Assembly (NCBI RefSeq): GCF_003149535.1
Contig: NZ_QGDB01000002.1
Coordinates: 434,001-498,000 of the forward strand
Length of the DNA: 64,000 nucleotides
Source: Falsochrobactrum shanghaiense
GTDB lineage: Bacteria > Pseudomonadota > Alphaproteobacteria > Rhizobiales > Rhizobiaceae
Reading direction: 5' to 3'
How positions within the stretch are numbered: the stretch's first letter is position 1; every line of letters starts with the position of its first letter. The notes under the pieces are model-generated. The model did not search any database, was not told the origin of the DNA, and was given only the letters and a program-made list of their open reading frames with translations. Of the stretch, positions 1 to 64,000 are shown one piece after another. A program made the position numbers and the translations under genes.

Positions 1-1022
1 CGCGTGAGGCGCGAAGCCGCTTCGTCATAACGGCGGCGGGGCAGGGCCAGCAATTGATCGGCAGAAGGCAAAGCCCGCGCGCAGGCACGGTGCGCCTGTC
101 GTTTCAGATCGATAAAGCGCGATATGGCTGCGTTCAGGCGTGCCGAAAGCGTTGCGACCGTAGCCGCCAGATCAGCCTTGACCGGAACGGCCATCTCAGC
201 GGCGCCGGTCGGTGTGGGCGCGCGAACATCGGCGGCAAGATCGATCAATGTCCAGTCGGTTTCATGGCCGACGGCGGAAATTATCGGGATGTTTGATGCG
301 GCAACCGCACGCACCACCACTTCATCGTTGAAACCCCAGAGATCCTCCAGACTGCCGCCACCGCGCGCGACGATCAGCACGTCCGGGCGCGGGATGGAGC
401 CATTTTCTGAAATATTGTTGAAGCCTTCGACCGCCCCGGCGACTTCCGCGCCGCTGGTCTCTCCCTGAACGCGCACGGGCCAGACCAGCACATGCAAGGG
501 ATAGCGGTCCGAAATACGATGGATGATGTCGCGGATTACCGCGCCGGTCGGGGATGTCACGACCCCGATCACGCGTGGCATGAAAGGCAGCAATTGCTTG
601 GCGGCGGGGTCGAACAGTCCTTCAGCGGCAAGACGGCGCTTGCGCTCTTCGAGCAGTGCCATGAGCGCGCCTGCACCCGCCGGCTCCATCTGTTCGATAA
701 CGATCTGGTATTTGGACGAGCCGGGATAGGTCGTCAGCTTGCCGGTGGCAATGACTTCCATCCCCTCTTCGGGGCGAAAGCGCAAACGGCTCATCGAGCC
801 GCGCCATATGACCGCTTCGAGCCGCGCCCGGTCATCCTTGAGCGCGAAATAGGCATGGCCTGACGAGTGTGGCCCGCGATAACCGGAAATCTCCCCGCGC
901 ACGCGAATATGCGAAAATGCGCTCTCGACCGTGCGCTTGAGCGCGCCGGAAATTTCGGAAACGCTATATTCGGCTACATTGGAAGCAGCCTCACCAAAAC
1001 TCGAATCGGAACCCATGCTCAT
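1..1022 (-). CDS. xseA: Exodeoxyribonuclease VII large subunit (3' part missing)
   Basis: Large subunit of the ExoVII single-strand DNA exonuclease, a cytoplasmic repair enzyme working with XseB. The reverse strand reads [20 protein letters not shown] and continues with the N-terminal OB-fold ([23 protein letters not shown], split here as [10 protein letters not shown] then PHSSGHAYF) and the catalytic-domain stretches [18 protein letters not shown] and [17 protein letters not shown], both hallmarks of XseA. About 340 codons are present and the reading frame is still open at base 1, so the C-terminal coiled coil lies outside the window. Two in-frame ATGs, six bases apart, could start it (1022 or 1016). 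It is transcribed in the same direction as the upstream LysR gene, 69 bases away. Confidence 0.93.
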
Positions 1023-1091
1023 CCCGTTATTGGTTATCTGGTGCCGCGATACGTCAACTGGTCAATACGCCGCCCCGGTGACTATCCCCGC

Positions 1092-2057
1092 TTACCAGCC
1101 GGGCAGCAACTCACTGGAGCGTACGCGCCGCATGCGCACGGAAGAAAAAGGGGTTATTTCCGGCGAAACCAGCGCCGCTTGCGCAGGCGCGGAAATATTG
1201 TCGAGGCTTTCAATAATATGCTGGGCAAGGGCGTCGACAATAGCGTTTTGCTTGCTGTGGCCGCGCATGATGCCGATGCCGAATTCCGGCAATGCGCCAA
1301 AACCTTCGGCCTCGCCAAGCACCCGCATGCCGGGCCGCAACGCACATTCGGGCAAAACAGAAATCGCAAGCCCCGACAGCACCGCTGCGGCGAGGACCGT
1401 TGCCGACCAGCTCGTGATGATGATGCGATAATCGCGCTGTGCGCTTTCGAGCATATCGATCGCCACCTGCCGCCAGATGCATGTGGGGCGCCCCACCGCC
1501 AGCGGCAGCATTGCTTCTTCATGGACCGTATGGGTGGCGGATGTGACCCACAAGAGCGGCTCCGTGCGGACGACTTCGGAGCGGCGCTTTTCATCGCATT
1601 GCGTCACAAGCGCAATATCGAGGGTTCCGCGTCGGATCATTTCGTCCAGATTGACGGTCGGCTCGCAGACCACGGAAAGTTCCACGCGCGGATTGGAACG
1701 GGCAAAGCGCGCCATGATTTCCGGGAGGAAACGATCCGCATAATCATCGGGCGTGCCGATACGCACATGTCCTTCAAGCTGTGTATCGTCGAAGGCGGCG
1801 AGCGTCTCGCCGTTGAGTTGAAGCATGCGTCTGGCATGATGCAGCAATTTCCTGCCGTCTTCCGTCAGGCGGTTGGTGCGGCCATCGCGTTCGAATAAAG
1901 GCTTTCCCACCCGTTCCTCAAGGCGACGCATCTGCATGGAAACCGCCGACTGCGTCTTGAAAACGGCCTCCGCCGCCTTCGTGAAGCTGCCAGTGTCGGT
2001 TATGGCGACAAAGGTTTGCAACTGATCAAGATCCAGCGGTGTGCTCATCCGAACCAT
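1092..2057 (-). CDS. LysR-family transcriptional regulator (LrhA/HexA-like)
   Basis: A 321-residue LysR-type regulator. Residues 8-67 form the winged helix (LDLDQLQTFVAITDTGSF, then TQSAVSMQMRRLEERVGKPLF), followed by a linker helix and a substrate-binding-like domain. The TQSAVS.QM.RLE pattern is that of the LrhA/HexA/PecT branch rather than the LsrB/VtlR branch, whose HTH reads differently. ATG 2048 is an alternative start. The C-terminal tail (after about residue 290) is longer than usual and Arg/Ser-rich. It is divergent from a DUF1127 gene with a perfect 8-bp inverted repeat between them, so it probably controls that gene and itself. Effector unknown. Confidence 0.88.
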   Translation of the reverse strand: MVRMSTPLDLDQLQTFVAITDTGSFTKAAEAVFKTQSAVSMQMRRLEERVGKPLFERDGRTNRLTEDGRKLLHHARRMLQLNGETLAAFDDTQLEGHVRIGTPDDYADRFLPEIMARFARSNPRVELSVVCEPTVNLDEMIRRGTLDIALVTQCDEKRRSEVVRTEPLLWVTSATHTVHEEAMLPLAVGRPTCIWRQVAIDMLESAQRDYRIIITSWSATVLAAAVLSGLAISVLPECALRPGMRVLGEAEGFGALPEFGIGIMRGHSKQNAIVDALAQHIIESLDNISAPAQAALVSPEITPFSSVRMRRVRSSELLPGW

Positions 2058-2098
2058 CCATCACAATTATTGAAGAAATATATTAGAAACATTCGTTG

Positions 2099-2119
2099 GA
2101 ATAATCAATTCGATTATTC
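2099..2119. promoter_or_regulatory. Operator-like palindrome between lysR and DUF1127 gene
   Basis: The arms GAATAATC and GATTATTC are exact reverse complements separated by AATTC. The site lies about 42 bases upstream of the LysR start and about 72 bases upstream of the DUF1127 start. A T-N11-A core, as LysR proteins bind, is contained in it. That it is the LysR operator is inferred from position and symmetry. Confidence 0.55.
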
Positions 2120-2190
2120 AATAACGCATGCGCCGGATTTATTCCGACAAGAACTCCCATTGAAACGAGCGAGCTTGAAGGAGAGCCGCC

Positions 2191-2493
2191 ATGACATCGA
2201 CAAGCAAGACCATGACAACGTTTTTACCCTTGGCCGGTCGGCGCGTCTTCGCGCCTGGACAGGCGGTCGGGGCGGTTTTTGGCCGGGTTAAGCATCGATG
2301 GACCTCGTGGCGCAATCGACGCCACCTTTCGCATCTTCATGAGCTGGACGATTATTTATTGCGCGACCTTGGTTTGGAGCGCCGGGACATCAGCGCAGCA
2401 CTTCATCATTCGGGCAATGAAGATCCCACGCGGCTTTTAAATGTTCTTGCCGATGCGCGGCTGCGACTGGAACTGAGTCGCAACATCACCTGA
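2191..2493 (+). CDS. DUF1127-domain small basic protein
   Basis: A 100-residue protein. Residues about 38-67 (WRNRRHLSHLHELDDYLLRD, then LGLERRDIS) are a DUF1127 segment, the Arg-rich helical motif common in alphaproteobacteria; the first 37 residues are an extension not seen in the shortest members. A Shine-Dalgarno GAAGGAGA precedes the ATG. DUF1127 proteins in Brucella and Agrobacterium are often under LysR control and have been tied to nutrient and stress adaptation, but no molecular function is established. Divergent from the LysR gene and followed by a strong terminator, so monocistronic. Confidence 0.85.
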   Translation: MTSTSKTMTTFLPLAGRRVFAPGQAVGAVFGRVKHRWTSWRNRRHLSHLHELDDYLLRDLGLERRDISAALHHSGNEDPTRLLNVLADARLRLELSRNIT

Positions 2494-2819
2494 AGGAAGA
2501 GAATCATTCTGATTGTCAGGCAGGCGCCGCCCTCACATGCCGGATTCCCCTCCGGATCAGCCTGCCCTTTGGCCCGACCGCTTTTGCTGTCGGGCTTTTT
2601 TTAGCGCTATAATTGGCAGTTTTGCGGGACAAACGCCCCATAGAGGGCATGGCCTGTCTCGTCGTGAATTCATTATCTTCCGGCATTTGAATTTACTTCA
2701 ATTTTTTGTCGCAAAGGGGTTGCGTTCGTAATTCGGAAACGGTAGATGAAAGCCGCTCGCAGACAGACAATCCGGTCGGAGCAAAGTTGCAGATCACGGT
2801 GCTGATCCGCAATCCCTGC
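2494..2819. other. Intergenic region, DUF1127 gene to tRNA-Gln
   Basis: Apart from the terminator at 2572-2602 this stretch holds no convincing gene. The last 130 bases must contain the tRNA promoter; no clear -35/-10 pair could be fixed by eye. Short open frames on both strands have no family resemblance. Confidence 0.5.
2572..2602 (+). terminator. Rho-independent terminator of the DUF1127 gene
   Basis: Stem GCCCGAC / GTCGGGC with a 10-base loop, followed by seven T residues. Confidence 0.88.
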
Positions 2820-2893
2820 TGGGGGATAGTTTAAGGGTAGAACAGCGGACTCTGACTCCGTTAGTCTTGGTTCGAATCCAGGTCCCCCAGCCA
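2820..2893 (+). tRNA. tRNA-Gln (CTG anticodon)
   Basis: The acceptor stem TGGGGGA pairs with TCCCCCA, followed by discriminator G and an encoded CCA at 2891-2893. The anticodon stem GCGGA/TCCGT closes the loop CTCTGAC, giving anticodon CTG, which reads CAG glutamine codons. The T arm CTTGG-TTCGAAT-CCAGG is canonical. Length 74 bases including CCA. Confidence 0.95.
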
Positions 2894-2957
2894 TTTGATT
2901 TCCTTTATGACAGCAAGACTATAGGCTTATTGGCAAGTTAAGCTGGATAGCTGGGGT

Positions 2958-3188
2958 TTATCGCGCGGCTGCTTTTCGCCTCTGCCAATAGCGATTGCGC
3001 ATGCGTGGGGCGAGAAACCATGATGCCAGGGGCGTGACCAGAAAACTTATCAAGATCACTGCTGGCAATCCGTATTTTGCATGTTCCGCCAAGGCCGGGA
3101 TGGACAGGACGGTGATCGCGCCGATCCCGAAGATCACAGAATTGACGACGATGCACAACACGGCGGCAATTTGAAAACGGACAGACAT
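2958..3188 (-). CDS. Small two-helix membrane protein, unknown function
   Basis: A 76-residue protein with two hydrophobic segments, at residues about 5-30 (IAAVLCIVVNSVIFGIGAI) and 42-61 (LPAVILISFLVTPLASWFLA), ending in a basic tail RMRNRYWQRRKAAAR. I recognise no family. It lies 89 bases downstream of rlmE on the same strand and has start ATG 3188 with only a weak ribosome site. The membrane topology and the codon pattern support a real gene; function is not assignable. Confidence 0.6.
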   Translation of the reverse strand: MSVRFQIAAVLCIVVNSVIFGIGAITVLSIPALAEHAKYGLPAVILISFLVTPLASWFLAPRMRNRYWQRRKAAAR

Positions 3189-3277
3189 TTTTGAGCTCCC
3201 ATAATAAGAAACTCAACGTCGCAAGGCAGTGATGGTTCCAGATGGCGCTGGGCTGTCCCGGATAAAGGGTGGTGGGA

Positions 3278-4003
3278 TCAGCCCTTGAAATCGCGTGCGA
3301 GCAGATAGAGCTCGACGGATTCGGCTCGTGATGCCGGTGGCTTGACGTGATGCACAGAACGGAACTTCTGCTTGAGCAAAGCCAGAAGTTCGTTTTCAGT
3401 CCCACCCTGAAAAGTCTTGGTGAGGAAATGCCCGCCCGGCTTGAGCACGGAAATGGCAAAGTCGGCCGCGACCTCGCACAGATGCACCGTTCGCAGATGG
3501 TCGGTGCGGCGGTGGCCGGTGGTCGGTGCCGCCATATCCGAAATAACAAGATCGGGCTTCTCGCCGAGTGCTTCCATAAGCTTTTGCGGAGCCTCGTCGT
3601 CGAGGAAATCCATTTCGAGCAGAATCACGCCGGGCAGGGGGTCGACGGGAAGATAATCGATACCCACAATATGCGGATCTTCATCCGTGGATCCCACAAT
3701 CTTGGCGGCGATTTGCGACCAGCCGCCGGGTGCGGCACCCAGATCGATAATCTTCTGGCCTTTTTTCAACAGATCATAGCGGTCATTGATCTCGATCAGC
3801 TTGTAAGCCGCGCGTGAACGATAGCCATCGGCCCTGGATTTATGCACATAGGGATCATTGAGATGGCGCTCCAGCCAGCGGCGCGAAGAAGCCTTGATCG
3901 TGCCCGCCTTCTTCTTCACGCGTACATGAAGATTGCTGCTGCCCGCCCCGCCGCGACCGCCTGTGGTCCGTCCGCCGCCTTTATTTCCGCCCGCCTTGCT
4001 CAT
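3278..4003 (-). CDS. rlmE: 23S rRNA (uridine-2552 2'-O) methyltransferase RlmE
   Basis: FtsJ/RrmJ heat-shock methyltransferase that 2'-O-methylates U2552 in the ribosomal A loop using SAM. SAM-binding motif [13 protein letters not shown] is followed by [19 protein letters not shown] (catalytic Asp), KTFQGG (catalytic Lys) and ESVELYLLA (catalytic Glu), completing the K-D-K-E set with the Lys in YRSRAAYKL. The N-terminus carries about 30 extra Gly/Lys-rich residues, common in alphaproteobacteria. ATG 4003 was chosen; a TTG at 4009 overlapping the ppx stop is also possible. The gene follows ppx with a gap of two bases, indicating one transcript. Confidence 0.94.
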
Positions 4004-4005
4004 CG

Positions 4006-5562
4006 TCAATGCCTGTTTCTTATATCTGTTTTAGCGCCCGTTCTGGCGCCTGCGGCACGATTGTGCCGCCAGGCACCATCACGCGACATCAGTTCAGTTA
4101 AAATGCCTTCGCGCAAGCCTCGATCGGCAACGAGAAGTTTTTCGCTGGGCCACACGCTGCGGATGGCATCCAGAATGGCACAGCCCGCCAGAACCAGATC
4201 GGCGCGGTCCGCTCCGATGCAGGGATTTGCAACACGCGCTTCGAAATCCCATGAAAGCAGCCGGCTGGTCATTTGCGTGACCTCGTCGGCCCCCATCCAC
4301 ATGCCATCCACCCGCCTGCGATCATATCGTTCAAGTCCAAGGTGGATGCCTGCAAGCGTCGTCACCGTGCCTGATGTTCCCAGCAGATGAAAGCGTGAAC
4401 CGGCTGCAAGCTGGCCCAGGCAATGACGCTCCGAAAAGGCCGAGAGAAGCCCGGTCACATGTTCGACCATGGAATCGTAACTTTCTGCGGTGACATTGCG
4501 CCCGCCAAAGCGCTCTGCCAATGTAACCACGCCAACGGGCAGTGACGTCCATGCCATGATATGTTCGGCAAGGCGGGGAGAGCGGCGTTGGGACACGTCG
4601 ATCAGCGCGATTTCGGACGAGCCGCCGCCAATATCGAACAGGACCACTGCATCAGTGTCGCGCGTAACCAGCGTACCACAGCCGGAAACAGCAAGCCGCG
4701 CCTCGGTCTGGCGGTCAACGATTTCAAGTTCGAGGCCGGTTTCATTGCGGACGCGGCTTAGAAATTCCTCGCCATTCGCAGCTGAGCGACAGGCTTCGGT
4801 GGCGATCAGTCGTGCACGCTTGACCTTGCGCGAGGCAAGCTTTTCGGCGCAAATTTTCAGCGCGTCGATGGCGCGCTGCATGGCCTGCTCACCAAGCCGC
4901 CCTGTGGCGCTTACCCCTTCACCAAGCCGGACGATGCGCGAAAACGCGTCTATGACGCGAAACTGCCCGGGCCGCGTCGGTGCCGCAATCAGCAGGCGGC
5001 AATTATTGGTGCCCAGATCAAGGGCCGCGTAGAGGGGTGCCTCGCGATGATCGCTTTGGGCCGGGTGCGGTGGCCGAACATTGTTCCGGTTGTGCTGCGG
5101 GCGCATATTCTGGCTGTCCGGCCTGATCGTAGCTCCCTGCGTCACGCCTGCATTGTCCGCCCCTGCAATGGCACCATTTTGCTGGAGTGCCTGCTTTTTC
5201 TTGCGAGCGCGGCGGCGGCGATTGGATATTTTTCCGGAAGGCCGGACATCTGTCGATTTCTCGCTGGCAGCGGGACTTTCGGCGATGGCGGACTTATGCA
5301 CCGCGCCCGTCGCAGCGCCTGCCGTTTTTCCACGGTGGCGGCGGCGCGCACGCTTGCGCTGGCTCTGGGAGCCCTTGCTTTCCGTATCCGGGCATCCTGA
5401 ATCGGCAGCTTCAGATGATGCATTGCCGACTTCTGAAACGGCTTGCTTGCGCGGTTTGCGCTTGCCGTTTCCGAACGGATTCCGGGCTTGACTATTGCCC
5501 GATTGTCCGTTGGACGCCCCCTGATGCGCCATAACTGCGTGGCGCTCCTCGGGGTCTTTCAA
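4006..5562 (-). CDS. ppx: Exopolyphosphatase / guanosine pentaphosphatase family protein with basic N-terminal extension
   Basis: Ppx/GppA-family phosphatase acting on polyphosphate or pppGpp. The ASKHA fold signatures are visible: [14 protein letters not shown] (phosphate-1, about residue 180), [10 protein letters not shown] and [13 protein letters not shown]. Only the N-terminal half of classical Ppx is present, as in the short alphaproteobacterial forms. The first 175 residues are low-complexity with three Arg/Lys clusters ([29 protein letters not shown]) and are probably disordered. The start is TTG 5562 with AAGGA eight bases upstream; ATG 5532 is an alternative. Immediately precedes rlmE in the same operon. 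Ppx and GppA activities cannot be told apart from sequence. Confidence 0.85.
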
Positions 5563-5761
5563 GGTACTTATCCTTTTGGCGCCGCGCGAACCGATGAGGA
5601 CGCAGGCAAGGCGCTTTTATCTTACGTTGCCCTTAATGTAGCAGCGCTTGGGGGATTTACCAAGGGGCAGGGATGAGAGCCGGTATAAAATTTCCAAAGG
5701 ACAAGGTCTGGCGGAAGGAATGAACCTCCCCAAAGGACGCAAGGCGGGGGCTTGAAATTGT

Positions 5762-5791
5762 AAAAAGGGCTCTTGCAACACGCAAAAGCCC
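5762..5791 (-). terminator. Terminator of the cystine-type ABC operon
   Basis: Read on the minus strand, GGGCTTTTGC pairs with GCAAGAGCCC (one G-T pair) around a five-base loop and is followed by TTTTTA, 28 bases past the ATPase stop. Confidence 0.85.
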
Positions 5792-5818
5792 CTGTTCTTC
5801 ATGTCAGCGGGATTAAAA

Positions 5819-6580
5819 CTAAATGTCGTAGGTATGAGCGGCGTTGATCGTCGCCACGAATTTTTTGGTTCGGTCGCGTGCCGGACGGGTGAAAATATCG
5901 TGCGCGCTGCCGGTTTCGACGATCTTGCCTGATTCCAGAAACACGACATTCTGGGCAATCTTGGACGCAAGCCGCAGATCATGCGTGGCAATCACCATGG
6001 TGGTGCCTTCCTGGGCGAGTTTGCTCAGCACATCGACCACTTCCGAAGCCAGTTCCGGGTCAAGCGCAGATGTCGGTTCGTCGCATAGCAGCACGCGCGG
6101 CGAAGGCGCGAGCGCTCGCGCAATTGCGATGCGCTGCTGTTGCCCGCCTGAAAGTGTCGATGGCCAGGCATCGGCCTTGTGCGCCATGCCCACTTTGGTG
6201 AGCAGCTCCATCGCCCGCTCCCTGGCTTTTTCCTTTGGCCATTTGAGCACTGTCAGAAGACCTTCCATGACATTCTGGATGGCCGTCTGATGCGGGAAAA
6301 GCTGGAAATTCTGGAACACCATGCCGGTTTGCCGCCGGATCGACTGGATTGCCTGCCAGCTTGGCTTGCGCTCCGGTTCGAATGCCAGACTCTGCCCGCC
6401 GAGGATCAATGTCCCGGAGGTGGGCACTTCCAGCAGATTGATGCATCGCAACAGGGTGCTCTTGCCGCCTCCCGATGGCCCGACAAGCGCCGTAACCGTG
6501 CCTTCCGCGATTGTCACGCTGACATCATCGAGCACGACAGTGTCACCGAAGCGTTTTACGATATGCTGTAACTCGATCAT
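5819..6580 (-). CDS. Amino-acid ABC transporter ATP-binding protein (TcyN/GlnQ type)
   Basis: A 253-residue cytoplasmic ATPase of the polar amino-acid uptake family. Walker A GPSGGGKST (about residue 34), Q-loop GMVFQNFQLFPH, signature LSGGQQQR and Walker [15 protein letters not shown] are all intact. The ATG overlaps the stop of the upstream permease by four bases (ATGA), so the two are translationally coupled. With the permease and binding protein upstream it forms a three-gene importer; the FliY-like binding protein points to cystine. Confidence 0.92.
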   Translation of the reverse strand: MIELQHIVKRFGDTVVLDDVSVTIAEGTVTALVGPSGGGKSTLLRCINLLEVPTSGTLILGGQSLAFEPERKPSWQAIQSIRRQTGMVFQNFQLFPHQTAIQNVMEGLLTVLKWPKEKARERAMELLTKVGMAHKADAWPSTLSGGQQQRIAIARALAPSPRVLLCDEPTSALDPELASEVVDVLSKLAQEGTTMVIATHDLRLASKIAQNVVFLESGKIVETGSAHDIFTRPARDRTKKFVATINAAHTYDI

Positions 6581-7257
6581 GAATTTGTCTCCAGCGTTCC
6601 GCCATAGCGTCTGAAACGCTGTTCGAGCCGGGCCTGAAGCTGTGACAGGATTGTGCTCAACGCCAGATAGATGAGCGCTGCTTCAATATAAAGGATGAGC
6701 GGTTCGTAGGTGGTGGCGACGATGCGTTGCGCGGATTGAAACAGTTCCGGCACGGTGATGGCGGCGGCGAGCGATGTGTCTTTCACCAGCGAGATAAAGG
6801 TGTTGGAGAGCGGCGGAACAGCAGTTCTGGCCGCTTGTGGCAGCACGGTGCGTGCCAGCGCCTGCCGCCAGCTCATGCCAATGGAATAGGCGGCTTCCCA
6901 TTGTCCTTTTGGGACCGATGAAATCACCGCCCGGATGACTTCGGAACTATAGGCGCCCACATTGAGCGAGAAGCCGATAAGCGCAGCTGGGAATGCATCG
7001 AGATAGATGCCTGCGCTCGGCAAGCCGTAGAAGATCACGAAAAGCTGCACCAGCAAGGGCGTTCCGCGAAAAATCCAGACGTAAAAACGCGCGACGGATG
7101 ACAGCCAGATAGGTGCGAACAGGCGCACCAGCGCCGTGATAAGGCCGAGCGACAAGCCGAAAATGAAGGACAAGATTGTCAGGGGAATGGTGAACATCAA
7201 CCCGGCCCACAAGAGCGTCGGCAGTGATTCCACCATCAGTTGAAGCCAGTGGGGCAA
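6577..7257 (-). CDS. Amino-acid ABC transporter permease (YecS/TcyL type)
   Basis: A 226-residue inner-membrane permease with about five hydrophobic helices. The N-terminal part FYVWIFRGTPLLVQLF is the typical polar amino-acid permease stretch, and the EAA loop reads QWEAAYSIGMSWRQALARTVLPQA. It lies between the binding protein gene (116 bases upstream, separated by a stem-loop) and the ATPase (four-base overlap). It presumably works as a homodimer, since only one permease gene is present. Confidence 0.92.
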   Translation of the reverse strand: MPHWLQLMVESLPTLLWAGLMFTIPLTILSFIFGLSLGLITALVRLFAPIWLSSVARFYVWIFRGTPLLVQLFVIFYGLPSAGIYLDAFPAALIGFSLNVGAYSSEVIRAVISSVPKGQWEAAYSIGMSWRQALARTVLPQAARTAVPPLSNTFISLVKDTSLAAAITVPELFQSAQRIVATTYEPLILYIEAALIYLALSTILSQLQARLEQRFRRYGGTLETNS

Positions 7258-7326
7258 GTGTCCGGTTCCTCTGCTCGGAAATTCATCAAGCTATTTAATC
7301 GAATAAGTCCATGGCCGCAAAGGAAA

Positions 7327-7351
7327 GAAGCCGGAAACTTGTTCCGGCTTC
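7327..7351 (-). promoter_or_regulatory. Stem-loop between binding protein and permease genes
   Basis: Arms GAAGCCGGAA and TTCCGGCTTC are exact complements around ACTTG. On the minus strand it is followed by TTTCCTTT rather than a clean T run, so partial termination or 3' end protection of the binding-protein mRNA is more likely than full termination. Confidence 0.6.
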
Positions 7352-7373
7352 ACATTCGCGGTCGAGCGGGAGC

Positions 7374-8147
7374 TTACTTGGAAACGTCCTTGCCGAAATA
7401 TTTCTGCGAGATTTTCTCGTAAGTGCCGTCAGCCTTGATGTCGTCGAGCGCCTTGTTGATCGCAGCGACCAGTTCGTCATCGCCCTTGCGAACGATAATG
7501 CCTGAAGGAGCTCCCTTTTCTTCTTCCGCAACGACCTTTACCGGAGCGTTAGGCTGCTGCTTCTTGAAATCAAGATAAGACAGGCTGTCATTGAGTGTCG
7601 CATCGGCGCGTCCGGTCAGGACAAGCTGGATGGACTGGTCAAAACCGTCGGTTGCGACCAGTTCGGCCCCGGCTTCCTTGGCCATCTTGCCGTAATTGCT
7701 GGTCAGCGATTGCGCCGATTTCTTGCCTTGAAGATCGGCGAAATCCTTGATCGTGTCATTCTTGTCGCTGACGATCAGCACCACCTTGGAAACGATATAG
7801 GGATTGGAGAAGTTGAACTTCTGCTGGCGCTCTTCCGTGATGCCGACCTGATTGATCACGGTGTCGTAACGCTTGGAATCCAAGCCCGCGATCAGGCCAT
7901 CCCATTTACCTTCGACGAATTCCGGCTTCACGCCAAGCTTCTCGGCCACCGCTTCACCGATTTCCACGTCGAAACCAACAAGCTTGTTGTCCTTGTCGTG
8001 ATAGGTGAAGGGGGCATAGGTGCCTTCGGTGCCGATCTTGAGGACGCCCGCGGCTTTAATGGCATCAAGGTTTTCACCCGCCAGGGCGGTCGAAAGAAAT
8101 GCGGCCTGAAGAATGCCGACCGTAGCGAGAATTTGAGCGAGCTTCAT
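7374..8147 (-). CDS. Cystine-like amino-acid ABC transporter substrate-binding protein (FliY/TcyJ type)
   Basis: A 258-residue periplasmic binding protein with a signal peptide (MKLAQILATVGILQAAFLST then ALA). The mature part GTEGTYAPFTYHDKDNKLVG, KWDGLIAGLDSKRYD and INQVGITEERQQKFNFS closely follows E. coli FliY (TcyJ), the cystine/diaminopimelate binder. An upstream in-frame ATG at 8237 was rejected because it would bury the signal peptide behind 30 residues; ATG 8147 has a weak AGGT. First gene of a three-gene operon with permease and ATPase. Cystine is inferred from family resemblance. Confidence 0.88.
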   Translation of the reverse strand: MKLAQILATVGILQAAFLSTALAGENLDAIKAAGVLKIGTEGTYAPFTYHDKDNKLVGFDVEIGEAVAEKLGVKPEFVEGKWDGLIAGLDSKRYDTVINQVGITEERQQKFNFSNPYIVSKVVLIVSDKNDTIKDFADLQGKKSAQSLTSNYGKMAKEAGAELVATDGFDQSIQLVLTGRADATLNDSLSYLDFKKQQPNAPVKVVAEEEKGAPSGIIVRKGDDELVAAINKALDDIKADGTYEKISQKYFGKDVSK

Positions 8148-8334
8148 GTTCGTTACCTGTAAAATTATTCGACTGAGCGTAAAATACAGGAAATTCATTC
8201 TAATGTAGCGTTCAAACATGCCGCTTTCGCATAGCAAAGAGAAATTATTTTTGATGATTGGATATATATAGCAATAATATTCTACAGTACTTCAGGCTCT
8301 GATTGTCCTGCCTTTCTGCGGTTTTCTGGAAATG

Positions 8335-8362
8335 AAAACGCCGCCCTTTCGAGCGGCGTTTT
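8335..8362 (-). terminator. Terminator of the 5-oxoprolinase gene
   Basis: AAAACGCCGC and GCGGCGTTTT form a ten-base stem with an eight-base loop and T-rich flank on both strands, eight bases past the 5-oxoprolinase stop. Confidence 0.85.
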
Positions 8363-8370
8363 CGTCGTCG

Positions 8371-11300
8371 TTATTCGGGCTTTCCGTAACCCCCGCCCGT
8401 GGGCGTAATGACGGTAAAGGCTTCACCCGCCTCAAGAATAGTCTGATCGCAATTGCCGAGCACTTCCACCGAGCCATCCTTGCGGCGCACTTCATTGCGG
8501 CCTGTCTGGCCGGGTTCACCGCCTTCAAGGCCGAAGGGCGCAACGCGGCGATGGCCGGAGAGAATGGCAAAATCGAGCCTCTCCAATGCGCGGATCGTGC
8601 GGCTGGTGCCATTGCCCGCATGCCATTTGCCCTTGCCGCCCGAATTCTCGCGGATGTGGAAATCCTCAAGCAGAACGGGGAAGCGTGTTTCGAGAATTTC
8701 CGGGTCGGTCAGGCGCGAATTGGTCATATGGGTGTGGACGGCATCCGCACCATTGAAGCCCGGACCGGCAGGCGCGCCGGAGCAGATGGTCTCATAATAC
8801 TGATACTGGTCGTTGCCGAATGTCAGATTGTTCATGGTTCCCTGTGCTGCTGCCATGGCGCGGGTTGCGCCGAACAGGCAATTGGTGACAGCCTGACTGA
8901 CCTCGACATTACCGGCTACAACCGCTGCCGGATAACGCGGCGACAGCATCGAGCCTTCAGGAACGATGATCCTGACGGGCCGCAAGCAACCTGCATTCAT
9001 CGGAATGTCGCCTTCGACCAGCACGCGGAAGACATAAAGCACTGCCGCGCGCGTGACAGGTTCGGGTGCATTGAAATTATCCGGACGCTGTTCGGATGTG
9101 CCGGTAAAATCGACGGTCGCCTCGCGTCTGGCCTTGTCGATGGTAATGCGCACCACGATCTTGCAGCCCTGATCCATCTCATAGGTAAACTGGCCGTCGG
9201 GCAGCTTGTCGAGGACGCGGCGCACGCTTTCGGCGGCATTATCCTGAACATGACCCATATAGGCTTTGACGACATCTTCGCCGAAATGGGCGACCATCTT
9301 CCTGAGTTCTGCGACGCCCTTTTCATTGGCCGCGATCTGCGCCTTCAGGTCGTTGACATTCTGCGTAAGATTGCGAACCGGGTATTTTGCGCCGGTCAGC
9401 AGTTGCGCCAGTGCTTCTTCGCGGAAAGTGCCGCGATCGACCAGTTTGAAATTGTCGATATAGACGCCTTCCTGCTCGATATTGACCGCAAGCGGCGACA
9501 TGGAGCCGGGCGCGATGCCGCCAATGTCGGCATGATGGCCGCGACTTGCCACCCAGAAGCGGATTTCGCGATTGTCGTCATCGAAAACGGGCGTGCAGAC
9601 GGTGAGGTCGGGCAGGTGGGTGCCGCCATTATAAGGGGCGTTGATGAGGAATACGTCGCCCGGCCTGATGTCTTTGTTCTCGCGGATCGCGGTGGCGACG
9701 GAGGCGTCCATCGATCCCAGATGCACAGGCATATGGGGCGCATTGGCGACGAGATTGCCCTGCGTGTCGAATACCGCGCAGGAAAAGTCCAGACGTTCCT
9801 TGATATTGACCGAATAGGCGGTGTTCTGAAGCGTCACGCCCATCTGCTCGGCAATGGACATGAACAGATTGTTGAAAATCTCCAGCATGACCGGATCGGC
9901 TTCCGTGCCGATGGCCGTGCGAGCGGGCAGAGCCTTGATGCGGGTCAGCACCACATGGTCGTGGGCTGTCAGGCGCGCCTGCCAGCCATCCTCGATCACG
10001 ATGGTCTGGTTCTTTTCGATGATGATCGCCGGGCCGGTCACGGTCTGGCCGCGCTGGATCTGCTCGCGCATGATGACGCCTGCATCGTGGAATTCACCTT
10101 GCGAGAAGATGCGCGTGCGCTTGCTGGCCTGTGCCTCCGTCTCATTTTCCAGCGGCTGTGCGGTTTCGGTTTCGCTTGCGCCGCCGCCGACGGCCTCAAC
10201 CTCGACCGCATCAATTACCAGAGCCTTGTTTTCAGCGATAAAGCCGAAGCGGCGCTTGTGGGCAGCCTCAAATTCCGCACGTAACCGCCCGGCATTATCC
10301 ATGTCGGGGAAGGTTGCATCAATGGAAAGCACGGTATCCGTACCGGCATAGCGGATATGCGCGCGCAGATATTGATGGATGGCGGAAGCCTCTATGCCCT
10401 GCGCGGTGAGTTCTTCCACGCATTCGCTCGCCAATTCCTTGCCAAGTTCCTTGAGGGCGGCGGGAGCATCGGCATCAAGCGAAACCCCCAGTGCCTTCTG
10501 GCGGGTCGAGCGAATATCCGCAAGGCCCATGCCATAGGCGGAAAGCAGGCCGGACATGGGGTGAAGGAGAATATTCTTCATGCCCAATGCATCGGCCACG
10601 AGGCAGGCATGCTGGCCACCGGCACCGCCAAAGCAATTCAGCGCATAGCGCGTCACGTCATAGCCGCGCTGCACCGAGATTTTCTTGATCGCCTCGACCA
10701 TATTGGCCACCGCAATGCGGATGAAGCCATCGGCAACGGCCTCTGGTGAACGCCCGTCACCGATTTCATCGGCAAGCTTGGTGAAGAGTTCACGCACACG
10801 CTCGACATCGAGTGGCTGGTTCTGCTGCGGGCCGAAGATTGCCGGGAAGAATTCAGGCACCAGCTTGCCCAGCATGACATTGGCGTCGGTGACGGCAAGA
10901 GGGCCGCCATTGCGATAGCAGGCGGGACCAGGATTGGCGCCCGCCGAATCGGGTCCGACCCGGAAACGGCCTGCGTCATAATGAAGTACAGAGCCGCCGC
11001 CTGCCGCGACCGTGTGGATCAGCATCATCGGCGCACGCACGCGCACACCGGCTACTTCCGTCTCGAAAGCGCGTTCATATTCGCCGTCAAAATGCGCGAC
11101 ATCGGTGGACGTTCCGCCCATGTCGAAGCCGATCACCTGCCCGAATCCGGCTGTTTCACCCGTCCGTGCAAGGCCGACAACGCCGCCAGCGGGGCCGGAC
11201 AAAATCGCGTCCTTGCCCTGAAACAGATCGGCTGCGGTAAGCCCGCCCGAAGACATCATGAACATGACGCGCGCGCCGGTGCGCTCGACGTCGAGTTCAT

Positions 11301-11994
11301 TGGAAACCTGCGCCACATAGCGCCGCAGAACCGGCGATAGATAGGCATCGACAACGGTGGTATCGCCGCGCCCGACCAGCTTGATCAGGGGCGAAACCTC
11401 ATGGCTGACGGAAACCTGCTCGAAACCAAGATCGCGGGCAATGCGAGCAATTTCAGCTTCATGCGCCGGAAACTTGTAAGCGTGCATTAAGGCAATCGCG
11501 ATCGATTTGTAGCCTTGGTCTTTCAGGCTGCGAAGTGCTGTTTCAGCCTCTGCAAGATCGAGCGCCTTTTCGACGGCGCCATCGGCGCGGACACGCTCGT
11601 TTATTTCCACAACACTATCATAAAGCGCCTCAGGCTTGATGATTTCGGTGGCGAAAATATCCTTGCGTTCCTGATAGCCGATGCGCAAGGCGTCGCGGAA
11701 GCCCCTGGTGGTGACAAGCGCCAGCCGCTCGCCCTTGCGCTCCAAGAGTGCGTTTGTGGCAACTGTCGTACCCATGCGCACTTCACCGATCAGCCCGGCT
11801 GGAACCGGTTCGCCGGATTCCAGGCCAAGGTGCAGGCGGATGCCATGAACGGCGGCATCCCGATAGGCTGACGGATTTTCAGAGAGAACCTTGCGTGCAT
11901 GGAGATTGCCCTCAGGATCGCGTCCGATGACGTCGGTGAACGTACCGCCACGATCGATCCAGAAGTCCCATACTCCCCGTGCAGTTTCGCTCAT
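8371..11994 (-). CDS. ATP-dependent 5-oxoprolinase (fused HyuA-HyuB type)
   Basis: A 1207-residue cytoplasmic enzyme predicted to open 5-oxo-L-proline to glutamate with ATP. HyuA-like half: [63 protein letters not shown] and [13 protein letters not shown], matching mammalian OPLAH in order and spacing. HyuB-like half from about residue 680: [47 protein letters not shown] and [20 protein letters not shown]. Start ATG 11994 was chosen because a longer frame to 12339 would overlap the divergent regulator. Single gene with its own terminator, next to a glutathione-importer-like operon. A hydantoinase or acetone carboxylase-type role is less likely because both halves are fused. Confidence 0.9.
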
Positions 11995-12025
11995 TTGAGG
12001 CTCCCTGATGTGCAATATTCGGCAT

Positions 12026-12081
12026 ATTCTGAAATCTTTTTCAGAATTTAATGGTCCCACTTTATTGACAAAATGTCGATA
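12026..12081. promoter_or_regulatory. Two dyads in the divergent 5-oxoprolinase/regulator promoter
   Basis: At 12026-12047, ATTCTGAA and TTCAGAAT are exact complements around six bases. At 12063-12081, TATTGACA and TGTCGATA pair at seven of eight positions around AAA. Both lie between the divergent starts at 11994 and 12151 and are suited to a dimeric winged-helix regulator; the downstream gene encodes one. Confidence 0.5.
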
Positions 12082-12150
12082 AGATGGTGACATAAAATAC
12101 ACAAAAATGTGGGAGCGGCAAGAATGGAGAATAGGAGAAAGGCGGAAAAT

Positions 12151-12750
12151 ATGGCAAATCCGCCAGATCAGCAGCCAATTCAGCAGCAGGATCGGATGCA
12201 GGAATCGGGCTTTGACGAAAGCACGCTGCACACGAATCTGCATTCGCTTGCCGGTCCCATCGTTTCTTCCGCACATCTTGCCGACGGCGGCTCGCCTGCC
12301 ATGTCCGAGGTCGAATATGGCCTTATTCTCGCGTCGCATGCGTTTTCGCGCTGGATGGTGCGCTGCATGGCGGCGGCCGGTGTGCCCGGACTATCGCCCA
12401 TCGAGGTATTGATCTTGCATTCTATCCGCCATCGCGGACGAGAGAAAAAGCTTGCGGATATTTGTCTCGTATTAGATATCGAAGATACGCATATTGCCAG
12501 CTATGCTATTCGAAAACTTGAAAAGGCGGGCTTGTTGACGACAGGCAAGGCGGCAAAGGAAAAGACAGTGCAGATCACCGCGAAGGGAGCCGAAGCTTGT
12601 GCCCGCTATGGCCAGATTCGCGAACGTCTGCTGGTCGATGCGACGGCAAGCGCGCGCCCTTCGGAGGAATTGCTTTCAGAAGTAGCCATGCTTTTGCGAT
12701 TCATGTCAGGCGCATTCAATCAGGCCTCGCGGTCTGCCATTACGCTATAG
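12151..12750 (+). CDS. MarR-like winged-helix transcriptional regulator
   Basis: A 199-residue protein with a MarR-type winged helix at about residues 62-165: [58 protein letters not shown]. It resembles the predicted-regulator group of COG5631. The first 50 residues are Gln/Pro-rich and likely disordered. ATG 12151 follows AGGAGAAAGGCGG; ATG 12124 and GTG 12109 are in frame but lack as good a site. It is divergent from 5-oxoprolinase and 25 bases ahead of the peptide ABC operon, so it probably controls both. Confidence 0.8.
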
Positions 12751-12775
12751 AATTTAGAAACTGATCGGAGCCGAG

Positions 12776-14611
12776 TTGAGCGAAGCTGTGTCGAAGCCTC
12801 TTTTGACCGTTGATGGACTTAGCGTTGAATTCGGCGCAAGCCGCGTGGTCGACGATCTGAGTTTTTCTGTTGCCCCCGGACGCACTTTGGCCATTGTCGG
12901 TGAATCGGGTTCGGGCAAATCCATCACGTCGCTTTCCATCATGCGGCTTGCCGATATGAGCGGAGCGAAATTCCCGACCGGACGAATCCTGTTCGACGAT
13001 CGCGCTAAAGGAGAGCGCGATCTGCTCAAAGCCGATCAGGACACCATGCGCGGCATCCGCGGCAATGAGATCGCGATGATCTTTCAGGAGCCGATGACAT
13101 CGCTCAATCCTGTTTTCACCATTGGCAACCAGATTGCCGAGGTGCTGATGCTGCATGAGAACATGAGCAAGCGCGCGGCCCTTGCGGAAGGCAGGCGCCT
13201 TCTCGAAATGGTGCGGCTACCGGATGCCGAAGGGCTGCTCAAGCGTTACCCGCACCAGCTTTCGGGCGGCATGCGCCAGCGCGTCATGATCGCCATGGCT
13301 CTGGCTTGCCGACCCAAATTGCTGATTGCCGACGAGCCGACGACGGCGCTGGATGTCACCATTCAGGCTCAGATACTGCACATTATAAGAGAATTGCAGC
13401 AAGAACTTGAAATGGCGGTGATTTTTATCACCCACGACATGGGCGTGGTTGCGGAAATGGCCGATGATGTCGTCGTCATGTGGAAGGGTAAGAAGGTCGA
13501 GGAAGGCCCGGTGGAGCGCATTTTCGAGGCGCCGCAGCATCCTTATACACAGACGCTTCTTTCGGCTGTGCCCAGGCTCGGCAGCATGACGGGACAGGAA
13601 TATCCCAAGCGCATGCCCGTCATGACGATGCAGAATGGCGTGCCGGTGCTTGCGGGTGAGGAGCGCATTCAGGATACCGCACGTTACGACGTCAAGCCGG
13701 TTTTGGCGGTCGATGATCTTTATGTGCGTTTTCCGATCAAGAAGAATATTTTCGGCAAGGTCACGCATGTCTGCAATGCCGTTTCCAAAGTGGCCTTCGA
13801 CATTTATCCGGGCGAGACACTGGCGCTTGTCGGCGAGTCGGGGTCGGGGAAATCGACCATCGGGCGCACGATCCAGCAGTTGCAGAATCCGCTCTCGGGC
13901 GAGATCCGCTTCAATGGCAAAGCCTATTCCCAGATGAGCGCTGGCGAGCGCTATGCCATGCGCCGCGAAGTGCAGTATATTTTTCAGGACCCCTTCGCTT
14001 CGCTCGATCCGCGCAAGACGGTCGGCTTCTCCATTGCCGAACCCATCCGCACGCATGGGCTTCTTCATAGCGATAAAGAGATCAATGCCCGCGTTACGGA
14101 ATTGCTGGAACGTGTCGGACTGGGGGCGGAACATGCCTCACGTTATCCGCATGAGTTTTCCGGCGGCCAGCGCCAGCGCGTCTGTATCGCCCGTGCTCTG
14201 GCTTCCAAGCCCAAGCTCATCATTGCAGACGAAGCATTGTCAGCGCTCGATGTTTCCATTCAGGCGCAGGTCATCAATCTGTTCATGGACCTGCAGAAAG
14301 AGCAGGGGCTGGCTTATCTCTTCATCAGCCATGACATGGCAGTGGTCGAGAAAATGAGCCATCGTGTCGCCGTGCTTTATCTGGGGCAGATCATGGAACT
14401 CGGCACCCGCACGCAGGTTTTTGAGACGCCTGCACATCCCTATACGCAACGGCTTCTTTCCGCGGTTCCCGTTGCCGATCCATCGGCGCGCACCAGACGT
14501 CCGGTGCTGGAAGGCGAAATTCCAAGCACGACGCGGCGCGTAGAAGATGAACAGATTATTTATGGTCATCGCGAAATCGTCCCCGGACATTTCGTGGCGA
14601 CCAATGCCTGA
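12776..14611 (+). CDS. Peptide/glutathione ABC transporter, fused double ATPase (GsiA-like)
   Basis: A 611-residue protein carrying two complete oligopeptide-type ATPase domains. Domain 1: Walker [12 protein letters not shown], signature LSGGMRQRV, Walker [14 protein letters not shown]. Domain 2 from about residue 308: [35 protein letters not shown]. In domain 2 the usual EPT after Walker B reads EAL, keeping the catalytic Glu. The start is TTG 12776 after CGGAG. Gene order ATPase-fusion, binding protein, permease, permease matches gsiABCD, the E. coli glutathione importer, although dipeptide or oligopeptide transport is equally possible. Confidence 0.88.
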
Positions 14612-14648
14612 AACAGAAAGTTCAACCGAACCCAATGGGGGAGAGACA

Positions 14649-16178
14649 ATGATGAGGAAAACTTTTAAGGCCATGCTTCTGGCTTCTGCCGTTTCGGCAG
14701 CCGTGCTGGCATCCGCTCCGGCCTTCGCGGAAGGCAAACTGACCGTTTCATCGCCGCAGGATCCCGGCAGCTGGGACCCGATCGATACGTTTCTGGTGAA
14801 CTGGGCTTCCGTTGCGACCAATATTTTCGACGGTCTTGTCTATCGCGGTCCCGATCTCAAGCTCGTTCCCGCACTGGCGACATCGTGGGAAGAACTGGAC
14901 GAAGGCAAGCGCATTCGCTTCAATCTGCGCGAGAACGTCAAATTCCACAATGGCGAGCCATTCAATGCCGAGGCCGTCAAGTTCACCTTTGATCGCCTGC
15001 TTGGCGATGAAGGCGCCAAAGGTCCGCAGCGCTCCAACTATATCGCCATTGAGAGTGTCGAAGTCATCGACGACAAGACGGTTGATTTCCACCTCAAGGA
15101 GCCTGATCCGGTTCTCATCACCAAGCTTGCCGGATACGGCGGGATGATCGTTCCGCCGAAATATATAGCGGAAAAGGGCGATGATTTCTTCAACATGAAT
15201 CCGGTCGGCACCGGCCCGTTCAAATTCGTCTCCTACCAGCCGAAGGTGAGCATCAAGCTTGAGGCATTCGCCGATCACTGGGATGGCGCGCCGAAGCTTT
15301 CCGAACTCGAATACCGTTTCATCACGGAGCCTTCCACGGCGGTTGCCGAATTACAGGCTGGCCGTGTCGATCTGGTCATTCCGCCCACCATTCCCATCGG
15401 CATGATCCCGACCATTGAGGGCGATCCCAATCTCGAACTGGTGACGACCGCAGGTCCAACCGTCGATGCGCTGCGCTTTAATACGCGTGACGGCATCACC
15501 AAGGATGAGCGGGTGCGCAGGGCGCTGATCATGGCTGTGGATCGCGATGCGATCATCCAGTCGATCCTTGCCGGTCAGGCTGAGCCGATTGCGAGCTTCC
15601 AGAGCGCACTTTCGTTCGGTTACGATCCCGAATTGAAGCCGCTGCCTTATGATCCGGAACAGGCGAAGAAACTGCTTGAAGAAGCAGGCGTGCAGCCCGG
15701 TGCAACGGTGCAGATCGACGTGCGCGGCAATGATGCGACCTTCAACGAGGTGGCGCAGGCGGTGGCAAGCTTCCTGCAAATGGTCGGCGTGAATGCCGCC
15801 ATCAAGCCCTATGACACCAATGTCCTGCTCAATGACATCATCCCGCAGGGCAAGACCGGCGCCATGTTCCAGCAGAAATGGGGCGGCTGGACTTTCGACT
15901 ATGACAACACCGCCTATGCGATGTATCATTCCGGCGAGAAGTGGAATCCGTACGAGAAAGACGAAAAGCTCGACGAGATGCTTGAAGCGCAGCGTTCCGT
16001 CCTTGATCGCAATGAGCGCGAAAAGCTCCTTCAGGACATCGCGAAATATGCCGCCGATCGCGCATATGAAATGCCGCTCTACAACACGAAGGCGATTTAC
16101 GGCGTCAACAAGCGCGTGAAGAATTTCGTGCCGGCACCCGATAACCGCATGCGCCTGTCGGATGTGACTGTCGAGTAA
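14649..16178 (+). CDS. Peptide/glutathione ABC transporter substrate-binding protein (family 5)
   Basis: A 509-residue periplasmic protein of the OppA/DppA/GsiB family. Signal peptide: MMRKTFKAMLLASAVSAAVL then ASAPAFA. The family 5 landmarks follow: VNWASVATNIFDGLVYRGPD, LVPALATSWEELDEG, FNAEAVKFTFDRLL, NPVGTGPFKFV and DIVARRAL-like VRRALIMAVDRDAI. ATG 14649 follows GGGGGAGAG; an upstream frame to 14547 runs inside the ATPase gene and was not used. It is second in the gsi-like operon, 37 bases after the ATPase. Confidence 0.9.
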   Translation: MMRKTFKAMLLASAVSAAVLASAPAFAEGKLTVSSPQDPGSWDPIDTFLVNWASVATNIFDGLVYRGPDLKLVPALATSWEELDEGKRIRFNLRENVKFHNGEPFNAEAVKFTFDRLLGDEGAKGPQRSNYIAIESVEVIDDKTVDFHLKEPDPVLITKLAGYGGMIVPPKYIAEKGDDFFNMNPVGTGPFKFVSYQPKVSIKLEAFADHWDGAPKLSELEYRFITEPSTAVAELQAGRVDLVIPPTIPIGMIPTIEGDPNLELVTTAGPTVDALRFNTRDGITKDERVRRALIMAVDRDAIIQSILAGQAEPIASFQSALSFGYDPELKPLPYDPEQAKKLLEEAGVQPGATVQIDVRGNDATFNEVAQAVASFLQMVGVNAAIKPYDTNVLLNDIIPQGKTGAMFQQKWGGWTFDYDNTAYAMYHSGEKWNPYEKDEKLDEMLEAQRSVLDRNEREKLLQDIAKYAADRAYEMPLYNTKAIYGVNKRVKNFVPAPDNRMRLSDVTVE

Positions 16179-16234
16179 AACGCAATTGAACGGCAAGCCG
16201 CTTGTCGGCTTGCCGCAGCATTCTGGAGGCTCTG

Positions 16235-17158
16235 GTGGCCGGATTTCTCATAAAACGAATTTTGCAGGCGCTGTTCGTGCTCGTCGTAATGACGCTGCTC
16301 GTCGCCTATGCAATTCGCCTGACCGGCGATCCGGCCCTGATGCTGACGCAAGGCGCGGGCAGCATAACCGAAGCCGATCTTGAGCGTATCCGCGAGGGGC
16401 TTGGCCTCAACCAGCCGTTCCTTGTGCAATACTGGCAATTCTTCAAGGGCCTGTTCACCTTCGATCTCGGTCGCAGCTTCCTTGGCGGAACGCCGGTTTC
16501 CCTGCTTGTCAGCAACGCACTTCCAGCAACACTGATGCTGGCCTTCGCCTCGCTTTTCGTGTCCATCCTCATTTCGATCCCGCTTGGCATCAAGGCCGCC
16601 GTTTCACGCGGCAAATGGGCGGATCAGTTGATCCGTGTCTGCTCGCTAGTCGGCTTGTCATTCCCGAACTTCTGGCTTGCTACCATGCTGGTGCTGCTGT
16701 TTGGCATCTGGCTGCAATGGCTGCCGCCAAGCGGTATGAGCGGCATTGCAAGCTTCATCATGCCTGCTTTGACGATGGGCATCATTCTGACCGCGACCAA
16801 TGTGCGTCTTGTGCGCACCTCCATGCTCGAAACGCTGCAATCGCAATATATCATGGTGGCGCGCGCCAAGGGGCTGAGCGAGAACAAGGTTCTTTACAAG
16901 CATGCGCTGCGCAATTGCGCCATTCCGCTCATTACCTATATCGGGCTTCAGTTCGGCGGGCTTTTAGGCGGCATCGTCGTGGTTGAGCGCGTGTTCAACT
17001 GGCCGGGCATGGGCACACTGGCCTTCGACGCTGTGGCCAGCCGCGATTATCCGACGCTACAGGCGACCATCGCAATCCTGTCGATGCTCATCATCGGCGT
17101 CAATCTTCTCGTGGACATTGCCTATGGCCTTGTCGATCCGCGTATTCGCACGGAGTAG
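16235..17158 (+). CDS. Peptide ABC transporter permease (DppB/GsiC type)
   Basis: A 307-residue inner-membrane permease. The N-terminal TM segment (IKRILQALFVLVVMTLLVAY) is followed by the family-specific ITEADLERIREGLGLNQPFL stretch and by TM helices ending in the EAA loop YIMVARAKGLSENKVLYKHA. GTG 16235 was selected because GGAG stands five to ten bases before it, whereas TTG 16202 lacks a site. About six membrane segments. Four bases separate its stop from the next permease. Confidence 0.9.
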   Translation: MAGFLIKRILQALFVLVVMTLLVAYAIRLTGDPALMLTQGAGSITEADLERIREGLGLNQPFLVQYWQFFKGLFTFDLGRSFLGGTPVSLLVSNALPATLMLAFASLFVSILISIPLGIKAAVSRGKWADQLIRVCSLVGLSFPNFWLATMLVLLFGIWLQWLPPSGMSGIASFIMPALTMGIILTATNVRLVRTSMLETLQSQYIMVARAKGLSENKVLYKHALRNCAIPLITYIGLQFGGLLGGIVVVERVFNWPGMGTLAFDAVASRDYPTLQATIAILSMLIIGVNLLVDIAYGLVDPRIRTE

Positions 17159-17162
17159 AGCC

Positions 17163-18014
17163 ATGGCGAGCAAAACATCTTCCATCCTTTCCTCCCGTTT
17201 TACGAGCTTTGAATTCATTTTCGGCGTGCTGCTGACGGGTGCGATCTGCTTTGCCGTGCTCTTTTCCGGCTATCTGTTTCCGGGCGGCGCCAACAAGATC
17301 GATCTGCTGGCGCGCCTCACACCGCCATTCGTCAATCCCGCGCATATATTCGGCACCGATCCGCTTGGCCGTGACGTGCTGGCGCGGGTGGTGTCAGGCG
17401 GCAAGATTTCGCTCTTTGTCGGCTTCGTATCGGTAATCGGATCGGTCATCATCGGCACGATCATGGGGCTTGTGGCGGGTTATTATCGCGGCTTCTGGGA
17501 CATGGCGCTGATGCGTTTTGTCGATGTGCAGCTTGCCATGCCCTTTATTCTGCTTGCCATCACGGTCATGGCGATTTTTGGTGCGGGACTTTTCAACACG
17601 ATCCTGCTGCTGATCATCTCGCAATGTGTGCAATATGCGCGTCTGGTGCGTGGATCGGTCCTGTCGCTGCGCGAGCGCGAATTCATTCTCTCGGCGCGCG
17701 CCATTGGCGTGAAGGACCGGCGCATTATTTTCCAGCATCTTCTGCCCAATCTGCTTGGCCCGGTCATCGTGCTGATGACGCTCAATGTCGCCAACAATAT
17801 CCTGCTCGAATCCAGCCTGACCTTCCTTGGCCTTGGTGTCGATCCGACAACTCCAAGCTGGGGCGGCATGCTGGCCGACGGACGGACCTATCTCCAGACT
17901 GCATGGTGGGTCAGCGTATTTCCCGGCCTTGCCATCCTGTTTACCGTGCTTGGCCTCAATCTCCTTGGCGACTGGCTGCGCGACAGCCTCGATCCGACTG
18001 GCAGAACCCGATGA
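17163..18014 (+). CDS. Peptide ABC transporter permease (DppC/GsiD type)
   Basis: A 283-residue inner-membrane permease, partner of the preceding one. It shows the DppC pattern: an early TM helix, then HIFGTDPLGRDVLARVVSGG, GFWDMALMRFVDVQLAMPFI, the EAA loop REREFILSARAIGVKDRRII and the C-terminal WGGMLADGRTYLQTAWW. ATG 17163 lies four bases after the preceding stop. Its own stop overlaps the peptidase ATG by four bases (ATGA), tying the peptidase to the transporter. Confidence 0.91.
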   Translation: MASKTSSILSSRFTSFEFIFGVLLTGAICFAVLFSGYLFPGGANKIDLLARLTPPFVNPAHIFGTDPLGRDVLARVVSGGKISLFVGFVSVIGSVIIGTIMGLVAGYYRGFWDMALMRFVDVQLAMPFILLAITVMAIFGAGLFNTILLLIISQCVQYARLVRGSVLSLREREFILSARAIGVKDRRIIFQHLLPNLLGPVIVLMTLNVANNILLESSLTFLGLGVDPTTPSWGGMLADGRTYLQTAWWVSVFPGLAILFTVLGLNLLGDWLRDSLDPTGRTR

Positions 18015-19756
18015 GCCTGATTTTTGAAAAGAGCTATGAGCGGACGATCGATGCTCTGATTGCCCGCTTCTCGAAACCTGAAATGCGCGGCGCAAAGGTC
18101 GAGGCATGGCTGTTCGATGATCAGCCGAGCCGCTTTGCCGCCGAAACCGCATTGCGCGAGGCTGGCATCAGCGCGCGCCTGCGTTCGGCCTATAAGCCGC
18201 TTTTGCACTTCTTCCTGGAGGAAGTGGATGGAAAAGCGCTTGCGTCGGCCACCATTCATTATCCGCGCCATGAGAATTGCGTTAAAAACCGCTTTCTGCT
18301 CGAAACCTATCCGCTATCCGCGCTTCTGCCGCATGCTGATATTGCGTTCGCCGCCTCCGGCAAGGATGATTTTTTCTATGAAGTCGAACTGACCCTTAAA
18401 GACGGCAGCGCTCAAAATCATCGCGTTTTTGCGCCCAACCGGGTGCATCAGGATTTTATCGGCGAAACGCTGGTTTCTCCGACGGGCTGGCTGATTGTCG
18501 AACATGGCGGCGCCATCGAAAACAGACGCTACGAAACGGCCTATGAAAAGCTGTTTCATGAGACGGTTTCTGCGATTGCCAGCCATGACTGGGGCAGGGA
18601 CGAGCCTTATTTCGATGAACTGAACATTGCCGTCAACCTGCCGGTTTCCGACCGTCGCCTGTCTTACGATGAGGAATCGCTGAGTCTCACGGAAGCCATG
18701 CACGAGGATATTTATTTCTCGCTGCTGGAAGTGTTCCAGAAGAAATCCGGTCGGCCTATCGGTGATCGCGGATTGCAGCCCGGCCAGATCGTGCCGGAAG
18801 TGCGCTTTTTCGATGGCGCGCCCGGTGTGAAAGTCGAAACCCGACCATTTTCTGTTGCCGATTCATTGACGGCTGAACAAGTGCTGGAAAAGGCGCAGGC
18901 GCCGCTTTCCGCCGATCAGTTGCGCCGCGAAATCCGCAAGCTCGGCGGCGAGCCGTTTGAGGCCAAAACCCGCGCAGGCCGCGTTGTTTACGCCACTTAC
19001 ATCAAGGGCAGCGATACGCCCATGATGATCAGCGCCGGGCAACATGCCAATGAAACGACCGGCGTTGTGGGTGCCCTGCGTGCAGCAAACCGCCTTGCGG
19101 CGCGCAAGGACGCGCATTTCACGATCTCGCCGCAGGAAAATCCGGACGGTTATGAAATTCATAAGCGTCTTTGCAAGTTACAGCCGCATCACATGCATCA
19201 CGCGGCGCGCTATACGGCTCTGGGTGACGATCTGGAATATCGCAGCGGCGAGGGGCTTTACGAAAAAGCCATCCGCGTCGAGGCGGAAGCGCGCACCAAT
19301 GCGAAACTGCATGTCAATCTGCATGGCTATCCCTCGCATGAATGGACGCGGCCATTATCGGGTTATGTGCCGCGCTCCTTCGCCATGTGGACGCTGCCCA
19401 AGGGTTTTTTCCTGATTATCCGGCATCATCAATCATGGGAAAAAGAAGCGGAAGAACTGATCGACCGCGTGACAAAACATCTGGCTGCAATCGATGGGCT
19501 GGTCGATTACAACAATGCGCAGATTGCGTTGTTCGAGCAGCATGCAGGCGAGACGGGCTTCCGCATCATTAACGGCTTTCCATGTCTTGTCGGCATCGAC
19601 GACCGGCATACGGTTCCACTGACATTGATTACCGAATATCCGGACGAAACCGTCTATGGTGATGCCTTTGTGAAGGGGCATACGGCGCAGATGGAGACCG
19701 TTCTGGCAGCCTATCATGCCTTGCAGGCCATTATCCCTGCAACGCCTGCAGTGTAA
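18011..19756 (+). CDS. M14-family zinc carboxypeptidase-like protein
   Basis: A 581-residue protein whose C-terminal half is an M14 metallopeptidase fold. The zinc site can be read as H-x-x-E in ISAGQHANETTG (about residue 344) with the third ligand in HVNLHGYPSHEW; SPQENPDGYE is also typical. The first 300 residues resemble no domain I know. No signal peptide is evident, so it is probably cytoplasmic and acts on imported peptides. The ATG overlaps the permease stop, making it the last gene of the gsi-like operon. The catalytic Glu expected near the C-terminus may be in LITEYPDETVYG. Substrate unknown. Confidence 0.78.
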   Translation: MSLIFEKSYERTIDALIARFSKPEMRGAKVEAWLFDDQPSRFAAETALREAGISARLRSAYKPLLHFFLEEVDGKALASATIHYPRHENCVKNRFLLETYPLSALLPHADIAFAASGKDDFFYEVELTLKDGSAQNHRVFAPNRVHQDFIGETLVSPTGWLIVEHGGAIENRRYETAYEKLFHETVSAIASHDWGRDEPYFDELNIAVNLPVSDRRLSYDEESLSLTEAMHEDIYFSLLEVFQKKSGRPIGDRGLQPGQIVPEVRFFDGAPGVKVETRPFSVADSLTAEQVLEKAQAPLSADQLRREIRKLGGEPFEAKTRAGRVVYATYIKGSDTPMMISAGQHANETTGVVGALRAANRLAARKDAHFTISPQENPDGYEIHKRLCKLQPHHMHHAARYTALGDDLEYRSGEGLYEKAIRVEAEARTNAKLHVNLHGYPSHEWTRPLSGYVPRSFAMWTLPKGFFLIIRHHQSWEKEAEELIDRVTKHLAAIDGLVDYNNAQIALFEQHAGETGFRIINGFPCLVGIDDRHTVPLTLITEYPDETVYGDAFVKGHTAQMETVLAAYHALQAIIPATPAV

Positions 19757-20515
19757 TTAGAGATAATAAACGCCGATACGCTTGCCGCCGATTATTTCGA
19801 CGGCAATTTCCATCTGATAGATGTCTTGCAGGATTTCCGGGCGAATGAGTTCGTCCGGAGTTCCCTGATGCACGACCCGGCCATGGCGCATGGCGACGAT
19901 GTGGTCGGAATAGCAGGACGCGAAATTGATGTCATGCAGCACCAGCACGACCGTCTTGCCCAATTCATCGGCCGCGCGCCGCAACAGCTTCATCATCGCG
20001 GCGGAATGCTTCATATCCAGATTGTTGAGCGGCTCGTCCAGCAACACATAATCCGTATCCTGACACAGGACCATCGCCACGAATGCCCGCTGGCGCTGAC
20101 CGCCTGAAAGCTCATCCAGAAAGCGGTCCTGAAGATCCTCAAGCCCCAGATAGCCGATGGCCTGTTCGACATGTTTGAGGTCTTCGCTGTTGGGCCGACC
20201 CTTGGAATGTGGATAGCGGCCAAAGGCAACCAGATCGCGGACCGTCAGGCGCGAATTGATGGCATTGTCCTGCCGCAGGATCGAAAGCCGCTTTGCCAGC
20301 ACATCACCGGGCGTCTTCACGACATCCAGTCCATCCACGGTGACGCGGCCCTTATCCATCGGCAAAAGGCGGCTGACCATGGAAAGCAGTGTGGATTTAC
20401 CAGCACCATTCGGCCCGATGATCGAGGTGATGCCGCGCGCCGGCAATTTCAGCGTCACATCGTCAACGACGAGGTTCGTGCTGTAGGATTTGCTGACTTG
20501 GCTGATTTCGATCAA
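19757..20515 (-). CDS. Siderophore ABC transporter ATP-binding protein (FecE/YclP type)
   Basis: A 252-residue ATPase of the iron-complex family. Walker A GPNGAGKSTLLS, Q-loop LSILRQDNA, signature [12 protein letters not shown], Walker B YVLLDEPLNNLDM and the switch His in VLVLHDINFA are present. The NNLDM variant is characteristic of the FatE/YclP (petrobactin, catecholate) branch. It is the last gene of the minus-strand iron operon; its stop abuts the stop of the convergent peptidase gene with no base between. The ATG overlaps the upstream permease by four bases. Confidence 0.92.
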   Translation of the reverse strand: MIEISQVSKSYSTNLVVDDVTLKLPARGITSIIGPNGAGKSTLLSMVSRLLPMDKGRVTVDGLDVVKTPGDVLAKRLSILRQDNAINSRLTVRDLVAFGRYPHSKGRPNSEDLKHVEQAIGYLGLEDLQDRFLDELSGGQRQRAFVAMVLCQDTDYVLLDEPLNNLDMKHSAAMMKLLRRAADELGKTVVLVLHDINFASCYSDHIVAMRHGRVVHQGTPDELIRPEILQDIYQMEIAVEIIGGKRIGVYYL

Positions 20516-21468
20516 CGTGCCGTACCTCTTACAAGAAGGATTATGAAGACAATCCCGCCGAGAAATTCGATGATGACGCTGAGCGCCGTATTGAAAGCAA
20601 AGACGCGCTCAAGAACCGTCTGCCCTCCGACGATACACAGGATCGCCAGCAGCACCGCCACCGGCAAGATGACGCGATGTTTGGCAGAGCCTGAAATCAT
20701 ATAGGCAAGATTGGCGACAAGCAGGCCAAAAAAGGTGATCGGGCCAACAAGAGCGGTGGATACAGAAACAAGGATCGTCACGATCAGCAGGATCTTATGG
20801 ACCTCGCGGCGATAATTGAGGCCGAGATTGATCGCCGGATCGCGTCCGAGCGAGAGCACATCCATCACATGAATGAGGCGCAGGCCATAAAGCGAGACGG
20901 CTGCCACGATAATGGCCGCAAGCAGGAGAATATCGGCATTGATGCTGTTGAAGGTGGCAAAGAAGCGATCTTGCAATATGGCAAACAGGTTGGGGTCGAG
21001 CATTCGTTGCATCAGGTTTGAGATGCTGCGGAAGAAGACGCCGAATATTATGCCCACAAGCATTACCAGATGGAGACTGCGCGCAGCACCTGAAAACAGC
21101 CATGCATAGAGCAATCCGGCAAAGATGATCATGATGGCTGCTTCGGCGAGGAAGCGGATATTGGGCCCGATGCCTTCGATATGAACCGCGCCGAACGCGA
21201 AAACCGCAAGGGTCTGGATGAGGATATAGAGGGCATCGAAGCCCATGATCGACGGCGTCAGGATACGATTATGCGTGACGGTTTGAAACAGCACCGTGGA
21301 AACCGCGATTGCATAGGCGACCAGCAGCATTCCCGCGAGTTTGGTTCCGCGAAATGACAGAATAAATGACCAGCTTCCCTTGGCACCGAGTGTCATGAAG
21401 GCGGCGCAACTTAGCACCACGAGCACGGCCAGAAGGGTGATGATGAAGGCGGGACGGCTCTTAGGCAA
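20512..21468 (-). CDS. Siderophore ABC transporter permease (FatC/YclO type)
   Basis: A 318-residue FecCD-family inner-membrane permease with eight to ten hydrophobic helices. Family stretches include NRILTPSIMGFDALYILIQT, DVLSLGRDPAINLGLNYRRE and LVGPITFFGLLVANLAYMIS. Overlaps the upstream permease by eight bases and the ATPase by four. Together with the other permease it forms the heterodimeric channel. Confidence 0.92.
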   Translation of the reverse strand: MPKSRPAFIITLLAVLVVLSCAAFMTLGAKGSWSFILSFRGTKLAGMLLVAYAIAVSTVLFQTVTHNRILTPSIMGFDALYILIQTLAVFAFGAVHIEGIGPNIRFLAEAAIMIIFAGLLYAWLFSGAARSLHLVMLVGIIFGVFFRSISNLMQRMLDPNLFAILQDRFFATFNSINADILLLAAIIVAAVSLYGLRLIHVMDVLSLGRDPAINLGLNYRREVHKILLIVTILVSVSTALVGPITFFGLLVANLAYMISGSAKHRVILPVAVLLAILCIVGGQTVLERVFAFNTALSVIIEFLGGIVFIILLVRGTAR

Positions 21469-22492
21469 GGCGCGACCCCCGCCGTAAAAGCAGATAAAGG
21501 AAGATCGCGCTTCCCACCACGCCCATCATGGTTCCAATAGGAATTTCATAGGGATAGCGGATCAGGCGACCGGCAATATCACAGGCGAGAACGAGAGCGG
21601 CCCCCAGAACCGCAACCCAGGGCACCGCACGGCGCATATTATCGCCTATGAATATGCTTACCACATTGGGCACGATCAGACCCAGAAACGGGATCATGCC
21701 GACCGTCACCACGACGGATGCGCTCACCATGGAGACAATGACAAGGCCGAGCGTTACGACGCGACGATAATTGAGGCCCAGATTGGTGGTGAAATCCTCG
21801 CCAAGCCCGGCAACCGTAAAACGGTCGGCGGCGATATAGGCAATTATCGTGAGGAAGAAGGAAAGCCACAACAGCTCATAGCGCCCGCGAAGAACGCCGG
21901 AGAAGTCGCCATTGGTCCATGAGTTGAGCGATTGCAGCAGATCGAAGCGATAGGCTATGAAAGTCGTGATCGCGCTGACGACCCCGCCCAGCATAATGCC
22001 GACCAGTGGCACGACCAGAATGGAGCGAAGCGGGATAGCGCGCAGGATACGCAGGAAGAGCGCCGTACCGGCGAGGGCGGTGACGGAAGCCACCAGCATC
22101 TTGCCGAAGACGGGTGTTTCGGGTGCAAACAGAATAACGAGAAGAATACCGAGGCTCGCCGATTCCACCGTGCCCGCGGTTGACGGCTCGACGAAGCGGT
22201 TACGGGTCAGCATCTGCATGATCATGCCGGCCACCGCCATCGACATTCCGGCAAGGATGATGGCCAGCGTGCGGGGTATGCGGCTGATCAGGAGAACCTG
22301 CGTGGCGCGGTCTGTGCTGCCAGTCCCGAAAAGCGTGTTTAGCGACACATCGCTGACGCCGATAAACAGGCTGGTTACAGCCAGTACGGCGACAATGATT
22401 ATGGCGGCTGCAAATCCTTTCACGCTGGGGTCCTGTTTTCCTGCCTTGTCACAATAACGGGCCATCCGGCTTTGCCTGCGAATGGCCCGCAT
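21461..22492 (-). CDS. Siderophore ABC transporter permease (FatD/YclN type)
   Basis: A 343-residue FecCD-family permease. Landmarks: TLAIILAGMSMAVAGMIMQM, NRFVEPSTAGTVESASLGIL, GLGEDFTTNLGLNYRRVVTL and VVTVGMIPFLGLIVPNVVSI. The first nine residues are polar and Arg-rich; an internal ATG at 22465 (MARYCDK) may be the true start. It starts 18 bases after the binding-protein stop, so the four transport genes are one operon on the minus strand. Confidence 0.91.
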   Translation of the reverse strand: MRAIRRQSRMARYCDKAGKQDPSVKGFAAAIIIVAVLAVTSLFIGVSDVSLNTLFGTGSTDRATQVLLISRIPRTLAIILAGMSMAVAGMIMQMLTRNRFVEPSTAGTVESASLGILLVILFAPETPVFGKMLVASVTALAGTALFLRILRAIPLRSILVVPLVGIMLGGVVSAITTFIAYRFDLLQSLNSWTNGDFSGVLRGRYELLWLSFFLTIIAYIAADRFTVAGLGEDFTTNLGLNYRRVVTLGLVIVSMVSASVVVTVGMIPFLGLIVPNVVSIFIGDNMRRAVPWVAVLGAALVLACDIAGRLIRYPYEIPIGTMMGVVGSAIFLYLLLRRGSRLA

Positions 22493-22510
22493 GGACTGGG
22501 TCGTTATTGA

Positions 22511-23440
22511 TTATTTCGCCTTGTCGAAAGCCTGCGACAGCTGCTCGATATTGTTGTGCATCGCACCCAGGCCGCCTCCGACGAGATACCAGTTCTGCGA
22601 GACCAGATAGACGATCTGGTCATTCTTCGAAGCGTTGGTCTGGCGGACGAGGTCGTTGTCGAGAAGCTGTTTGGCCGAATTGCCTTCACGGCCGATCGCA
22701 GCATCGCGATCAATGACGAACAACCAGTCAGGATTGGCTTCCAGCAGGAATTCCGCGCTGATTGGCTGGCCATGATTGCCGATGGAAAGATCAGGTGCCG
22801 CCGGTTCGATGCCGAATTCATCGTGCAGCGTGCCAAAACGCGATCCGGGGCCATAGGCGCTCATTTTGCCGCCAGAGGTGAGGATCATCAGGCCCTTGCC
22901 TTTTCCGGCAGCTTTTTCATGCAGGGCCTTGATTGCCGCATCGAGCTTTTCGACTTCGGCCTTGGCTTCCGTTTCCTTGTCAAAAATCCGACCGAGCTTT
23001 TCGACATTGGCTTCGACATCGGAAACGAAGTTCTTGGCATCCACCGTCAGATCGATCGTGGGGGCGATCTTTGCCAGTTCAGCATATTTTGCCGCAGAGC
23101 GACCGCCGACGATGATCAGATCGGGTTCAGCGGCATTGACCGCTTCATAATCGGGTTCAAACAGCGTGCCGACCTTGGTGTAATCATCGCCTTCATATTT
23201 TTTCAGATAGTCTGGAAAAGCGATATTGCTTGGAATGCCGATTATCTCGACGCCGAGGCGGTCAAGATTGTCGAGCGTTGCAAAGTCGAACACCACGACC
23301 TTTTGCGGATTGGCAGGAACGGCCGTTTCGCCCTGGGCGTGCTTGATGTTGATGTCGGCAGCGCTGGCCGCAGAGGCGAGGGCGGCTGCGACAAATACTG
23401 CACCGCAGAGACGGGATATGTGCCGGCTGAGGTTCAACAT
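22511..23440 (-). CDS. Siderophore-binding periplasmic protein (FatB/YclQ type)
   Basis: A 309-residue class III binding protein. Signal peptide: MLNLSRHISRLCGAVFVAAA then LASAASA. The mature start INIKHAQGETAVPANPQKVV and VFDFATLDNLDRLGVEIIGI matches the FatB/YclQ/CeuE group that binds catecholate or petrobactin-like siderophores. Further on, EPDLIIVGGRSAAKYAEL is the usual second-lobe entry. ATG 23440 follows AGAAGGA with nine bases; TTG 23461 has no site. It lacks a lipobox, fitting a Gram-negative. The real ligand is unknown. Confidence 0.9.
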   Translation of the reverse strand: MLNLSRHISRLCGAVFVAAALASAASAADINIKHAQGETAVPANPQKVVVFDFATLDNLDRLGVEIIGIPSNIAFPDYLKKYEGDDYTKVGTLFEPDYEAVNAAEPDLIIVGGRSAAKYAELAKIAPTIDLTVDAKNFVSDVEANVEKLGRIFDKETEAKAEVEKLDAAIKALHEKAAGKGKGLMILTSGGKMSAYGPGSRFGTLHDEFGIEPAAPDLSIGNHGQPISAEFLLEANPDWLFVIDRDAAIGREGNSAKQLLDNDLVRQTNASKNDQIVYLVSQNWYLVGGGLGAMHNNIEQLSQAFDKAK

Positions 23441-23497
23441 GGTATTCGGTCCTTCTATCAATCCTGTGCTTTATAGTCTGGTTTTCTTCCAGTCAAA

Positions 23498-23568
23498 GCA
23501 GGAAGTTAAAATTTCTGCTTTTTGGCCTAACCAGAGGATTCAGCGGTGATACCATTTGAATGGATCAC
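23498..23568. promoter_or_regulatory. Dyads upstream of the siderophore-binding protein gene
   Basis: At 23498-23518, GCAGGAA and TTTCTGC pair at six of seven positions around seven bases. At 23546-23568, GTGAT-A-CCATT pairs with AATGG-ATCAC apart from one bulged A. Either may be an operator for iron control or a transcript hairpin; neither fits the Irr consensus. Confidence 0.35.
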
Positions 23569-23581
23569 ACCGTAAATAAGA

Positions 23582-23606
23582 GCTGGCGATTGAAGCAATC
23601 GCCAGC
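23582..23606 (-). terminator. Terminator of the TonB receptor gene
   Basis: GCTGGCGATTG and CAATCGCCAGC form an eleven-base perfect stem with loop AAG; on the minus strand it is followed by TCTTATTTA. It lies 21 bases past the receptor stop and separates it from the transport operon. Confidence 0.75.
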
Positions 23607-23627
23607 CCACCGATCAGCAGTATTTAA

Positions 23628-25760
23628 TCAAAATTTCGATGTGAGAGAGATGAAGTAGCTTCTGCCGTTCTCAACGTAATTAGATTCTGTCTTCGGCTGT
23701 TTATCGAAAATATTGTTCACGCCGAGGCGGAGAGTTACATGTTCCGTAGGATCATATTTGAAGGAAACATTGGCAACCGCGTAGGGTGATACGTTCTGGG
23801 CTACAAGTGTTTCAGGGGACAGAACATAATCAACCTGCTTGCCATAATAATCGACTGAGCCAGTAACGCTGAAGTCTTCACGCGCCTGCCAGGTGACTTC
23901 CGAATGGACCGAGTATTCCGGATCCGCGGAAAGAGGCATTCCTGTTTCAAGGTTTTTGGATTCAAACAGGTAGGTAAATGAGTTCGTCCAGGTCCAGTCC
24001 TGATGAGGATAGACCGTCAATCCGCCTTCCAACCCTTGTGTGCGAGCGCGGTCGATATTGACCTGTTGCACATATTTGGTGCCTTCGCCCGTTATAAGCG
24101 ACGCTTGGCGGGCCGAGGTGATCTTGTCGTCAATTTCATTATAGAAATAGGTCAGGCTGGCTTCCCATATGCTTTGCTGATAAACGCCGCCAAGCTCGAA
24201 GCTGTTGCTCGTTTCCGGCTTCAGGTCCGGATTGCCAACCATTTCGCAAGGGCCACCAACGGCACCGCAACCGCGACCCCGAGACGTCTGTACCCAGTTC
24301 GGATTCAGCTGGCGCATATTTGGCGCCTTGAATGCCTGCGCCCACCCGGCCTTGAAAGTCAGATTGTCGTTGAAATCATAATTTAGATAGACACGAGGGC
24401 TTGCGTGGGTGCCGAATTTCTCGTGCTGATCAATACGAAGGCCAGCTGTCAATTTCAGATCTTCACGAAGCTTGATCTGGTCTTCGACAAATATTGCCCC
24501 GGTCCACATGCTCGTTTCAGTGGAGCCAGTGGTTCCGGTTACAGAGTTGGCTTTTCCAAGGTTTTCCGGATCACTCATTTCTTCGTAACGAAGTTCACCG
24601 CCAATCGTCAAATCCTGTTCAAACCAGAAATCCAACGGCATTGAAAGTTTGCCGTCCAGCGTATAGCTGCGCACATTGATGGTCGTGTCACCGGTTACAA
24701 CGCCACTCCGGTCAATAGTATTGTGATGGTTATCGGCATTTTCGATAAATGCCGTGATCGTCGATGTGCCAAAATCCCATTCGCCCACATGCCGGAGGGA
24801 GCCCGTAGTGCGGCGGATAGAGGTCTTACTCGTATCGATCTCACCGTCAGCTAGATAAGGACGATATTTCTCCTGCCCTGTGCTTCCTTCAACTTCAAAC
24901 AATTGGTTGGAAGTGGGGGTCCAGGAGAATTTTGCCGTAATGTCATAATCATCGACGCCGCGCGGCGTCTGGATGTCATCATGCTCTGTCGGATTAGAGG
25001 GTTTTTGTCTACCGATACTGCCGTAAGCTGTGAAAGTCAGCTCATCGGGAACAATAGGCCCACTTACATATGCGCTTACTTTTTTGGTGACACCCGTTGA
25101 TTTGCTCTCAGGTTGAATCCATTCAGTGGTGAGGGATCCCGTCCAGCTATCTTTAGATTTCTTGGTGATAATATTTACCACACCACCCAATGCATCTGAT
25201 CCGTACAGCGTGGACATTGGACCACGAACGATTTCGACCCGCTCGATCGCGTCAACAGGAATCCAGTCAAGATCGCCATTGTAGTGACGCAAGGTTGTAA
25301 GGCCAGCATTTACGCGCTTTCCATCAATAAGAATAAGCGTGTATCCGCTGCCCATGCCGCGCATACTGATACCGCGGGTTCCATCACTTCCAAAACCGAC
25401 ATTGACGCCCGGTACGGTTCGCAATGCTTCCGTTATATCGGGTGCTGCTCTTTGCTGTAGTTTTTCCTGGCTCAGAACAGAGATGCTTGCTGGCGCATCC
25501 TTTGCGGTCGTTGCGATCGAGGACGCCGTAACAACGATCTGATCGAGTACAATTCCGCCACCATTCGTCGTGGCCTGCGCAGCTTCATTGCTGGTTGCAT
25601 CTGTGTTTGATGCATTTTGCGCAAGAGTTGTCGTATTACCAAGAATGAGTGCCGTCGAAAGACATGTACCTGCAAAAACAGCCTTTATGAAGAGCGATCT
25701 GCGGATCGACTGCCCGCTCTGCGCATCTTCGATACACAATCCCCGAAACAAGCTGGTCAT
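23628..25760 (-). CDS. TonB-dependent siderophore receptor
   Basis: An outer-membrane receptor of about 710 residues. A signal peptide with hydrophobic core FIKAVFAGTCLSTALILG ends near LAQ. The TonB box region is probably DQIVVTAS; the plug follows (ISVLSQEKLQQRAAPDITEA, GISMRGMGSGYTLILIDGKR, RGPMSTLYGSDALGGVVNII). The rest is a beta barrel ending in YFISLTSKF, with the terminal Phe needed for insertion. It resembles the FepA/CirA group. ATG 25760 was chosen over GTG 25769; neither has a close ribosome site. Base composition looks more AT-rich than its neighbours. It probably feeds the FatB-type importer downstream. Confidence 0.92.
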   Translation of the reverse strand: MTSLFRGLCIEDAQSGQSIRRSLFIKAVFAGTCLSTALILGNTTTLAQNASNTDATSNEAAQATTNGGGIVLDQIVVTASSIATTAKDAPASISVLSQEKLQQRAAPDITEALRTVPGVNVGFGSDGTRGISMRGMGSGYTLILIDGKRVNAGLTTLRHYNGDLDWIPVDAIERVEIVRGPMSTLYGSDALGGVVNIITKKSKDSWTGSLTTEWIQPESKSTGVTKKVSAYVSGPIVPDELTFTAYGSIGRQKPSNPTEHDDIQTPRGVDDYDITAKFSWTPTSNQLFEVEGSTGQEKYRPYLADGEIDTSKTSIRRTTGSLRHVGEWDFGTSTITAFIENADNHHNTIDRSGVVTGDTTINVRSYTLDGKLSMPLDFWFEQDLTIGGELRYEEMSDPENLGKANSVTGTTGSTETSMWTGAIFVEDQIKLREDLKLTAGLRIDQHEKFGTHASPRVYLNYDFNDNLTFKAGWAQAFKAPNMRQLNPNWVQTSRGRGCGAVGGPCEMVGNPDLKPETSNSFELGGVYQQSIWEASLTYFYNEIDDKITSARQASLITGEGTKYVQQVNIDRARTQGLEGGLTVYPHQDWTWTNSFTYLFESKNLETGMPLSADPEYSVHSEVTWQAREDFSVTGSVDYYGKQVDYVLSPETLVAQNVSPYAVANVSFKYDPTEHVTLRLGVNNIFDKQPKTESNYVENGRSYFISLTSKF

Positions 25761-25831
25761 ATTTGTCACCGTTAAAGTTGAGCTTTACGCTCTCCTTATG
25801 TATGGCAATAAGATGACGTCAAGGATCATGT

Positions 25832-25848
25832 TTTAAAAGAGTTCCAAA
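25832..25848. promoter_or_regulatory. Candidate Irr box (iron-control element)
   Basis: TTTAAAA-GAG-TTCCAAA differs from the published rhizobial ICE consensus TTTAGAA-N3-TTCTAAA at one base in each arm. It lies between the divergent starts of the TonB receptor (25760) and the LysR-TrpD2 fusion (25886), 38 bases before the latter. Irr binding is inferred from sequence and position only. Confidence 0.5.
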
Positions 25849-25885
25849 TTGCAAAAACCGCAACTAAGCCTATATGGAGGATTCG

Positions 25886-27343
25886 ATGGGTAAGCCTGAG
25901 AAAACGCAGGCAGGGGTTGAAGCAGCGCCTTTGGGGCAATTGCGGCTGTTAATCGCATTGGATGCGCTGCTCGTTGAGGGGAGCGTCGGCGGGGCGGCAA
26001 AACAAATGGGGGTAAGCACCGCCGCCATGAGCCGCCTGCTTGGCCAGATTCGTGAAAAATTCGACGATCCTATCTTAGTCCGCTCCGGGCGCAGCATGAT
26101 TGCCACGCCTAAAGCAGAGGCGCTTCGCAGCAGGCTTCGCCATCTTGCCAATGAGGCAGAGGCTCTCATGAACCTTGGCGGCGCCGATGCTCCAACCGCC
26201 TCGCGCGATGCCCATGAGGGCTGGAAGCATAAAAGCATCATGGGCGCGCCGCCGCGCCTTGGCCTTCGCAAGATTGTCCAACTGGAAAACCACCCATCCC
26301 CGGAACATGTCGCCGCGCAATTTGCGTTCATTCATACAGAGAACGATCCTGCCCGGCGACTGGCAAAATATATCGCAGTAACGGGACGTAAAGTCGGCCA
26401 TACCCGCCCCCTTCATATCGATGAGGCGGAAGATGCATTCACAACGATCCTTGCGGGTGAAGCTGATCCCATGCAGATAAGCGCCTTGCTGCGCCTCATT
26501 CATTATCGCGGGGAAACAGCGCCCGAGCTTGCCGGGATGGCGCGTGCGGCCCATAGATATTATTCCACCGATACGGGCATGCGCTCACCGGCCCTCGACT
26601 GGCCCGCGCATCTTTCAGCCAATTCGCGGCAGTCTCCATGGTTCATACTGGCGGCTTTGCTGGTCGCGCGCGCGGGTTATCCTGTCGTCCTTCATGGCAA
26701 TTACGGGACAGGCGAGCTTTCCGGCAAGCTGGAACTGGCAGCGGAAGCGGTCGACATACCAGTTGCAACATCGCTGGCACAGGCGAAAACGGCACTGGCG
26801 GCACGCCATATCTGCTTTATGCCCCTGGCAGGGTTTGCGCCGCAAATTCATGCGCTGCTTGCGCTCTATCCATTATTTGAATCGCGATCGTCAATTAACA
26901 GTCTGGTCCATCTGCTCAACCCCATGCGGCTTTCAGCGTCCTTCCTCGGCGTCACGCAGCCAGCCTATCGTGAGCTTCACCGCGATGCCGCAGCCCTGCT
27001 CGAGCGGCAATCTGTATCGGTTGTTTCGACGAGCCGCGACGTGGCGGAACTCGTCCCCCATCGCCCGCATGCGATACACCGGCTGATCAATGGTGAAAAA
27101 ACGGATTTGCTGCTGCCGACCTTATCGAAGGCCGATGGGGACAGCCATGTGGGCCTGAGCACTTTCGAATATTGGCAAGCCGTCTGGTCGGGGGCCGCCA
27201 CAGACCAGCGGGCGCAATACACCATCATCGCCACGACAGCTTTGGCCTTGATGACAGTGCAGGGCGCGGATGATGGCAGCTATGCGCAATTCTACAGCAA
27301 GGCAGAAAATTTATGGCTTCATCGGCATCAGCGACGTGTTTAA
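25886..27343 (+). CDS. LysR-type HTH fused to TrpD2/YbiB-like phosphoribosyltransferase domain
   Basis: A 485-residue two-domain protein. Residues about 14-80 are a LysR winged helix (LRLLIALDALLVEGSVGGAA, VSTAAMSRLLGQIREKFDDP, RSGRSMIATPKAEAL). From about residue 120 it resembles YbiB/TrpD2, the anthranilate phosphoribosyltransferase-like nucleic-acid-binding family: RLAKYIAVTGRK, FTTILAGEADPMQISALLRL, SPWFILAALLVARAGYPVVL, HGNYGTGELSG and NSLVHLLNPM. The glycine loop of true TrpD (GTGGD) is not seen. GGAGG five bases before ATG 25886 fixes the start. The normal LysR effector domain is absent. Divergent from the TonB receptor, so likely its regulator. Confidence 0.82.
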   Translation: MGKPEKTQAGVEAAPLGQLRLLIALDALLVEGSVGGAAKQMGVSTAAMSRLLGQIREKFDDPILVRSGRSMIATPKAEALRSRLRHLANEAEALMNLGGADAPTASRDAHEGWKHKSIMGAPPRLGLRKIVQLENHPSPEHVAAQFAFIHTENDPARRLAKYIAVTGRKVGHTRPLHIDEAEDAFTTILAGEADPMQISALLRLIHYRGETAPELAGMARAAHRYYSTDTGMRSPALDWPAHLSANSRQSPWFILAALLVARAGYPVVLHGNYGTGELSGKLELAAEAVDIPVATSLAQAKTALAARHICFMPLAGFAPQIHALLALYPLFESRSSINSLVHLLNPMRLSASFLGVTQPAYRELHRDAAALLERQSVSVVSTSRDVAELVPHRPHAIHRLINGEKTDLLLPTLSKADGDSHVGLSTFEYWQAVWSGAATDQRAQYTIIATTALALMTVQGADDGSYAQFYSKAENLWLHRHQRRV

Positions 27344-27371
27344 CCCATTCCTTGACGGCCAGAAATTGAGC

Positions 27372-27478
27372 TTAAAGCGTGTTGCGTTTTATCGGATTTA
27401 TACAACACGCTTTAACTGTTTGTTTTTACGCATGTCTTTATCCCAAAACCGGTACCCACTTTTGGGAGACATGCTCTA
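27372..27478. repeat. Rhizobial intergenic palindromic repeat
   Basis: Two adjoining hairpins. The first has a 13-base perfect stem (27372-27384 with 27403-27415, TTAAAGCGTGTTG / CAACACGCTTTAA). The second has GCATGTC (27430-27436) with GACATGC (27468-27474) and an inner stem CCCAAAA / TTTTGGG. The end ACTTTTGGGAGACATGCTCT is the sequence common in intergenic repeats of Hyphomicrobiales. May terminate or protect the upstream transcript. Confidence 0.8.
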
Positions 27479-27585
27479 GCTTGCCGTCAAGGAACAGGCC
27501 GGGGGTACGCGCCTATAATCGGCCTGTTTCGCGATTCGATTAAGCTGCTAATAGTGCCAGTCGAAGCGCACAATGCGGCGCCGGT

Positions 27586-27990
27586 TTATTCGTTCTCATA
27601 TGTCTCGACGTCTATTCCCAGCGCAACCAGACCTTCCTCTATATAGTCGCCCAGAAGGGGCGTTCCGAGAAGGTATTTCGCCTCGCGCCCATTGTGGCGT
27701 TCGCTTGCCATATTCAATGCATCTTCCCACTCATCGGCGCTGAAATCCCCGCGCCCCACCCACATCAAGGCCAGAAGTTCCATTTTCTGATCTTCATTGA
27801 GAGAACGGATTGCCGCGACCAGTTCCTTGCGGGTCGGATTGTCGGGCGAGGCGTCGAAAATATCGACATCGCCATCATCGGCGGCATTGGAACCGGAGTT
27901 TTCATCGACGGTCGGCACCTGCACATCATATTCGCGTGCCTTGGAGATGATATATTCCAGGTTATCGATATTGTTTGCCAGCTCGACCAT
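27586..27990 (-). CDS. DUF3775-family protein
   Basis: A 134-residue acidic cytoplasmic protein recognised as DUF3775 by MVELANNIDNLEYIISKARE at the N-terminus and LNEDQKMELLALMWVGRGDF in the middle. The segment at residues 30-50 is Asp-rich and probably flexible. ATG 27990 follows CGGAG with seven bases; the upstream ATG at 28014 lacks a site. Function is unknown. It lies 72 bases after the TauE gene on the same strand. Confidence 0.82.
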   Translation of the reverse strand: MVELANNIDNLEYIISKAREYDVQVPTVDENSGSNAADDGDVDIFDASPDNPTRKELVAAIRSLNEDQKMELLALMWVGRGDFSADEWEDALNMASERHNGREAKYLLGTPLLGDYIEEGLVALGIDVETYENE

Positions 27991-28062
27991 GATGCGTCTC
28001 CGTTTTTCAGCCACGCAAGGATATGGTGACGGAGGTGGCGAGCGTTGGCAAGCGGAAATAAT

Positions 28063-28821
28063 CTACCCGAAAAATGACAGAGTCCAGTCGGCAATCAGCT
28101 TTATGGACAAGCCGAAAAGCGCAAGCTGCACGAGAAGAAAGAAGGGGCCGTCCGGCATGATGCGGGTTAGTTTTGCGCCGGCAAAAGTGCCGATGACAGC
28201 AGCCGGAATCAGCCAGTAGCCCAATCCCCAGTCGAGGCGGGAGAACTGCTGCATTTCCCAATAAGGAACGAGCTTGACCGCGTTGACGACCGCGAAAAGG
28301 ATCGTCGATGTTCCGGCAAAGACCAGTTTTTCCAGACGCTGCGGCAGCACATATATCTGGAAAGGCGGACCGCCGGAATGCGATACGAAGCTGGTCAGCC
28401 CGGTCAGCGCGCCCCAGAAAACCCCGCGCGGTATATCGGCCTTGCGGGCCTGTCGGCGATAGCGCGCGCCGATCCAGGCATTCAGGCAAAAGAAGATGCC
28501 GATCAACCCCACCAGCATGCCGATGAATTTGCCGGAAAGATGGGAGCTGAACAGCCAGCCGATACCAATGCCGATAATTGCCGCCGGTATCATGATCGCC
28601 AGATTTCGCGCCGAGTAATGGCGGCGGTAGAGATAAAGGCCGAACATATCGCTGATGACATAGATGGGCAGCAAGAGTGCGGCCGCCGTTACCGGCGAAA
28701 TAACCAGCGCCATCAGCGGCACCGCAAGAGTGCCGACCGAAGGCAGGCCGCCTTTCGAAAGCCCGACCAGAAAGGCTGCGATGATCGCGATCGAAAGAAA
28801 AAGAGGGCTATGCTCAAGCAT
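28063..28821 (-). CDS. TauE/SafE-family membrane transporter
   Basis: A 252-residue inner-membrane protein with about eight hydrophobic segments, of the sulfite/organosulfonate exporter family. Family stretches are AAFLVGLSKGGLPSVGTLAV near the N-terminus and GFVSHSGGPP-like LTSFVSHSGGPPFQIYVLPQ at the start of the second repeat. It follows the aminotransferase gene by 20 bases and is probably co-transcribed. Substrate cannot be assigned; many members export sulfur compounds. Confidence 0.85.
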   Translation of the reverse strand: MLEHSPLFLSIAIIAAFLVGLSKGGLPSVGTLAVPLMALVISPVTAAALLLPIYVISDMFGLYLYRRHYSARNLAIMIPAAIIGIGIGWLFSSHLSGKFIGMLVGLIGIFFCLNAWIGARYRRQARKADIPRGVFWGALTGLTSFVSHSGGPPFQIYVLPQRLEKLVFAGTSTILFAVVNAVKLVPYWEMQQFSRLDWGLGYWLIPAAVIGTFAGAKLTRIMPDGPFFLLVQLALFGLSIKLIADWTLSFFG

Positions 28822-28841
28822 CAGGGATGCGTCTTTGCCGA

Positions 28842-29696
28842 TCAGCTATGCGCCCATTCCCAGTAGAGCGCGCGAGCGCGTTTTGTCACCGGACCATAGG
28901 CAAGTGCCCGGTCGTCGAAGCCGATAATCGGCACGACCTTGCTTAAATTTCCGCTGGAGAAGATTTCGTCCGCTTCGCGAAAGTCCTGAATTTTCAACGT
29001 CGTTTCGTGGACGCTCACACCTGCCTCGCGCAGAAGCCCGATTACCCGCTGCCGCGTAATGCCGTTGAGGAAGGTGCCATTGGGAACAGGGGTGAAAACC
29101 TCTCCGCCGCGCACCATGAAGACATTCGAGGTTGCAGTTTCTGCAACATTTCCGAGCACATCGGTCACCAGTGCATTGTGGAAGCCTTTCGCCTTCGCCT
29201 CGCGCAGCATGCGCGCATTATTGGGATAGAGGCAGGCGGCTTTTGCATTGACCGGCATGACTTCGAGATAGGGCCTGCGGAACGAAGTCGTCGTGATCGT
29301 AAAGCCTTTGGGCTCCACCATCGGGATGGCTTCAAGGCATAGGGCGAAGTCGGTGGATTCGGGCAGGGCGGCAACCGTGCTGGCGTCGCCTTCTTCCGCC
29401 CAATACATGGGGCGGATATAGACATCTGTTCCGGGGCCGAATTTTTTTAGCCCTTCGCGCGCCAATGCCTCAATATCCTGTGTCGAGAGCGCTGGCTCCA
29501 GCCCCAGGGCGCGGGCTGAGTCATTGGCGCGGGCGCAATGGCGATCAAGATCGGGCGTGACGCCTTCAAACAGGCGCGCACCGTCGAATACGAGCGAGCC
29601 GAGCCACGTCGCATGGGATGCTGCGCCCAGAATACGAACATCGCCCTCATGCCATTCGCCCTTGTAATAGGTCCACATAGCCCGCTTCTCTGTCAT
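28842..29696 (-). CDS. Class IV aminotransferase (branched-chain / D-amino-acid type)
   Basis: A 284-residue PLP enzyme of fold type IV. The catalytic Lys is expected in VNAKAACLYPNNARMLREAK; ALVTDVLGNVAETATSNVFM and NGTFLNGITRQRVIGLLREA are the phosphate-binding and substrate regions of BCAT/DAAT enzymes. ATG 29696 follows GGAGGACGAGAAA; ATG 29756 upstream is less well placed. It is shorter than IlvE (about 305) and may act as an R-selective or D-amino-acid transaminase. Co-directional with the TauE gene. Confidence 0.85.
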   Translation of the reverse strand: MTEKRAMWTYYKGEWHEGDVRILGAASHATWLGSLVFDGARLFEGVTPDLDRHCARANDSARALGLEPALSTQDIEALAREGLKKFGPGTDVYIRPMYWAEEGDASTVAALPESTDFALCLEAIPMVEPKGFTITTTSFRRPYLEVMPVNAKAACLYPNNARMLREAKAKGFHNALVTDVLGNVAETATSNVFMVRGGEVFTPVPNGTFLNGITRQRVIGLLREAGVSVHETTLKIQDFREADEIFSSGNLSKVVPIIGFDDRALAYGPVTKRARALYWEWAHS

Positions 29697-29792
29697 TTTC
29701 TCGTCCTCCAGGATCACATTCTCACAAGATGCCCGGAAGCTCGATACCGGACTCAATTGAGTGCCTTATATCTGAAATCCGCCTTGAATGGA

Positions 29793-30707
29793 TCAGCTTT
29801 GTGCATCTTCAATCAGGGCCGGAGCAGCCTCAAGAGAAGTAACCGCCGGAGGGCCTTCCACACCGCGTTCGCGTTCGCGGATGAAGGTGAAAAGACCGGA
29901 GACGGTAATGAGTACGATACCGATCAGCATCGGCAGGTCGATATGATCGTTGAAGATGAAATAGCCGAACAGGATCGCCCAGAGCATCTGGCTATATTGC
30001 GGGGTGGCAATGGCGCTGGCGGGCGCGCGCTGCGCTGCAAGCATCAGCAAAATATTGGCGAGCGCCGCCAGAAGGCCATAGCCTGCGAGATAGGTCCATT
30101 GGAGCAAATCCGGTGCCTGATAGGAGGGGATCATCAGAAGCCCGCAAATGATGATCGGGCCGATAAGACCAGCGGTATAAAGCGAGATGCGCTTTTCATG
30201 CTTGCCCATCACGCGGAAGATGATGATGCTCATTGCACCGCCAAAGCCGCCGCCCAGCGCCCCAAGATGGCCGATCGAAAGCTCGCGGAACCCCGGCCGA
30301 AGCACGATCAGAACGCCCAGAAACCCGATCGCGACGGCTGACCAGCGCCGCCAGCCGACCTGCTCTTTAAGAAAGAGGACCGACAAGATGGTGACGAAGG
30401 TTGGCAGGAGGAAAATCAGCGCGAAAGCTTCAGCCATGGAAAGATGCGTGAAGGCGACGACACTGCCGATAACGCCCATGGTGGCGGTCACGGTGCGCAG
30501 CAGCCATAATTTCATATTGCTGCTGCGGAACATATCGGACCAGGCATCGTCTCGCTTCTTGGTGAAGGGGATCGCCAGAAGCCCCAGCACGGCTCCAAAA
30601 AATGCCGTTTCATAGGGAGAAAGCGTGCCGTCGATGAATTTGACGCAGGCGTCACTGATGGCGAAAGCGGCGTAGGAGGCAAAGGCCAGAAAAATACCGT
30701 AAAGCAT
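29793..30707 (-). CDS. EamA-family (DMT) transporter
   Basis: A 304-residue inner-membrane protein with ten hydrophobic helices in two EamA repeats. Start region MLYGIFLAFASYAAFAISDA and the mid-protein STVTFTTLMAEAFAL-like THLSMAEAFALIFLLPTFVT are typical. A longer frame begins at 30818, but the 37 added residues are hydrophilic and upstream of the first helix, so ATG 30707 was used. C-terminal residues after the last helix (FIREREREGVEGPP region) are polar and acidic. Likely a metabolite exporter; substrate unknown. Confidence 0.85.
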   Translation of the reverse strand: MLYGIFLAFASYAAFAISDACVKFIDGTLSPYETAFFGAVLGLLAIPFTKKRDDAWSDMFRSSNMKLWLLRTVTATMGVIGSVVAFTHLSMAEAFALIFLLPTFVTILSVLFLKEQVGWRRWSAVAIGFLGVLIVLRPGFRELSIGHLGALGGGFGGAMSIIIFRVMGKHEKRISLYTAGLIGPIIICGLLMIPSYQAPDLLQWTYLAGYGLLAALANILLMLAAQRAPASAIATPQYSQMLWAILFGYFIFNDHIDLPMLIGIVLITVSGLFTFIRERERGVEGPPAVTSLEAAPALIEDAQS

Positions 30708-30955
30708 GGCGGCGTCCAGAAAATGCGGGGGCGTATTTCTCTGCCCTAATCCATCAGCTCCGAATTGGCAAAAGGCATTTTCGTATTTATGGCGCGGGAG
30801 GGGCTCAATGTGCGCCAAGACCTTATGACGTAGGCGATTGCGGCCAATTCAAGACCGGCAGCATCAGCGAAAATGCATGCCTCATTTGCAATCATATCCG
30901 TGGTGATTTTTTGGGCAAAAGCTTATTTAAAGATCATCCAACGAGGAGAAAGCAA

Positions 30956-31093
30956 ATGAACATCCGTCAGAAAGTCCAACAGTATGTATCCCGCCGCCGC
31001 GCCGTCCGTGAACTGGGTGCGATGGACGACTATCTTCTTGCCGATATTGGTGTATCGCGTTCCCAGATCCAGAGCGCAGTTTTCGGCAGGTAA
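30956..31093 (+). CDS. DUF1127-domain small protein
   Basis: A 45-residue protein, almost entirely DUF1127: VSRRRAVRELGAMDDYLLAD then IGVSRSQIQSAVFGR. AGGAG stands seven bases before ATG 30956, and a terminator follows, so it is a stand-alone gene. In Brucella and Agrobacterium such short DUF1127 proteins are abundant, Arg-rich and under LysR/sRNA circuits; their molecular role is unsettled. Compared with the protein at 2191-2493 it lacks the N-terminal extension. Confidence 0.85.
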   Translation: MNIRQKVQQYVSRRRAVRELGAMDDYLLADIGVSRSQIQSAVFGR

Positions 31094-31149
31094 TTTCGTA
31101 TGGTGCGGCTGATAAATGATCGCCCCATAACGGAAACAAAAACAAGGTA

Positions 31150-31183
31150 AAAGCGTCGGTCTCCAGTCCCGACGCTTTTTTTA
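31150..31183 (+). terminator. Terminator of the DUF1127 gene
   Basis: AAAGCGTCGG pairs with CCGACGCTTT around TCTCCAGTC-like loop, followed by a run of T ending at 31182. Confidence 0.88.
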
Positions 31184-31680
31184 TTTGTTTTACTGCATTG
31201 TCCGACTGCTCGAAGCAGGAAAATAAATCAGCGCGGTGAAGTGATTCCCCTGCACAAGCGTTTTAAACTTTTGCCGAAAAATGCTCATTTCCTCCATCAC
31301 CCCGATGGGAGAAGCTGCGAATCGCTCCTTGCACGCGTTTTCGCAAGCATGCCGGATCAGTCGCCCGGATCAAAATTCCGGCCAGGACATCCTGCATTTT
31401 CTTGAAATTCTTTCAAAAAATTTACAGAAATGACGGGCTGGCGCTATTTGTCCTGCCGGTCCAAGTTAAATCGTGTCAATAAATAGGCATTCTTGCGACA
31501 GAACTGTGCTTTTGTGTGCAATGGGTGTATGGGGAACAATCCGCGTGCGTGACATGCGCAAGCGGCTAACAATTCGGCAATCGCTTGAGGTTGCTCCAAA
31601 CTGATGATGCGGACAGCCCGTATGTCGGCTGCATATCGGAGGCGGGGAGCTGAGGAGCGCAATTTCTGCCTGGAGGAACT
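31184..31680 (+). other. Long untranslated region before the purine permease gene
   Basis: About 500 bases without a convincing gene. A diverged copy of the intergenic repeat lies at 31258-31290 (CTTTTGCCGAAAAATGCTC). Bases 31440-31680 could hold the promoter and a leader. The known purine riboswitch core was looked for and not seen. GGAGG at 31672 serves the permease. Confidence 0.5.
31258..31290. repeat. Diverged copy of the intergenic repeat
   Basis: CGTTTTAAACTTTTGCCGAA-AAATGCTC resembles the copy at 48846-48876 (CGTTTCAGTCTTTTGCCGGA-AATGCTCT) at about three positions in four, and both resemble the second hairpin of the repeat at 27430-27478. Confidence 0.55.
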
Positions 31681-32976
31681 ATGCTCGAAAAGCTGTTCAA
31701 ACTACGAGAACATGGCACGTCCGTTAGAACGGAAGTGATCGCGGGTCTGACGACCTTCCTGACCATGTCCTATATTATTTTCGTCAACCCGGATATTTTG
31801 TCCACTACAGGAATGGACCGCAATGCGGTCTTCGTGGCGACCTGCCTTGCCGCAGCGCTCGGTTCGTTTGTGATGGCCTTCGTCGCCAATTGGCCGATCG
31901 GCATGGCGCCGGGCATGGGCCTCAATGCCTTCTTCGCTTTCACGGTTGTGGGCGCGATGGGCTTTACATGGCAGCAGGCGCTCGGAGCGGTCTTCATTTC
32001 CGGCGTGATCTTCCTGCTGTTGACCGTTACCGGCGTCCGCCGCTGGCTGGTCGATGGCATTCCGGTTTCGCTGCGCAGCGCCATTGCCGCCGGTATCGGC
32101 ATGTTTCTGGCGCTCATCGGGCTAAAGAGCGCAGGCATCGTCGTGGCCAATGAGGCAACGCTCGTTGCGCTGGGCGATCTGACCCATTCGGGTACGCTGC
32201 TCGCCATCCTGGGCTTCTTCATCATTGCCGCCCTCGACGCACTCAAAGTGCGCGGCTCTATCCTGATCGGCGTTCTGGTCGTCACGATCATTTCCATCCT
32301 TCTGGGCATCAGCCAGTTCGGTGGCGTTTTCTCCGCACCGCCCAGCCTTGCGCCGACCCTCCTGCAACTCGACATACTAGGCGCGCTGCATACCGGCATC
32401 ATCCATGTCATTCTCGTATTCGTTCTGGTCGAAGTCTTCGATGCAACGGGAACGCTGATCGGCGTCGCAAAGCGCGGCGGTCTGATCGAGCCGGGCAAGC
32501 CCAACCGTCTGAACCGCGCCTTGTTTGCCGACAGCACCGCAATTCTCGGCGGCTCGCTTCTGGGCACTTCATCGACCACGGCCTATGCGGAAAGCGCATC
32601 GGGCGTACAGGCAGGCGGACGGACGGGGCTGACGGCTCTCGTCGTCGCCGTGCTGTTTCTGGCCGCCTTGTTCATCTCGCCGCTCGCAGGTTCCGTGCCT
32701 GCTTATGCGACTGCTCCGGCGCTGATCTACGTCGCCTGCCTGATGATGCGCGAACTCTCGGAAATCAACTGGGACGAGATCACGGATGCTGCCCCGGCTG
32801 CCTTGACTGCCCTGGCAATCCCGTTCACCTATTCGATTGCCAACGGCCTTGCTTTTGGCTTCATCAGCTATGTCGTGCTGAAAACCGCTACGGGCAGGGT
32901 GCGCGAAGTGCATCCGGCAACCTGGATCGTCGCTATATTGTTCATTATCCGCTTTGCTTTCTTCCCTGAAGGCTAA
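31681..32976 (+). CDS. NCS2-family purine (adenine/guanine/hypoxanthine) permease
   Basis: A 431-residue inner-membrane transporter of the AzgA-like branch of NCS2 (GhxP, AdeP, PbuG). The signature VIAGLTTFLTMSYIIFVNPD near the start, WPIGMAPGMGLNAFFAFTVV and LLGTSSTTAYAESASGVQAG are diagnostic. About 12 membrane segments. GGAGG lies five bases before ATG. Single gene with a strong terminator. Its substrate would fit with the adenine deaminase at 48.9-50.6 kb, but the two are not linked. Confidence 0.92.
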   Translation: MLEKLFKLREHGTSVRTEVIAGLTTFLTMSYIIFVNPDILSTTGMDRNAVFVATCLAAALGSFVMAFVANWPIGMAPGMGLNAFFAFTVVGAMGFTWQQALGAVFISGVIFLLLTVTGVRRWLVDGIPVSLRSAIAAGIGMFLALIGLKSAGIVVANEATLVALGDLTHSGTLLAILGFFIIAALDALKVRGSILIGVLVVTIISILLGISQFGGVFSAPPSLAPTLLQLDILGALHTGIIHVILVFVLVEVFDATGTLIGVAKRGGLIEPGKPNRLNRALFADSTAILGGSLLGTSSTTAYAESASGVQAGGRTGLTALVVAVLFLAALFISPLAGSVPAYATAPALIYVACLMMRELSEINWDEITDAAPAALTALAIPFTYSIANGLAFGFISYVVLKTATGRVREVHPATWIVAILFIIRFAFFPEG

Positions 32977-32991
32977 ACGGAATTATCGATA

Positions 32992-33029
32992 AAAAACACC
33001 GCATATCCATAGGGATATGCGGTGTTTTT
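32992..33029. terminator. Bidirectional terminator, purine permease / FAH gene
   Basis: AAAAACACCGCATATCC and GGATATGCGGTGTTTTT are exact 17-base complements around ATAG, with A and T runs that serve convergent genes on both strands. Confidence 0.92.
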
Positions 33030-33058
33030 AATAGAGCGTTTTATGCTCGAAATCCAGA

Positions 33059-34249
33059 TCAGATCCGGTCGAGCAGCTTGCGTTCCTGCAGGTTTCGAAT
33101 CAGCGCACGAATGCCGAATGTCCATTCCGGGCACTTGTCGGTGCGATCAACCCGGTTGATGAGACTTCCCAGCTTGGGCGTCGAAATCTCCACAAGGTCG
33201 CCAATTTCATGGGTGAAGCCCTGACCCGCGCCGCGGCGGTCCTTTACCGGGGCGAACATGGTCCCAAGGAAAAGAACGGCGCCGTCTGGATATTGATGAT
33301 TGCGGTTCATCATCTGCCCGGCAAGATCTTCCGGGTCGCGGCTGATTGCCTCCATCGGGCTTTCACCCGTCATTTCGAAGCCATCCTCGCCATGAACCTT
33401 GAGCGAGAGCTTGAGCTTGCGCAGCACGTCCATGGTGAAATCGCCATCGAACAGGCGAATGAAAGGACCAATGGCGCAGGAGGCGTTATTGTCCTTGGCT
33501 TTACCAAGCAGCAATGCGGAACGGCCTTCGACATCGCGCAGATTGACATCATTGCCCAATGTGGCGCCTACAATGCGGCCATCGGATGCAATCGCGAGAA
33601 CCACTTCCGGTTCAGGATTGTTCCATTCGGAAATCGGCAGGATACCGACGGTCGCGCCGCAACCGACAGCGGACATGGGCTGGGATTTGGTGAAGATTTC
33701 CGCGTCAGGCCCGATGCCGACTTCCAGATATTGTGACCAAAGCCCCATTTCCTGCAAAAGCGCCTTCACCTGAGCCGCCTTTTCAGAGCCTGCTTCCACG
33801 CCGCGCAGATTATCGCCAATGACCGGTGCAAGCCGTTCGCGAATTTCGCGCGCGCGGGTAGGGTCGCCCTTGGCCTGCTCCTCGATGACGCGCTCAAGCA
33901 TGCTATCGGCGAAAGTCACGCCCGCGGCCTTGATTGCCTGAAAATCGATCGGGGCGAGCAATTCGCCTTTCTCGCCTGACAGAAAATCATCCAGCGCGCC
34001 AAGGGCAGTGAAACGGCCTGCATCTTTCAGTTCATTCACGAGCGTCTTGCGTTCCAGCAAACCCGAGACGGTTGCGGAAAGGCTGGAAAGGTCGTGTACC
34101 TGCCCATTCGAGACGAGGACAGGGCAGGGACCATTTTCGGCTTTGGACCAGACGCGTCCGATCAGCAGCGCCGAAGAACTGTCTTCAGGCAGGATCAGGG
34201 TCGAGTTCAAAACAGCTTTGTCTAGCACGGATATATCTCCCGGTTTCAT
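33059..34249 (-). CDS. Fumarylacetoacetate hydrolase (FAH) family protein
   Basis: A 396-residue FAH-fold protein, longer than the usual 280-residue members. The metal-binding core is visible in NNPEPEVVLAIASDGRIVGA (E-x-E type), GNDVNLRDVEGRSALLLGKA and GAVLFLGTMFAPVKDRRGAG with FTHEIGDLVEIST. ATG 34249 is used; GTG 34228 with GGGAG upstream is a good alternative. It lies 50 bases downstream of denD, so it probably cleaves or dehydrates a keto-sugar-acid intermediate in the same pathway. Exact reaction unknown. Confidence 0.82.
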   Translation of the reverse strand: MKPGDISVLDKAVLNSTLILPEDSSSALLIGRVWSKAENGPCPVLVSNGQVHDLSSLSATVSGLLERKTLVNELKDAGRFTALGALDDFLSGEKGELLAPIDFQAIKAAGVTFADSMLERVIEEQAKGDPTRAREIRERLAPVIGDNLRGVEAGSEKAAQVKALLQEMGLWSQYLEVGIGPDAEIFTKSQPMSAVGCGATVGILPISEWNNPEPEVVLAIASDGRIVGATLGNDVNLRDVEGRSALLLGKAKDNNASCAIGPFIRLFDGDFTMDVLRKLKLSLKVHGEDGFEMTGESPMEAISRDPEDLAGQMMNRNHQYPDGAVLFLGTMFAPVKDRRGAGQGFTHEIGDLVEISTPKLGSLINRVDRTDKCPEWTFGIRALIRNLQERKLLDRI

Positions 34250-34299
34250 GATTGGTTGGAGGTGTCTTTATGGGTGACAGGGGGAGGCAAGCCCGTCCA

Positions 34300-35283
34300 T
34301 CATGGCCGGGCTTCGATCTCATCTTCGATATGGGCCTTGATGATTTCATCGAAGGATGTTTCCGCCGTAAAGCCGAGCGCACGGGCGCGATCTGCTTCGA
34401 AACCGGCTGCCCATCCGGCAACGATGCGCATGATCGCTTCGTCCGGCTCATGGCGGATGAGCTTGACCGCCTTTTCACCGGCAACCCGGCGCAAGGCTTC
34501 GATTTGTTCGCCGACTGTGGCACTTAGGCCCGGCATGGAAAGATTGCGGCGGGGACCGATCTTTTCGCTGTCAATAGTGGCGGCATGAATGAGAAATCCG
34601 ACCGCCGATCTTGGCGAGGTGTGCCAGTGCCGGACATTTTCGGGCACGGGCAGCACAGCCTCCTGACCCACCAGCGGTTCGCGCAATATATTGGAAAAGA
34701 AGCCCGACGCCGCCTTGTTCGGCTTGCCGGGACGAATACAGATTGTGGGCAAGCGAATGCCAATGCCGTCAAAAAATCCCCGGCGTGTATAATCGGACAA
34801 AAGAAGTTCGCCGATGGCTTTCTGCGCGCCATAGCTGGTCAGCGGCGTCGTGTGAAAATCGTCCGGAATGGATTGGGGAAGCGGTGTGCCGAACACTGCA
34901 ATCGATGAGGTGAAGACCACGCGCGGTCTGTAGCCGTCTTTCTGGTGGGCGTGGCGGATGGCATCGAACAGATAGCGCGTGCCGTCAAGATTGATGCGAT
35001 AACCCTTGTCGAAATCCAGTTCCGCCTCACCGGAGACGATTGCCGCGAGATGGAAAATGACCTCAGGCCGCGCGGCAATGATTTTTTCGGCAGTTTCGGG
35101 TCTGGAAATATCGGCTGCCAGCGAAACAACATCGCCGGTGAAGCCTGCGGGCGCTTCGGCAGCTGTCACATCAACGAGTATCATCTTTTCAACCGGACGA
35201 TCGCCAAGCGCGCCCTGTGCGGCAATGCGTTGAGCAAGCTTGCGCCCGATCATTCCCGCCGCGCCAATTATTGCAATATGCAT
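34300..35283 (-). CDS. denD: D-erythronate dehydrogenase-like SDR (DenD)
   Basis: A 327-residue NAD-dependent epimerase/dehydrogenase. The Rossmann motif GAAGMIGRKLAQ is near residue 8 and the catalytic YGAQK (Tyr-x-x-x-Lys) appears as TTPLTSYGAQKAIGELLL. FHLAAIVSGEAELDFDKGYR and GIRLPTICIRPGKPNKAASG are characteristic of DenD, which oxidises D-erythronate to 2-oxo-tetronate. ATG 35283 follows AGGAGG with nine bases; the longer frame to 35349 was rejected. First gene of a two-gene operon, divergent from a GntR regulator. Confidence 0.82.
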   Translation of the reverse strand: MHIAIIGAAGMIGRKLAQRIAAQGALGDRPVEKMILVDVTAAEAPAGFTGDVVSLAADISRPETAEKIIAARPEVIFHLAAIVSGEAELDFDKGYRINLDGTRYLFDAIRHAHQKDGYRPRVVFTSSIAVFGTPLPQSIPDDFHTTPLTSYGAQKAIGELLLSDYTRRGFFDGIGIRLPTICIRPGKPNKAASGFFSNILREPLVGQEAVLPVPENVRHWHTSPRSAVGFLIHAATIDSEKIGPRRNLSMPGLSATVGEQIEALRRVAGEKAVKLIRHEPDEAIMRIVAGWAAGFEADRARALGFTAETSFDEIIKAHIEDEIEARP

Positions 35284-35416
35284 ATCCGACAGCCTCCTCA
35301 CACCGTCCGATCCGCTTTCGGGATCTCCCATGAAAGCCCTGCACGCCAAAGGAGGGAGCTCAATCCTTCGTCATTGCGAAAGAACAAACCACCTTTGTCT
35401 TTGCGCACTTGTAATG

Positions 35417-35427
35417 TTGTCTGATAA
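35417..35427. promoter_or_regulatory. Candidate FadR/GntR-type operator
   Basis: TTGTC-T-GATAA is an imperfect palindrome of the TTGTC-N-GACAA kind bound by LldR/NanR-type GntR regulators. It lies between divergent denD (35283) and gntR (35496). Confidence 0.4.
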
Positions 35428-35495
35428 CTTGATATCGAGCTCTTGGGAACCGTTTTCTGCTCCAGGGCGACAGGTGAAATAGGAAAAAGCACAAA

Positions 35496-36245
35496 ATGTC
35501 ACTCAAGGCGAAAAGGCGGGATGCGGGACAGGCAGGAATATTTGGCGAGATCAGGCGCGGCGAGCAGCTTCCCGCTCGCATCGCGACGCAGATCATGCGG
35601 CAGATAGATGAAGGTCATTGGGCACCCGGAGATAAATTGCCGACCGAGCATAGTCTGGCGCAAGGTTTCGGCGTCAGCCGCTCGGTCATCCGCGAAGCCA
35701 TTGCGCAATTGCGCAATGAAGGGCTGATTGAAACGCGACAGGGCGTCGGGGCTTTTGTCATGGAGCCGGAGCGGCGGCAGGCCATCCGGATTGAGCCGGA
35801 AATGCTGGCTGACCGCGACAATTTCCGCAGCCTGTTTCAATTGCGCATGGCGCTTGAAATTGAAGCAGCCGGACTTGCTGCGGTGCATCATGATGCAGAT
35901 GATTTGCACAGGCTTGATACAGCACTTGCACAGATGAGCGGCGCGCAGAAATGGACGGATGAAGGCATTTCCGCTGATCTGGCCTTTCATCGCGCTATCG
36001 CCGCCGCGACCCATAATGAATATTTTCCACATGTCCTGGGCTTCATTGCCGAGCGTATCAATCAGGCGATCAGGGCTGCACGCGCCCGCGCGGTGCTAAA
36101 GGACATCGTCGAGCTTACCATTGGCGAACACGAGCAAATCCGCGATGCCATCGCCATGCGCGATCCTCTGCACGCGCGCACCGTCATGCGTCGGCATATT
36201 GTCGGGGCTGCAGGGCGCGTCAATCTCCAGCTTGAAACATTTTGA
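35496..36245 (+). CDS. GntR-family (FadR subfamily) transcriptional regulator
   Basis: A 249-residue regulator. The winged helix spans residues about 24-90 (ARIATQIMRQIDEGHWAPGD, KLPTEHSLAQGFGVSRSVIR, EAIAQLRNEGLIETRQGVGA), followed by an all-helical FCD ligand domain (MALEIEAAGLAAVHHDADDL; AFHRAIAAATHNEYF with metal-type His; IRDAIAMRDPLHARTVMRRH). AGGAAAAAGCACAAA precedes the ATG. Divergent from denD-FAH and 80 bases before gluconokinase; it likely represses both in response to a sugar acid. Confidence 0.9.
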   Translation: MSLKAKRRDAGQAGIFGEIRRGEQLPARIATQIMRQIDEGHWAPGDKLPTEHSLAQGFGVSRSVIREAIAQLRNEGLIETRQGVGAFVMEPERRQAIRIEPEMLADRDNFRSLFQLRMALEIEAAGLAAVHHDADDLHRLDTALAQMSGAQKWTDEGISADLAFHRAIAAATHNEYFPHVLGFIAERINQAIRAARARAVLKDIVELTIGEHEQIRDAIAMRDPLHARTVMRRHIVGAAGRVNLQLETF

Positions 36246-36325
36246 TGCCGCCCTTTGGAATTCGGACTTGTTAATGATCGGGTTTTGCCTATTGATGCCG
36301 CGACAAGATTTGAGCATGTGAGGGC

Positions 36326-36829
36326 ATGATGCTGCGTATTATAGTCATGGGCGTTTCTGGTTCGGGAAAATCGACCATAGGCGAGAAGCTGGCGGACGCC
36401 CTTGATCTGCCTTTTCTGGAAGGCGATTCACTGCACCCCAAAGCAAATATCGAGAAGATGTCCTCGGGCATTCCCTTGCAGGACGAAGATCGCTGGCCGT
36501 GGCTGGATGAGATCGGTGCTCGCCTCGCGGGGGCAAAAGACGGCATTGTCATTTCGTGTTCGGCGCTTAGAAAAACCTATCGCGATCGCTTGCGCACGGC
36601 TTGCGACGGGCCGCTCCTGTTTGTCTTTCTCGATGGCAGCTTCGAAGTGCTGCATGAGCATATGGGCCATCGTAGCGGCCATTTCATGCCTGTTGCCATG
36701 CTGGAAAGCCAGCTTGCGACATTGGAGAGCCCTGTCGGTGAACCGCTTGTTTTCCGCGCCGATATTGCCGATCCGGTCGAAGATATTGTTGTCCGCAGTC
36801 TTGACTGGATTCGTTCGGGCCAGCGATAG
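36326..36829 (+). CDS. gntK: Gluconokinase
   Basis: A 167-residue carbohydrate kinase that makes 6-phosphogluconate from gluconate and ATP. P-loop GVSGSGKST at residue 9, then LEGDSLHPKANIEKM (substrate region), GIPLQDEDRWPWL and GHFMPVAMLESQLATLE, all typical of GntK. ATG 36326 and 36329 are both usable. It follows gntR in the same direction and ends four bases before the convergent anion permease gene. Confidence 0.93.
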   Translation: MMLRIIVMGVSGSGKSTIGEKLADALDLPFLEGDSLHPKANIEKMSSGIPLQDEDRWPWLDEIGARLAGAKDGIVISCSALRKTYRDRLRTACDGPLLFVFLDGSFEVLHEHMGHRSGHFMPVAMLESQLATLESPVGEPLVFRADIADPVEDIVVRSLDWIRSGQR

Positions 36830-36833
36830 GAAC

Positions 36834-38606
36834 TTATTGCAGCGGCCAGAAGAAGATGAGTGTCGGTACGCTGACCAGCGCGATGAGAACTGAAAGCGGG
36901 AATCCAAGCCGCGGATAATCGGCGAACTTATACCCGCCCGGCCCCATGACCAATGTATTGCACTGATGGCCGATAGGGGTGAGGAAATCACACCCCGCGC
37001 CGATGGCGACCGCCATCAAGAACGCCTCCGGCCGAAAGCCAAGCCCGGTCGCAAAGCTTGTTGCAATCGGCGCCATGACCAGCACGGTTGCCGCATTATT
37101 GAGGAAGGGCGTGACGATCATCGCAGCTATGAGGATAAGCGCCAGAGCGCCTGCGGGCGGCAGTTGAGTGCCGATCCCGGCAAGCCCTTCTGCGATCAGA
37201 TCCGTGCCGCCCGTGACGCGTAAAGCGTCGGAGACGGGAATAAGGGCGGCGAGCATCACCAGAATGGGGCCGTCGATTTCATCATAGACTTCGTTAAGGG
37301 GAATAACCCTGAACAGGAGCATCGCGACGGCGGCAGCGAAAAAGGCGATGGCAACGGGAAGAATGCTGAAAGCAGTGGCAATAACGGCTGCAATGAGTAT
37401 CGCCAATGGAATCAGGCCGCGCCTGACACTGCCCAGCATCAGCTTGCGGCGGGCAAGCGGCAACAGTTCGAATTCGGGGAGAAAGGTCGAAAGCTTGGCC
37501 TGCCGCCCTTGCAGAACGACCACATCGCCAAAACGCAGGGTCACTTCGCTGGGCCGTTCGGTGATGCGTTCTCCGGGGCGGCTGACCGCAAGAAGGTTGA
37601 CGTCATAGCGGGCATAAAGCTCAAGTTTTTGCGCAGTCAGCCCGATGAGCCGCGAGTTTTTCCCAATGACCGATTCCACGACCTCAATGTCGGTCGACCC
37701 GCTCGTATCCGAAGGATTGCGGTTTTCGTTCAGGGTCAGCTTGCCCGAATTGATAACGAGATCGAGCGCCTTGGGATCGCCTTCGAGCAGCACCACATCG
37801 CCTTCCGCAAGAACGGTGTCGGGAAGCGGCGTCATGCGCTGTTTCTTGCGGATGATCGCCATCACCATCGCTTCGCCCTCAGAAGGCTTGATGAGATCGG
37901 TGACGCGCTTGCCAACGACTGGCGAACCCTTGGGAATGCGGGCTTCCGAAGCGTAATTCTTGATCTTGATCGCTTCATTGAGCGAGACGTTGCCCCGGCT
38001 TCGCTGCGGCACGAGCCAATAGAACCCGGTCAGATAGATCAGGCCCACCACCGCCAGCACGGCGCCAACCGGGGTGAAGTCGAACATGGTGAAAGGTTCG
38101 CCGACCAGCTCTCCGCGAATGCGGGATACCACGATATTGGGCGAGGTGCCGACCTGCGTCATCAATCCGCCCAGAAGCGCTCCGAATGCCATGGGCATAA
38201 GGAATGTCGAAGGGGAAACATTGGACCGGCGCGCAAACTGAAAGGCGACCGGGATCATGATCGCCAGTGCGCCGACGTTTTTCACGAAAGCGGAAAGAAT
38301 GGTGACGATGGCGACGAGCACCGCCAGTTGCAGCCGGAGACTGTTGATGTCGGGCAGAAACCGCTGCACCGCTTCCTGCATCAGACCGGAGCGGGCAACG
38401 CCTGCACTGACCACCAAAGCGCTGCCGACGATGATGACAATATCGTCGCTAAAGCCGGTGAAAGCCTGATCATAAGGCACGACGCCAACGGCAACCGCAA
38501 GAAGAAGGGCGCAGAGTGCGACCACGTCGTAGCGAAACCGCCCCCAGATAAATGCCCCCATCATGAGAATGATGACTGCAAAGGACAATATCTGCTGATG
38601 GGTCAT
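36834..38606 (-). CDS. SLC13/DASS-type anion permease with TrkA-C domains
   Basis: A 590-residue inner-membrane transporter. The first half holds VVALCALLLAVAVGVVPYDQ and AFTGFSDDIVIIVGSALVVS; the second half has NNAATVLVMAPIATSFATGL and GAGCDFLTPIGHQCNTLVMG, the two hairpin regions of the family. Residues about 200-380 are two RCK_C/TrkA-C domains (IPKGSPVVGKRVTDLI; LAEGDVVLLEGDP; LRFGDVVVLQGR). ATG 38606 is taken; a 27-residue extension to 38687 is unlikely. Sulfate or dicarboxylate substrates are possible; context does not decide. Confidence 0.86.
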   Translation of the reverse strand: MTHQQILSFAVIILMMGAFIWGRFRYDVVALCALLLAVAVGVVPYDQAFTGFSDDIVIIVGSALVVSAGVARSGLMQEAVQRFLPDINSLRLQLAVLVAIVTILSAFVKNVGALAIMIPVAFQFARRSNVSPSTFLMPMAFGALLGGLMTQVGTSPNIVVSRIRGELVGEPFTMFDFTPVGAVLAVVGLIYLTGFYWLVPQRSRGNVSLNEAIKIKNYASEARIPKGSPVVGKRVTDLIKPSEGEAMVMAIIRKKQRMTPLPDTVLAEGDVVLLEGDPKALDLVINSGKLTLNENRNPSDTSGSTDIEVVESVIGKNSRLIGLTAQKLELYARYDVNLLAVSRPGERITERPSEVTLRFGDVVVLQGRQAKLSTFLPEFELLPLARRKLMLGSVRRGLIPLAILIAAVIATAFSILPVAIAFFAAAVAMLLFRVIPLNEVYDEIDGPILVMLAALIPVSDALRVTGGTDLIAEGLAGIGTQLPPAGALALILIAAMIVTPFLNNAATVLVMAPIATSFATGLGFRPEAFLMAVAIGAGCDFLTPIGHQCNTLVMGPGGYKFADYPRLGFPLSVLIALVSVPTLIFFWPLQ

Positions 38607-38720
38607 GAAACGCGGAATCCCCAGTCTGGAAATATGGAGAGAAACTGTTCCGCATTGTGTAGCGCATAAGCATGAGGCATAAAACAACTATTCAAGCGCA
38701 TATGCATATGTCGCATGGAG

Positions 38721-38750
38721 AAAAAAGCGGGACCGCTCCTGAGCGCTCCC
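38721..38750 (-). terminator. Terminator of the ugp operon
   Basis: On the minus strand GGGAGCGCT pairs with AGCGGTCCC, with one mismatch, around CAGG and is followed by GC and six T, 18 bases past the ugpC stop. Confidence 0.75.
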
Positions 38751-38768
38751 GTTACGGATTTTCGACAG

Positions 38769-39827
38769 TCAGGCGCTGACACGCTTCCCATTTGCATCGA
38801 ATATATGAATGTTGCGCGCCGATGCGCCGATTCTGACCACTTCATCCACATTATGGCCTGCGCGGCCCGCAACCCGGAAGATCAGCGGCTTGCCATCAGG
38901 CAGCGTGCTGTGAATATAGCTTTCGGCCCCGATAAGTTCGATGGCGTCGATGCGGGCCTGGGCATTGAAGCCGTCTTCGGCAGCATCGCCTTCTTCCAGA
39001 ATGCGAATATCCTCCGGGCGTATGCCCAGGCTGAACTTATCCCCGGAGGGCAGGGTGACGGCACGGCCCGGTTGCCATGCTGCGGACTGACCGCCTTCGA
39101 ACAGGTTCATGGATGGCGAGCCGATGAATGTCGCGACGAAAGTCGTTGCCGGTTTTTCATAAAGTTCAATCGGCGTGCCGACCTGCTCGATATGGCCTGC
39201 ATTCAGCACCACCAGCCGGTCGGCCATGGTCATGGCTTCCATCTGGTCATGGGTGACATAGACGCTCGTCGTCCCCAGCGAGCGTTGCAGGCGCTTGATT
39301 TCCACCCGCATCTGCACGCGCAATTTGGCGTCGAGATTGGAAAGGGGTTCATCGAAAAGAAAAGCAGCCGGTTCGCGTACGATAGCACGCCCCATCGCGA
39401 CACGCTGGCGTTGCCCGCCGGACAATTGCCGTGGCTTGCGTTCAAGAAACGGCTCTATTTCCAGCGCTTTTGCGGCTTTTGTTATGCGGCGTTCGATCTC
39501 GTCTTTCGCTGTCTTACGGTTTTTCAGCCCATAGGCGAGGTTGTCGCGCACCGACATATGCGGATAAAGCGCATAATTCTGGAAGACCATGGCGATGTCG
39601 CGATGGGCCGGTTCCACATCGTTTACCACGCGTTCGCCGATGGCAATGGTGCCTGCGCTGATGCCTTCAAGCCCCGCGATCATGCGAAGAAGCGTCGATT
39701 TTCCGCAGCCGGACGGACCGACCAGAACGACGAATTCCCCATCCTGGATTTCCAGCGAAACGCCTTTAATGACGTCGACATTGCCGCCATAGCTCTTGCG
39801 GACATTATCAAGAACGATCTTGCTCAT
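38769..39827 (-). CDS. ugpC: sn-Glycerol-3-phosphate ABC transporter ATPase UgpC
   Basis: A 352-residue MalK/UgpC-type ATPase. Walker [14 protein letters not shown]-loop [13 protein letters not shown], signature [13 protein letters not shown], Walker [14 protein letters not shown] and the C-terminal OB-type regulatory domain ([16 protein letters not shown]) are present. Length is close to E. coli UgpC (356). The ATG shares one base with the ugpE stop (TAATG), so translation is coupled. Last gene of ugpBAEC; no ugpQ follows. Confidence 0.93.
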
Positions 39828-40675
39828 TATTTTTCCGTTTCAACGAGACCTTTGACGAACCAGCGCTGCATCAGCACCACGACGAGGATTGGCGGCAAAA
39901 TGGCCAGAATAGCCGTCACCATCACATAATTCCACGGCGTGGAGGCATCGGCGAAATCCACCATACGGCGCAGGCCGATGATGATGGTATTCATCTGTGC
40001 GTCATTGGTGACGAGCAGCGGCCAGAGATATTGGGTCCATCCATAAATGAAGAGAATGACGAAAAGGGCAGCGATATTCGTCTTCGAAAGCGGCAGCAGA
40101 ATATCGCGCATGAAGCGAAGCGGACCGGCATTGTCCATGCGTGCGGCTTCGACCAGTTCGCCCGGAATGGTCAGGAAAAACTGCCGAAACAGGAAAGTCG
40201 CCGTGGCAGACGCGATAAGCGGCAGCGTAAGCCCGGCATAGGTATCGATCATGCCAAGATCGACGATGACCTTGTAGGTCGGCAATATGCGCACTTCCAC
40301 CGGAAGCATGAGTGTGACGAAGATCATCCAGAAGAAGAACATGCGGAAGGGAAAGCGAAAGAACACGATCGCGAAGGCCGACATGAAGGAAATGATGATC
40401 TTGCCGATAGCGATCACCATGGCGACGACGAATGAATTCCAAAGCAACCGTTCGAGGCTCACCCCGACGGTGCGCTCGACACCGCCAAAAATCGCCTCCT
40501 TATAATTTTCGATCATGTGACTGCCGGGCAGCAGCGAAATTGGCGGGCGAATGATTTCGCCAGAGGTCATGGTCGAAGCGACATAGGTGTAATAAATCGG
40601 GAAGGCGACGATGATGATCCCGATGACGAGGATCAGATGCGCCAGCAAGTTTGAGATCGGGCGTTTTTCAATCAT
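39827..40675 (-). CDS. ugpE: sn-Glycerol-3-phosphate ABC transporter permease UgpE
   Basis: A 282-residue inner-membrane permease with six helices ([20 protein letters not shown] first). The EAA loop reads [20 protein letters not shown] and the C-terminal [20 protein letters not shown] helix fits UgpE (281 residues in E. coli). It starts ten bases after ugpA and its stop overlaps the ugpC start. Confidence 0.93.
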
Positions 40676-40685
40676 CTTCGCCTCA

Positions 40686-41567
40686 TCACGAATAATGCAC
40701 CCGCTTCTCGATGAAGCGGAACTGGAAGGCGGTCAGGGCGATCACGATAATCATCAGGATAACCGACTGGGCGGAAGAGGAGCCAAGGTTGAGATTGACG
40801 AACCCGTCATTATAAACCTTGTAGACCAGCGTTTCGGTCGCCTTGGCCGGACCGCCGCCGGTGACGGCATGAATGATGCCGAACGTATCGAAGAAGGCAT
40901 AGACCGTATTGACCACGAGCAGGAAGAATGTGGTGGGCGCAAGCAGCGGAAACATGATGGTCCAGAATCGGCGCGCGCCGCGCGCACCGTCAATGGCAGC
41001 GGCTTCGATCAATGATTTGGGAATAGCCTGCAAGCCTGCGACAAAGAACAGGAAATTATAGGAAATCTGTTTCCATGCAGCGGCAACGACCACCAGCCCC
41101 ATGGCCTGATTGCCATCAAGCAGTGGATCCCACGCAAAACCATTGCGGCGCAGGATATAGGCCAGCGTTCCCATTGCCGGATTGAACATGAAGAGCCACA
41201 GCATGCCTGCAACCGCCGGCGCGACGGCATAGGGCCAGATGAGCAATGTACGATAGAATGTCTTGCCGCGTATGACCCGGTCGGCGGAGGTCGCAAGTAA
41301 TAATGCGACGCCCATCGCCAGCAATGCAGTCAGCACATTGAAGACAATCGTTATCTTGACGGAATGCAGATAATTAGGGTCGCTCAATATGGTTGTGAAG
41401 TTGGACAGCCCGACAAAGGTTGATCTTAGTCCGAAGGCGTCTTCGCGTAAAAACGACTGATAGATTGCCTGACTAGCCGGCCAGAAAAAGAAAACCACCG
41501 TCAGGATGATTTGTGGCGCAAGCAGGAAATAGGGCAATATCTTATTTGGAAATATGACTTTCTGCAC
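40686..41567 (-). CDS. ugpA: sn-Glycerol-3-phosphate ABC transporter permease UgpA
   Basis: A 293-residue inner-membrane permease; E. coli UgpA has 295. The start [20 protein letters not shown] from GTG 41567, with GAGGA upstream, matches the family better than the TTG at 41591. Later [20 protein letters not shown], the EAA loop [20 protein letters not shown] and [15 protein letters not shown] are diagnostic. Second gene of the operon. Confidence 0.93.
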
Positions 41568-41592
41568 GGATGGCTTCCTCGCGGACAACAAA

Positions 41593-41618
41593 GCCGCCTG
41601 ATTTTGGCATCAGGCGGC
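41593..41618 (-). promoter_or_regulatory. Stem-loop between ugpB and ugpA
   Basis: GCCGCCTGA and TCAGGCGGC are exact complements around eight bases, followed on the minus strand by TTTGTTG. Likely partial terminator or mRNA 3' stabiliser that raises ugpB over ugpAEC. Confidence 0.6.
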
Positions 41619-41636
41619 ATGTTTTAATTCATTCCG

Positions 41637-42938
41637 TTATTGAGCGGCTGCGATAGCTTCATTGGCGCGCTTGACGCCATTCTCAAGCGCGGTTTTCGCA
41701 TCCTGCTTGCCGCCGAGCATGGCCTCGAATTCTTCATTGAGAATGTCGCGAACCTGCGGCAGGTTGACGAGGCGTACGCCCTTGGAGTTCTCGGTCGGCG
41801 CCTTGCCCATCATCTGAAGGATCGGCGTTTCACGGCCCGGATTCTTCTCATAGAAATCCGACTTCTTCGTTTCCTCATAGGCCGCCATCGTTACCGGCAG
41901 ATAACCTGATTTTTCGTGCAACTTGACCTGAATCTTGGTCTGGGAAAGGAAGTTGAAGAACTCGGCGACGCCTTTGTACTGATCGTCGCTCAGACCTGCG
42001 AATACCCATAGGCTGGCGCCACCCGGAATCGTGTTCTGCGGACCATGACCTTCATAATAGGGCAGTTGGCCGATGCCGTAATTAATGCCGGATTTCACCA
42101 CATCGCCAAGGCCGCCGGACGATTCGGTCAGCATGGCGCATTCGCCGGAGGTAAAGAGCTGCTTGGCCTCGGAAGTGCGCCCGCCATAACGGAAGGTGTC
42201 ATCCTTGGCGAGATCGGCGATCGCCTGAAAATGCTCGATATAAAGCGGCGAGTTGATTTCAAGCTTTACGTCCGTGCCACCAAGCCCGTTTTCATTGGTG
42301 CCATAGGGAACATTGTTCCAGGCCGCAAAATTTTCGGTCTGGATCCAGGTCAGCCAGGTCGAGGTAAAGCCACATTGCGAAGCGCCGCTGGCCTTGATTT
42401 TCTTTGCAGCCTCAAACACTTCCGGCCAGGTCTTTGGCGGCGTGTTTTCATCGAGGCCAGCCTTCTTGAAGGCGTCCTTGTTGTAATAAAGGATCGGCGA
42501 AGAGGAATTGTAGGGGAAGGACAGCATGGTGCCGTCGGGCTTTGAATAATATGCCACGATACCGGGCAGATATTGCGACTTGTCGAACTTGTAGCCGCCC
42601 TTTTCGAGCACTTCGGCTGCGGGAACGACCGCGCCTTCCGCCGCCATCATCACGCCGCTGCCTGCATCGAACACCTGAATGATTGCAGGCGGCTGCTTGG
42701 AACGGAATGCGGCAATACCGGCATTCAGCGTTTCGGGATAGCTGCCCTTGTAAACCGGTACGATCTTGTATTCGCTCTGGCTTTCATTGAACTCGTTGGT
42801 GAGTTCATTGATCATTTCATTGTTGGCGCCGGTCATGCCGTGCCACCATGCCAGTTCCGTCTGGGCGAAAGCCTGCGAACCGATGGTGAGGGCCAGTGCG
42901 CCGGTAAGCGCTGAAGTCGTAATCAGACGGGTAAGCAT
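41637..42938 (-). CDS. ugpB: sn-Glycerol-3-phosphate-binding periplasmic protein UgpB
   Basis: A 433-residue binding protein. Signal peptide MLTRLITTSALTGALALTIG then SQAFA. The mature part follows E. coli UgpB: ELAWWHGMTGANNEMINELT, YKIVPVYKGSYPETLNAGIA, FPYNSSSPILYYNKDAFKKA and WIQTENFAAWN. The perfect site CGAGGAGGAAAC before ATG 42938 decides the start over a longer frame. It imports glycerol-3-phosphate and glycerophosphodiesters. Divergent from a LacI regulator. Confidence 0.94.
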   Translation of the reverse strand: MLTRLITTSALTGALALTIGSQAFAQTELAWWHGMTGANNEMINELTNEFNESQSEYKIVPVYKGSYPETLNAGIAAFRSKQPPAIIQVFDAGSGVMMAAEGAVVPAAEVLEKGGYKFDKSQYLPGIVAYYSKPDGTMLSFPYNSSSPILYYNKDAFKKAGLDENTPPKTWPEVFEAAKKIKASGASQCGFTSTWLTWIQTENFAAWNNVPYGTNENGLGGTDVKLEINSPLYIEHFQAIADLAKDDTFRYGGRTSEAKQLFTSGECAMLTESSGGLGDVVKSGINYGIGQLPYYEGHGPQNTIPGGASLWVFAGLSDDQYKGVAEFFNFLSQTKIQVKLHEKSGYLPVTMAAYEETKKSDFYEKNPGRETPILQMMGKAPTENSKGVRLVNLPQVRDILNEEFEAMLGGKQDAKTALENGVKRANEAIAAAQ

Positions 42939-43322
42939 GTTTCCTCCTCGAAGATGAGATTGCCTGAACATCAAGGACGATATGCATTGTCCCTGCGGTC
43001 CGGGCATCGGCATTTTATTATTGCACTATATGAATGCAATTTTTGACGAAGGATCAACCTTCAATTTCTTCAATGGCAGAATAAATGCGAAAACGGTAGC
43101 GGTTAAAATGAAAAAAAACGAAAAAGAATCGATAATAATGAAGGATTATGTGGATAGATTTGAATTATGTGGCTGATCTGGCGGCTACACGATTAAAGAC
43201 AATGTTGACCGATAAGTGCGTCTTCACTGATATATCGCATAAATCCCGACGGGCCTGTTTTGTTTCATCCCTTTGAAACCGAACAGGATTGCCCGATGAA
43301 AAATAATCATGCGGGGAGGAAA
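42939..43322. other. Divergent promoter region of ugpB and lacI-type gene
   Basis: AT-rich, with no gene. An imperfect dyad GGACGATATGCATTGTCC lies at 42975-42992, 37 bases upstream of ugpB, and ATTGCA/TGCAAT arms surround 43021-43041. Either could be a LacI-type operator. No PhoB box was identified by eye. Confidence 0.45.
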
Positions 43323-44354
43323 ATGAGCGCAGACGATCACAGGAAAAGCAGGGTTACGCTGCTGGATGTCGCACGCCATGCAAATGTTTCGCGCGCGACG
43401 GTTTCTCTCGTTGTGCGCAAAAGCCCGCTCGTGAGCGAGGCAACGCGCGCAAAGGTCGAGCGGGTTCTTCACGAACTGGGCTATATCTACAATATGGGCG
43501 CGGCCAGCCTGCGCGCCGAACGTTCCAATACGGTCGGGGTGATCGTCCCCACGCTTGGCAATCCTTTTTATGGTGAGCTTCTGTCAGGCATAGACAGCGT
43601 GGTCGGCGAAACGGGGATGGCGGTGATTCTCGCCAATAGCGGCGAGCAGTTCTCGCGCCAGAGCCTGTTGCTGCAACGGATGCGCGAGCATGGGGTGGAC
43701 GGCATCATCGCGTCCTTGACTGCGGAAACGCAGGCCGAATGCATCGAGCAGATTTCCGATTGGGGATTGCCGGTTGTGCAGGTCCTGCGTCAGGTAACGG
43801 ACCGGCTGGATTATGCCGGCGTGGATTATGCCGGAGGCATGCAGCAGGCGGTCGATTACCTCGCCTCGCTGGGCCACCGGGAGATTGCCTTTGCCGTGCA
43901 TGGACCCGTTCATTCCGCGTATCGCGAGCGCATCGAGGGGTTCCGGGGCGCGATGCTGGAGCGCGGCCTCGATCCTGATCTGATCGTGCGGGTTCCGATG
44001 GCAATGCCCGACATCGCCAGTGCGGTGCCGCTTTTATTCGAACGGAAGACACCCACTGCCACAATCTGCTTCAACGATGTGATCGCCCTGGGACTTGCCG
44101 CAGGGCTTTACGACAGTGGCCGCGTGATCGGGCAGGATTTCTCGCTGGTCGGTTTCGACGACGTTTCGGACGCTGAGGCCACGCGGCCCAGACTGACATC
44201 CGTTTCGAGCAGACCCACCACGGTCGGGCAGAATGCGGCGCGTCTTTTATTGCAGCGCATCGCGAAACCCCATCGCGCCCCGCAACAAATTGTCAGCAAG
44301 ACTTATCTGAAAATTCGGCAGTCCTGTGGACCTGTTGATGCTTTTACTATCTAA
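43323..44354 (+). CDS. LacI-family transcriptional regulator
   Basis: A 343-residue regulator. The HTH begins at residue 11 (VTLLDVARHANVSRATVSLV) with hinge helix NMGAASLRAERSNTVGVIVP; the sugar-binding-like core follows (TLGNPFYGELLSGID, DYAGGMQQAVDYLASLGHRE, TICFNDVIALGLAAGLY, DFSLVGFDDVSDAEATRPRL). ATG 43323 follows GGGGAGGAAA; ATG 43296 is the alternative. It is divergent from ugpB and 107 bases upstream of an amino-acid ABC operon, so either could be its target. Confidence 0.9.
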   Translation: MSADDHRKSRVTLLDVARHANVSRATVSLVVRKSPLVSEATRAKVERVLHELGYIYNMGAASLRAERSNTVGVIVPTLGNPFYGELLSGIDSVVGETGMAVILANSGEQFSRQSLLLQRMREHGVDGIIASLTAETQAECIEQISDWGLPVVQVLRQVTDRLDYAGVDYAGGMQQAVDYLASLGHREIAFAVHGPVHSAYRERIEGFRGAMLERGLDPDLIVRVPMAMPDIASAVPLLFERKTPTATICFNDVIALGLAAGLYDSGRVIGQDFSLVGFDDVSDAEATRPRLTSVSSRPTTVGQNAARLLLQRIAKPHRAPQQIVSKTYLKIRQSCGPVDAFTI

Positions 44355-44397
44355 TTCAGAAATCGCCTATTGCGTATTGACTGACCGCCCTGAGCGT

Positions 44398-44413
44398 TTT
44401 AGATCGATCTAAA
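44398..44413. promoter_or_regulatory. Perfect 16-bp palindrome before the amino-acid ABC operon
   Basis: TTTAGATCGATCTAAA is fully self-complementary, 48 bases before the first permease start. The CG-centred symmetry suits a LacI-type regulator, whose gene ends 43 bases upstream. A repeat remnant (GAGCGTTTT) adjoins it. Confidence 0.45.
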
Positions 44414-44461
44414 TTCGATCCTTGAAGGGATTGGCCAGATCCATGCTAGGAGTCACAACAC

Positions 44462-45130
44462 TTGTATAATTTCAATTTTGCACCAGTGTTTGCATCAATG
44501 GACAAGTTGCTGGTCGGTGCGTGGCAGACGATCCAGCTATCCTGTGTCGCGATGCTGGTTGGCCTGATCGTCTCGATCGTTTGTGCCTGGGGCAAGACAT
44601 CCGGTCCGAAGCCGCTGCGCTGGGTCATCGATGCTTATGTCGAGATCATTCGCAACACACCCTTTCTGGTGCAGATTTTCTTCATCTTTTTCGGCCTGCC
44701 TTCGCTCGGCCTGCGGCTTTCGCCCAACAGCGCGGCATTGCTGGCCCTGGTCATCAACTTTGGCGCTTACGGCACGGAAATCATCCGCGCCGGTATCGAA
44801 TCCATTCATCGGGGGCAGATGGAGGCGGGGACGGCGCTCGGCCTTTCGAAATTGCAGGTTTTCCGCTATATCGTGATGAAGCCTGCGCTGCGCACGGTCT
44901 ATCCGTCGCTGACCAGCCAGTTCATCTACCTGATGCTGACATCGAGCGTGGTTTCGGTGATTTCCGCCAATGAGCTTGCTTCCGCAGGCAATGATCTGCA
45001 ATCAGCCACCTTCGCCAGTTTCGAAGTCTATATCGTCATCACGCTTCTTTACCTCGTCATGTCCATCGGCTTTTCAGCGATTTTCGCGATCATCGAAAAG
45101 ATGGCATTCAAATATCCCCTGAGCCGATAG
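44462..45130 (+). CDS. Polar amino-acid ABC transporter permease 1
   Basis: A 222-residue inner-membrane permease of the HisM/GlnP family: VEIIRNTPFLVQIFFIFFGL near residue 60 and the EAA loop GQMEAGTALGLSKLQVFRYI. The start is TTG 44462 with AGGAG nine bases upstream; it gives MYNFNFAPVF, the usual opening of this family, whereas ATG 44501 would cut it off. First gene of a four-gene importer. Confidence 0.9.
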   Translation: MYNFNFAPVFASMDKLLVGAWQTIQLSCVAMLVGLIVSIVCAWGKTSGPKPLRWVIDAYVEIIRNTPFLVQIFFIFFGLPSLGLRLSPNSAALLALVINFGAYGTEIIRAGIESIHRGQMEAGTALGLSKLQVFRYIVMKPALRTVYPSLTSQFIYLMLTSSVVSVISANELASAGNDLQSATFASFEVYIVITLLYLVMSIGFSAIFAIIEKMAFKYPLSR

Positions 45131-45139
45131 GAGCGCATC

Positions 45140-45796
45140 ATGATCAGACCTTTTGGCTGGAACGAGTTTCTCATCATCGTCTACGCAGCGCAGTGGACCA
45201 TCGCGCTTTCGGCGCTGGCCTTCGCCGGCGGCGGACTGGGCGGAATCCTTGTCGCGCTCATGCGTGTTTCGGATGCGCGTCTGCCGCGTTATATCGCGCT
45301 TGGCTTTATCCGGCTTTTTCAGGGAACGCCGCTCCTCATGCAGCTTTTCCTGGTGTTTTTCGGCCTCAACATCTTCGGTTTTGGCATCAACCCCTGGATT
45401 GCGGCGACGATTGCGCTGACGTTGCATGCCAGCGCGTTTCTGGGCGAGATCTGGCGCGGCTGTATCGAGGCGGTGCCGCCGGGACAGAAAGAAGCCGCGA
45501 CCGCTCTGGGACTTCGCTATTTTAACCGCATGCGCTACGTGATCCTGCCGCAGGCAAGCCGGATTGCCGTTGCGCCGACCGTGGGTTTCCTGGTGCAGCT
45601 GATCAAGGGCACGTCGCTTGCAGCCATTATCGGCTTTACCGAACTGACCCGGCAGGGGCAGATCATCAACAATGCGACATTCAGCCCCTTCATGGTGTTC
45701 GGAACCGTGGCGGCGATTTATTTCATCCTGTGCTGGCCGCTGTCGATTCTCGCGCGCCGTATGGAAGCAAGGTTTTCTCGTGCAACAACCCGTTAA
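45140..45796 (+). CDS. Polar amino-acid ABC transporter permease 2
   Basis: A 218-residue partner permease: FIRLFQGTPLLMQLFLVFFG and the EAA loop PPGQKEAATALGLRYFNRMR. AGGAG lies six bases before the ATG, and the gene starts nine bases after its partner. The two differ enough to act as a heterodimer. Confidence 0.91.
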   Translation: MIRPFGWNEFLIIVYAAQWTIALSALAFAGGGLGGILVALMRVSDARLPRYIALGFIRLFQGTPLLMQLFLVFFGLNIFGFGINPWIAATIALTLHASAFLGEIWRGCIEAVPPGQKEAATALGLRYFNRMRYVILPQASRIAVAPTVGFLVQLIKGTSLAAIIGFTELTRQGQIINNATFSPFMVFGTVAAIYFILCWPLSILARRMEARFSRATTR

Positions 45797-45857
45797 TCGG
45801 GGATTTGACGAGATTTATCGCCGGCGGGAGCCCGGCCTAATCAGGGAAGGAAAGAAC

Positions 45858-46670
45858 ATGAATTTTACCAGACGTATGGCCCTTATCGGAGCGGGAACTC
45901 TGATCGGCGCAAGCGCGCTGGCAACAGCCTTTGCACCTGCGGCCTTCGCCCAGACGGTCGAAGGCATCAAGTCCGCAGGTGAGGTCAAGATCGGCATGCT
46001 GGTCGATTTCCCGCCTTTCGGCATCATGAACACCAGCAACGAGCCTGACGGCTATGATGCCGATGTTGCGAAGCTTCTCGCCAAGGAACTGGGCGTCGAA
46101 GCCAAGATCGTTCCAGTGACCGGCCCCAACCGTATTCCATATCTGCAAAGCGGACAGGTCGATGTGCTGGTCGCCTCGCTGGGCATTACCGAAGAGCGCG
46201 CAAAGAACGTGGATTTCTCGCAGCCATATGCGGGTATTTCCATCGGCATCGTCGGCCCCAAGGATGCCACCGTCACCAAAGCGGAAGATCTTTCGGGCAA
46301 AAGCATCGGCGTGGCGCGTGCCAGCACGCAGGATACGGCCGTAACCAACTTCGCCCCATCCGACGCGACCATCCGTCGTTTTGATGATGACGCCAGCGCC
46401 GTGCAGGCCCTGCTCTCCGGGCAGGTCGACCTGATCGGTCTTTCCAACGTCGTTGCGGCGGAAATCGAGAAGGCTGCTCCCGGTCGTTATGACCAGAAAA
46501 TCCAGTTGAGCCAGCAGGTTCAGGGTATCGCCGTGAAGAAAGGCTCCACGGAGATGCTCGAATTCGTCAACAAGTTCCTTGAAAAAGTGAAAGGCGACGG
46601 CGAACTCAACAAGATTCACGAAAAATGGCTCGGCTCGCCGCTGCCTGATTTCGTGGCAGACGCAAAATAA
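45858..46670 (+). CDS. Polar amino-acid ABC transporter substrate-binding protein
   Basis: A 270-residue periplasmic protein. The twin-Arg-like MNFTRRMALIGAGTLIGASA leads a signal peptide ending PAAFA. Mature part: VEGIKSAGEVKIGMLVDFPP, YLQSGQVDVLVASLGITEER, LSGQVDLIGLSNVVAAEIEK. ATG 45858 follows AGGAAAG; the longer frame from 45672 lies inside the permease. Ligand unknown; acidic or branched polar amino acids are possible. Confidence 0.9.
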   Translation: MNFTRRMALIGAGTLIGASALATAFAPAAFAQTVEGIKSAGEVKIGMLVDFPPFGIMNTSNEPDGYDADVAKLLAKELGVEAKIVPVTGPNRIPYLQSGQVDVLVASLGITEERAKNVDFSQPYAGISIGIVGPKDATVTKAEDLSGKSIGVARASTQDTAVTNFAPSDATIRRFDDDASAVQALLSGQVDLIGLSNVVAAEIEKAAPGRYDQKIQLSQQVQGIAVKKGSTEMLEFVNKFLEKVKGDGELNKIHEKWLGSPLPDFVADAK

Positions 46671-46680
46671 GAACGAAATT

Positions 46681-46708
46681 TCCATGTCCGGGACCGCCCG
46701 GACATGGA
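46681..46708 (+). promoter_or_regulatory. Stem-loop between binding protein and ATPase genes
   Basis: TCCATGTCCGGG and CCCGGACATGGA form a perfect 12-base stem with loop ACCG. No T run follows, so mRNA 3' protection is more likely than termination. Confidence 0.65.
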
Positions 46709-46742
46709 CCCAATTTGAAATGAGGGAAGGAAGTTTCTCATC

Positions 46743-47516
46743 ATGAACCAGACGGCTCAGAATAAAGCGCAGCGGCCAGAAGCTTCCGGTCCCGCAGTGC
46801 TGATGGAAGGTGTCAACAAGTGGTATGGCACCTATCACGCATTGCGCGATGTCAATCTCACCGTCGCACGCGGCGAACGCATCGTTATCTGCGGGCCTTC
46901 CGGCTCGGGTAAATCGACGCTCATCCGTTGCATCAACCAGCTTGAAACCATTCAGAACGGCCGCATCGTCGTCGACGGTCTCGACCTGACCGCGAGCAGC
47001 AAGAATGTCGATATTGTGCGTCAGGAAACCGGCATGGTTTTCCAGCAGTTCAATCTGTTTCCGCATATGACGGTTCTGGAAAACTGCACGCTTGCACCGA
47101 TGAAGGTGCGCGGTCTTTCTCAGGCGGAAGCCGAAAAGACGGCGCGCAAATATCTTGAGCGCGTTCGTATTCCCGAACAGGCGGATAAATACCCGGCGCA
47201 GCTTTCTGGCGGCCAGCAGCAGCGTGTGGCGATTGCACGTGCGCTATGCATGAATCCCAAGATCATGCTGTTCGACGAACCGACCTCGGCGCTCGATCCC
47301 GAAATGGTCAAGGAAGTGCTCGACACGATGATCGATCTCGCCAAGGAAGGCATGACCATGCTCTGCGTGACCCACGAAATGGGCTTTGCGCGGCAGGTTG
47401 CCGACCGGGTGATCTTCATGGATCAGGGTTCCATTCTCGAAATGGCAGCGCCGGACGAGTTCTTCGACAATCCCAAGCACGAGAGAACCCGCGCCTTTAT
47501 CGGGCAGATTTCCTGA
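46743..47516 (+). CDS. Polar amino-acid ABC transporter ATP-binding protein
   Basis: A 257-residue GlnQ-type ATPase. Walker [14 protein letters not shown]-loop [13 protein letters not shown], signature [13 protein letters not shown], Walker [15 protein letters not shown] and switch His in [18 protein letters not shown] lies nine bases before ATG. It closes the importer; the hydroxyacid dehydrogenase begins 32 bases later in the same direction. Confidence 0.93.
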
Positions 47517-47548
47517 TAGTAACCAGTAATCTGGCGATGGAGCTTAAA

Positions 47549-48487
47549 GTGACGCACGAAATTCTGCTCGTGGAACCGATGATGCCGCAAATCGAGGAGC
47601 AGCTCGATGCCGCCTATAAGGTGCACCGGCTCTATAAGGCGGATGAAAAGCCGGCCATCGAGGCGGCGCTCGGCGCAATCCGCGCTGTTGTCACGGGCGG
47701 CGGTGCGGGGCTTTCCAATGAGTGGATCGAAAGGCTTCCTTCGCTCGGCCTGATCGCCATCAATGGGGTGGGGACCGATAAGGTCGATCTCGATTTTTCC
47801 CGCAGCCGCAATGTGCATGTCAGCACGACGCCCGGTGTCCTCACCGATGATGTGGCCGATACAGGCATTGCGCTGATGCTCGCCGTTCTGCGTCACCTTC
47901 CCCAAGGCGACCGGTTCGTTCGCAATGGCGAATGGGCGCAACGCAAGGCATTTCCGCTTGGAACCAGCCCCAAGGGCAAGCGCGTCGGCATTCTCGGTCT
48001 GGGACAGATCGGCAAGGCGGTTGCCAAACGCGCGGAAGCTTTCGGCATGAGCGTTCATTACTGGAACCGCTCTCCCGTTTCAGGCTGCAACTGGACCGCA
48101 CATGCCTCTCCGATTGAGCTTGCACACAACAGCGATGTGCTTGTCGTCTGCGTTGCCGCTAATGCGCAGACGCAGAATATCGTCAATGCGGACGTGCTTG
48201 CGGCCCTTGGCAGCAAGGGCATCATCGTCAATGTCGCGCGCGGCAGCGTGATCGATGAGGATGCATTGCTGGCAGCGCTTGACAAGGGCACGATTGCGGG
48301 AGCGGGGCTTGATGTCTTCGTCAACGAACCGGTGATCCGCGAGGCGTTCCTTACCGCGCCCAACACGGTGTTGATGCCGCATCAGGGCAGCGCCACCTTC
48401 GAGACACGCATCGGCATGGGTGAACTCGTCCTCTCCAATCTGAAAGCCTATTTTGCGGGCGATGTGCCGCCCACCAAAGTCAATTGA
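47549..48487 (+). CDS. D-2-hydroxyacid dehydrogenase (GhrB/hydroxypyruvate reductase-like)
   Basis: A 312-residue NAD(P)-dependent dehydrogenase. The Rossmann motif is VGILGLGQIGKAVAKRAEAF. Catalytic residues can be read as Arg in VNVARGSVIDEDAL, Glu in FVNEPVIREAF and His in LMPHQGSATFETR. GTG 47549 follows GGAG with six bases; ATG 47537 has no site. It may reduce glyoxylate or hydroxypyruvate formed from the imported amino acid, which is inference from position. Confidence 0.88.
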   Translation: MTHEILLVEPMMPQIEEQLDAAYKVHRLYKADEKPAIEAALGAIRAVVTGGGAGLSNEWIERLPSLGLIAINGVGTDKVDLDFSRSRNVHVSTTPGVLTDDVADTGIALMLAVLRHLPQGDRFVRNGEWAQRKAFPLGTSPKGKRVGILGLGQIGKAVAKRAEAFGMSVHYWNRSPVSGCNWTAHASPIELAHNSDVLVVCVAANAQTQNIVNADVLAALGSKGIIVNVARGSVIDEDALLAALDKGTIAGAGLDVFVNEPVIREAFLTAPNTVLMPHQGSATFETRIGMGELVLSNLKAYFAGDVPPTKVN

Positions 48488-48496
48488 GACACTCCG

Positions 48497-48826
48497 ATGA
48501 TCGTCAGACAAGCTTTTTTTGAAGGCCGTATCCATGCCGGGAGCGAGGATGCATTCAAGACCTATGTATCGGAAATATTGATGCCCATGTGGCTCAAATT
48601 CCCCGGCATCAGGGAAGTCCGCGTCCTTTATGCGGTAGAGCGCGACGAGGGCGCTCCGGCCTATCCCATGGTCTTGTGGACCGTCTATGAAAGCCGCGAA
48701 GCACTGGCGCAGGCGCTGGAATCGCCTGTGCGCTATGAAAGCCGCGAAGCGACCAGGGGCCTGATGGAAATGTTCGAGGGCCATATCCACCACCATGTTT
48801 TCGATCTGGCTCTGCAAAATCCGTAA
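48497..48826 (+). CDS. Small protein, probable dimeric alpha-beta barrel (ABM/EthD-like)
   Basis: A 109-residue protein of unknown function. VRQAFFEGRIHAGSEDAFKT, FPGIREVRVLYAVERDEGAP and PMVLWTVYESREALAQALES read as a beta-alpha-beta pattern with the aromatic and His residues of small dimeric barrel enzymes. It starts nine bases after the dehydrogenase stop, so it belongs to the same transcript. A direct repeat YESREA occurs twice (about residues 64 and 79), giving an in-protein duplication of six residues. Confidence 0.65.
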   Translation: MIVRQAFFEGRIHAGSEDAFKTYVSEILMPMWLKFPGIREVRVLYAVERDEGAPAYPMVLWTVYESREALAQALESPVRYESREATRGLMEMFEGHIHHHVFDLALQNP

Positions 48827-48845
48827 GACCGGTGGAAATAATAAA

Positions 48846-48876
48846 ATCGTTTCAGTCTTTTGCCGGAAATGCTCTA
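48846..48876. repeat. Diverged copy of the intergenic repeat
   Basis: CGTTTCAGTCTTTTGCCGGA-AATGCTCTA is a family member of the element at 27430-27478 and pairs in sequence with the copy at 31258-31290. It lies in the leader of adenine deaminase. Confidence 0.55.
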
Positions 48877-48887
48877 ATTGATTCCAC

Positions 48888-50600
48888 ATGAGATGGAGCG
48901 AGCAGATGCTGGAACAGATGATCGATCAGGGGGCGGGGCGGGAGCCTGCCGATCTTGTACTCAAGGGCGGGCGCTTTTTTGATCTTGTGACCGGCGAGCT
49001 GGTCGAAAGCGATATTGCCATTTGCGGCGACCGCATCGTCGGCACTTTCGGAACCTATCGCGGCAAGCAGGAAATCGATATTTCGGGGCGCATCGTCGTG
49101 CCGGGATTCATCGATACGCATCTGCATATCGAATCCTCCAATATCACACCGCATGAGTTCGACCGTTGCGTCTTGCCGCAGGGCGTGACAACCGCCATCT
49201 GCGACCCGCATGAAATCGCCAATGTGCTCGGCACCGAAGGAATCCGGTATTTTCTCGACAGTGCTCTTGAAACCATCATGGATATTCGCGTGCAGCTTTC
49301 AAGCTGTGTGCCCGCCACGCATATGGAAACATCCGGCGCGGAACTACTGATTGGCGATCTTCTGCCCTTTGCCGATCACCCCAAGGTTATTGGCCTCGCC
49401 GAATTCATGAATTTTCCGGGTGTTCTTGCCAAGGACCCCGAATGCATGGCCAAGCTTGATGCCTTTCAGGGGCGGCATATTGACGGCCACGCACCGCTTT
49501 TGCGCGGTTATGAACTCAATGGCTATATTGCAGCGGGCATTCGCACCGAACACGAAGCGACGAGCGCTGAGGAAGCGCTCGAAAAAATGCGCAAGGGCAT
49601 GCATGTTCTGGTGCGCGAAGGCTCGGTATCCAAAGATCTGCATGCATTGATGCCGATCATCACAGAACGCCACGCGCAGTTTCTGGCCCTTTGCACCGAT
49701 GACCGGAACCCGCTCGACATTGCTGATCAGGGCCATCTCGATTACCTGATCCGCACTGCAATTGCCGGTGGGGTCGAGCCCATCGCGATCTATCGCGCAG
49801 CGAGCATTTCGGCGGCGCGCGCTTTTGGACTGTTTGATCGCGGTCTTGTCGCTCCGGGGCAGCGTGCCGATCTGGTGGTGATCGATAGCCTTGAAGGCTG
49901 TCATGCGCAGATCGTGATTTCAGCGGGCAGGGTGGTTTCGGAAGAACTCTTTGCAAGCCGCAAACAGATTGCCCCGGTCGGACGCAACAGCATGAAAGCG
50001 CCGTTGGTGCAGGCATCGAACTTTCGCTCCCAATCCAATAGCGGCAGGACGCGGGCAATCGGGATTATCCCGGGCAAGATTATTACCGAAAGCCTCGAAT
50101 TCGACCTTGAAACCGGCCCGCACGGGGTGGAACCCGATCTCGAACGCGATGTGGTCAAAATCGCTGTGGTGGAGCGCCACGGCAGGAATGGCAATATCGC
50201 GACCGGCTTCGTGCATGGTTTTGGTTTGAAAGCAGGCGCAATTGCCTCGACCGTCAGCCATGACAGCCACAATATCTGCGTGGTTGGCGTGTCCGACGAG
50301 GATATTGCCGTTGCAGTCAACCGACTGGGCAAGATTGAAGGCGGATTTGTGGTCGTGCGTGATGGCGAGGTGCTCGCCGAAATGCCGCTGCCTATCGCCG
50401 GGCTGATGAGCATTGAGCCTTATGAAATCGTGCGCGAGCAACTGCGCGGGCTTCGTCATGCAGCGGAAGAACTCGGCTCTGTGCTGGAAGAGCCGTTCCT
50501 GCAACTGGCCTTTGTCGCCTTGCCGGTTATCCCGCATCTCAAGATCACGGATCGCGGGCTTGTCGATGTGGACAGGTTTGAATTTGTCGGCAATGGATGA
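48888..50600 (+). CDS. ade: Adenine deaminase
   Basis: A 570-residue enzyme converting adenine to hypoxanthine and ammonia. Metal-binding [60 protein letters not shown] and [20 protein letters not shown] are diagnostic of the Ade family, as is the C-terminal domain [20 protein letters not shown]. Length matches family members (about 590). ATG 48888 or the in-frame ATG 48906 are possible starts. Stands after the small barrel protein by 61 bases; it may have its own promoter. Confidence 0.94.
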
Positions 50601-50639
50601 CTGATCGTCCGCTCCAGCCGGGGCGAACAGATTATTGAC

Positions 50640-50652
50640 TTATAGCTTATAA
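50640..50652. promoter_or_regulatory. Dyad upstream of feoA
   Basis: TTATA-GCT-TATAA is a perfect inverted repeat about 100 bases upstream of the feoA start, in an AT-rich region that must hold the feo promoter. It does not match Irr or RirA consensus. Operator function is conjecture. Confidence 0.35.
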
Positions 50653-50751
50653 CCTCCCGCTTTGTTGGTGTTTTCGTTGTTGAGTTTTTGGGTTAGGTAA
50701 TAAAAATATTTTGCTATCCAACTATATTTAAATGTCAAATGGAGCTCACCA

Positions 50752-51102
50752 TTGCCTGCCGAGCAAAGTCAAATGACACTGGCACAATTGGGAATGGCTC
50801 CATGTGGCTATCATGGCTTCATTCATTGCATTGACGTTTCCAACGTGTCTTCCAGCCTGAAACCCGAAGAAATCGAACGCCGCCTGCTTGAGCTTGGTTT
50901 TATCGAAGGCGCGGAAATATCCATATTGCATGAAGGTCCGATCGGGCGGGATCCGATCGCGGTCAATGTGAGCGGGACGACAGTGGCTCTCCGGCGGAAT
51001 GAAGCCATGGCTATTCTGGTCCATGAAAGTCCTTGTCATGCTCGATTTCACTCGCCCGAAAATTCGCCGCCTCGCACTGGTCGGTGCACCCAATTGCGGT
51101 AA
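50752..51102 (+). CDS. feoA: Ferrous iron transport protein A (FeoA), C-terminally extended
   Basis: A 116-residue cytoplasmic SH3-like partner of FeoB. The family core spans residues 8-93: MTLAQLGMAPCGYHGFIHCI, IERRLLELGFIEGAEISILH, RDPIAVNVSGTTVALRRNEA. FeoA normally ends near this point; here about 24 more residues follow (HARFHSPENSPPRTGRCTQL) and overlap the feoB start by 80 bases. The start is TTG 50752 with GGAG seven bases upstream. First gene of feoAB. Confidence 0.85.
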   Translation: MPAEQSQMTLAQLGMAPCGYHGFIHCIDVSNVSSSLKPEEIERRLLELGFIEGAEISILHEGPIGRDPIAVNVSGTTVALRRNEAMAILVHESPCHARFHSPENSPPRTGRCTQLR

Positions 51103-52912
51103 GACGGCCCTTTTCAACGCCCTGACCGGAAGCCGGCAGAAAGTCGGCAACTATGCGGGTGTTACCGTCGAGCGAAAAACCGGCATGGCCTTCACGCCCG
51201 GCGGGCATGCACTGGAAATCATCGATCTGCCCGGAACCTATTCCTTGCGCGCCCGCAGTCCCGATGAAGAAATCACCCGCGATGTGGTGCTGAATCGAAA
51301 AAGCGGGACTATGCAATGCGACCTGCTGCTCGCTGTTGCCGATGCGACCAATCTGCGCGCGGCGTTACGGCTGGTGCTCGAATTGCGCCAGACAGGACAA
51401 CCGTTATTGCTGGTCCTCAATATGATCGATATAGCGCGGCATCGCGGCATCGTGATCGATACGCAGAGACTTTCCCAACTGCTTGGAATTCCCGTTGTCT
51501 GCGCCAGCGCCGTACGGCGCGCCCTGATGGGCGATTTATGGCAGGCGCTTGACAGCCTGTCTCGATCAGGCCTTTCAGGTGAACCGGAAAACAGCTGGAC
51601 CGAACCTTCTGTTTCCGATTTGCGCGCAGCCCAGCGTCAGGCCGATCGGCTGATCGCAGAAACGGTCCATTATCCACCCAAGCCCGATACGCTGACAAAT
51701 CGCATCGATCAGGTTTTGCTCCATCCGGCGGGCGGGCTGATATTTCTTCTGGTTTTGCTGTTTTTCATGTTTCAGGCGGTTTTCGACTGGGCGCAGCCGG
51801 TCATGGACCTGATTTCCACGGGGTTCGATACGCTCGGGGAATGGATACAGCAAGGGATCGCCCCCGGAATTCTCCAGAGCTTTCTGGTCGATGGCGTCAT
51901 CGCCGGGGTCGGCAGCGTCATCGTCTTTCTGCCGCAGATACTCATCATGTTCCTGTTCATCCTGCTGCTGGAGGATCTGGGCTATATGGCGCGCGCGGCC
52001 TTTCTGATGGACCGGCTGATGGGCGGCGTCGGCCTGCATGGGCGTGCTTTCATTCCGCTGCTCTCAAGCTTTGCCTGCGCAATCCCCGGCATCATGGCGG
52101 CGCGCGTCATCGATAATCGTCGTGATCGCATGACGACTATTCTGGTCGCACCCCTGATGACCTGTCCGGCTCGAATTCCGGTCTATACACTCATCATATC
52201 CGCCTTCATTCCGGCGCGGCGGATAGCGGGCTTTCTCAGCCTGCAAGGGCTGGTCATGTTCGGCCTTTATGCTGCTGGCATCGCCAGCGCGCTTGTTATG
52301 TCGCTACTGGCGCGGCTGTTGTTCTGGCGGCATGAAGCGACACCGCCTTTCATGCTGGAACTGCCCGACTACAAGTTGCCGCGTTTGCGCAATGTGCTCA
52401 TCGACCTGCTCATGCGCGCCAAAATGTTCCTGCACCGCGCTGGAACCACGATCTTCATGATGAGCATACTCATCTGGTTTCTGGCCTCGTTTCCGCAGCC
52501 CCCCGCCGACGCAACCGAGCCTGCGATTTTTTATAGTCTGGCCGCCATGGTTGGCAAACTCATTGAACCGCTGCTCGCGCCCATTGGCTTTAGCTGGCAG
52601 ATGAGCGTGGCGCTCATTCCCGGCATGGCCGCGCGCGAAGTGGTGGTGGCGGCACTGGGAACGGTCTATTCCATTCAGGGCGGTGCCGATGCGGCGTTGC
52701 AGGTAGGGCAGGCGCTTGCGCAGAACTGGACATTGCCGACGGCCCTGTCATTTCTGGCATGGTATATTTTTGCGCCGCAATGCACTGCCACGCTTGCGGT
52801 GATACGCCGCGAAGCCGGGGGAGCGCGCTGGATGTGGCTGAGTTTCGGCTACATGCTCGCCCTCGCTTATGCCGCATCCTTTATCGTTTACCGGATTGCC
52901 CTGTTGTTTTAG
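51023..52912 (+). CDS. feoB: Ferrous iron transporter FeoB
   Basis: A 629-residue inner-membrane Fe2+ transporter with an N-terminal G domain. G1 GAPNCGKTALFN, G2 VGNYAGVTVERKTG, G3 DLPGTYSL, G4 LNMID and G5 CASAVRR are visible. The membrane part has the two Gate regions, AFIPLLSSFACAIPGIMAAR with PLMTCPARIPVYTLI, and IPGMAAREVVVAAL. It is shorter than E. coli FeoB (773). Possible starts are ATG 51023, 50999 and 51038; none has a strong ribosome site, which fits coupling to feoA. No feoC follows. Confidence 0.93.
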   Translation: MKVLVMLDFTRPKIRRLALVGAPNCGKTALFNALTGSRQKVGNYAGVTVERKTGMAFTPGGHALEIIDLPGTYSLRARSPDEEITRDVVLNRKSGTMQCDLLLAVADATNLRAALRLVLELRQTGQPLLLVLNMIDIARHRGIVIDTQRLSQLLGIPVVCASAVRRALMGDLWQALDSLSRSGLSGEPENSWTEPSVSDLRAAQRQADRLIAETVHYPPKPDTLTNRIDQVLLHPAGGLIFLLVLLFFMFQAVFDWAQPVMDLISTGFDTLGEWIQQGIAPGILQSFLVDGVIAGVGSVIVFLPQILIMFLFILLLEDLGYMARAAFLMDRLMGGVGLHGRAFIPLLSSFACAIPGIMAARVIDNRRDRMTTILVAPLMTCPARIPVYTLIISAFIPARRIAGFLSLQGLVMFGLYAAGIASALVMSLLARLLFWRHEATPPFMLELPDYKLPRLRNVLIDLLMRAKMFLHRAGTTIFMMSILIWFLASFPQPPADATEPAIFYSLAAMVGKLIEPLLAPIGFSWQMSVALIPGMAAREVVVAALGTVYSIQGGADAALQVGQALAQNWTLPTALSFLAWYIFAPQCTATLAVIRREAGGARWMWLSFGYMLALAYAASFIVYRIALLF

Positions 52913-52931
52913 GGAAATTCAGCCTGATAGC

Positions 52932-53360
52932 TTACCGGTCGATGCGCGTCGAGAGAATGATCGAGGACATGGTCCGCTCGACGCCTTCCAGTGCGCCGAT
53001 CCTGTCGAGAATATCATCCAGCTCCTTGATGGATGGCGCCTCCACCACCACGATCATATCGAAATGGCCGCTGACCGAATGCAAGGTGCGCACGGCCATG
53101 AGGCCCCGCAGGGCATTTTCAAGCCGGGGCGCGAATTTCGGCAATGCTGTAACCAGCACATGCGCGCGCACCAGATCACGCTCGAATTCTGGCGCGATCC
53201 GCACCGTATAACCTTCAATCACCCCGCGTTTTTCCAGCTTTTCGAGCCGGCTTTGCACCGTCGTTCTCGATACGCCAAGACGTCTCGCAAGGTCGGAGGT
53301 TGAAGCGCGCGCATTCTCACGCAGGAGGGCAATCAGGGCAAGATCAGCATTTGTCGTCAT
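52932..53360 (-). CDS. Lrp/AsnC-family regulator
   Basis: A 142-residue regulator. Winged helix at residues 5-60 (LALIALLRENARASTSDLAR, RLGVSRTTVQSRLEKLEKRG), then an AsnC ligand domain (VLVTALPKFAPRLENALRGL, SVSGHFDMIVVVEAPSIKEL, VERTMSSIILS). Divergent from a lysine dehydrogenase gene with a perfect 13-base palindrome three bases before its own ATG; lysine is a likely ligand by context. Convergent with feoB. Confidence 0.9.
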   Translation of the reverse strand: MTTNADLALIALLRENARASTSDLARRLGVSRTTVQSRLEKLEKRGVIEGYTVRIAPEFERDLVRAHVLVTALPKFAPRLENALRGLMAVRTLHSVSGHFDMIVVVEAPSIKELDDILDRIGALEGVERTMSSIILSTRIDR

Positions 53361-53362
53361 AA

Positions 53363-53375
53363 TAACTATTAGTTA
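53363..53375. promoter_or_regulatory. Palindrome adjoining the lrp-type start
   Basis: TAACTA-T-TAGTTA is a perfect 13-base inverted repeat, three bases upstream of the regulator ATG and 108 upstream of lysine dehydrogenase. Suits autoregulation by an AsnC dimer. Confidence 0.45.
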
Positions 53376-53483
53376 CGTCATTCTGTACAGATATACAACG
53401 TGAAATCGTCGGTTTGAATGCTTCTTTTCGCCGAAATTTGTGCGACTCTTATGTATCTGAATTACATTCCAAAAGGGAAAGAA

Positions 53484-54587
53484 ATGAAAGAGATCGTTGT
53501 TGTTGGCGCAGGCAAAATCGGGGCGACCATTGCCGACCTTCTGGCCGAAACGGGCGACTATGCCGTCACTGTCGTAGACCGTGCGCAGGCGCAGCTCGAT
53601 GCGCTTGAAACTTCCGCGACCGTCAAGACCCAGGCTCTCGACATCAAGGATGCCGCAGCGCTGGAAGCCGTGCTCGCAGGAAAATTCGCAGTGCTCAGCG
53701 CCGCGCCGTTCCAGCTTACGACCCTTATTGCGGAAGCTGCCGCCAAGACCGGCGTTCATTATCTGGACCTGACCGAAGACGTGGCCAGCACCAAGCGGGT
53801 CATCGAACTGGCCCAGGATTCCAAGACGGCGTTCATTCCGCAATGCGGTCTGGCTCCCGGCTTCATCTCGATTGTCGCCTATGACCTTGCAAAGCGTTTC
53901 GATGCGCTCGACAGCGTGCGCATGCGCGTTGGCGCCCTGCCGCAATACCCGTCCAATGCGCTCAACTACAATCTGACCTGGAGCACCGACGGGCTGATCA
54001 ATGAATATATCGAGCCATGCGAAGCCATTGTAAACGGCAAGCTGACCAAGGTTCCGGCGCTTGAAGAGCGCGAAGAATTCTCGCTTGACGGCGTAACCTA
54101 TGAAGCCTTCAACACATCCGGCGGACTGGGCACCTTGTGCGAAACGCTCGACGGCAAGGTACGCACGCTCAATTACCGCACCATCCGCTATCCGGGCCAT
54201 GTGGCCTTGATGAAGGCCCTGCTCAATGATCTTGGCCTGCGCCATCGCCGTGAAGTGCTCAAGGACATTTTTGAAAACGCATTGCCGTCCACCATTCAGG
54301 ACGTGGTGGTGATTTTCGTCACGGTTTCGGGCACGAAGAATGGCCGTCTGGTTCAGGAAACCTACGCAAACAAGGTCTATGCCAATCAGGTGGGCAAGAT
54401 CGTGCGCTCGGGTATCCAGATCACGACCGCCTCGGCGATCTGCGCCGTTCTCGACATGCTCGCCAAGGGCGATCTTCCACAGGCGGGCTTCGTGCGTCAG
54501 GAAGACATCACGCTTGAAAAGTTCCTCGCCAACCGTTTTGGCAAGGCCTATGCGCAGACCGACCAGTGCACGCGTCTGGTCGCCTGA
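53484..54587 (+). CDS. Saccharopine dehydrogenase-family protein, probable L-lysine 6-dehydrogenase
   Basis: A 367-residue enzyme predicted to oxidise L-lysine at the epsilon carbon to allysine/piperideine-6-carboxylate with NAD+. Rossmann motif VVVGAGKIGATIADLLAETG, then HYLDLTEDVASTKRVIELAQ, IPQCGLAPGFISIVAYDLAK, GALPQYPSNALNYNLTWSTD and SGGLGTLCETLDGKVRTLNY, which resemble the Agrobacterium LysDH. ATG 53484 follows AGGGAAAG; the frame to 53418 is less likely. Divergent from an Lrp regulator and followed by LAO-type binding proteins. A saccharopine-forming role is less likely at this length. Confidence 0.85.
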   Translation: MKEIVVVGAGKIGATIADLLAETGDYAVTVVDRAQAQLDALETSATVKTQALDIKDAAALEAVLAGKFAVLSAAPFQLTTLIAEAAAKTGVHYLDLTEDVASTKRVIELAQDSKTAFIPQCGLAPGFISIVAYDLAKRFDALDSVRMRVGALPQYPSNALNYNLTWSTDGLINEYIEPCEAIVNGKLTKVPALEEREEFSLDGVTYEAFNTSGGLGTLCETLDGKVRTLNYRTIRYPGHVALMKALLNDLGLRHRREVLKDIFENALPSTIQDVVVIFVTVSGTKNGRLVQETYANKVYANQVGKIVRSGIQITTASAICAVLDMLAKGDLPQAGFVRQEDITLEKFLANRFGKAYAQTDQCTRLVA

Positions 54588-54610
54588 TCTTAGCAGGCTG
54601 AGATGGATTG

Positions 54611-54641
54611 TTCCGTTGCGCCTCTGGCGCAGCGGAATTTT
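54611..54641 (+). terminator. Terminator of the lysine dehydrogenase gene
   Basis: TTCCGTTGCGCC pairs with GGCGCAGCGGAA (one G-T pair) around TCT and is followed by TTTT. Confidence 0.8.
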
Positions 54642-54742
54642 GCATTTGCATGGGTCGTTTGGATTTCGGCCAAATTTTTGGTTGAAACCATGCGTTCGAG
54701 GTGCAACGAAAGCGCCACGTAAAATCAAGAAACGGGAAAATC

Positions 54743-55507
54743 ATGTTGAAATCATTTCTGCTGGCCGGCTTGGCCGCTACCGTTCTCGCCCTGCCGGTGC
54801 AGGCAAAGGAATGGAAAGAAATCCGTATCGCCAGCGAAGGGGCTTATCCGCCCTTCAATTATATGTCTCCCGAGGGGAAGCTGATCGGTTTCGATCTGGA
54901 TATTGCGCAGGCCCTTTGCGATGCGATGGAAGCAAAATGCGAGATCGTCGCCAATGATTGGGACGGTATGATCCCCGGCCTTCAGGCCAACAAGTTCGAC
55001 GCAGTCATTGCATCGATGGCGATCACGGAAGAACGCGCAAAGCAGGTGGCGTTCACGGATCGCTATTACACGACGCCGCTGGCGGTCGTGGTGCCCAATG
55101 ACAGCGATATTGCCTCGCTCGAACCATCCGCCTTCGACGGCAAGACGGTTGGCGCGCAGGCGGGGACTACGCAGGGCAATTATGCCGACGATGTATATGG
55201 CAAGGCTGGTGCGGATGTCCGGCTCTATCCAACGGCGGACGAGGCCAATGCCGATCTTGAAAGCGGTCGTCTCGATGCCATCGCAGCCGATAAGTTTCTT
55301 GCCGCCGACTGGCTGAAAAACGGCGCAGGCGCGGATTGCTGCAAGTTCCTGGGCGATATTCCCGGTTCCGAAACGCAGATTTCGGTTGCCTTGCGTCAGG
55401 GTGACGATGATCTGCGCGAACAGTTCAATGCGGCCATCAAGAAAATTCGCGAAGACGGCACGTACGACACGATTCGCAAGAAGTACTTCGATTTCGATAT
55501 ATATTGA
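54743..55507 (+). CDS. LAO-type amino-acid binding protein, copy 1
   Basis: A 254-residue periplasmic protein of the lysine/arginine/ornithine-binding family. Signal peptide MLKSFLLAGLAATVLALPVQ then A. KEWKEIRIASEGAYPPFNYM, CDAMEAKC (the disulfide pair seen in LAO and HisJ), DWDGMIPGLQANKFDAVIAS and DDLREQFNAAIKKIREDGTY follow. ATG 54743 follows GGGAAAATC. The two Cys in ADCCKFLG are extra. No permease or ATPase is adjacent. Very similar to the next gene. Confidence 0.9.
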   Translation: MLKSFLLAGLAATVLALPVQAKEWKEIRIASEGAYPPFNYMSPEGKLIGFDLDIAQALCDAMEAKCEIVANDWDGMIPGLQANKFDAVIASMAITEERAKQVAFTDRYYTTPLAVVVPNDSDIASLEPSAFDGKTVGAQAGTTQGNYADDVYGKAGADVRLYPTADEANADLESGRLDAIAADKFLAADWLKNGAGADCCKFLGDIPGSETQISVALRQGDDDLREQFNAAIKKIREDGTYDTIRKKYFDFDIY

Positions 55508-55521
55508 TGCGAAATGATCAT

Positions 55522-55560
55522 CGGGCGGCTTCAACTTTCACTTGAAGGAAAAGCCGCCCG
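55522..55560 (+). promoter_or_regulatory. Stem-loop between the tandem binding-protein genes
   Basis: CGGGCGGCTT and AAGCCGCCCG pair perfectly around 19 bases, with a further CAA/TTG pairing inside. No T run follows, so partial termination or mRNA protection is more likely. Confidence 0.6.
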
Positions 55561-55635
55561 GTGCTTGAGTATAGGCTCACAAGATAAAGACAGGGGCAAA
55601 CCCTGCATCACAGAGGCAACAACAAGGGGAACATC

Positions 55636-56397
55636 ATGCTGAAATCTATCCTGTTTGCAGGCGTCGCAACCGTGCTGGCCGCATTTCCGGCGCAGGCAAA
55701 GGAATGGAAGGAAATCCGTATTGCGACGGAAGGGGCTTATCCGCCGTTTAATTTCGTTGCAGCGGATGGTTCGCTGCAAGGGCTGGATGTTGAAATCGCC
55801 CGGGCGCTTTGCGATGCGATGGAAGCGAAATGCGAGATCGTCGCCAATGATTGGGACGGTATGATTCCGGGCCTTCAGGCCAACAAGTTCGATGCCGTCG
55901 TCGCATCCATGAGCATTACCGAAGAGCGCAAGAAGCAGGTCGCTTTTACCGATAAATATTATTCAACGCCGCTTTCCGTGGTCGTGCCGAAAGACAGCCC
56001 CATTACCTCGGTTGACGCTGCCGCCTTTGCGGGCAAAACCATCGGAGCGCAAGGCTCGACGACGCAGAGTGCCTATGCCGAAGATGTTTATGGCAAGGCC
56101 GGTGCGGAGGTCAAACTTTACCCGACCGCCGACGAAGCCAATGCCGATCTTAAAAGCGGACGCCTCGATGCCGTCGTGTCGGACAAGTTCCCGATCTCCG
56201 ACTGGGCCAAGGGTGATGGCGCGGATTGCTGCAAGATGCTCGGCGATATTCCGGGGACACAGACAGATACGGCTATCGCGCTTCGTCAGGGTGACGATGA
56301 TCTGCGTGAGCAGTTCAATGCCGCCATCAAGAAAATCCGCGAGGATGGCACCTACGCGACGATTGTGAAGAAATATTTCGATTTCGACATCTATTGA
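55636..56397 (+). CDS. LAO-type amino-acid binding protein, copy 2
   Basis: A 253-residue paralogue of the preceding protein with the same layout: signal peptide MLKSILFAGVATVLAAFPAQ then A, CDAMEAKC, DWDGMIPGLQANKFDAVVAS and DDLREQFNAAIKKIREDGTY. Differences cluster in the ligand lobes (NFVAADGSLQGLDVEIA; SPITSVDAAAFAGKTIGAQG), so the ligand may differ. ATG 55636 follows AGGGGAACATC. Lysine or related basic amino acids are inferred from family and neighbours. Confidence 0.9.
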   Translation: MLKSILFAGVATVLAAFPAQAKEWKEIRIATEGAYPPFNFVAADGSLQGLDVEIARALCDAMEAKCEIVANDWDGMIPGLQANKFDAVVASMSITEERKKQVAFTDKYYSTPLSVVVPKDSPITSVDAAAFAGKTIGAQGSTTQSAYAEDVYGKAGAEVKLYPTADEANADLKSGRLDAVVSDKFPISDWAKGDGADCCKMLGDIPGTQTDTAIALRQGDDDLREQFNAAIKKIREDGTYATIVKKYFDFDIY

Positions 56398-56490
56398 TCG
56401 CTTGTAAAGAACCTTGTTCTTTGCTGTATGCAACAGCACATTGGTCCATGGCCGGTGTGCTGTTTTATTTCGGGGGCTGGCGGGAAGATC

Positions 56491-57741
56491 ATGCGACAAG
56501 AAGATGTCATCGTTCTGGGCGCAGGGATTGTCGGGGTTTCTGCCGCTCTTCACTTGCAGGCGAGAGGGCGCTCCGTCTGCCTGATCGACCGCGGAGAACC
56601 CGGACAAGGCACGAGCTTCGGCAATGCAGGGCTGATCGAACGCTCCAGCGTCATTCCCTATTCATTTCCGCGCGGTTTTGGCAAGCTGCTTCGCTATGGT
56701 TTAAACCGGCGTACCGATGTCCGCTATGATCCGCTTTATGTGCCGCACATAGCCCGCTGGCTGGTGCAATATTGGCGGCAGTCATCGCCTGAAGGGCTGA
56801 AGATCGCCACCGAAGCCATGCTGCCGCTGATTGAAGCCAGTGTGAACGAACATGATGCGCTTGTCGCGCAGGCAGGATGTGAAAAGCTGGTTCGCAATCA
56901 GGGCTGGCTGGAGGTCTTCCGCAATCAGGCCGCACTTGAGAGAGCCATCGAGCGCTTGCCGCAGTTGCAGCGTTTCAACCTTTCCTATGAGGTTCTGGAA
57001 GCGAAGGCCGTCCGCCAAAAGGAAGTTACTCTGGGCAAGGTCGCTGGCGGCATTCATTGGCTCGATCCCAAAACGATCGTTAATCCCGGCGGTCTGGTCC
57101 AAGCCTATGCGGAGCTCTTCCGCCGCAATGGGGGGAGCTTCGTTCATGGCGATGCAGCGACCCTTGCGCAGAATAATGGCCGCTGGCAGGTGATGACCGA
57201 TGAAGGCATCGTCCCGGCGCGCGACGTGGTCGTCGCCCTTGGCCCGCAGTCCGGGCTGGTCTTTCAGAAACTGGGCTATGATTTCCCGCTGGCCATCAAG
57301 CGGGGGCATCATCTGCATTTTGAAATGAAGGATGGCGCACGGCTTGGGCATACCGTACTCGACGAGGAAGCGGGCTATGTTCTTGCGCCGATGGTGCAGG
57401 GGGTGAGGCTTTCGACAGGCATTGAATTTGCCGCGCCTGATGCGCCTCCAAACCGTATTCAGCTCGCGCGCGCGGAAAAAATCGCCCGCCGCCTCATTCC
57501 GCAACTGGGTGCACCGGTTGAAAAATCGCCTTGGCTGGGCTTGCGTCCCTGCTTGCCCGACATGCGGCCAATCATCGGACCGGCTCCCCGCCATAAGGGC
57601 CTGTGGTTCGATTTTGGCCATGCGCATCATGGGCTGACGCTTGGTCCCGCCAGCGGTCGTCTGCTCGCGGAAATGATGACGGGCGAAAAGCCGTTCACCA
57701 ATCCCGCCCCCTATGCGGCGGAGCGGTTCCTGAAAGCCTGA
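56491..57741 (+). CDS. DadA-like FAD-dependent amino-acid dehydrogenase
   Basis: A 416-residue FAD oxidoreductase of the DAO/DadA fold. The dinucleotide motif is VIVLGAGIVGVSAALHLQAR near residue 7; GTSFGNAGLIERSSVIPYSF and HWLDPKTIVNPGGLVQAYAE are DadA-specific, and the C-terminal LWFDFGHAHHGLTLGPASGR carries the flavin-binding Gly-rich stretch. ATG 56491 follows GGGAAG. It may oxidise D-lysine or another imported amino acid to the keto acid. The longer frame to 56428 is unlikely. Confidence 0.87.
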   Translation: MRQEDVIVLGAGIVGVSAALHLQARGRSVCLIDRGEPGQGTSFGNAGLIERSSVIPYSFPRGFGKLLRYGLNRRTDVRYDPLYVPHIARWLVQYWRQSSPEGLKIATEAMLPLIEASVNEHDALVAQAGCEKLVRNQGWLEVFRNQAALERAIERLPQLQRFNLSYEVLEAKAVRQKEVTLGKVAGGIHWLDPKTIVNPGGLVQAYAELFRRNGGSFVHGDAATLAQNNGRWQVMTDEGIVPARDVVVALGPQSGLVFQKLGYDFPLAIKRGHHLHFEMKDGARLGHTVLDEEAGYVLAPMVQGVRLSTGIEFAAPDAPPNRIQLARAEKIARRLIPQLGAPVEKSPWLGLRPCLPDMRPIIGPAPRHKGLWFDFGHAHHGLTLGPASGRLLAEMMTGEKPFTNPAPYAAERFLKA

Positions 57742-57754
57742 CTGGGCAATTTGC

Positions 57755-57785
57755 GCGGTTCCGCTTGCAGTGGAACCGCTTCTGA
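57755..57785 (+). terminator. Terminator between dadA-like gene and sitD
   Basis: GCGGTTCCGCT pairs with AGTGGAACCGC (one G-T pair) around TGC. It serves convergent genes on the two strands. Confidence 0.7.
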
Positions 57786-57786
57786 A

Positions 57787-58641
57787 TCAGGCTTGCTTTA
57801 TTTCGTGTTGCGCTTCGGCCCTTGCCGTGCGCCATGAGGAAAACAGGAATGCCGCGATGAAAATGATCGTCATCAGCAATACGATTGTCGGGGCAGGAGC
57901 GCTGTCGATAAAGAACGAGAGATAAACGCCCATAAAGGACGAGAAAACGGCAATAATGACCGATAGCAGCATCATCATACTGAACTGTCGCGTCAGCAGA
58001 TAGGCGATGGCGCCCGGCGCAATCAGCATTGAGATCGCAAGGATGATTCCAACCGCCTTGAGTACGCCAACAATGGTTAGCGAGATCAGGCACAGCAGCC
58101 CGTAGTGAAGCAGGCGCACGCGCAGTCCAACAGCTCTCGCCTGTGCCGGATCGAATGCGTGAAGCAGGAAATCACGCCATTTTACGATAAGAACTCCGGC
58201 GGTTATGGCCGCGATAATGGCTGTTTCGACCAGATCGCCAGCGGTAATACCCAGCATGTCGCCAAATAAAATATGGTCGAGATGCACGTCGGAGCGGACG
58301 GCGACATAGAGCACCAGTCCCAGACCGAACATTCCCGAGAACACCACGCCCATGACCGTGTCCTGCTTGATGCGGCTGTTTTCCTTGAGAAAACCCGTTG
58401 CAAGCGCACAGGCCAGCCCGGCCACAAATGCGCCAATGCCAAAGGGCAGGCCGACAATATAGGCTATCACGACCCCCGGCAGTACGGCATGGCTGATGGC
58501 GTCTCCCATCAATGACCAGCCCTTGAGCACCAGAAAACAGGAAAGGAGCGCTGTGGGTATCGCAATCAGCACAGAAATTGCAAACGCATAGCGCATGAAT
58601 TCGAACTGAAACGGCATGAACAGCATTTCGCTAAATGTCAC
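57787..58641 (-). CDS. sitD: Mn2+/Fe2+ ABC transporter permease SitD-like
   Basis: A 284-residue ABC-3 family permease with about eight helices. LKGWSLMGDAISHAVLPGVV, HLDHILFGDMLGITAGDLVE and AVGIILAISMLIAPGAIAYL are family landmarks. Its ATG overlaps the stop of the upstream permease by four bases. Last gene of the sit operon. Confidence 0.86.
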   Translation of the reverse strand: MTFSEMLFMPFQFEFMRYAFAISVLIAIPTALLSCFLVLKGWSLMGDAISHAVLPGVVIAYIVGLPFGIGAFVAGLACALATGFLKENSRIKQDTVMGVVFSGMFGLGLVLYVAVRSDVHLDHILFGDMLGITAGDLVETAIIAAITAGVLIVKWRDFLLHAFDPAQARAVGLRVRLLHYGLLCLISLTIVGVLKAVGIILAISMLIAPGAIAYLLTRQFSMMMLLSVIIAVFSSFMGVYLSFFIDSAPAPTIVLLMTIIFIAAFLFSSWRTARAEAQHEIKQA

Positions 58642-59498
58642 GGCTGCGCCTCCTTTAAAGCCATTGCTGCACGTCGCCGCGCAGCGATCATGCCGTGCTT
58701 GGGAGCGAAGAAAAATACGACGAGAAAAATCAGGGTCTGCAACACAACGATGATCCCACCCGTGGCTCCGTCAAGGAAATAGCTGATATAGGCACCGGCG
58801 AAGCTAGTGACGGAGCCGATGATGACGGCGATCCATAACAGGCGCGAAAAACGGTCGGTCAGCAAATAGGCGGCGGCACCGGGCGTCACGACCATGCAGA
58901 TGACCAGAAAAGCGCCCACCGTCTGCATCGCTGCCACAGTACAGGCGGCCAGCAGGGTGAAAAACATGATCTTGAGCGCTGTCGTCTTCAACCCGATGGA
59001 GCGGGCATGGCTTTCGTCAAAGAAGACCACCATGAGGTCTTTCCATTTGAGAAGCAGCAGGACCAGTGTAACGAATCCGATAACGGCCAGTTGCAGCGTA
59101 TCCTGCGGCGTGATGGCCAGAATATTGCCAAGCACGATAGTCTGAATGCTGACGGCGGTCGGCTTCAATGAGATCATGAACAGGCCGAGGCCGAAAAAGG
59201 ACGTAAAAATCAGCCCGATGATTGCATCCTCTTTCAGCTTCGTACGCTGATTGAGAAACAGCATTGCCGCAGCCGCAAGTCCACCGGAAAAAAACGCGCC
59301 AATGGAGAAGGGCAGGCCGAGCATATAGGCACCCGCGACACCGGGAACGATCGCATGCGAAAGCGCGTCGCCAATCAGGGACCAGCCCTTGAGCATCAGA
59401 TAGGCTGATAAGAAAGCGCATACTCCGCCCACAAGGGCCGAAACCCACATCGCGTTGAGCATGTAACCATAGCTGAAGGGCTCCAGCAGATATGCCAT
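58638..59498 (-). CDS. sitC: Mn2+/Fe2+ ABC transporter permease SitC-like
   Basis: A 286-residue ABC-3 permease and paralogue of the next gene: LKGWSLIGDALSHAIVPGVA, TIVLGNILAITPQDTLQLAV and VGAFLVICMVVTPGAAAYLL. Its ATG shares one base with the ATPase stop (TAATG). The C-terminus is basic and cytoplasmic. Confidence 0.87.
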   Translation of the reverse strand: MAYLLEPFSYGYMLNAMWVSALVGGVCAFLSAYLMLKGWSLIGDALSHAIVPGVAGAYMLGLPFSIGAFFSGGLAAAAMLFLNQRTKLKEDAIIGLIFTSFFGLGLFMISLKPTAVSIQTIVLGNILAITPQDTLQLAVIGFVTLVLLLLKWKDLMVVFFDESHARSIGLKTTALKIMFFTLLAACTVAAMQTVGAFLVICMVVTPGAAAYLLTDRFSRLLWIAVIIGSVTSFAGAYISYFLDGATGGIIVVLQTLIFLVVFFFAPKHGMIAARRRAAMALKEAQP

Positions 59499-60385
59499 TA
59501 TTTGCGATCCTCAGTCCTGTTTTCGTAGAGCACGAAAGGACGTTCATCATCGGTGATGACGCCGACTGCGGCGCGGTTCTTCCTGGTCGTGTCGTCAATA
59601 ACGAGATGGCGCAGCACGCCGCCAAACGTCTTTTCCAGATTGGCCTGGGTGAAGACCTCGTCTGTGGGGCCATAGGCCAGAACCGTATGCTTGAGCAAAA
59701 CCGTGCGGTCACAGAATTCAGGCACGCTGCCGAGATTATGCGTGGAAACCAGCATGACGCGGCCTTCATCGCGCAGGCTGCGCAACAGCACGACAATGGC
59801 TTCCTCCGTCTTTACGTCCACGCCGGTAAACGGCTCATCAAGAAGAATGACACGGCCATCCTGAGCCAGTGCGCGGGCGAGAAAAACACGCTTCTTCTGC
59901 CCTCCGGACAATTCTCCGATCTGGCGCTTGCGGAAATCGAGCATGTTTACGCGGCGCAGCGCATTTTCAACCGCCTCGTGATCGGCGCGGCGCGGAATGC
60001 GCATCATGCCCATATGGCCGTAGCGCCCCATCATCACCACATCTTCAACCAGCACCGGAAAGTTCCAGTCGACCTCCTCACTCTGCGGCACATAGGCAAC
60101 GAGATTTTTCTTCAAGGCCTCGTTTACCGACAAGCCAAGGATCGATATTTCTCCCCTGGCGAGGCGGACGAAACCCATAATCGCCTTGAACAAAGTGGAT
60201 TTGCCGGAGCCGTTTACGCCCACCAGCGCGGTAATCGTTCCGGTCGGCGTTGTAAAACTGGCATTGCGCAACGCCGTATGACCATTGCGATAAGTGACCG
60301 TCGCATCTTCTACAGACAAACCACTGGCTGCGCTCTCATCAAGCGCAGCCGCAGTTTTCCGGTTATGATTTACCGGAACATTCAT
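59498..60385 (-). CDS. sitB: Mn2+/Fe2+ ABC transporter ATPase SitB-like
   Basis: A 295-residue ATPase of the metal-chelate family. Walker [14 protein letters not shown]-loop [13 protein letters not shown] (the EEVDW form found in Mn/Zn importers), signature [13 protein letters not shown], Walker [14 protein letters not shown] and switch His in VSTHNLGSV. The ATG overlaps the sitA stop (ATGA). N-terminal 25 residues precede the usual start and are polar. Confidence 0.9.
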
Positions 60386-61287
60386 TGTTGCAGACCTTTC
60401 GCAATCGTATTTGAGGTAACCTTCAGCAGATCGATATAGTTTGGCACAGGTCCATCCGGCTCCGAAAGGGAATCCACATAGAGAACGCCGGCATATTTGG
60501 CACCGGTTTCCCGGGCCACCTGCTCGGCGGGCGCAGCGGAAACCGTGCTCTCGGAGAAGACCGCCGTAATGCCATGCTCGCGGACTGCGTCGATGACCTT
60601 GCGCACCTGTTGCGGAGTGCCTTGCTGATCGGCATTGATCGGCCAGAGATAAAGCTCCTTGAGGCCGAAATCACGCGCCAGATACGAGAATGCGCCTTCG
60701 CTTGTAACCAGCCAGCGCTTATCCTCGGGGATCGCGTCGAGTTCCGCATGGATCGGGTCGATCGCCGCCTTTATCTGCGCTTTGTAGTCTTCCGCATTGG
60801 CCTTGTAGGTTTCAGCATTGTCCGGATCGTATTTCACAAAAGCATCGCGGATATTGTCGACGTAAATCAGCGCGGAAGTGGGAGACATCCACGCATGCGG
60901 ATTGGGCTTGCCACTATAAGGCCCTTCCGCGATCCCGATCGGATCGACGCCATCCGAGACGACTGCGCTGGGCACGTCTTTAAGACGCGAGAAGAACTTT
61001 TCGAACCAGCGTTCCAGGTTAAGGCCGTTCCACAAAATGAGATTTGCGTCCTGCGCCTTGATGAGATCGCCCGGGGTGGGCTGATAATCATGAATTTCCG
61101 CACCCGGCTTGGTGATGGATTCAACCGTGGCCGCGTCCCCCGCTACGTTGCGGGCAATATCGGCAATAACGGTAAAGGTCGTTACGGCTTTAAACTTGTC
61201 GGCAGCAAATGCGGTGCCGGTCGCCATGCATAATAAAAGGCTGCCCACGAGGCCGGCAGTCACTTTACGCATTGTGAGTCGAAACAT
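60382..61287 (-). CDS. sitA: Mn2+/Fe2+-binding periplasmic protein SitA-like
   Basis: A 301-residue cluster-9 metal-binding protein with signal peptide ([20 protein letters not shown] then AFA within the start). Four metal ligands can be read: His66 in [10 protein letters not shown], His in [10 protein letters not shown], Glu in [11 protein letters not shown] and Asp in YVDSLSEP. Glu instead of a third His marks the Mn/Fe rather than Zn type. ATG 61287 follows GGAGATAGGT; ATG 61299 and 61272 are in frame. Two Mur-type boxes precede it. Confidence 0.88.
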
Positions 61288-61300
61288 ACCTATCTCCATG

Positions 61301-61317
61301 TTGCAAATAACTCGCAA
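61301..61317. promoter_or_regulatory. Mur-type box 2 of the sit promoter
   Basis: TTGCAAAT-A-ACTCGCAA pairs at six of eight positions and has the TGCAAAT core. It is 14 bases upstream of the sitA ATG, over the leader. Confidence 0.45.
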
Positions 61318-61351
61318 CTGCATAATGAAAAGGATAAGGCTAATCAAGCCT

Positions 61352-61372
61352 TTTTGCAAATGATTTGCAAAA
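61352..61372. promoter_or_regulatory. Mur-type box 1 of the sit promoter
   Basis: TTTTGCAAAT and ATTTGCAAAA are exact complements around one G, a 21-base palindrome. It matches the TGCAAAT-N-ATTTGCA pattern of manganese-responsive Mur and Fur-family sites upstream of sitABCD in rhizobia. Confidence 0.6.
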
Positions 61373-61590
61373 GTAGGAGATTTGATGTGATGCTATGGTG
61401 TATCAGGAGATATATGCACGTATAAATTGCAATCAGGATTATTTTGTGTAGTCTGGACAATGGAGCGCGTCTGTTTTGAGCTGCATGCCAGTCAGTCAAG
61501 AATCGATACAGAAGACGGTCGGAGCGCAGAGCGGGCAAGTAAGCATCCGAAATTCATTTTTGATTTTGATTTGAGGATCGGGGGATATTG

Positions 61591-62472
61591 ATGGTTTTAA
61601 CGATGCAAAGCCGCAGTAGTAACGTTGTTGGCCCGCTTATTGGAAAAGCAACTGATCGTGATGTGACGAATGCCATACAGTCGAAAGGACCGTTTCGTTA
61701 TGGCCTGACACCGGTGGGTATCGATTTTTACGCACCGGATAAAATGCTTGCTCTTACTTTGCTTGAACCCGTTCGCAATTTGCGATGGCGAAGTGCGGAC
61801 GGTCTGGACAATTCGGCAAGCTGTCCCGCCGGAACGGTTTTCTTTATCCCGGCGGATCATGGTGTCGCCATAACATGGCCAGAGGCAGTGCAATTCCTGT
61901 CGATGACCATAGACAAGACAGAGGATACGACGGATTTATCTGCCAGAATACCTGCGAGTATCATCAGGTTCTCCAGCAAACAATGTTTGCAGGTCAGCGA
62001 AATCATTCTGGAGCAGCTGGGAGAGGGGGCAGAGGAAAACTCCAATTATTTCGCCTCATTGCAATCGGTTCTGGTCAATCTTTTGTTACGCAATGCGCAG
62101 GTTGCACACTCGATGGGCGGGACGCAATCGGGCCTTAGCGCTTATGCCTGTGGGCAAATAGAGGCCTATTTGAAGGCGAATTTTCGCAACCCGGTTTCCG
62201 TGCCGGAGATGGCGCTCATGCTGGGCATATCGGCGGGACATTTCGCAACCTGTTTTCGTGAGAGTTTCGGTGAGACCCCGCATCAATATCTGATGAAGCT
62301 GCGATTGGACGAGGCAGAACGCTGCCTGGTCGAAACCGATATGCCGATAAGCGAGATCGCGGCGCGGTTAAGCTTTTCAAGCCAAAGCCATTTGACAACC
62401 GCATTGCGAAAATATCGCCAGCTGACCCCGGGAGAGATAAGGCGGCGCGGACGACAGCAGCGCTTGCGATAA
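61591..62472 (+). CDS. AraC-family transcriptional regulator
   Basis: A 293-residue regulator. Two C-terminal HTHs: VSVPEMALMLGISAGHFATC and PISEIAARLSFSSQSHLTTA, with the linker PHQYLMKLRLDEAERCLVET. The first 170 residues are an unassigned sensor domain lacking a clear cupin signature. ATG 61591 is taken with GGGGGA upstream; TTG 61588 is adjacent. It is divergent from sitA by 303 bases and may or may not control it. A perfect hairpin terminator follows. Confidence 0.87.
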   Translation: MVLTMQSRSSNVVGPLIGKATDRDVTNAIQSKGPFRYGLTPVGIDFYAPDKMLALTLLEPVRNLRWRSADGLDNSASCPAGTVFFIPADHGVAITWPEAVQFLSMTIDKTEDTTDLSARIPASIIRFSSKQCLQVSEIILEQLGEGAEENSNYFASLQSVLVNLLLRNAQVAHSMGGTQSGLSAYACGQIEAYLKANFRNPVSVPEMALMLGISAGHFATCFRESFGETPHQYLMKLRLDEAERCLVETDMPISEIAARLSFSSQSHLTTALRKYRQLTPGEIRRRGRQQRLR

Positions 62473-62567
62473 GGGCAAATCGTCACCTGAAGATTGGGCC
62501 GCATAATTCTCGTCGAGAAATAGCAGGGTTTTTGGCCTGATCTGTCCAGCAATAGATCAAAAGATGA

Positions 62568-62594
62568 GGAAATCAGCCTATCAGGCTGATTTCC
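62568..62594 (+). terminator. Terminator of the araC-type gene
   Basis: GGAAATCAGCCT and AGGCTGATTTCC are perfect complements around ATC, followed by TTGCTTATTATT. Confidence 0.7.
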
Positions 62595-62818
62595 TTGCTT
62601 ATTATTCAAGGCTTCATATTAGTTCGTCACCACGACCTGAATAATCCTGCCATTCATCGTGCCTGCGCCATATGACAATCCACACTCCCCCCGGCTTCCG
62701 CCAGCACCAAGAAAGGGCCATTCCATTTGTCGCCTTGCTGTAATGCTTCGTGCGCAGGTATACTCTTGCCAATTATGAGGGTAGAAATCCCTTCCTTGCG
62801 CGGGAAAGGAATTGAAAA
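62595..62818. other. Intergenic region before the small membrane peptide gene
   Basis: No supported gene. The reverse strand over about 62700-62800 has protein-like stretches in more than one frame (for example GDKWNGPFLVLAEAGGSVDC) but no start codon, so it may be a gene remnant. The promoter of the next gene must lie near 62750. Confidence 0.35.
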
Positions 62819-62974
62819 ATGGCGCGTATTACTGATGAAAAGGATGAGCAGATCACCATCACTCCGGATGCGGCAAGTGGAGGAGATTCGAAGGGCAGCA
62901 CGCTTCTGCCGATGTTGATAGCCGGGCTGGCTCTGGTTGTCATTGGAGCCATTGTCCTCATGTATTTCGTCTAA
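62819..62974 (+). CDS. 51-residue single-helix membrane peptide
   Basis: The frame begins MARITDEKDEQITITPDAAS, continues GGDSKGSTLLPMLIAGLALV and ends VIGAIVLMYFV. The first 27 residues are polar and acidic, the last 24 hydrophobic, giving a tail-anchored topology. AAGGA stands nine bases before the ATG. It shows codon use like its neighbours and a clean stop. I recognise no family. Confidence 0.65.
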   Translation: MARITDEKDEQITITPDAASGGDSKGSTLLPMLIAGLALVVIGAIVLMYFV

Positions 62975-63219
62975 GCCTCATAGAGAATTGGTGACTGTGC
63001 CCGGACGGTTTTATTTTCCGGCCATCCCCGGATTGGTCCTTGCCTGAAGAGAGCAGATTGTGCGCTCAGGCCGATTATGCTGCGGGCAAAGGCAGCCATT
63101 ATCATAAAGTCGAAGAGCACTTGCCTTTCTGCCATATCCTTGCTTTGTATTTTAGACATATCCAATGGGAAGCGACTTCTCGTACCTGACGGACTCTCAG
63201 CTATTCAAATCGGACGAAA

Positions 63220-64000
63220 ATGGACGTTCCCTCTAATCCGCTTGTTTTGATAGGGCCGAGCATATTGCTTGTTTTTGCCCTTTATTTTCTTGCGTTCTGG
63301 ATGTCCGATAAAAGGCGCAGGCATCTCCTTTTCTTTGCTGTCGCCGTCTTTTTGTTTTGTCTGGGCGCACTCTCGCAAATGCTCAAGATTCCCTTCGATC
63401 AGGGCATCAACGCGCTTGTCTCCGCCTTTGTTTATACACTCAGTGTCTTGCTGCTTTGCGATGGTTTGCTCCGGCGCAGCGGCAAGCGAATAAGCGGTCT
63501 GCTTTATTGCGTGGCCCTGTTCTTTGTCGTGGGAGGGATTGCCTATTATTTTTATGTCGAGCGCAATCTGTTCGTTCGCATTTATATCCTGAATTTCGGG
63601 ATCGGCCTGATCTTCCTTTTTACACTCTGGCAATTACATATGTTGCGCCGGGGAAGTGTGCCTGAAAAAATGTTGTTCTGGCTGCTTTTGGCTTTTACCA
63701 GCCAGTTCTTTATCCGGACCGGGCTGACTGCAAATAGCCTCCTTGAAACACCAGCCGTTTTCAGCGAGTCGCAATTTTGGTTGATATTACAATTTTCTCT
63801 TGCAGTGTTCGGCGTCGCCTTTGCATTGGCCATACTGGCAGTCGTGGTGAGCGACAAAGTATCGACGCTTGAAGTCGAGCGTGCGATGGATCCGATGACC
63901 GGCCTCCTCAATCGTCGTGGCTTTACGGAACAAGCGGAAAGATTAATGCAGAATGCGCAGGAAGCGCCATTGTGCCTTCTCGCCATCGATATTGATCATT
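63220..64000 (+). CDS. Membrane-anchored diguanylate cyclase (GGDEF), 3' end missing
   Basis: About 260 codons are present and the frame is open at base 64000. The N-terminal 210 residues hold six to seven hydrophobic segments (PLVLIGPSILLVFALYFLAF; FFAVAVFLFCLGALSQMLKI; LLYCVALFFVVGGIAYYFYV; FSLAVFGVAFALAILAVVVS). The start of a GGDEF domain follows: DPMTGLLNRRGFTEQAERLM and APLCLLAIDIDH. The GG(D/E)EF active site lies outside the window. Predicted to make cyclic-di-GMP in response to a membrane signal. Confidence 0.88.
   Translation, partial: MDVPSNPLVLIGPSILLVFALYFLAFWMSDKRRRHLLFFAVAVFLFCLGALSQMLKIPFDQGINALVSAFVYTLSVLLLCDGLLRRSGKRISGLLYCVALFFVVGGIAYYFYVERNLFVRIYILNFGIGLIFLFTLWQLHMLRRGSVPEKMLFWLLLAFTSQFFIRTGLTANSLLETPAVFSESQFWLILQFSLAVFGVAFALAILAVVVSDKVSTLEVERAMDPMTGLLNRRGFTEQAERLMQNAQEAPLCLLAIDIDH

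What the first reader, a model, noticed from the sequence alone, without database searches (positions are those of the whole stretch)
25886..27343. LysR-type DNA-binding domain fused to a TrpD2/YbiB-like domain
Residues 14-80 read as a LysR winged helix, but the rest, instead of the periplasmic-binding-like effector domain, resembles the YbiB/TrpD2 phosphoribosyltransferase fold (HGNYGTGELSG, NSLVHLLNPM). YbiB is known to bind DNA non-specifically, so the fusion could be a regulator that senses a phosphoribosyl compound or uses the fold as a second DNA clamp. It faces a siderophore receptor gene. I know of no functional description of this architecture.
Basis: partly seen in the sequence, partly recalled or inferred. 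Interest (0 to 1): 0.72.

Follow-up and report, generated by a model that had tools for sequence, protein, structure and literature searches.

The report
Siderophore regulator with borrowed enzyme domain
This gene joins a LysR-type DNA-binding domain to what looks like a retired relative of a tryptophan-pathway enzyme, and it sits beside iron-siderophore uptake genes in various alphaproteobacteria, so it is probably their local switch, with an enzyme fold recruited as the sensing part.

Summary
The fusion is real: one 485-aa ORF with a LysR-type HTH (residues 19-78) and a TrpD/TrpD2-fold domain (149-484), no LysR substrate domain. 41 distinct sequences (window's included) share it; plasmid copies occur in three alphaproteobacterial orders. 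Its partner is constant: a TonB receptor or siderophore binding-protein gene faces it in 27 of 29 distinct genome loci, and siderophore uptake genes lie within 10 kb in 13 of 13 plasmid loci fetched. The intergenic region holds a conserved 50-bp block ending in a TTGC-N7-GCAA dyad. Best reading: a local regulator of (probably catecholate) siderophore uptake whose effector domain is a recruited enzyme fold. Its DNA-clamp idea is weakened, not excluded: the column of YbiB Arg123 is never basic in 52 sequences, that of Arg92 sometimes is. Boldest reading: the old anthranilate pocket senses 2,3-dihydroxybenzoate or siderophore fragments; untested. Records mostly call it 'glycosyl transferase family protein'; my paper searches found no functional description, but the founding YbiB paper is not held.

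The parts
25886..27343 (+). fusion gene: LysR-type HTH + TrpD2-like domain, 485 aa
25940..26119 (+). HTH_1 (LysR-type winged HTH), residues 19-78
26108..26179 (+). predicted long helix, residues 75-98, in the place of the LTTR linker helix
   Evidence: model
26330..27337 (+). TrpD/TrpD2-fold domain, residues 149-484
25814..25863. conserved 50-bp intergenic block (one search prints it one base too low; position read)
25849..25863 (.). candidate operator, dyad TTGC-N7-GCAA (T-N11-A)
25831..25847 (.). weak Irr-box (ICE)-like sequence; the motif is recalled, and better formed in relatives such as L018
   Evidence: inference
25794..25822 (-). putative promoter of the receptor operon: TTGACG, 17-base spacer, ATAAGG
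   Evidence: read; inference
23628..25769 (-). TonB-dependent receptor, nearest to FepA/CirA models but below their cut-offs
22511..23461 (-). siderophore periplasmic binding protein (relatives YclQ, CeuE, SstD)
21461..22492 (-). ABC permease, in one sequence cluster with the next one
20512..21468 (-). FecCD-type ABC permease
19757..20515 (-). ABC transporter ATPase

Best explanation
A local transcription regulator of a siderophore (probably catecholate) uptake locus. The LysR-type HTH binds the intergenic region, most likely the T-N11-A dyad, which lies about 69 bases upstream of the inferred start of the receptor operon; the TrpD2-like domain stands in for the usual LysR effector domain as dimerisation and signal-input domain. 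A ligand that reaches the cytoplasm through the transporter would switch the operon, probably on. Shown by computation: architecture, conservation, genomic partner, conserved block. Inferred: binding to this block, ligand control, activation. The ligand is a guess.
For: Receptor or binding-protein gene facing it in 27 of 29 distinct genome loci (30 loci, L145 repeats L004). Siderophore uptake genes within 10 kb in 13 of 13 plasmid loci fetched, out of 42 records covering 80% or more of the query. Of 101 family genomes, all 9 with the fused gene (G078's is split) are among the 30 with the binding protein at E<=1e-50 (hypergeometric 6.9e-6, not corrected for kinship). 50-bp block above all 300 shuffles in 15 of 17 loci tested, of 27 available. 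A 22-base pattern made from the block fits exactly once in the genome; the other 5 matches have 3 mismatches, as many as the reversed control gives. In 52 fused sequences W239, P240, S244, H270, G271, R384 never vary.
Against: No binding, expression or ligand data. Misses: L015 (starts at residue 100, none of the genes), L022 (contig fragment). In G051, G096 and G078 the binding protein lies on another contig. The block is not above shuffles in 7 of 13 plasmid loci nor in L138, L144, and among close kin its conservation may be mere ancestry. A perfect dyad stands at that place in 7 of 41 loci, two of them with identical letters (L143, L228). In two Azospirillum and one Rhizobium loci the receptor is downstream on the same strand. 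'Catecholate' rests on nearest relatives, not on met cut-offs.
Confidence: 0.7

Rival explanations
1. The TrpD2 domain is a non-specific DNA clamp as in YbiB and strengthens HTH binding.
For: YbiB is a relative in sequence and fold. The fused domain is more basic than the unfused (mean pI 7.8 against 6.4, mean net charge +0.7 against -4.4). Lys/Arg281 in 45 of 52; plasmid copies often basic at 246 (9 of 11) and 248 (6 of 11).
Against: Arg123 column basic in 0 of 52; Arg92 area basic in a minority of the 41 genome copies (246: 9, 248: 5), against 57 of 57 and 54 of 57 unfused.
Confidence: 0.13
2. The domain senses PRPP or another phosphoribosyl compound.
For: TrpD fold; His270-Gly271 kept in fused, unfused and TrpD rows alike, Gly in 98% of the unfused.
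Against: GTGGD, the N-S-T segment, the Lys before HG and the D of the D-E pair are replaced.
Confidence: 0.07
3. The domain is only a dimerisation scaffold; there is no ligand, and iron control comes from Irr or RirA alone.
For: YbiB is a head-to-head dimer (PMC10123104, passage); an ICE-like sequence lies in the block.
Against: Residues specific to the fused family in the region of the old active site never vary (S244, R384 in 52 of 52), more than a scaffold seems to need.
Confidence: 0.2
4. The domain is still an enzyme, acting on an imported siderophore product.
For: Acidic residues remain near the old metal site (D385 in 51 of 52, E388 in 38 of 52).
Against: PRPP motifs lost.
Confidence: 0.06

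Closest known systems
LysR-type transcriptional regulators
   Same: HTH_1, long helix after it, divergent target operon, T-N11-A dyad
   Different: TrpD2-like fold in place of the LysR substrate domain
TrpD2 / YbiB (DNA-binding, ObgE partner)
   Same: fold; PRPP motif absent
   Different: extra HTH; Arg123 column not basic, Arg92 column mostly not; siderophore neighbourhood
PRK09071 / NF006564 proteins without HTH
   Same: same NCBIfam model; the other clade of the tree
   Different: no HTH; 24 of 30 fetched loci lie near sulfur-relay, dsr, siroheme or nitrate reductase genes
IrgB of Vibrio cholerae (recalled; search found no paper)
   Same: LysR-type regulator facing a catecholate receptor gene
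   Different: ordinary LysR effector domain (recalled)
ModE (recalled)
   Same: LysR-type HTH joined to a foreign ligand domain
   Different: molybdate-binding TOBE domains
AraC-type siderophore regulators PchR, YbtA, AlcR (PMC7600106, passages)
   Same: regulators of siderophore genes
   Different: unrelated DNA-binding and effector domains

Membership tests
LysR-type regulator | N-terminal HTH_1 | tested here: met
   E 3.8e-11
LysR-type regulator | C-terminal LysR substrate (effector) domain | tested here: not met
LysR-type regulator | linker helix after the HTH | tested here: met
   helix 75-98 in the model, moderate confidence
LysR-type regulator | binding to a T-N11-A operator | tested here: inconclusive
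   dyad present; binding cannot be tested here
TrpD2 (YbiB) | TrpD-like fold without the PRPP motif | tested here: met
TrpD2 (YbiB) | basic nucleic-acid site (Arg92, Arg123) | tested here: inconclusive
   Arg123 column 0 of 52 basic; Arg92 area mixed
TrpD2 (YbiB) | head-to-head homodimer | not testable with these tools
   single chains only were predicted
Anthranilate phosphoribosyltransferase (TrpD) | GTGGD and D-E motifs | tested here: not met
   the genome has a TrpD elsewhere (L001)
NF006564 / PRK09071 | score over the curated cut-off | tested here: met
   415.5 against 257 bits

The most novel reading that the evidence does not exclude
A tryptophan-pathway enzyme fold became the sensor of a LysR-type regulator: the pocket that holds anthranilate (2-aminobenzoate) in TrpD now binds 2,3-dihydroxybenzoate or a catecholate-siderophore fragment and switches siderophore uptake. 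It would be a ligand-sensing regulator family found in at least three alphaproteobacterial orders, partly on plasmids, and mostly annotated as glycosyl transferases.
Probability: 0.25. Interest if true: 0.78.

Novelty: new variant of a known kind. Interest (0 to 1): 0.62.

Why it matters
LysR-type regulators almost all sense through one periplasmic-binding-like domain (established knowledge). Here that domain is replaced throughout a conserved family by an enzyme-derived fold, with a constant genomic partner that names the likely signal. It would be a clear case of a metabolic enzyme turned transcriptional sensor, it gives the poorly understood TrpD2 fold a testable ligand question (does it bind benzoates?), and it would correct a misleading 'glycosyl transferase' annotation. 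The contrast with the unfused sister group, near siroheme and sulfur-relay genes, is a second lead.

Tried and rejected
Sequencing-error or two-gene reading: rejected. LysR substrate domain: no Pfam hit. TrpD activity: motifs missing. My first view that the fusion is confined to Hyphomicrobiales (1 of 385 class genomes) was wrong: plasmid records show it in Rhodospirillales and Rhodobacterales. My first view that both YbiB arginines are simply lost was too strong; the recount shows a mixed picture, so I raised the clamp rival from 0.10 to 0.13 and lowered the best explanation from 0.72 to 0.70. Two apparent exceptions without a receptor (L017, L139) were antisense ORFs of my crude gene caller; tblastn found the receptor. 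Long frames outside the fused clade (L158, L170, L174, L061, L059) hold no HTH; G334 and G420 were not checked by Pfam. Paper searches for a functional description; nothing on this architecture in what was listed. Not held: the founding YbiB paper and the iron-regulon paper PMC1698941. Not done: a search of the whole genome for further binding sites beyond one pattern; pocket analysis on coordinates, which were not available.

Full report

Who has it. In the window's GTDB genus 33 of 35 genomes match NF006564 over its cut-off; of 31 of those looked at, 30 carry the full fusion and one is split (L082). G504 and G510 were not looked at; G499 (99% complete) and G511 (72% complete) have no match at 1e-50. 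In 101 genomes drawn over the family, 10 pass the cut-off: 8 fused, 2 unfused (G034, G065); a ninth fused gene, in G078, is split and below it. In 297 genomes of the order 29 pass: three fused (G000, G294, G625), the rest without HTH by alignment. In 385 genomes of the class only the window's own gene reached the HTH; 43 others matched from model position 129 or later. In plasmid records 51 match and 42 cover at least 80% of the query, 20 of the 51 being Agrobacterium, nearly alike; the fused copies include Azospirillum, Cereibacter, Sulfitobacter, Pannonibacter, Shinella, Neorhizobium, Pararhizobium and Rhizobium, and HTH_1 passes the cut-off in 9 of 10 tested. In a tree of 118 sequences (plasmid copies not included) the 41 fused, the 57 unfused and the 20 TrpD separate; support of the fused node is low (0.58), that of the unfused 0.91.

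Its neighbours. Window order: receptor, binding protein, two permeases, ATPase, all facing away from the gene. Of 30 genome loci, 28 (27 of 29 without a duplicate) have the receptor or the binding protein facing the gene; misses are L015 and L022. The receptor comes in two kinds: 65-93% identical to the window's in three loci (L003, L013, L139), 31-35% in most others; an IroE/Fes-type esterase accompanies 17 of 29. Binding protein, permeases and ATPase are better conserved. In the 13 plasmid loci fetched, the transporter lies within 10 kb in 11 and the other two (L229, L232) have a TonB receptor. The window's receptor and binding protein score nearest to FepA/CirA and SstD but below those curated cut-offs; PDB relatives of the binding protein include YclQ and the enterochelin-binding CeuE-type entries. 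Hence 'catecholate' is likely, not proven. Brucella itself makes 2,3-dihydroxybenzoate and brucebactin (PMC10374146, passage).

Control DNA. A 50-bp block (25814-25863) recurs upstream of the gene. Against 300 shuffles it stands out in 15 of 17 loci tested (L138: 31 of 300 and L144: 11 of 300 shuffles reach it); in plasmid loci it beats all 200 shuffles in 6 of 13, not in Azospirillum, Cereibacter, Sulfitobacter or the two Rhizobium loci. It ends in TTGC-N7-GCAA, a T-N11-A dyad as LysR proteins use (recalled): perfect at that place in 7 of 41 loci, any place in 8, against 0.63 on average and at most 5 in 200 shuffles; L143 and L228 share the same letters. Elsewhere the left arm is degenerate (TTTC, TTCA, TTCG). 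An Irr-box-like sequence overlaps the block (motif recalled). A -35/-10 pair read by eye puts the dyad near -69, a usual place for a LysR activator site (recalled).

The domain. In 20 TrpD rows GTGGD is invariant; fused rows read AYLSP, unfused rows SY-AGK. The D of the D-E pair is V in 95% of the fused (RDVAE). His270 and Gly271 are kept. Position 328, Arg in 20 of 20 TrpD rows and 95% of unfused, is Tyr in 98% of the 41 fused. In 52 fused sequences W239, P240, S244, H270, G271 and R384 are among 32 invariant positions. The YbiB DNA-binding arginines. The fused domain is less acidic than its unfused kin. So the PRPP site is gone, a family-specific set of residues fills its place, and a role in DNA contact is weakened but open.

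How it may work. A dimeric regulator held by the TrpD2 part, HTHs on the dyad, changes shape when a small molecule enters the cleft. The TrpD cleft binds 2-aminobenzoate (PDB complexes are among the hits); the siderophore building block 2,3-dihydroxybenzoate is a close chemical analogue. This makes the catechol-sensor reading attractive, but nothing here tests it; I give it 0.25.

Novelty. LysR HTHs on foreign domains are known (ModE, recalled), so this is a new variant of a known kind. Records call it 'glycosyl transferase family protein' in most annotated rows, 'LysR family transcriptional regulator' in two and 'hypothetical protein' in two.

Noticed in passing
L147-L176 (unfused relatives): TrpD2-like PRK09071 proteins without HTH lie near TusBCD/DsrEFH, TusE/DsrC, DsrP, a CobB-like amidase (DsrN by position), siroheme CobA/CysG or NasC genes in 24 of 30 loci; in 9 they stand between dsrP and the dsrN-like gene. 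Misses: L149, L165, L167, L173, L175, L176. Some query proteins came from these same loci. A possible unnamed part of sulfur/siroheme metabolism.
   Followed up: partly
window 27353-27489: Palindromic intergenic stretch downstream of the gene that folds far better than shuffles (z -6.0); resembles rhizobial intergenic mosaic repeats (recalled); a 21-base core is single in the window.
   Followed up: partly
L225 10287-11735: In an Agrobacterium pAt plasmid a multicopper oxidase gene lies between the fusion gene and the siderophore transporter.
   Followed up: no
L233 7399-9450: In Neorhizobium sp. NCHU2750 the annotated gene runs on into an IalB domain; the record has two matching places.
   Followed up: no
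L082, L033, L015: Broken or shortened copies: two split over two ORFs, one starting at residue 100. Not mended.
   Followed up: no
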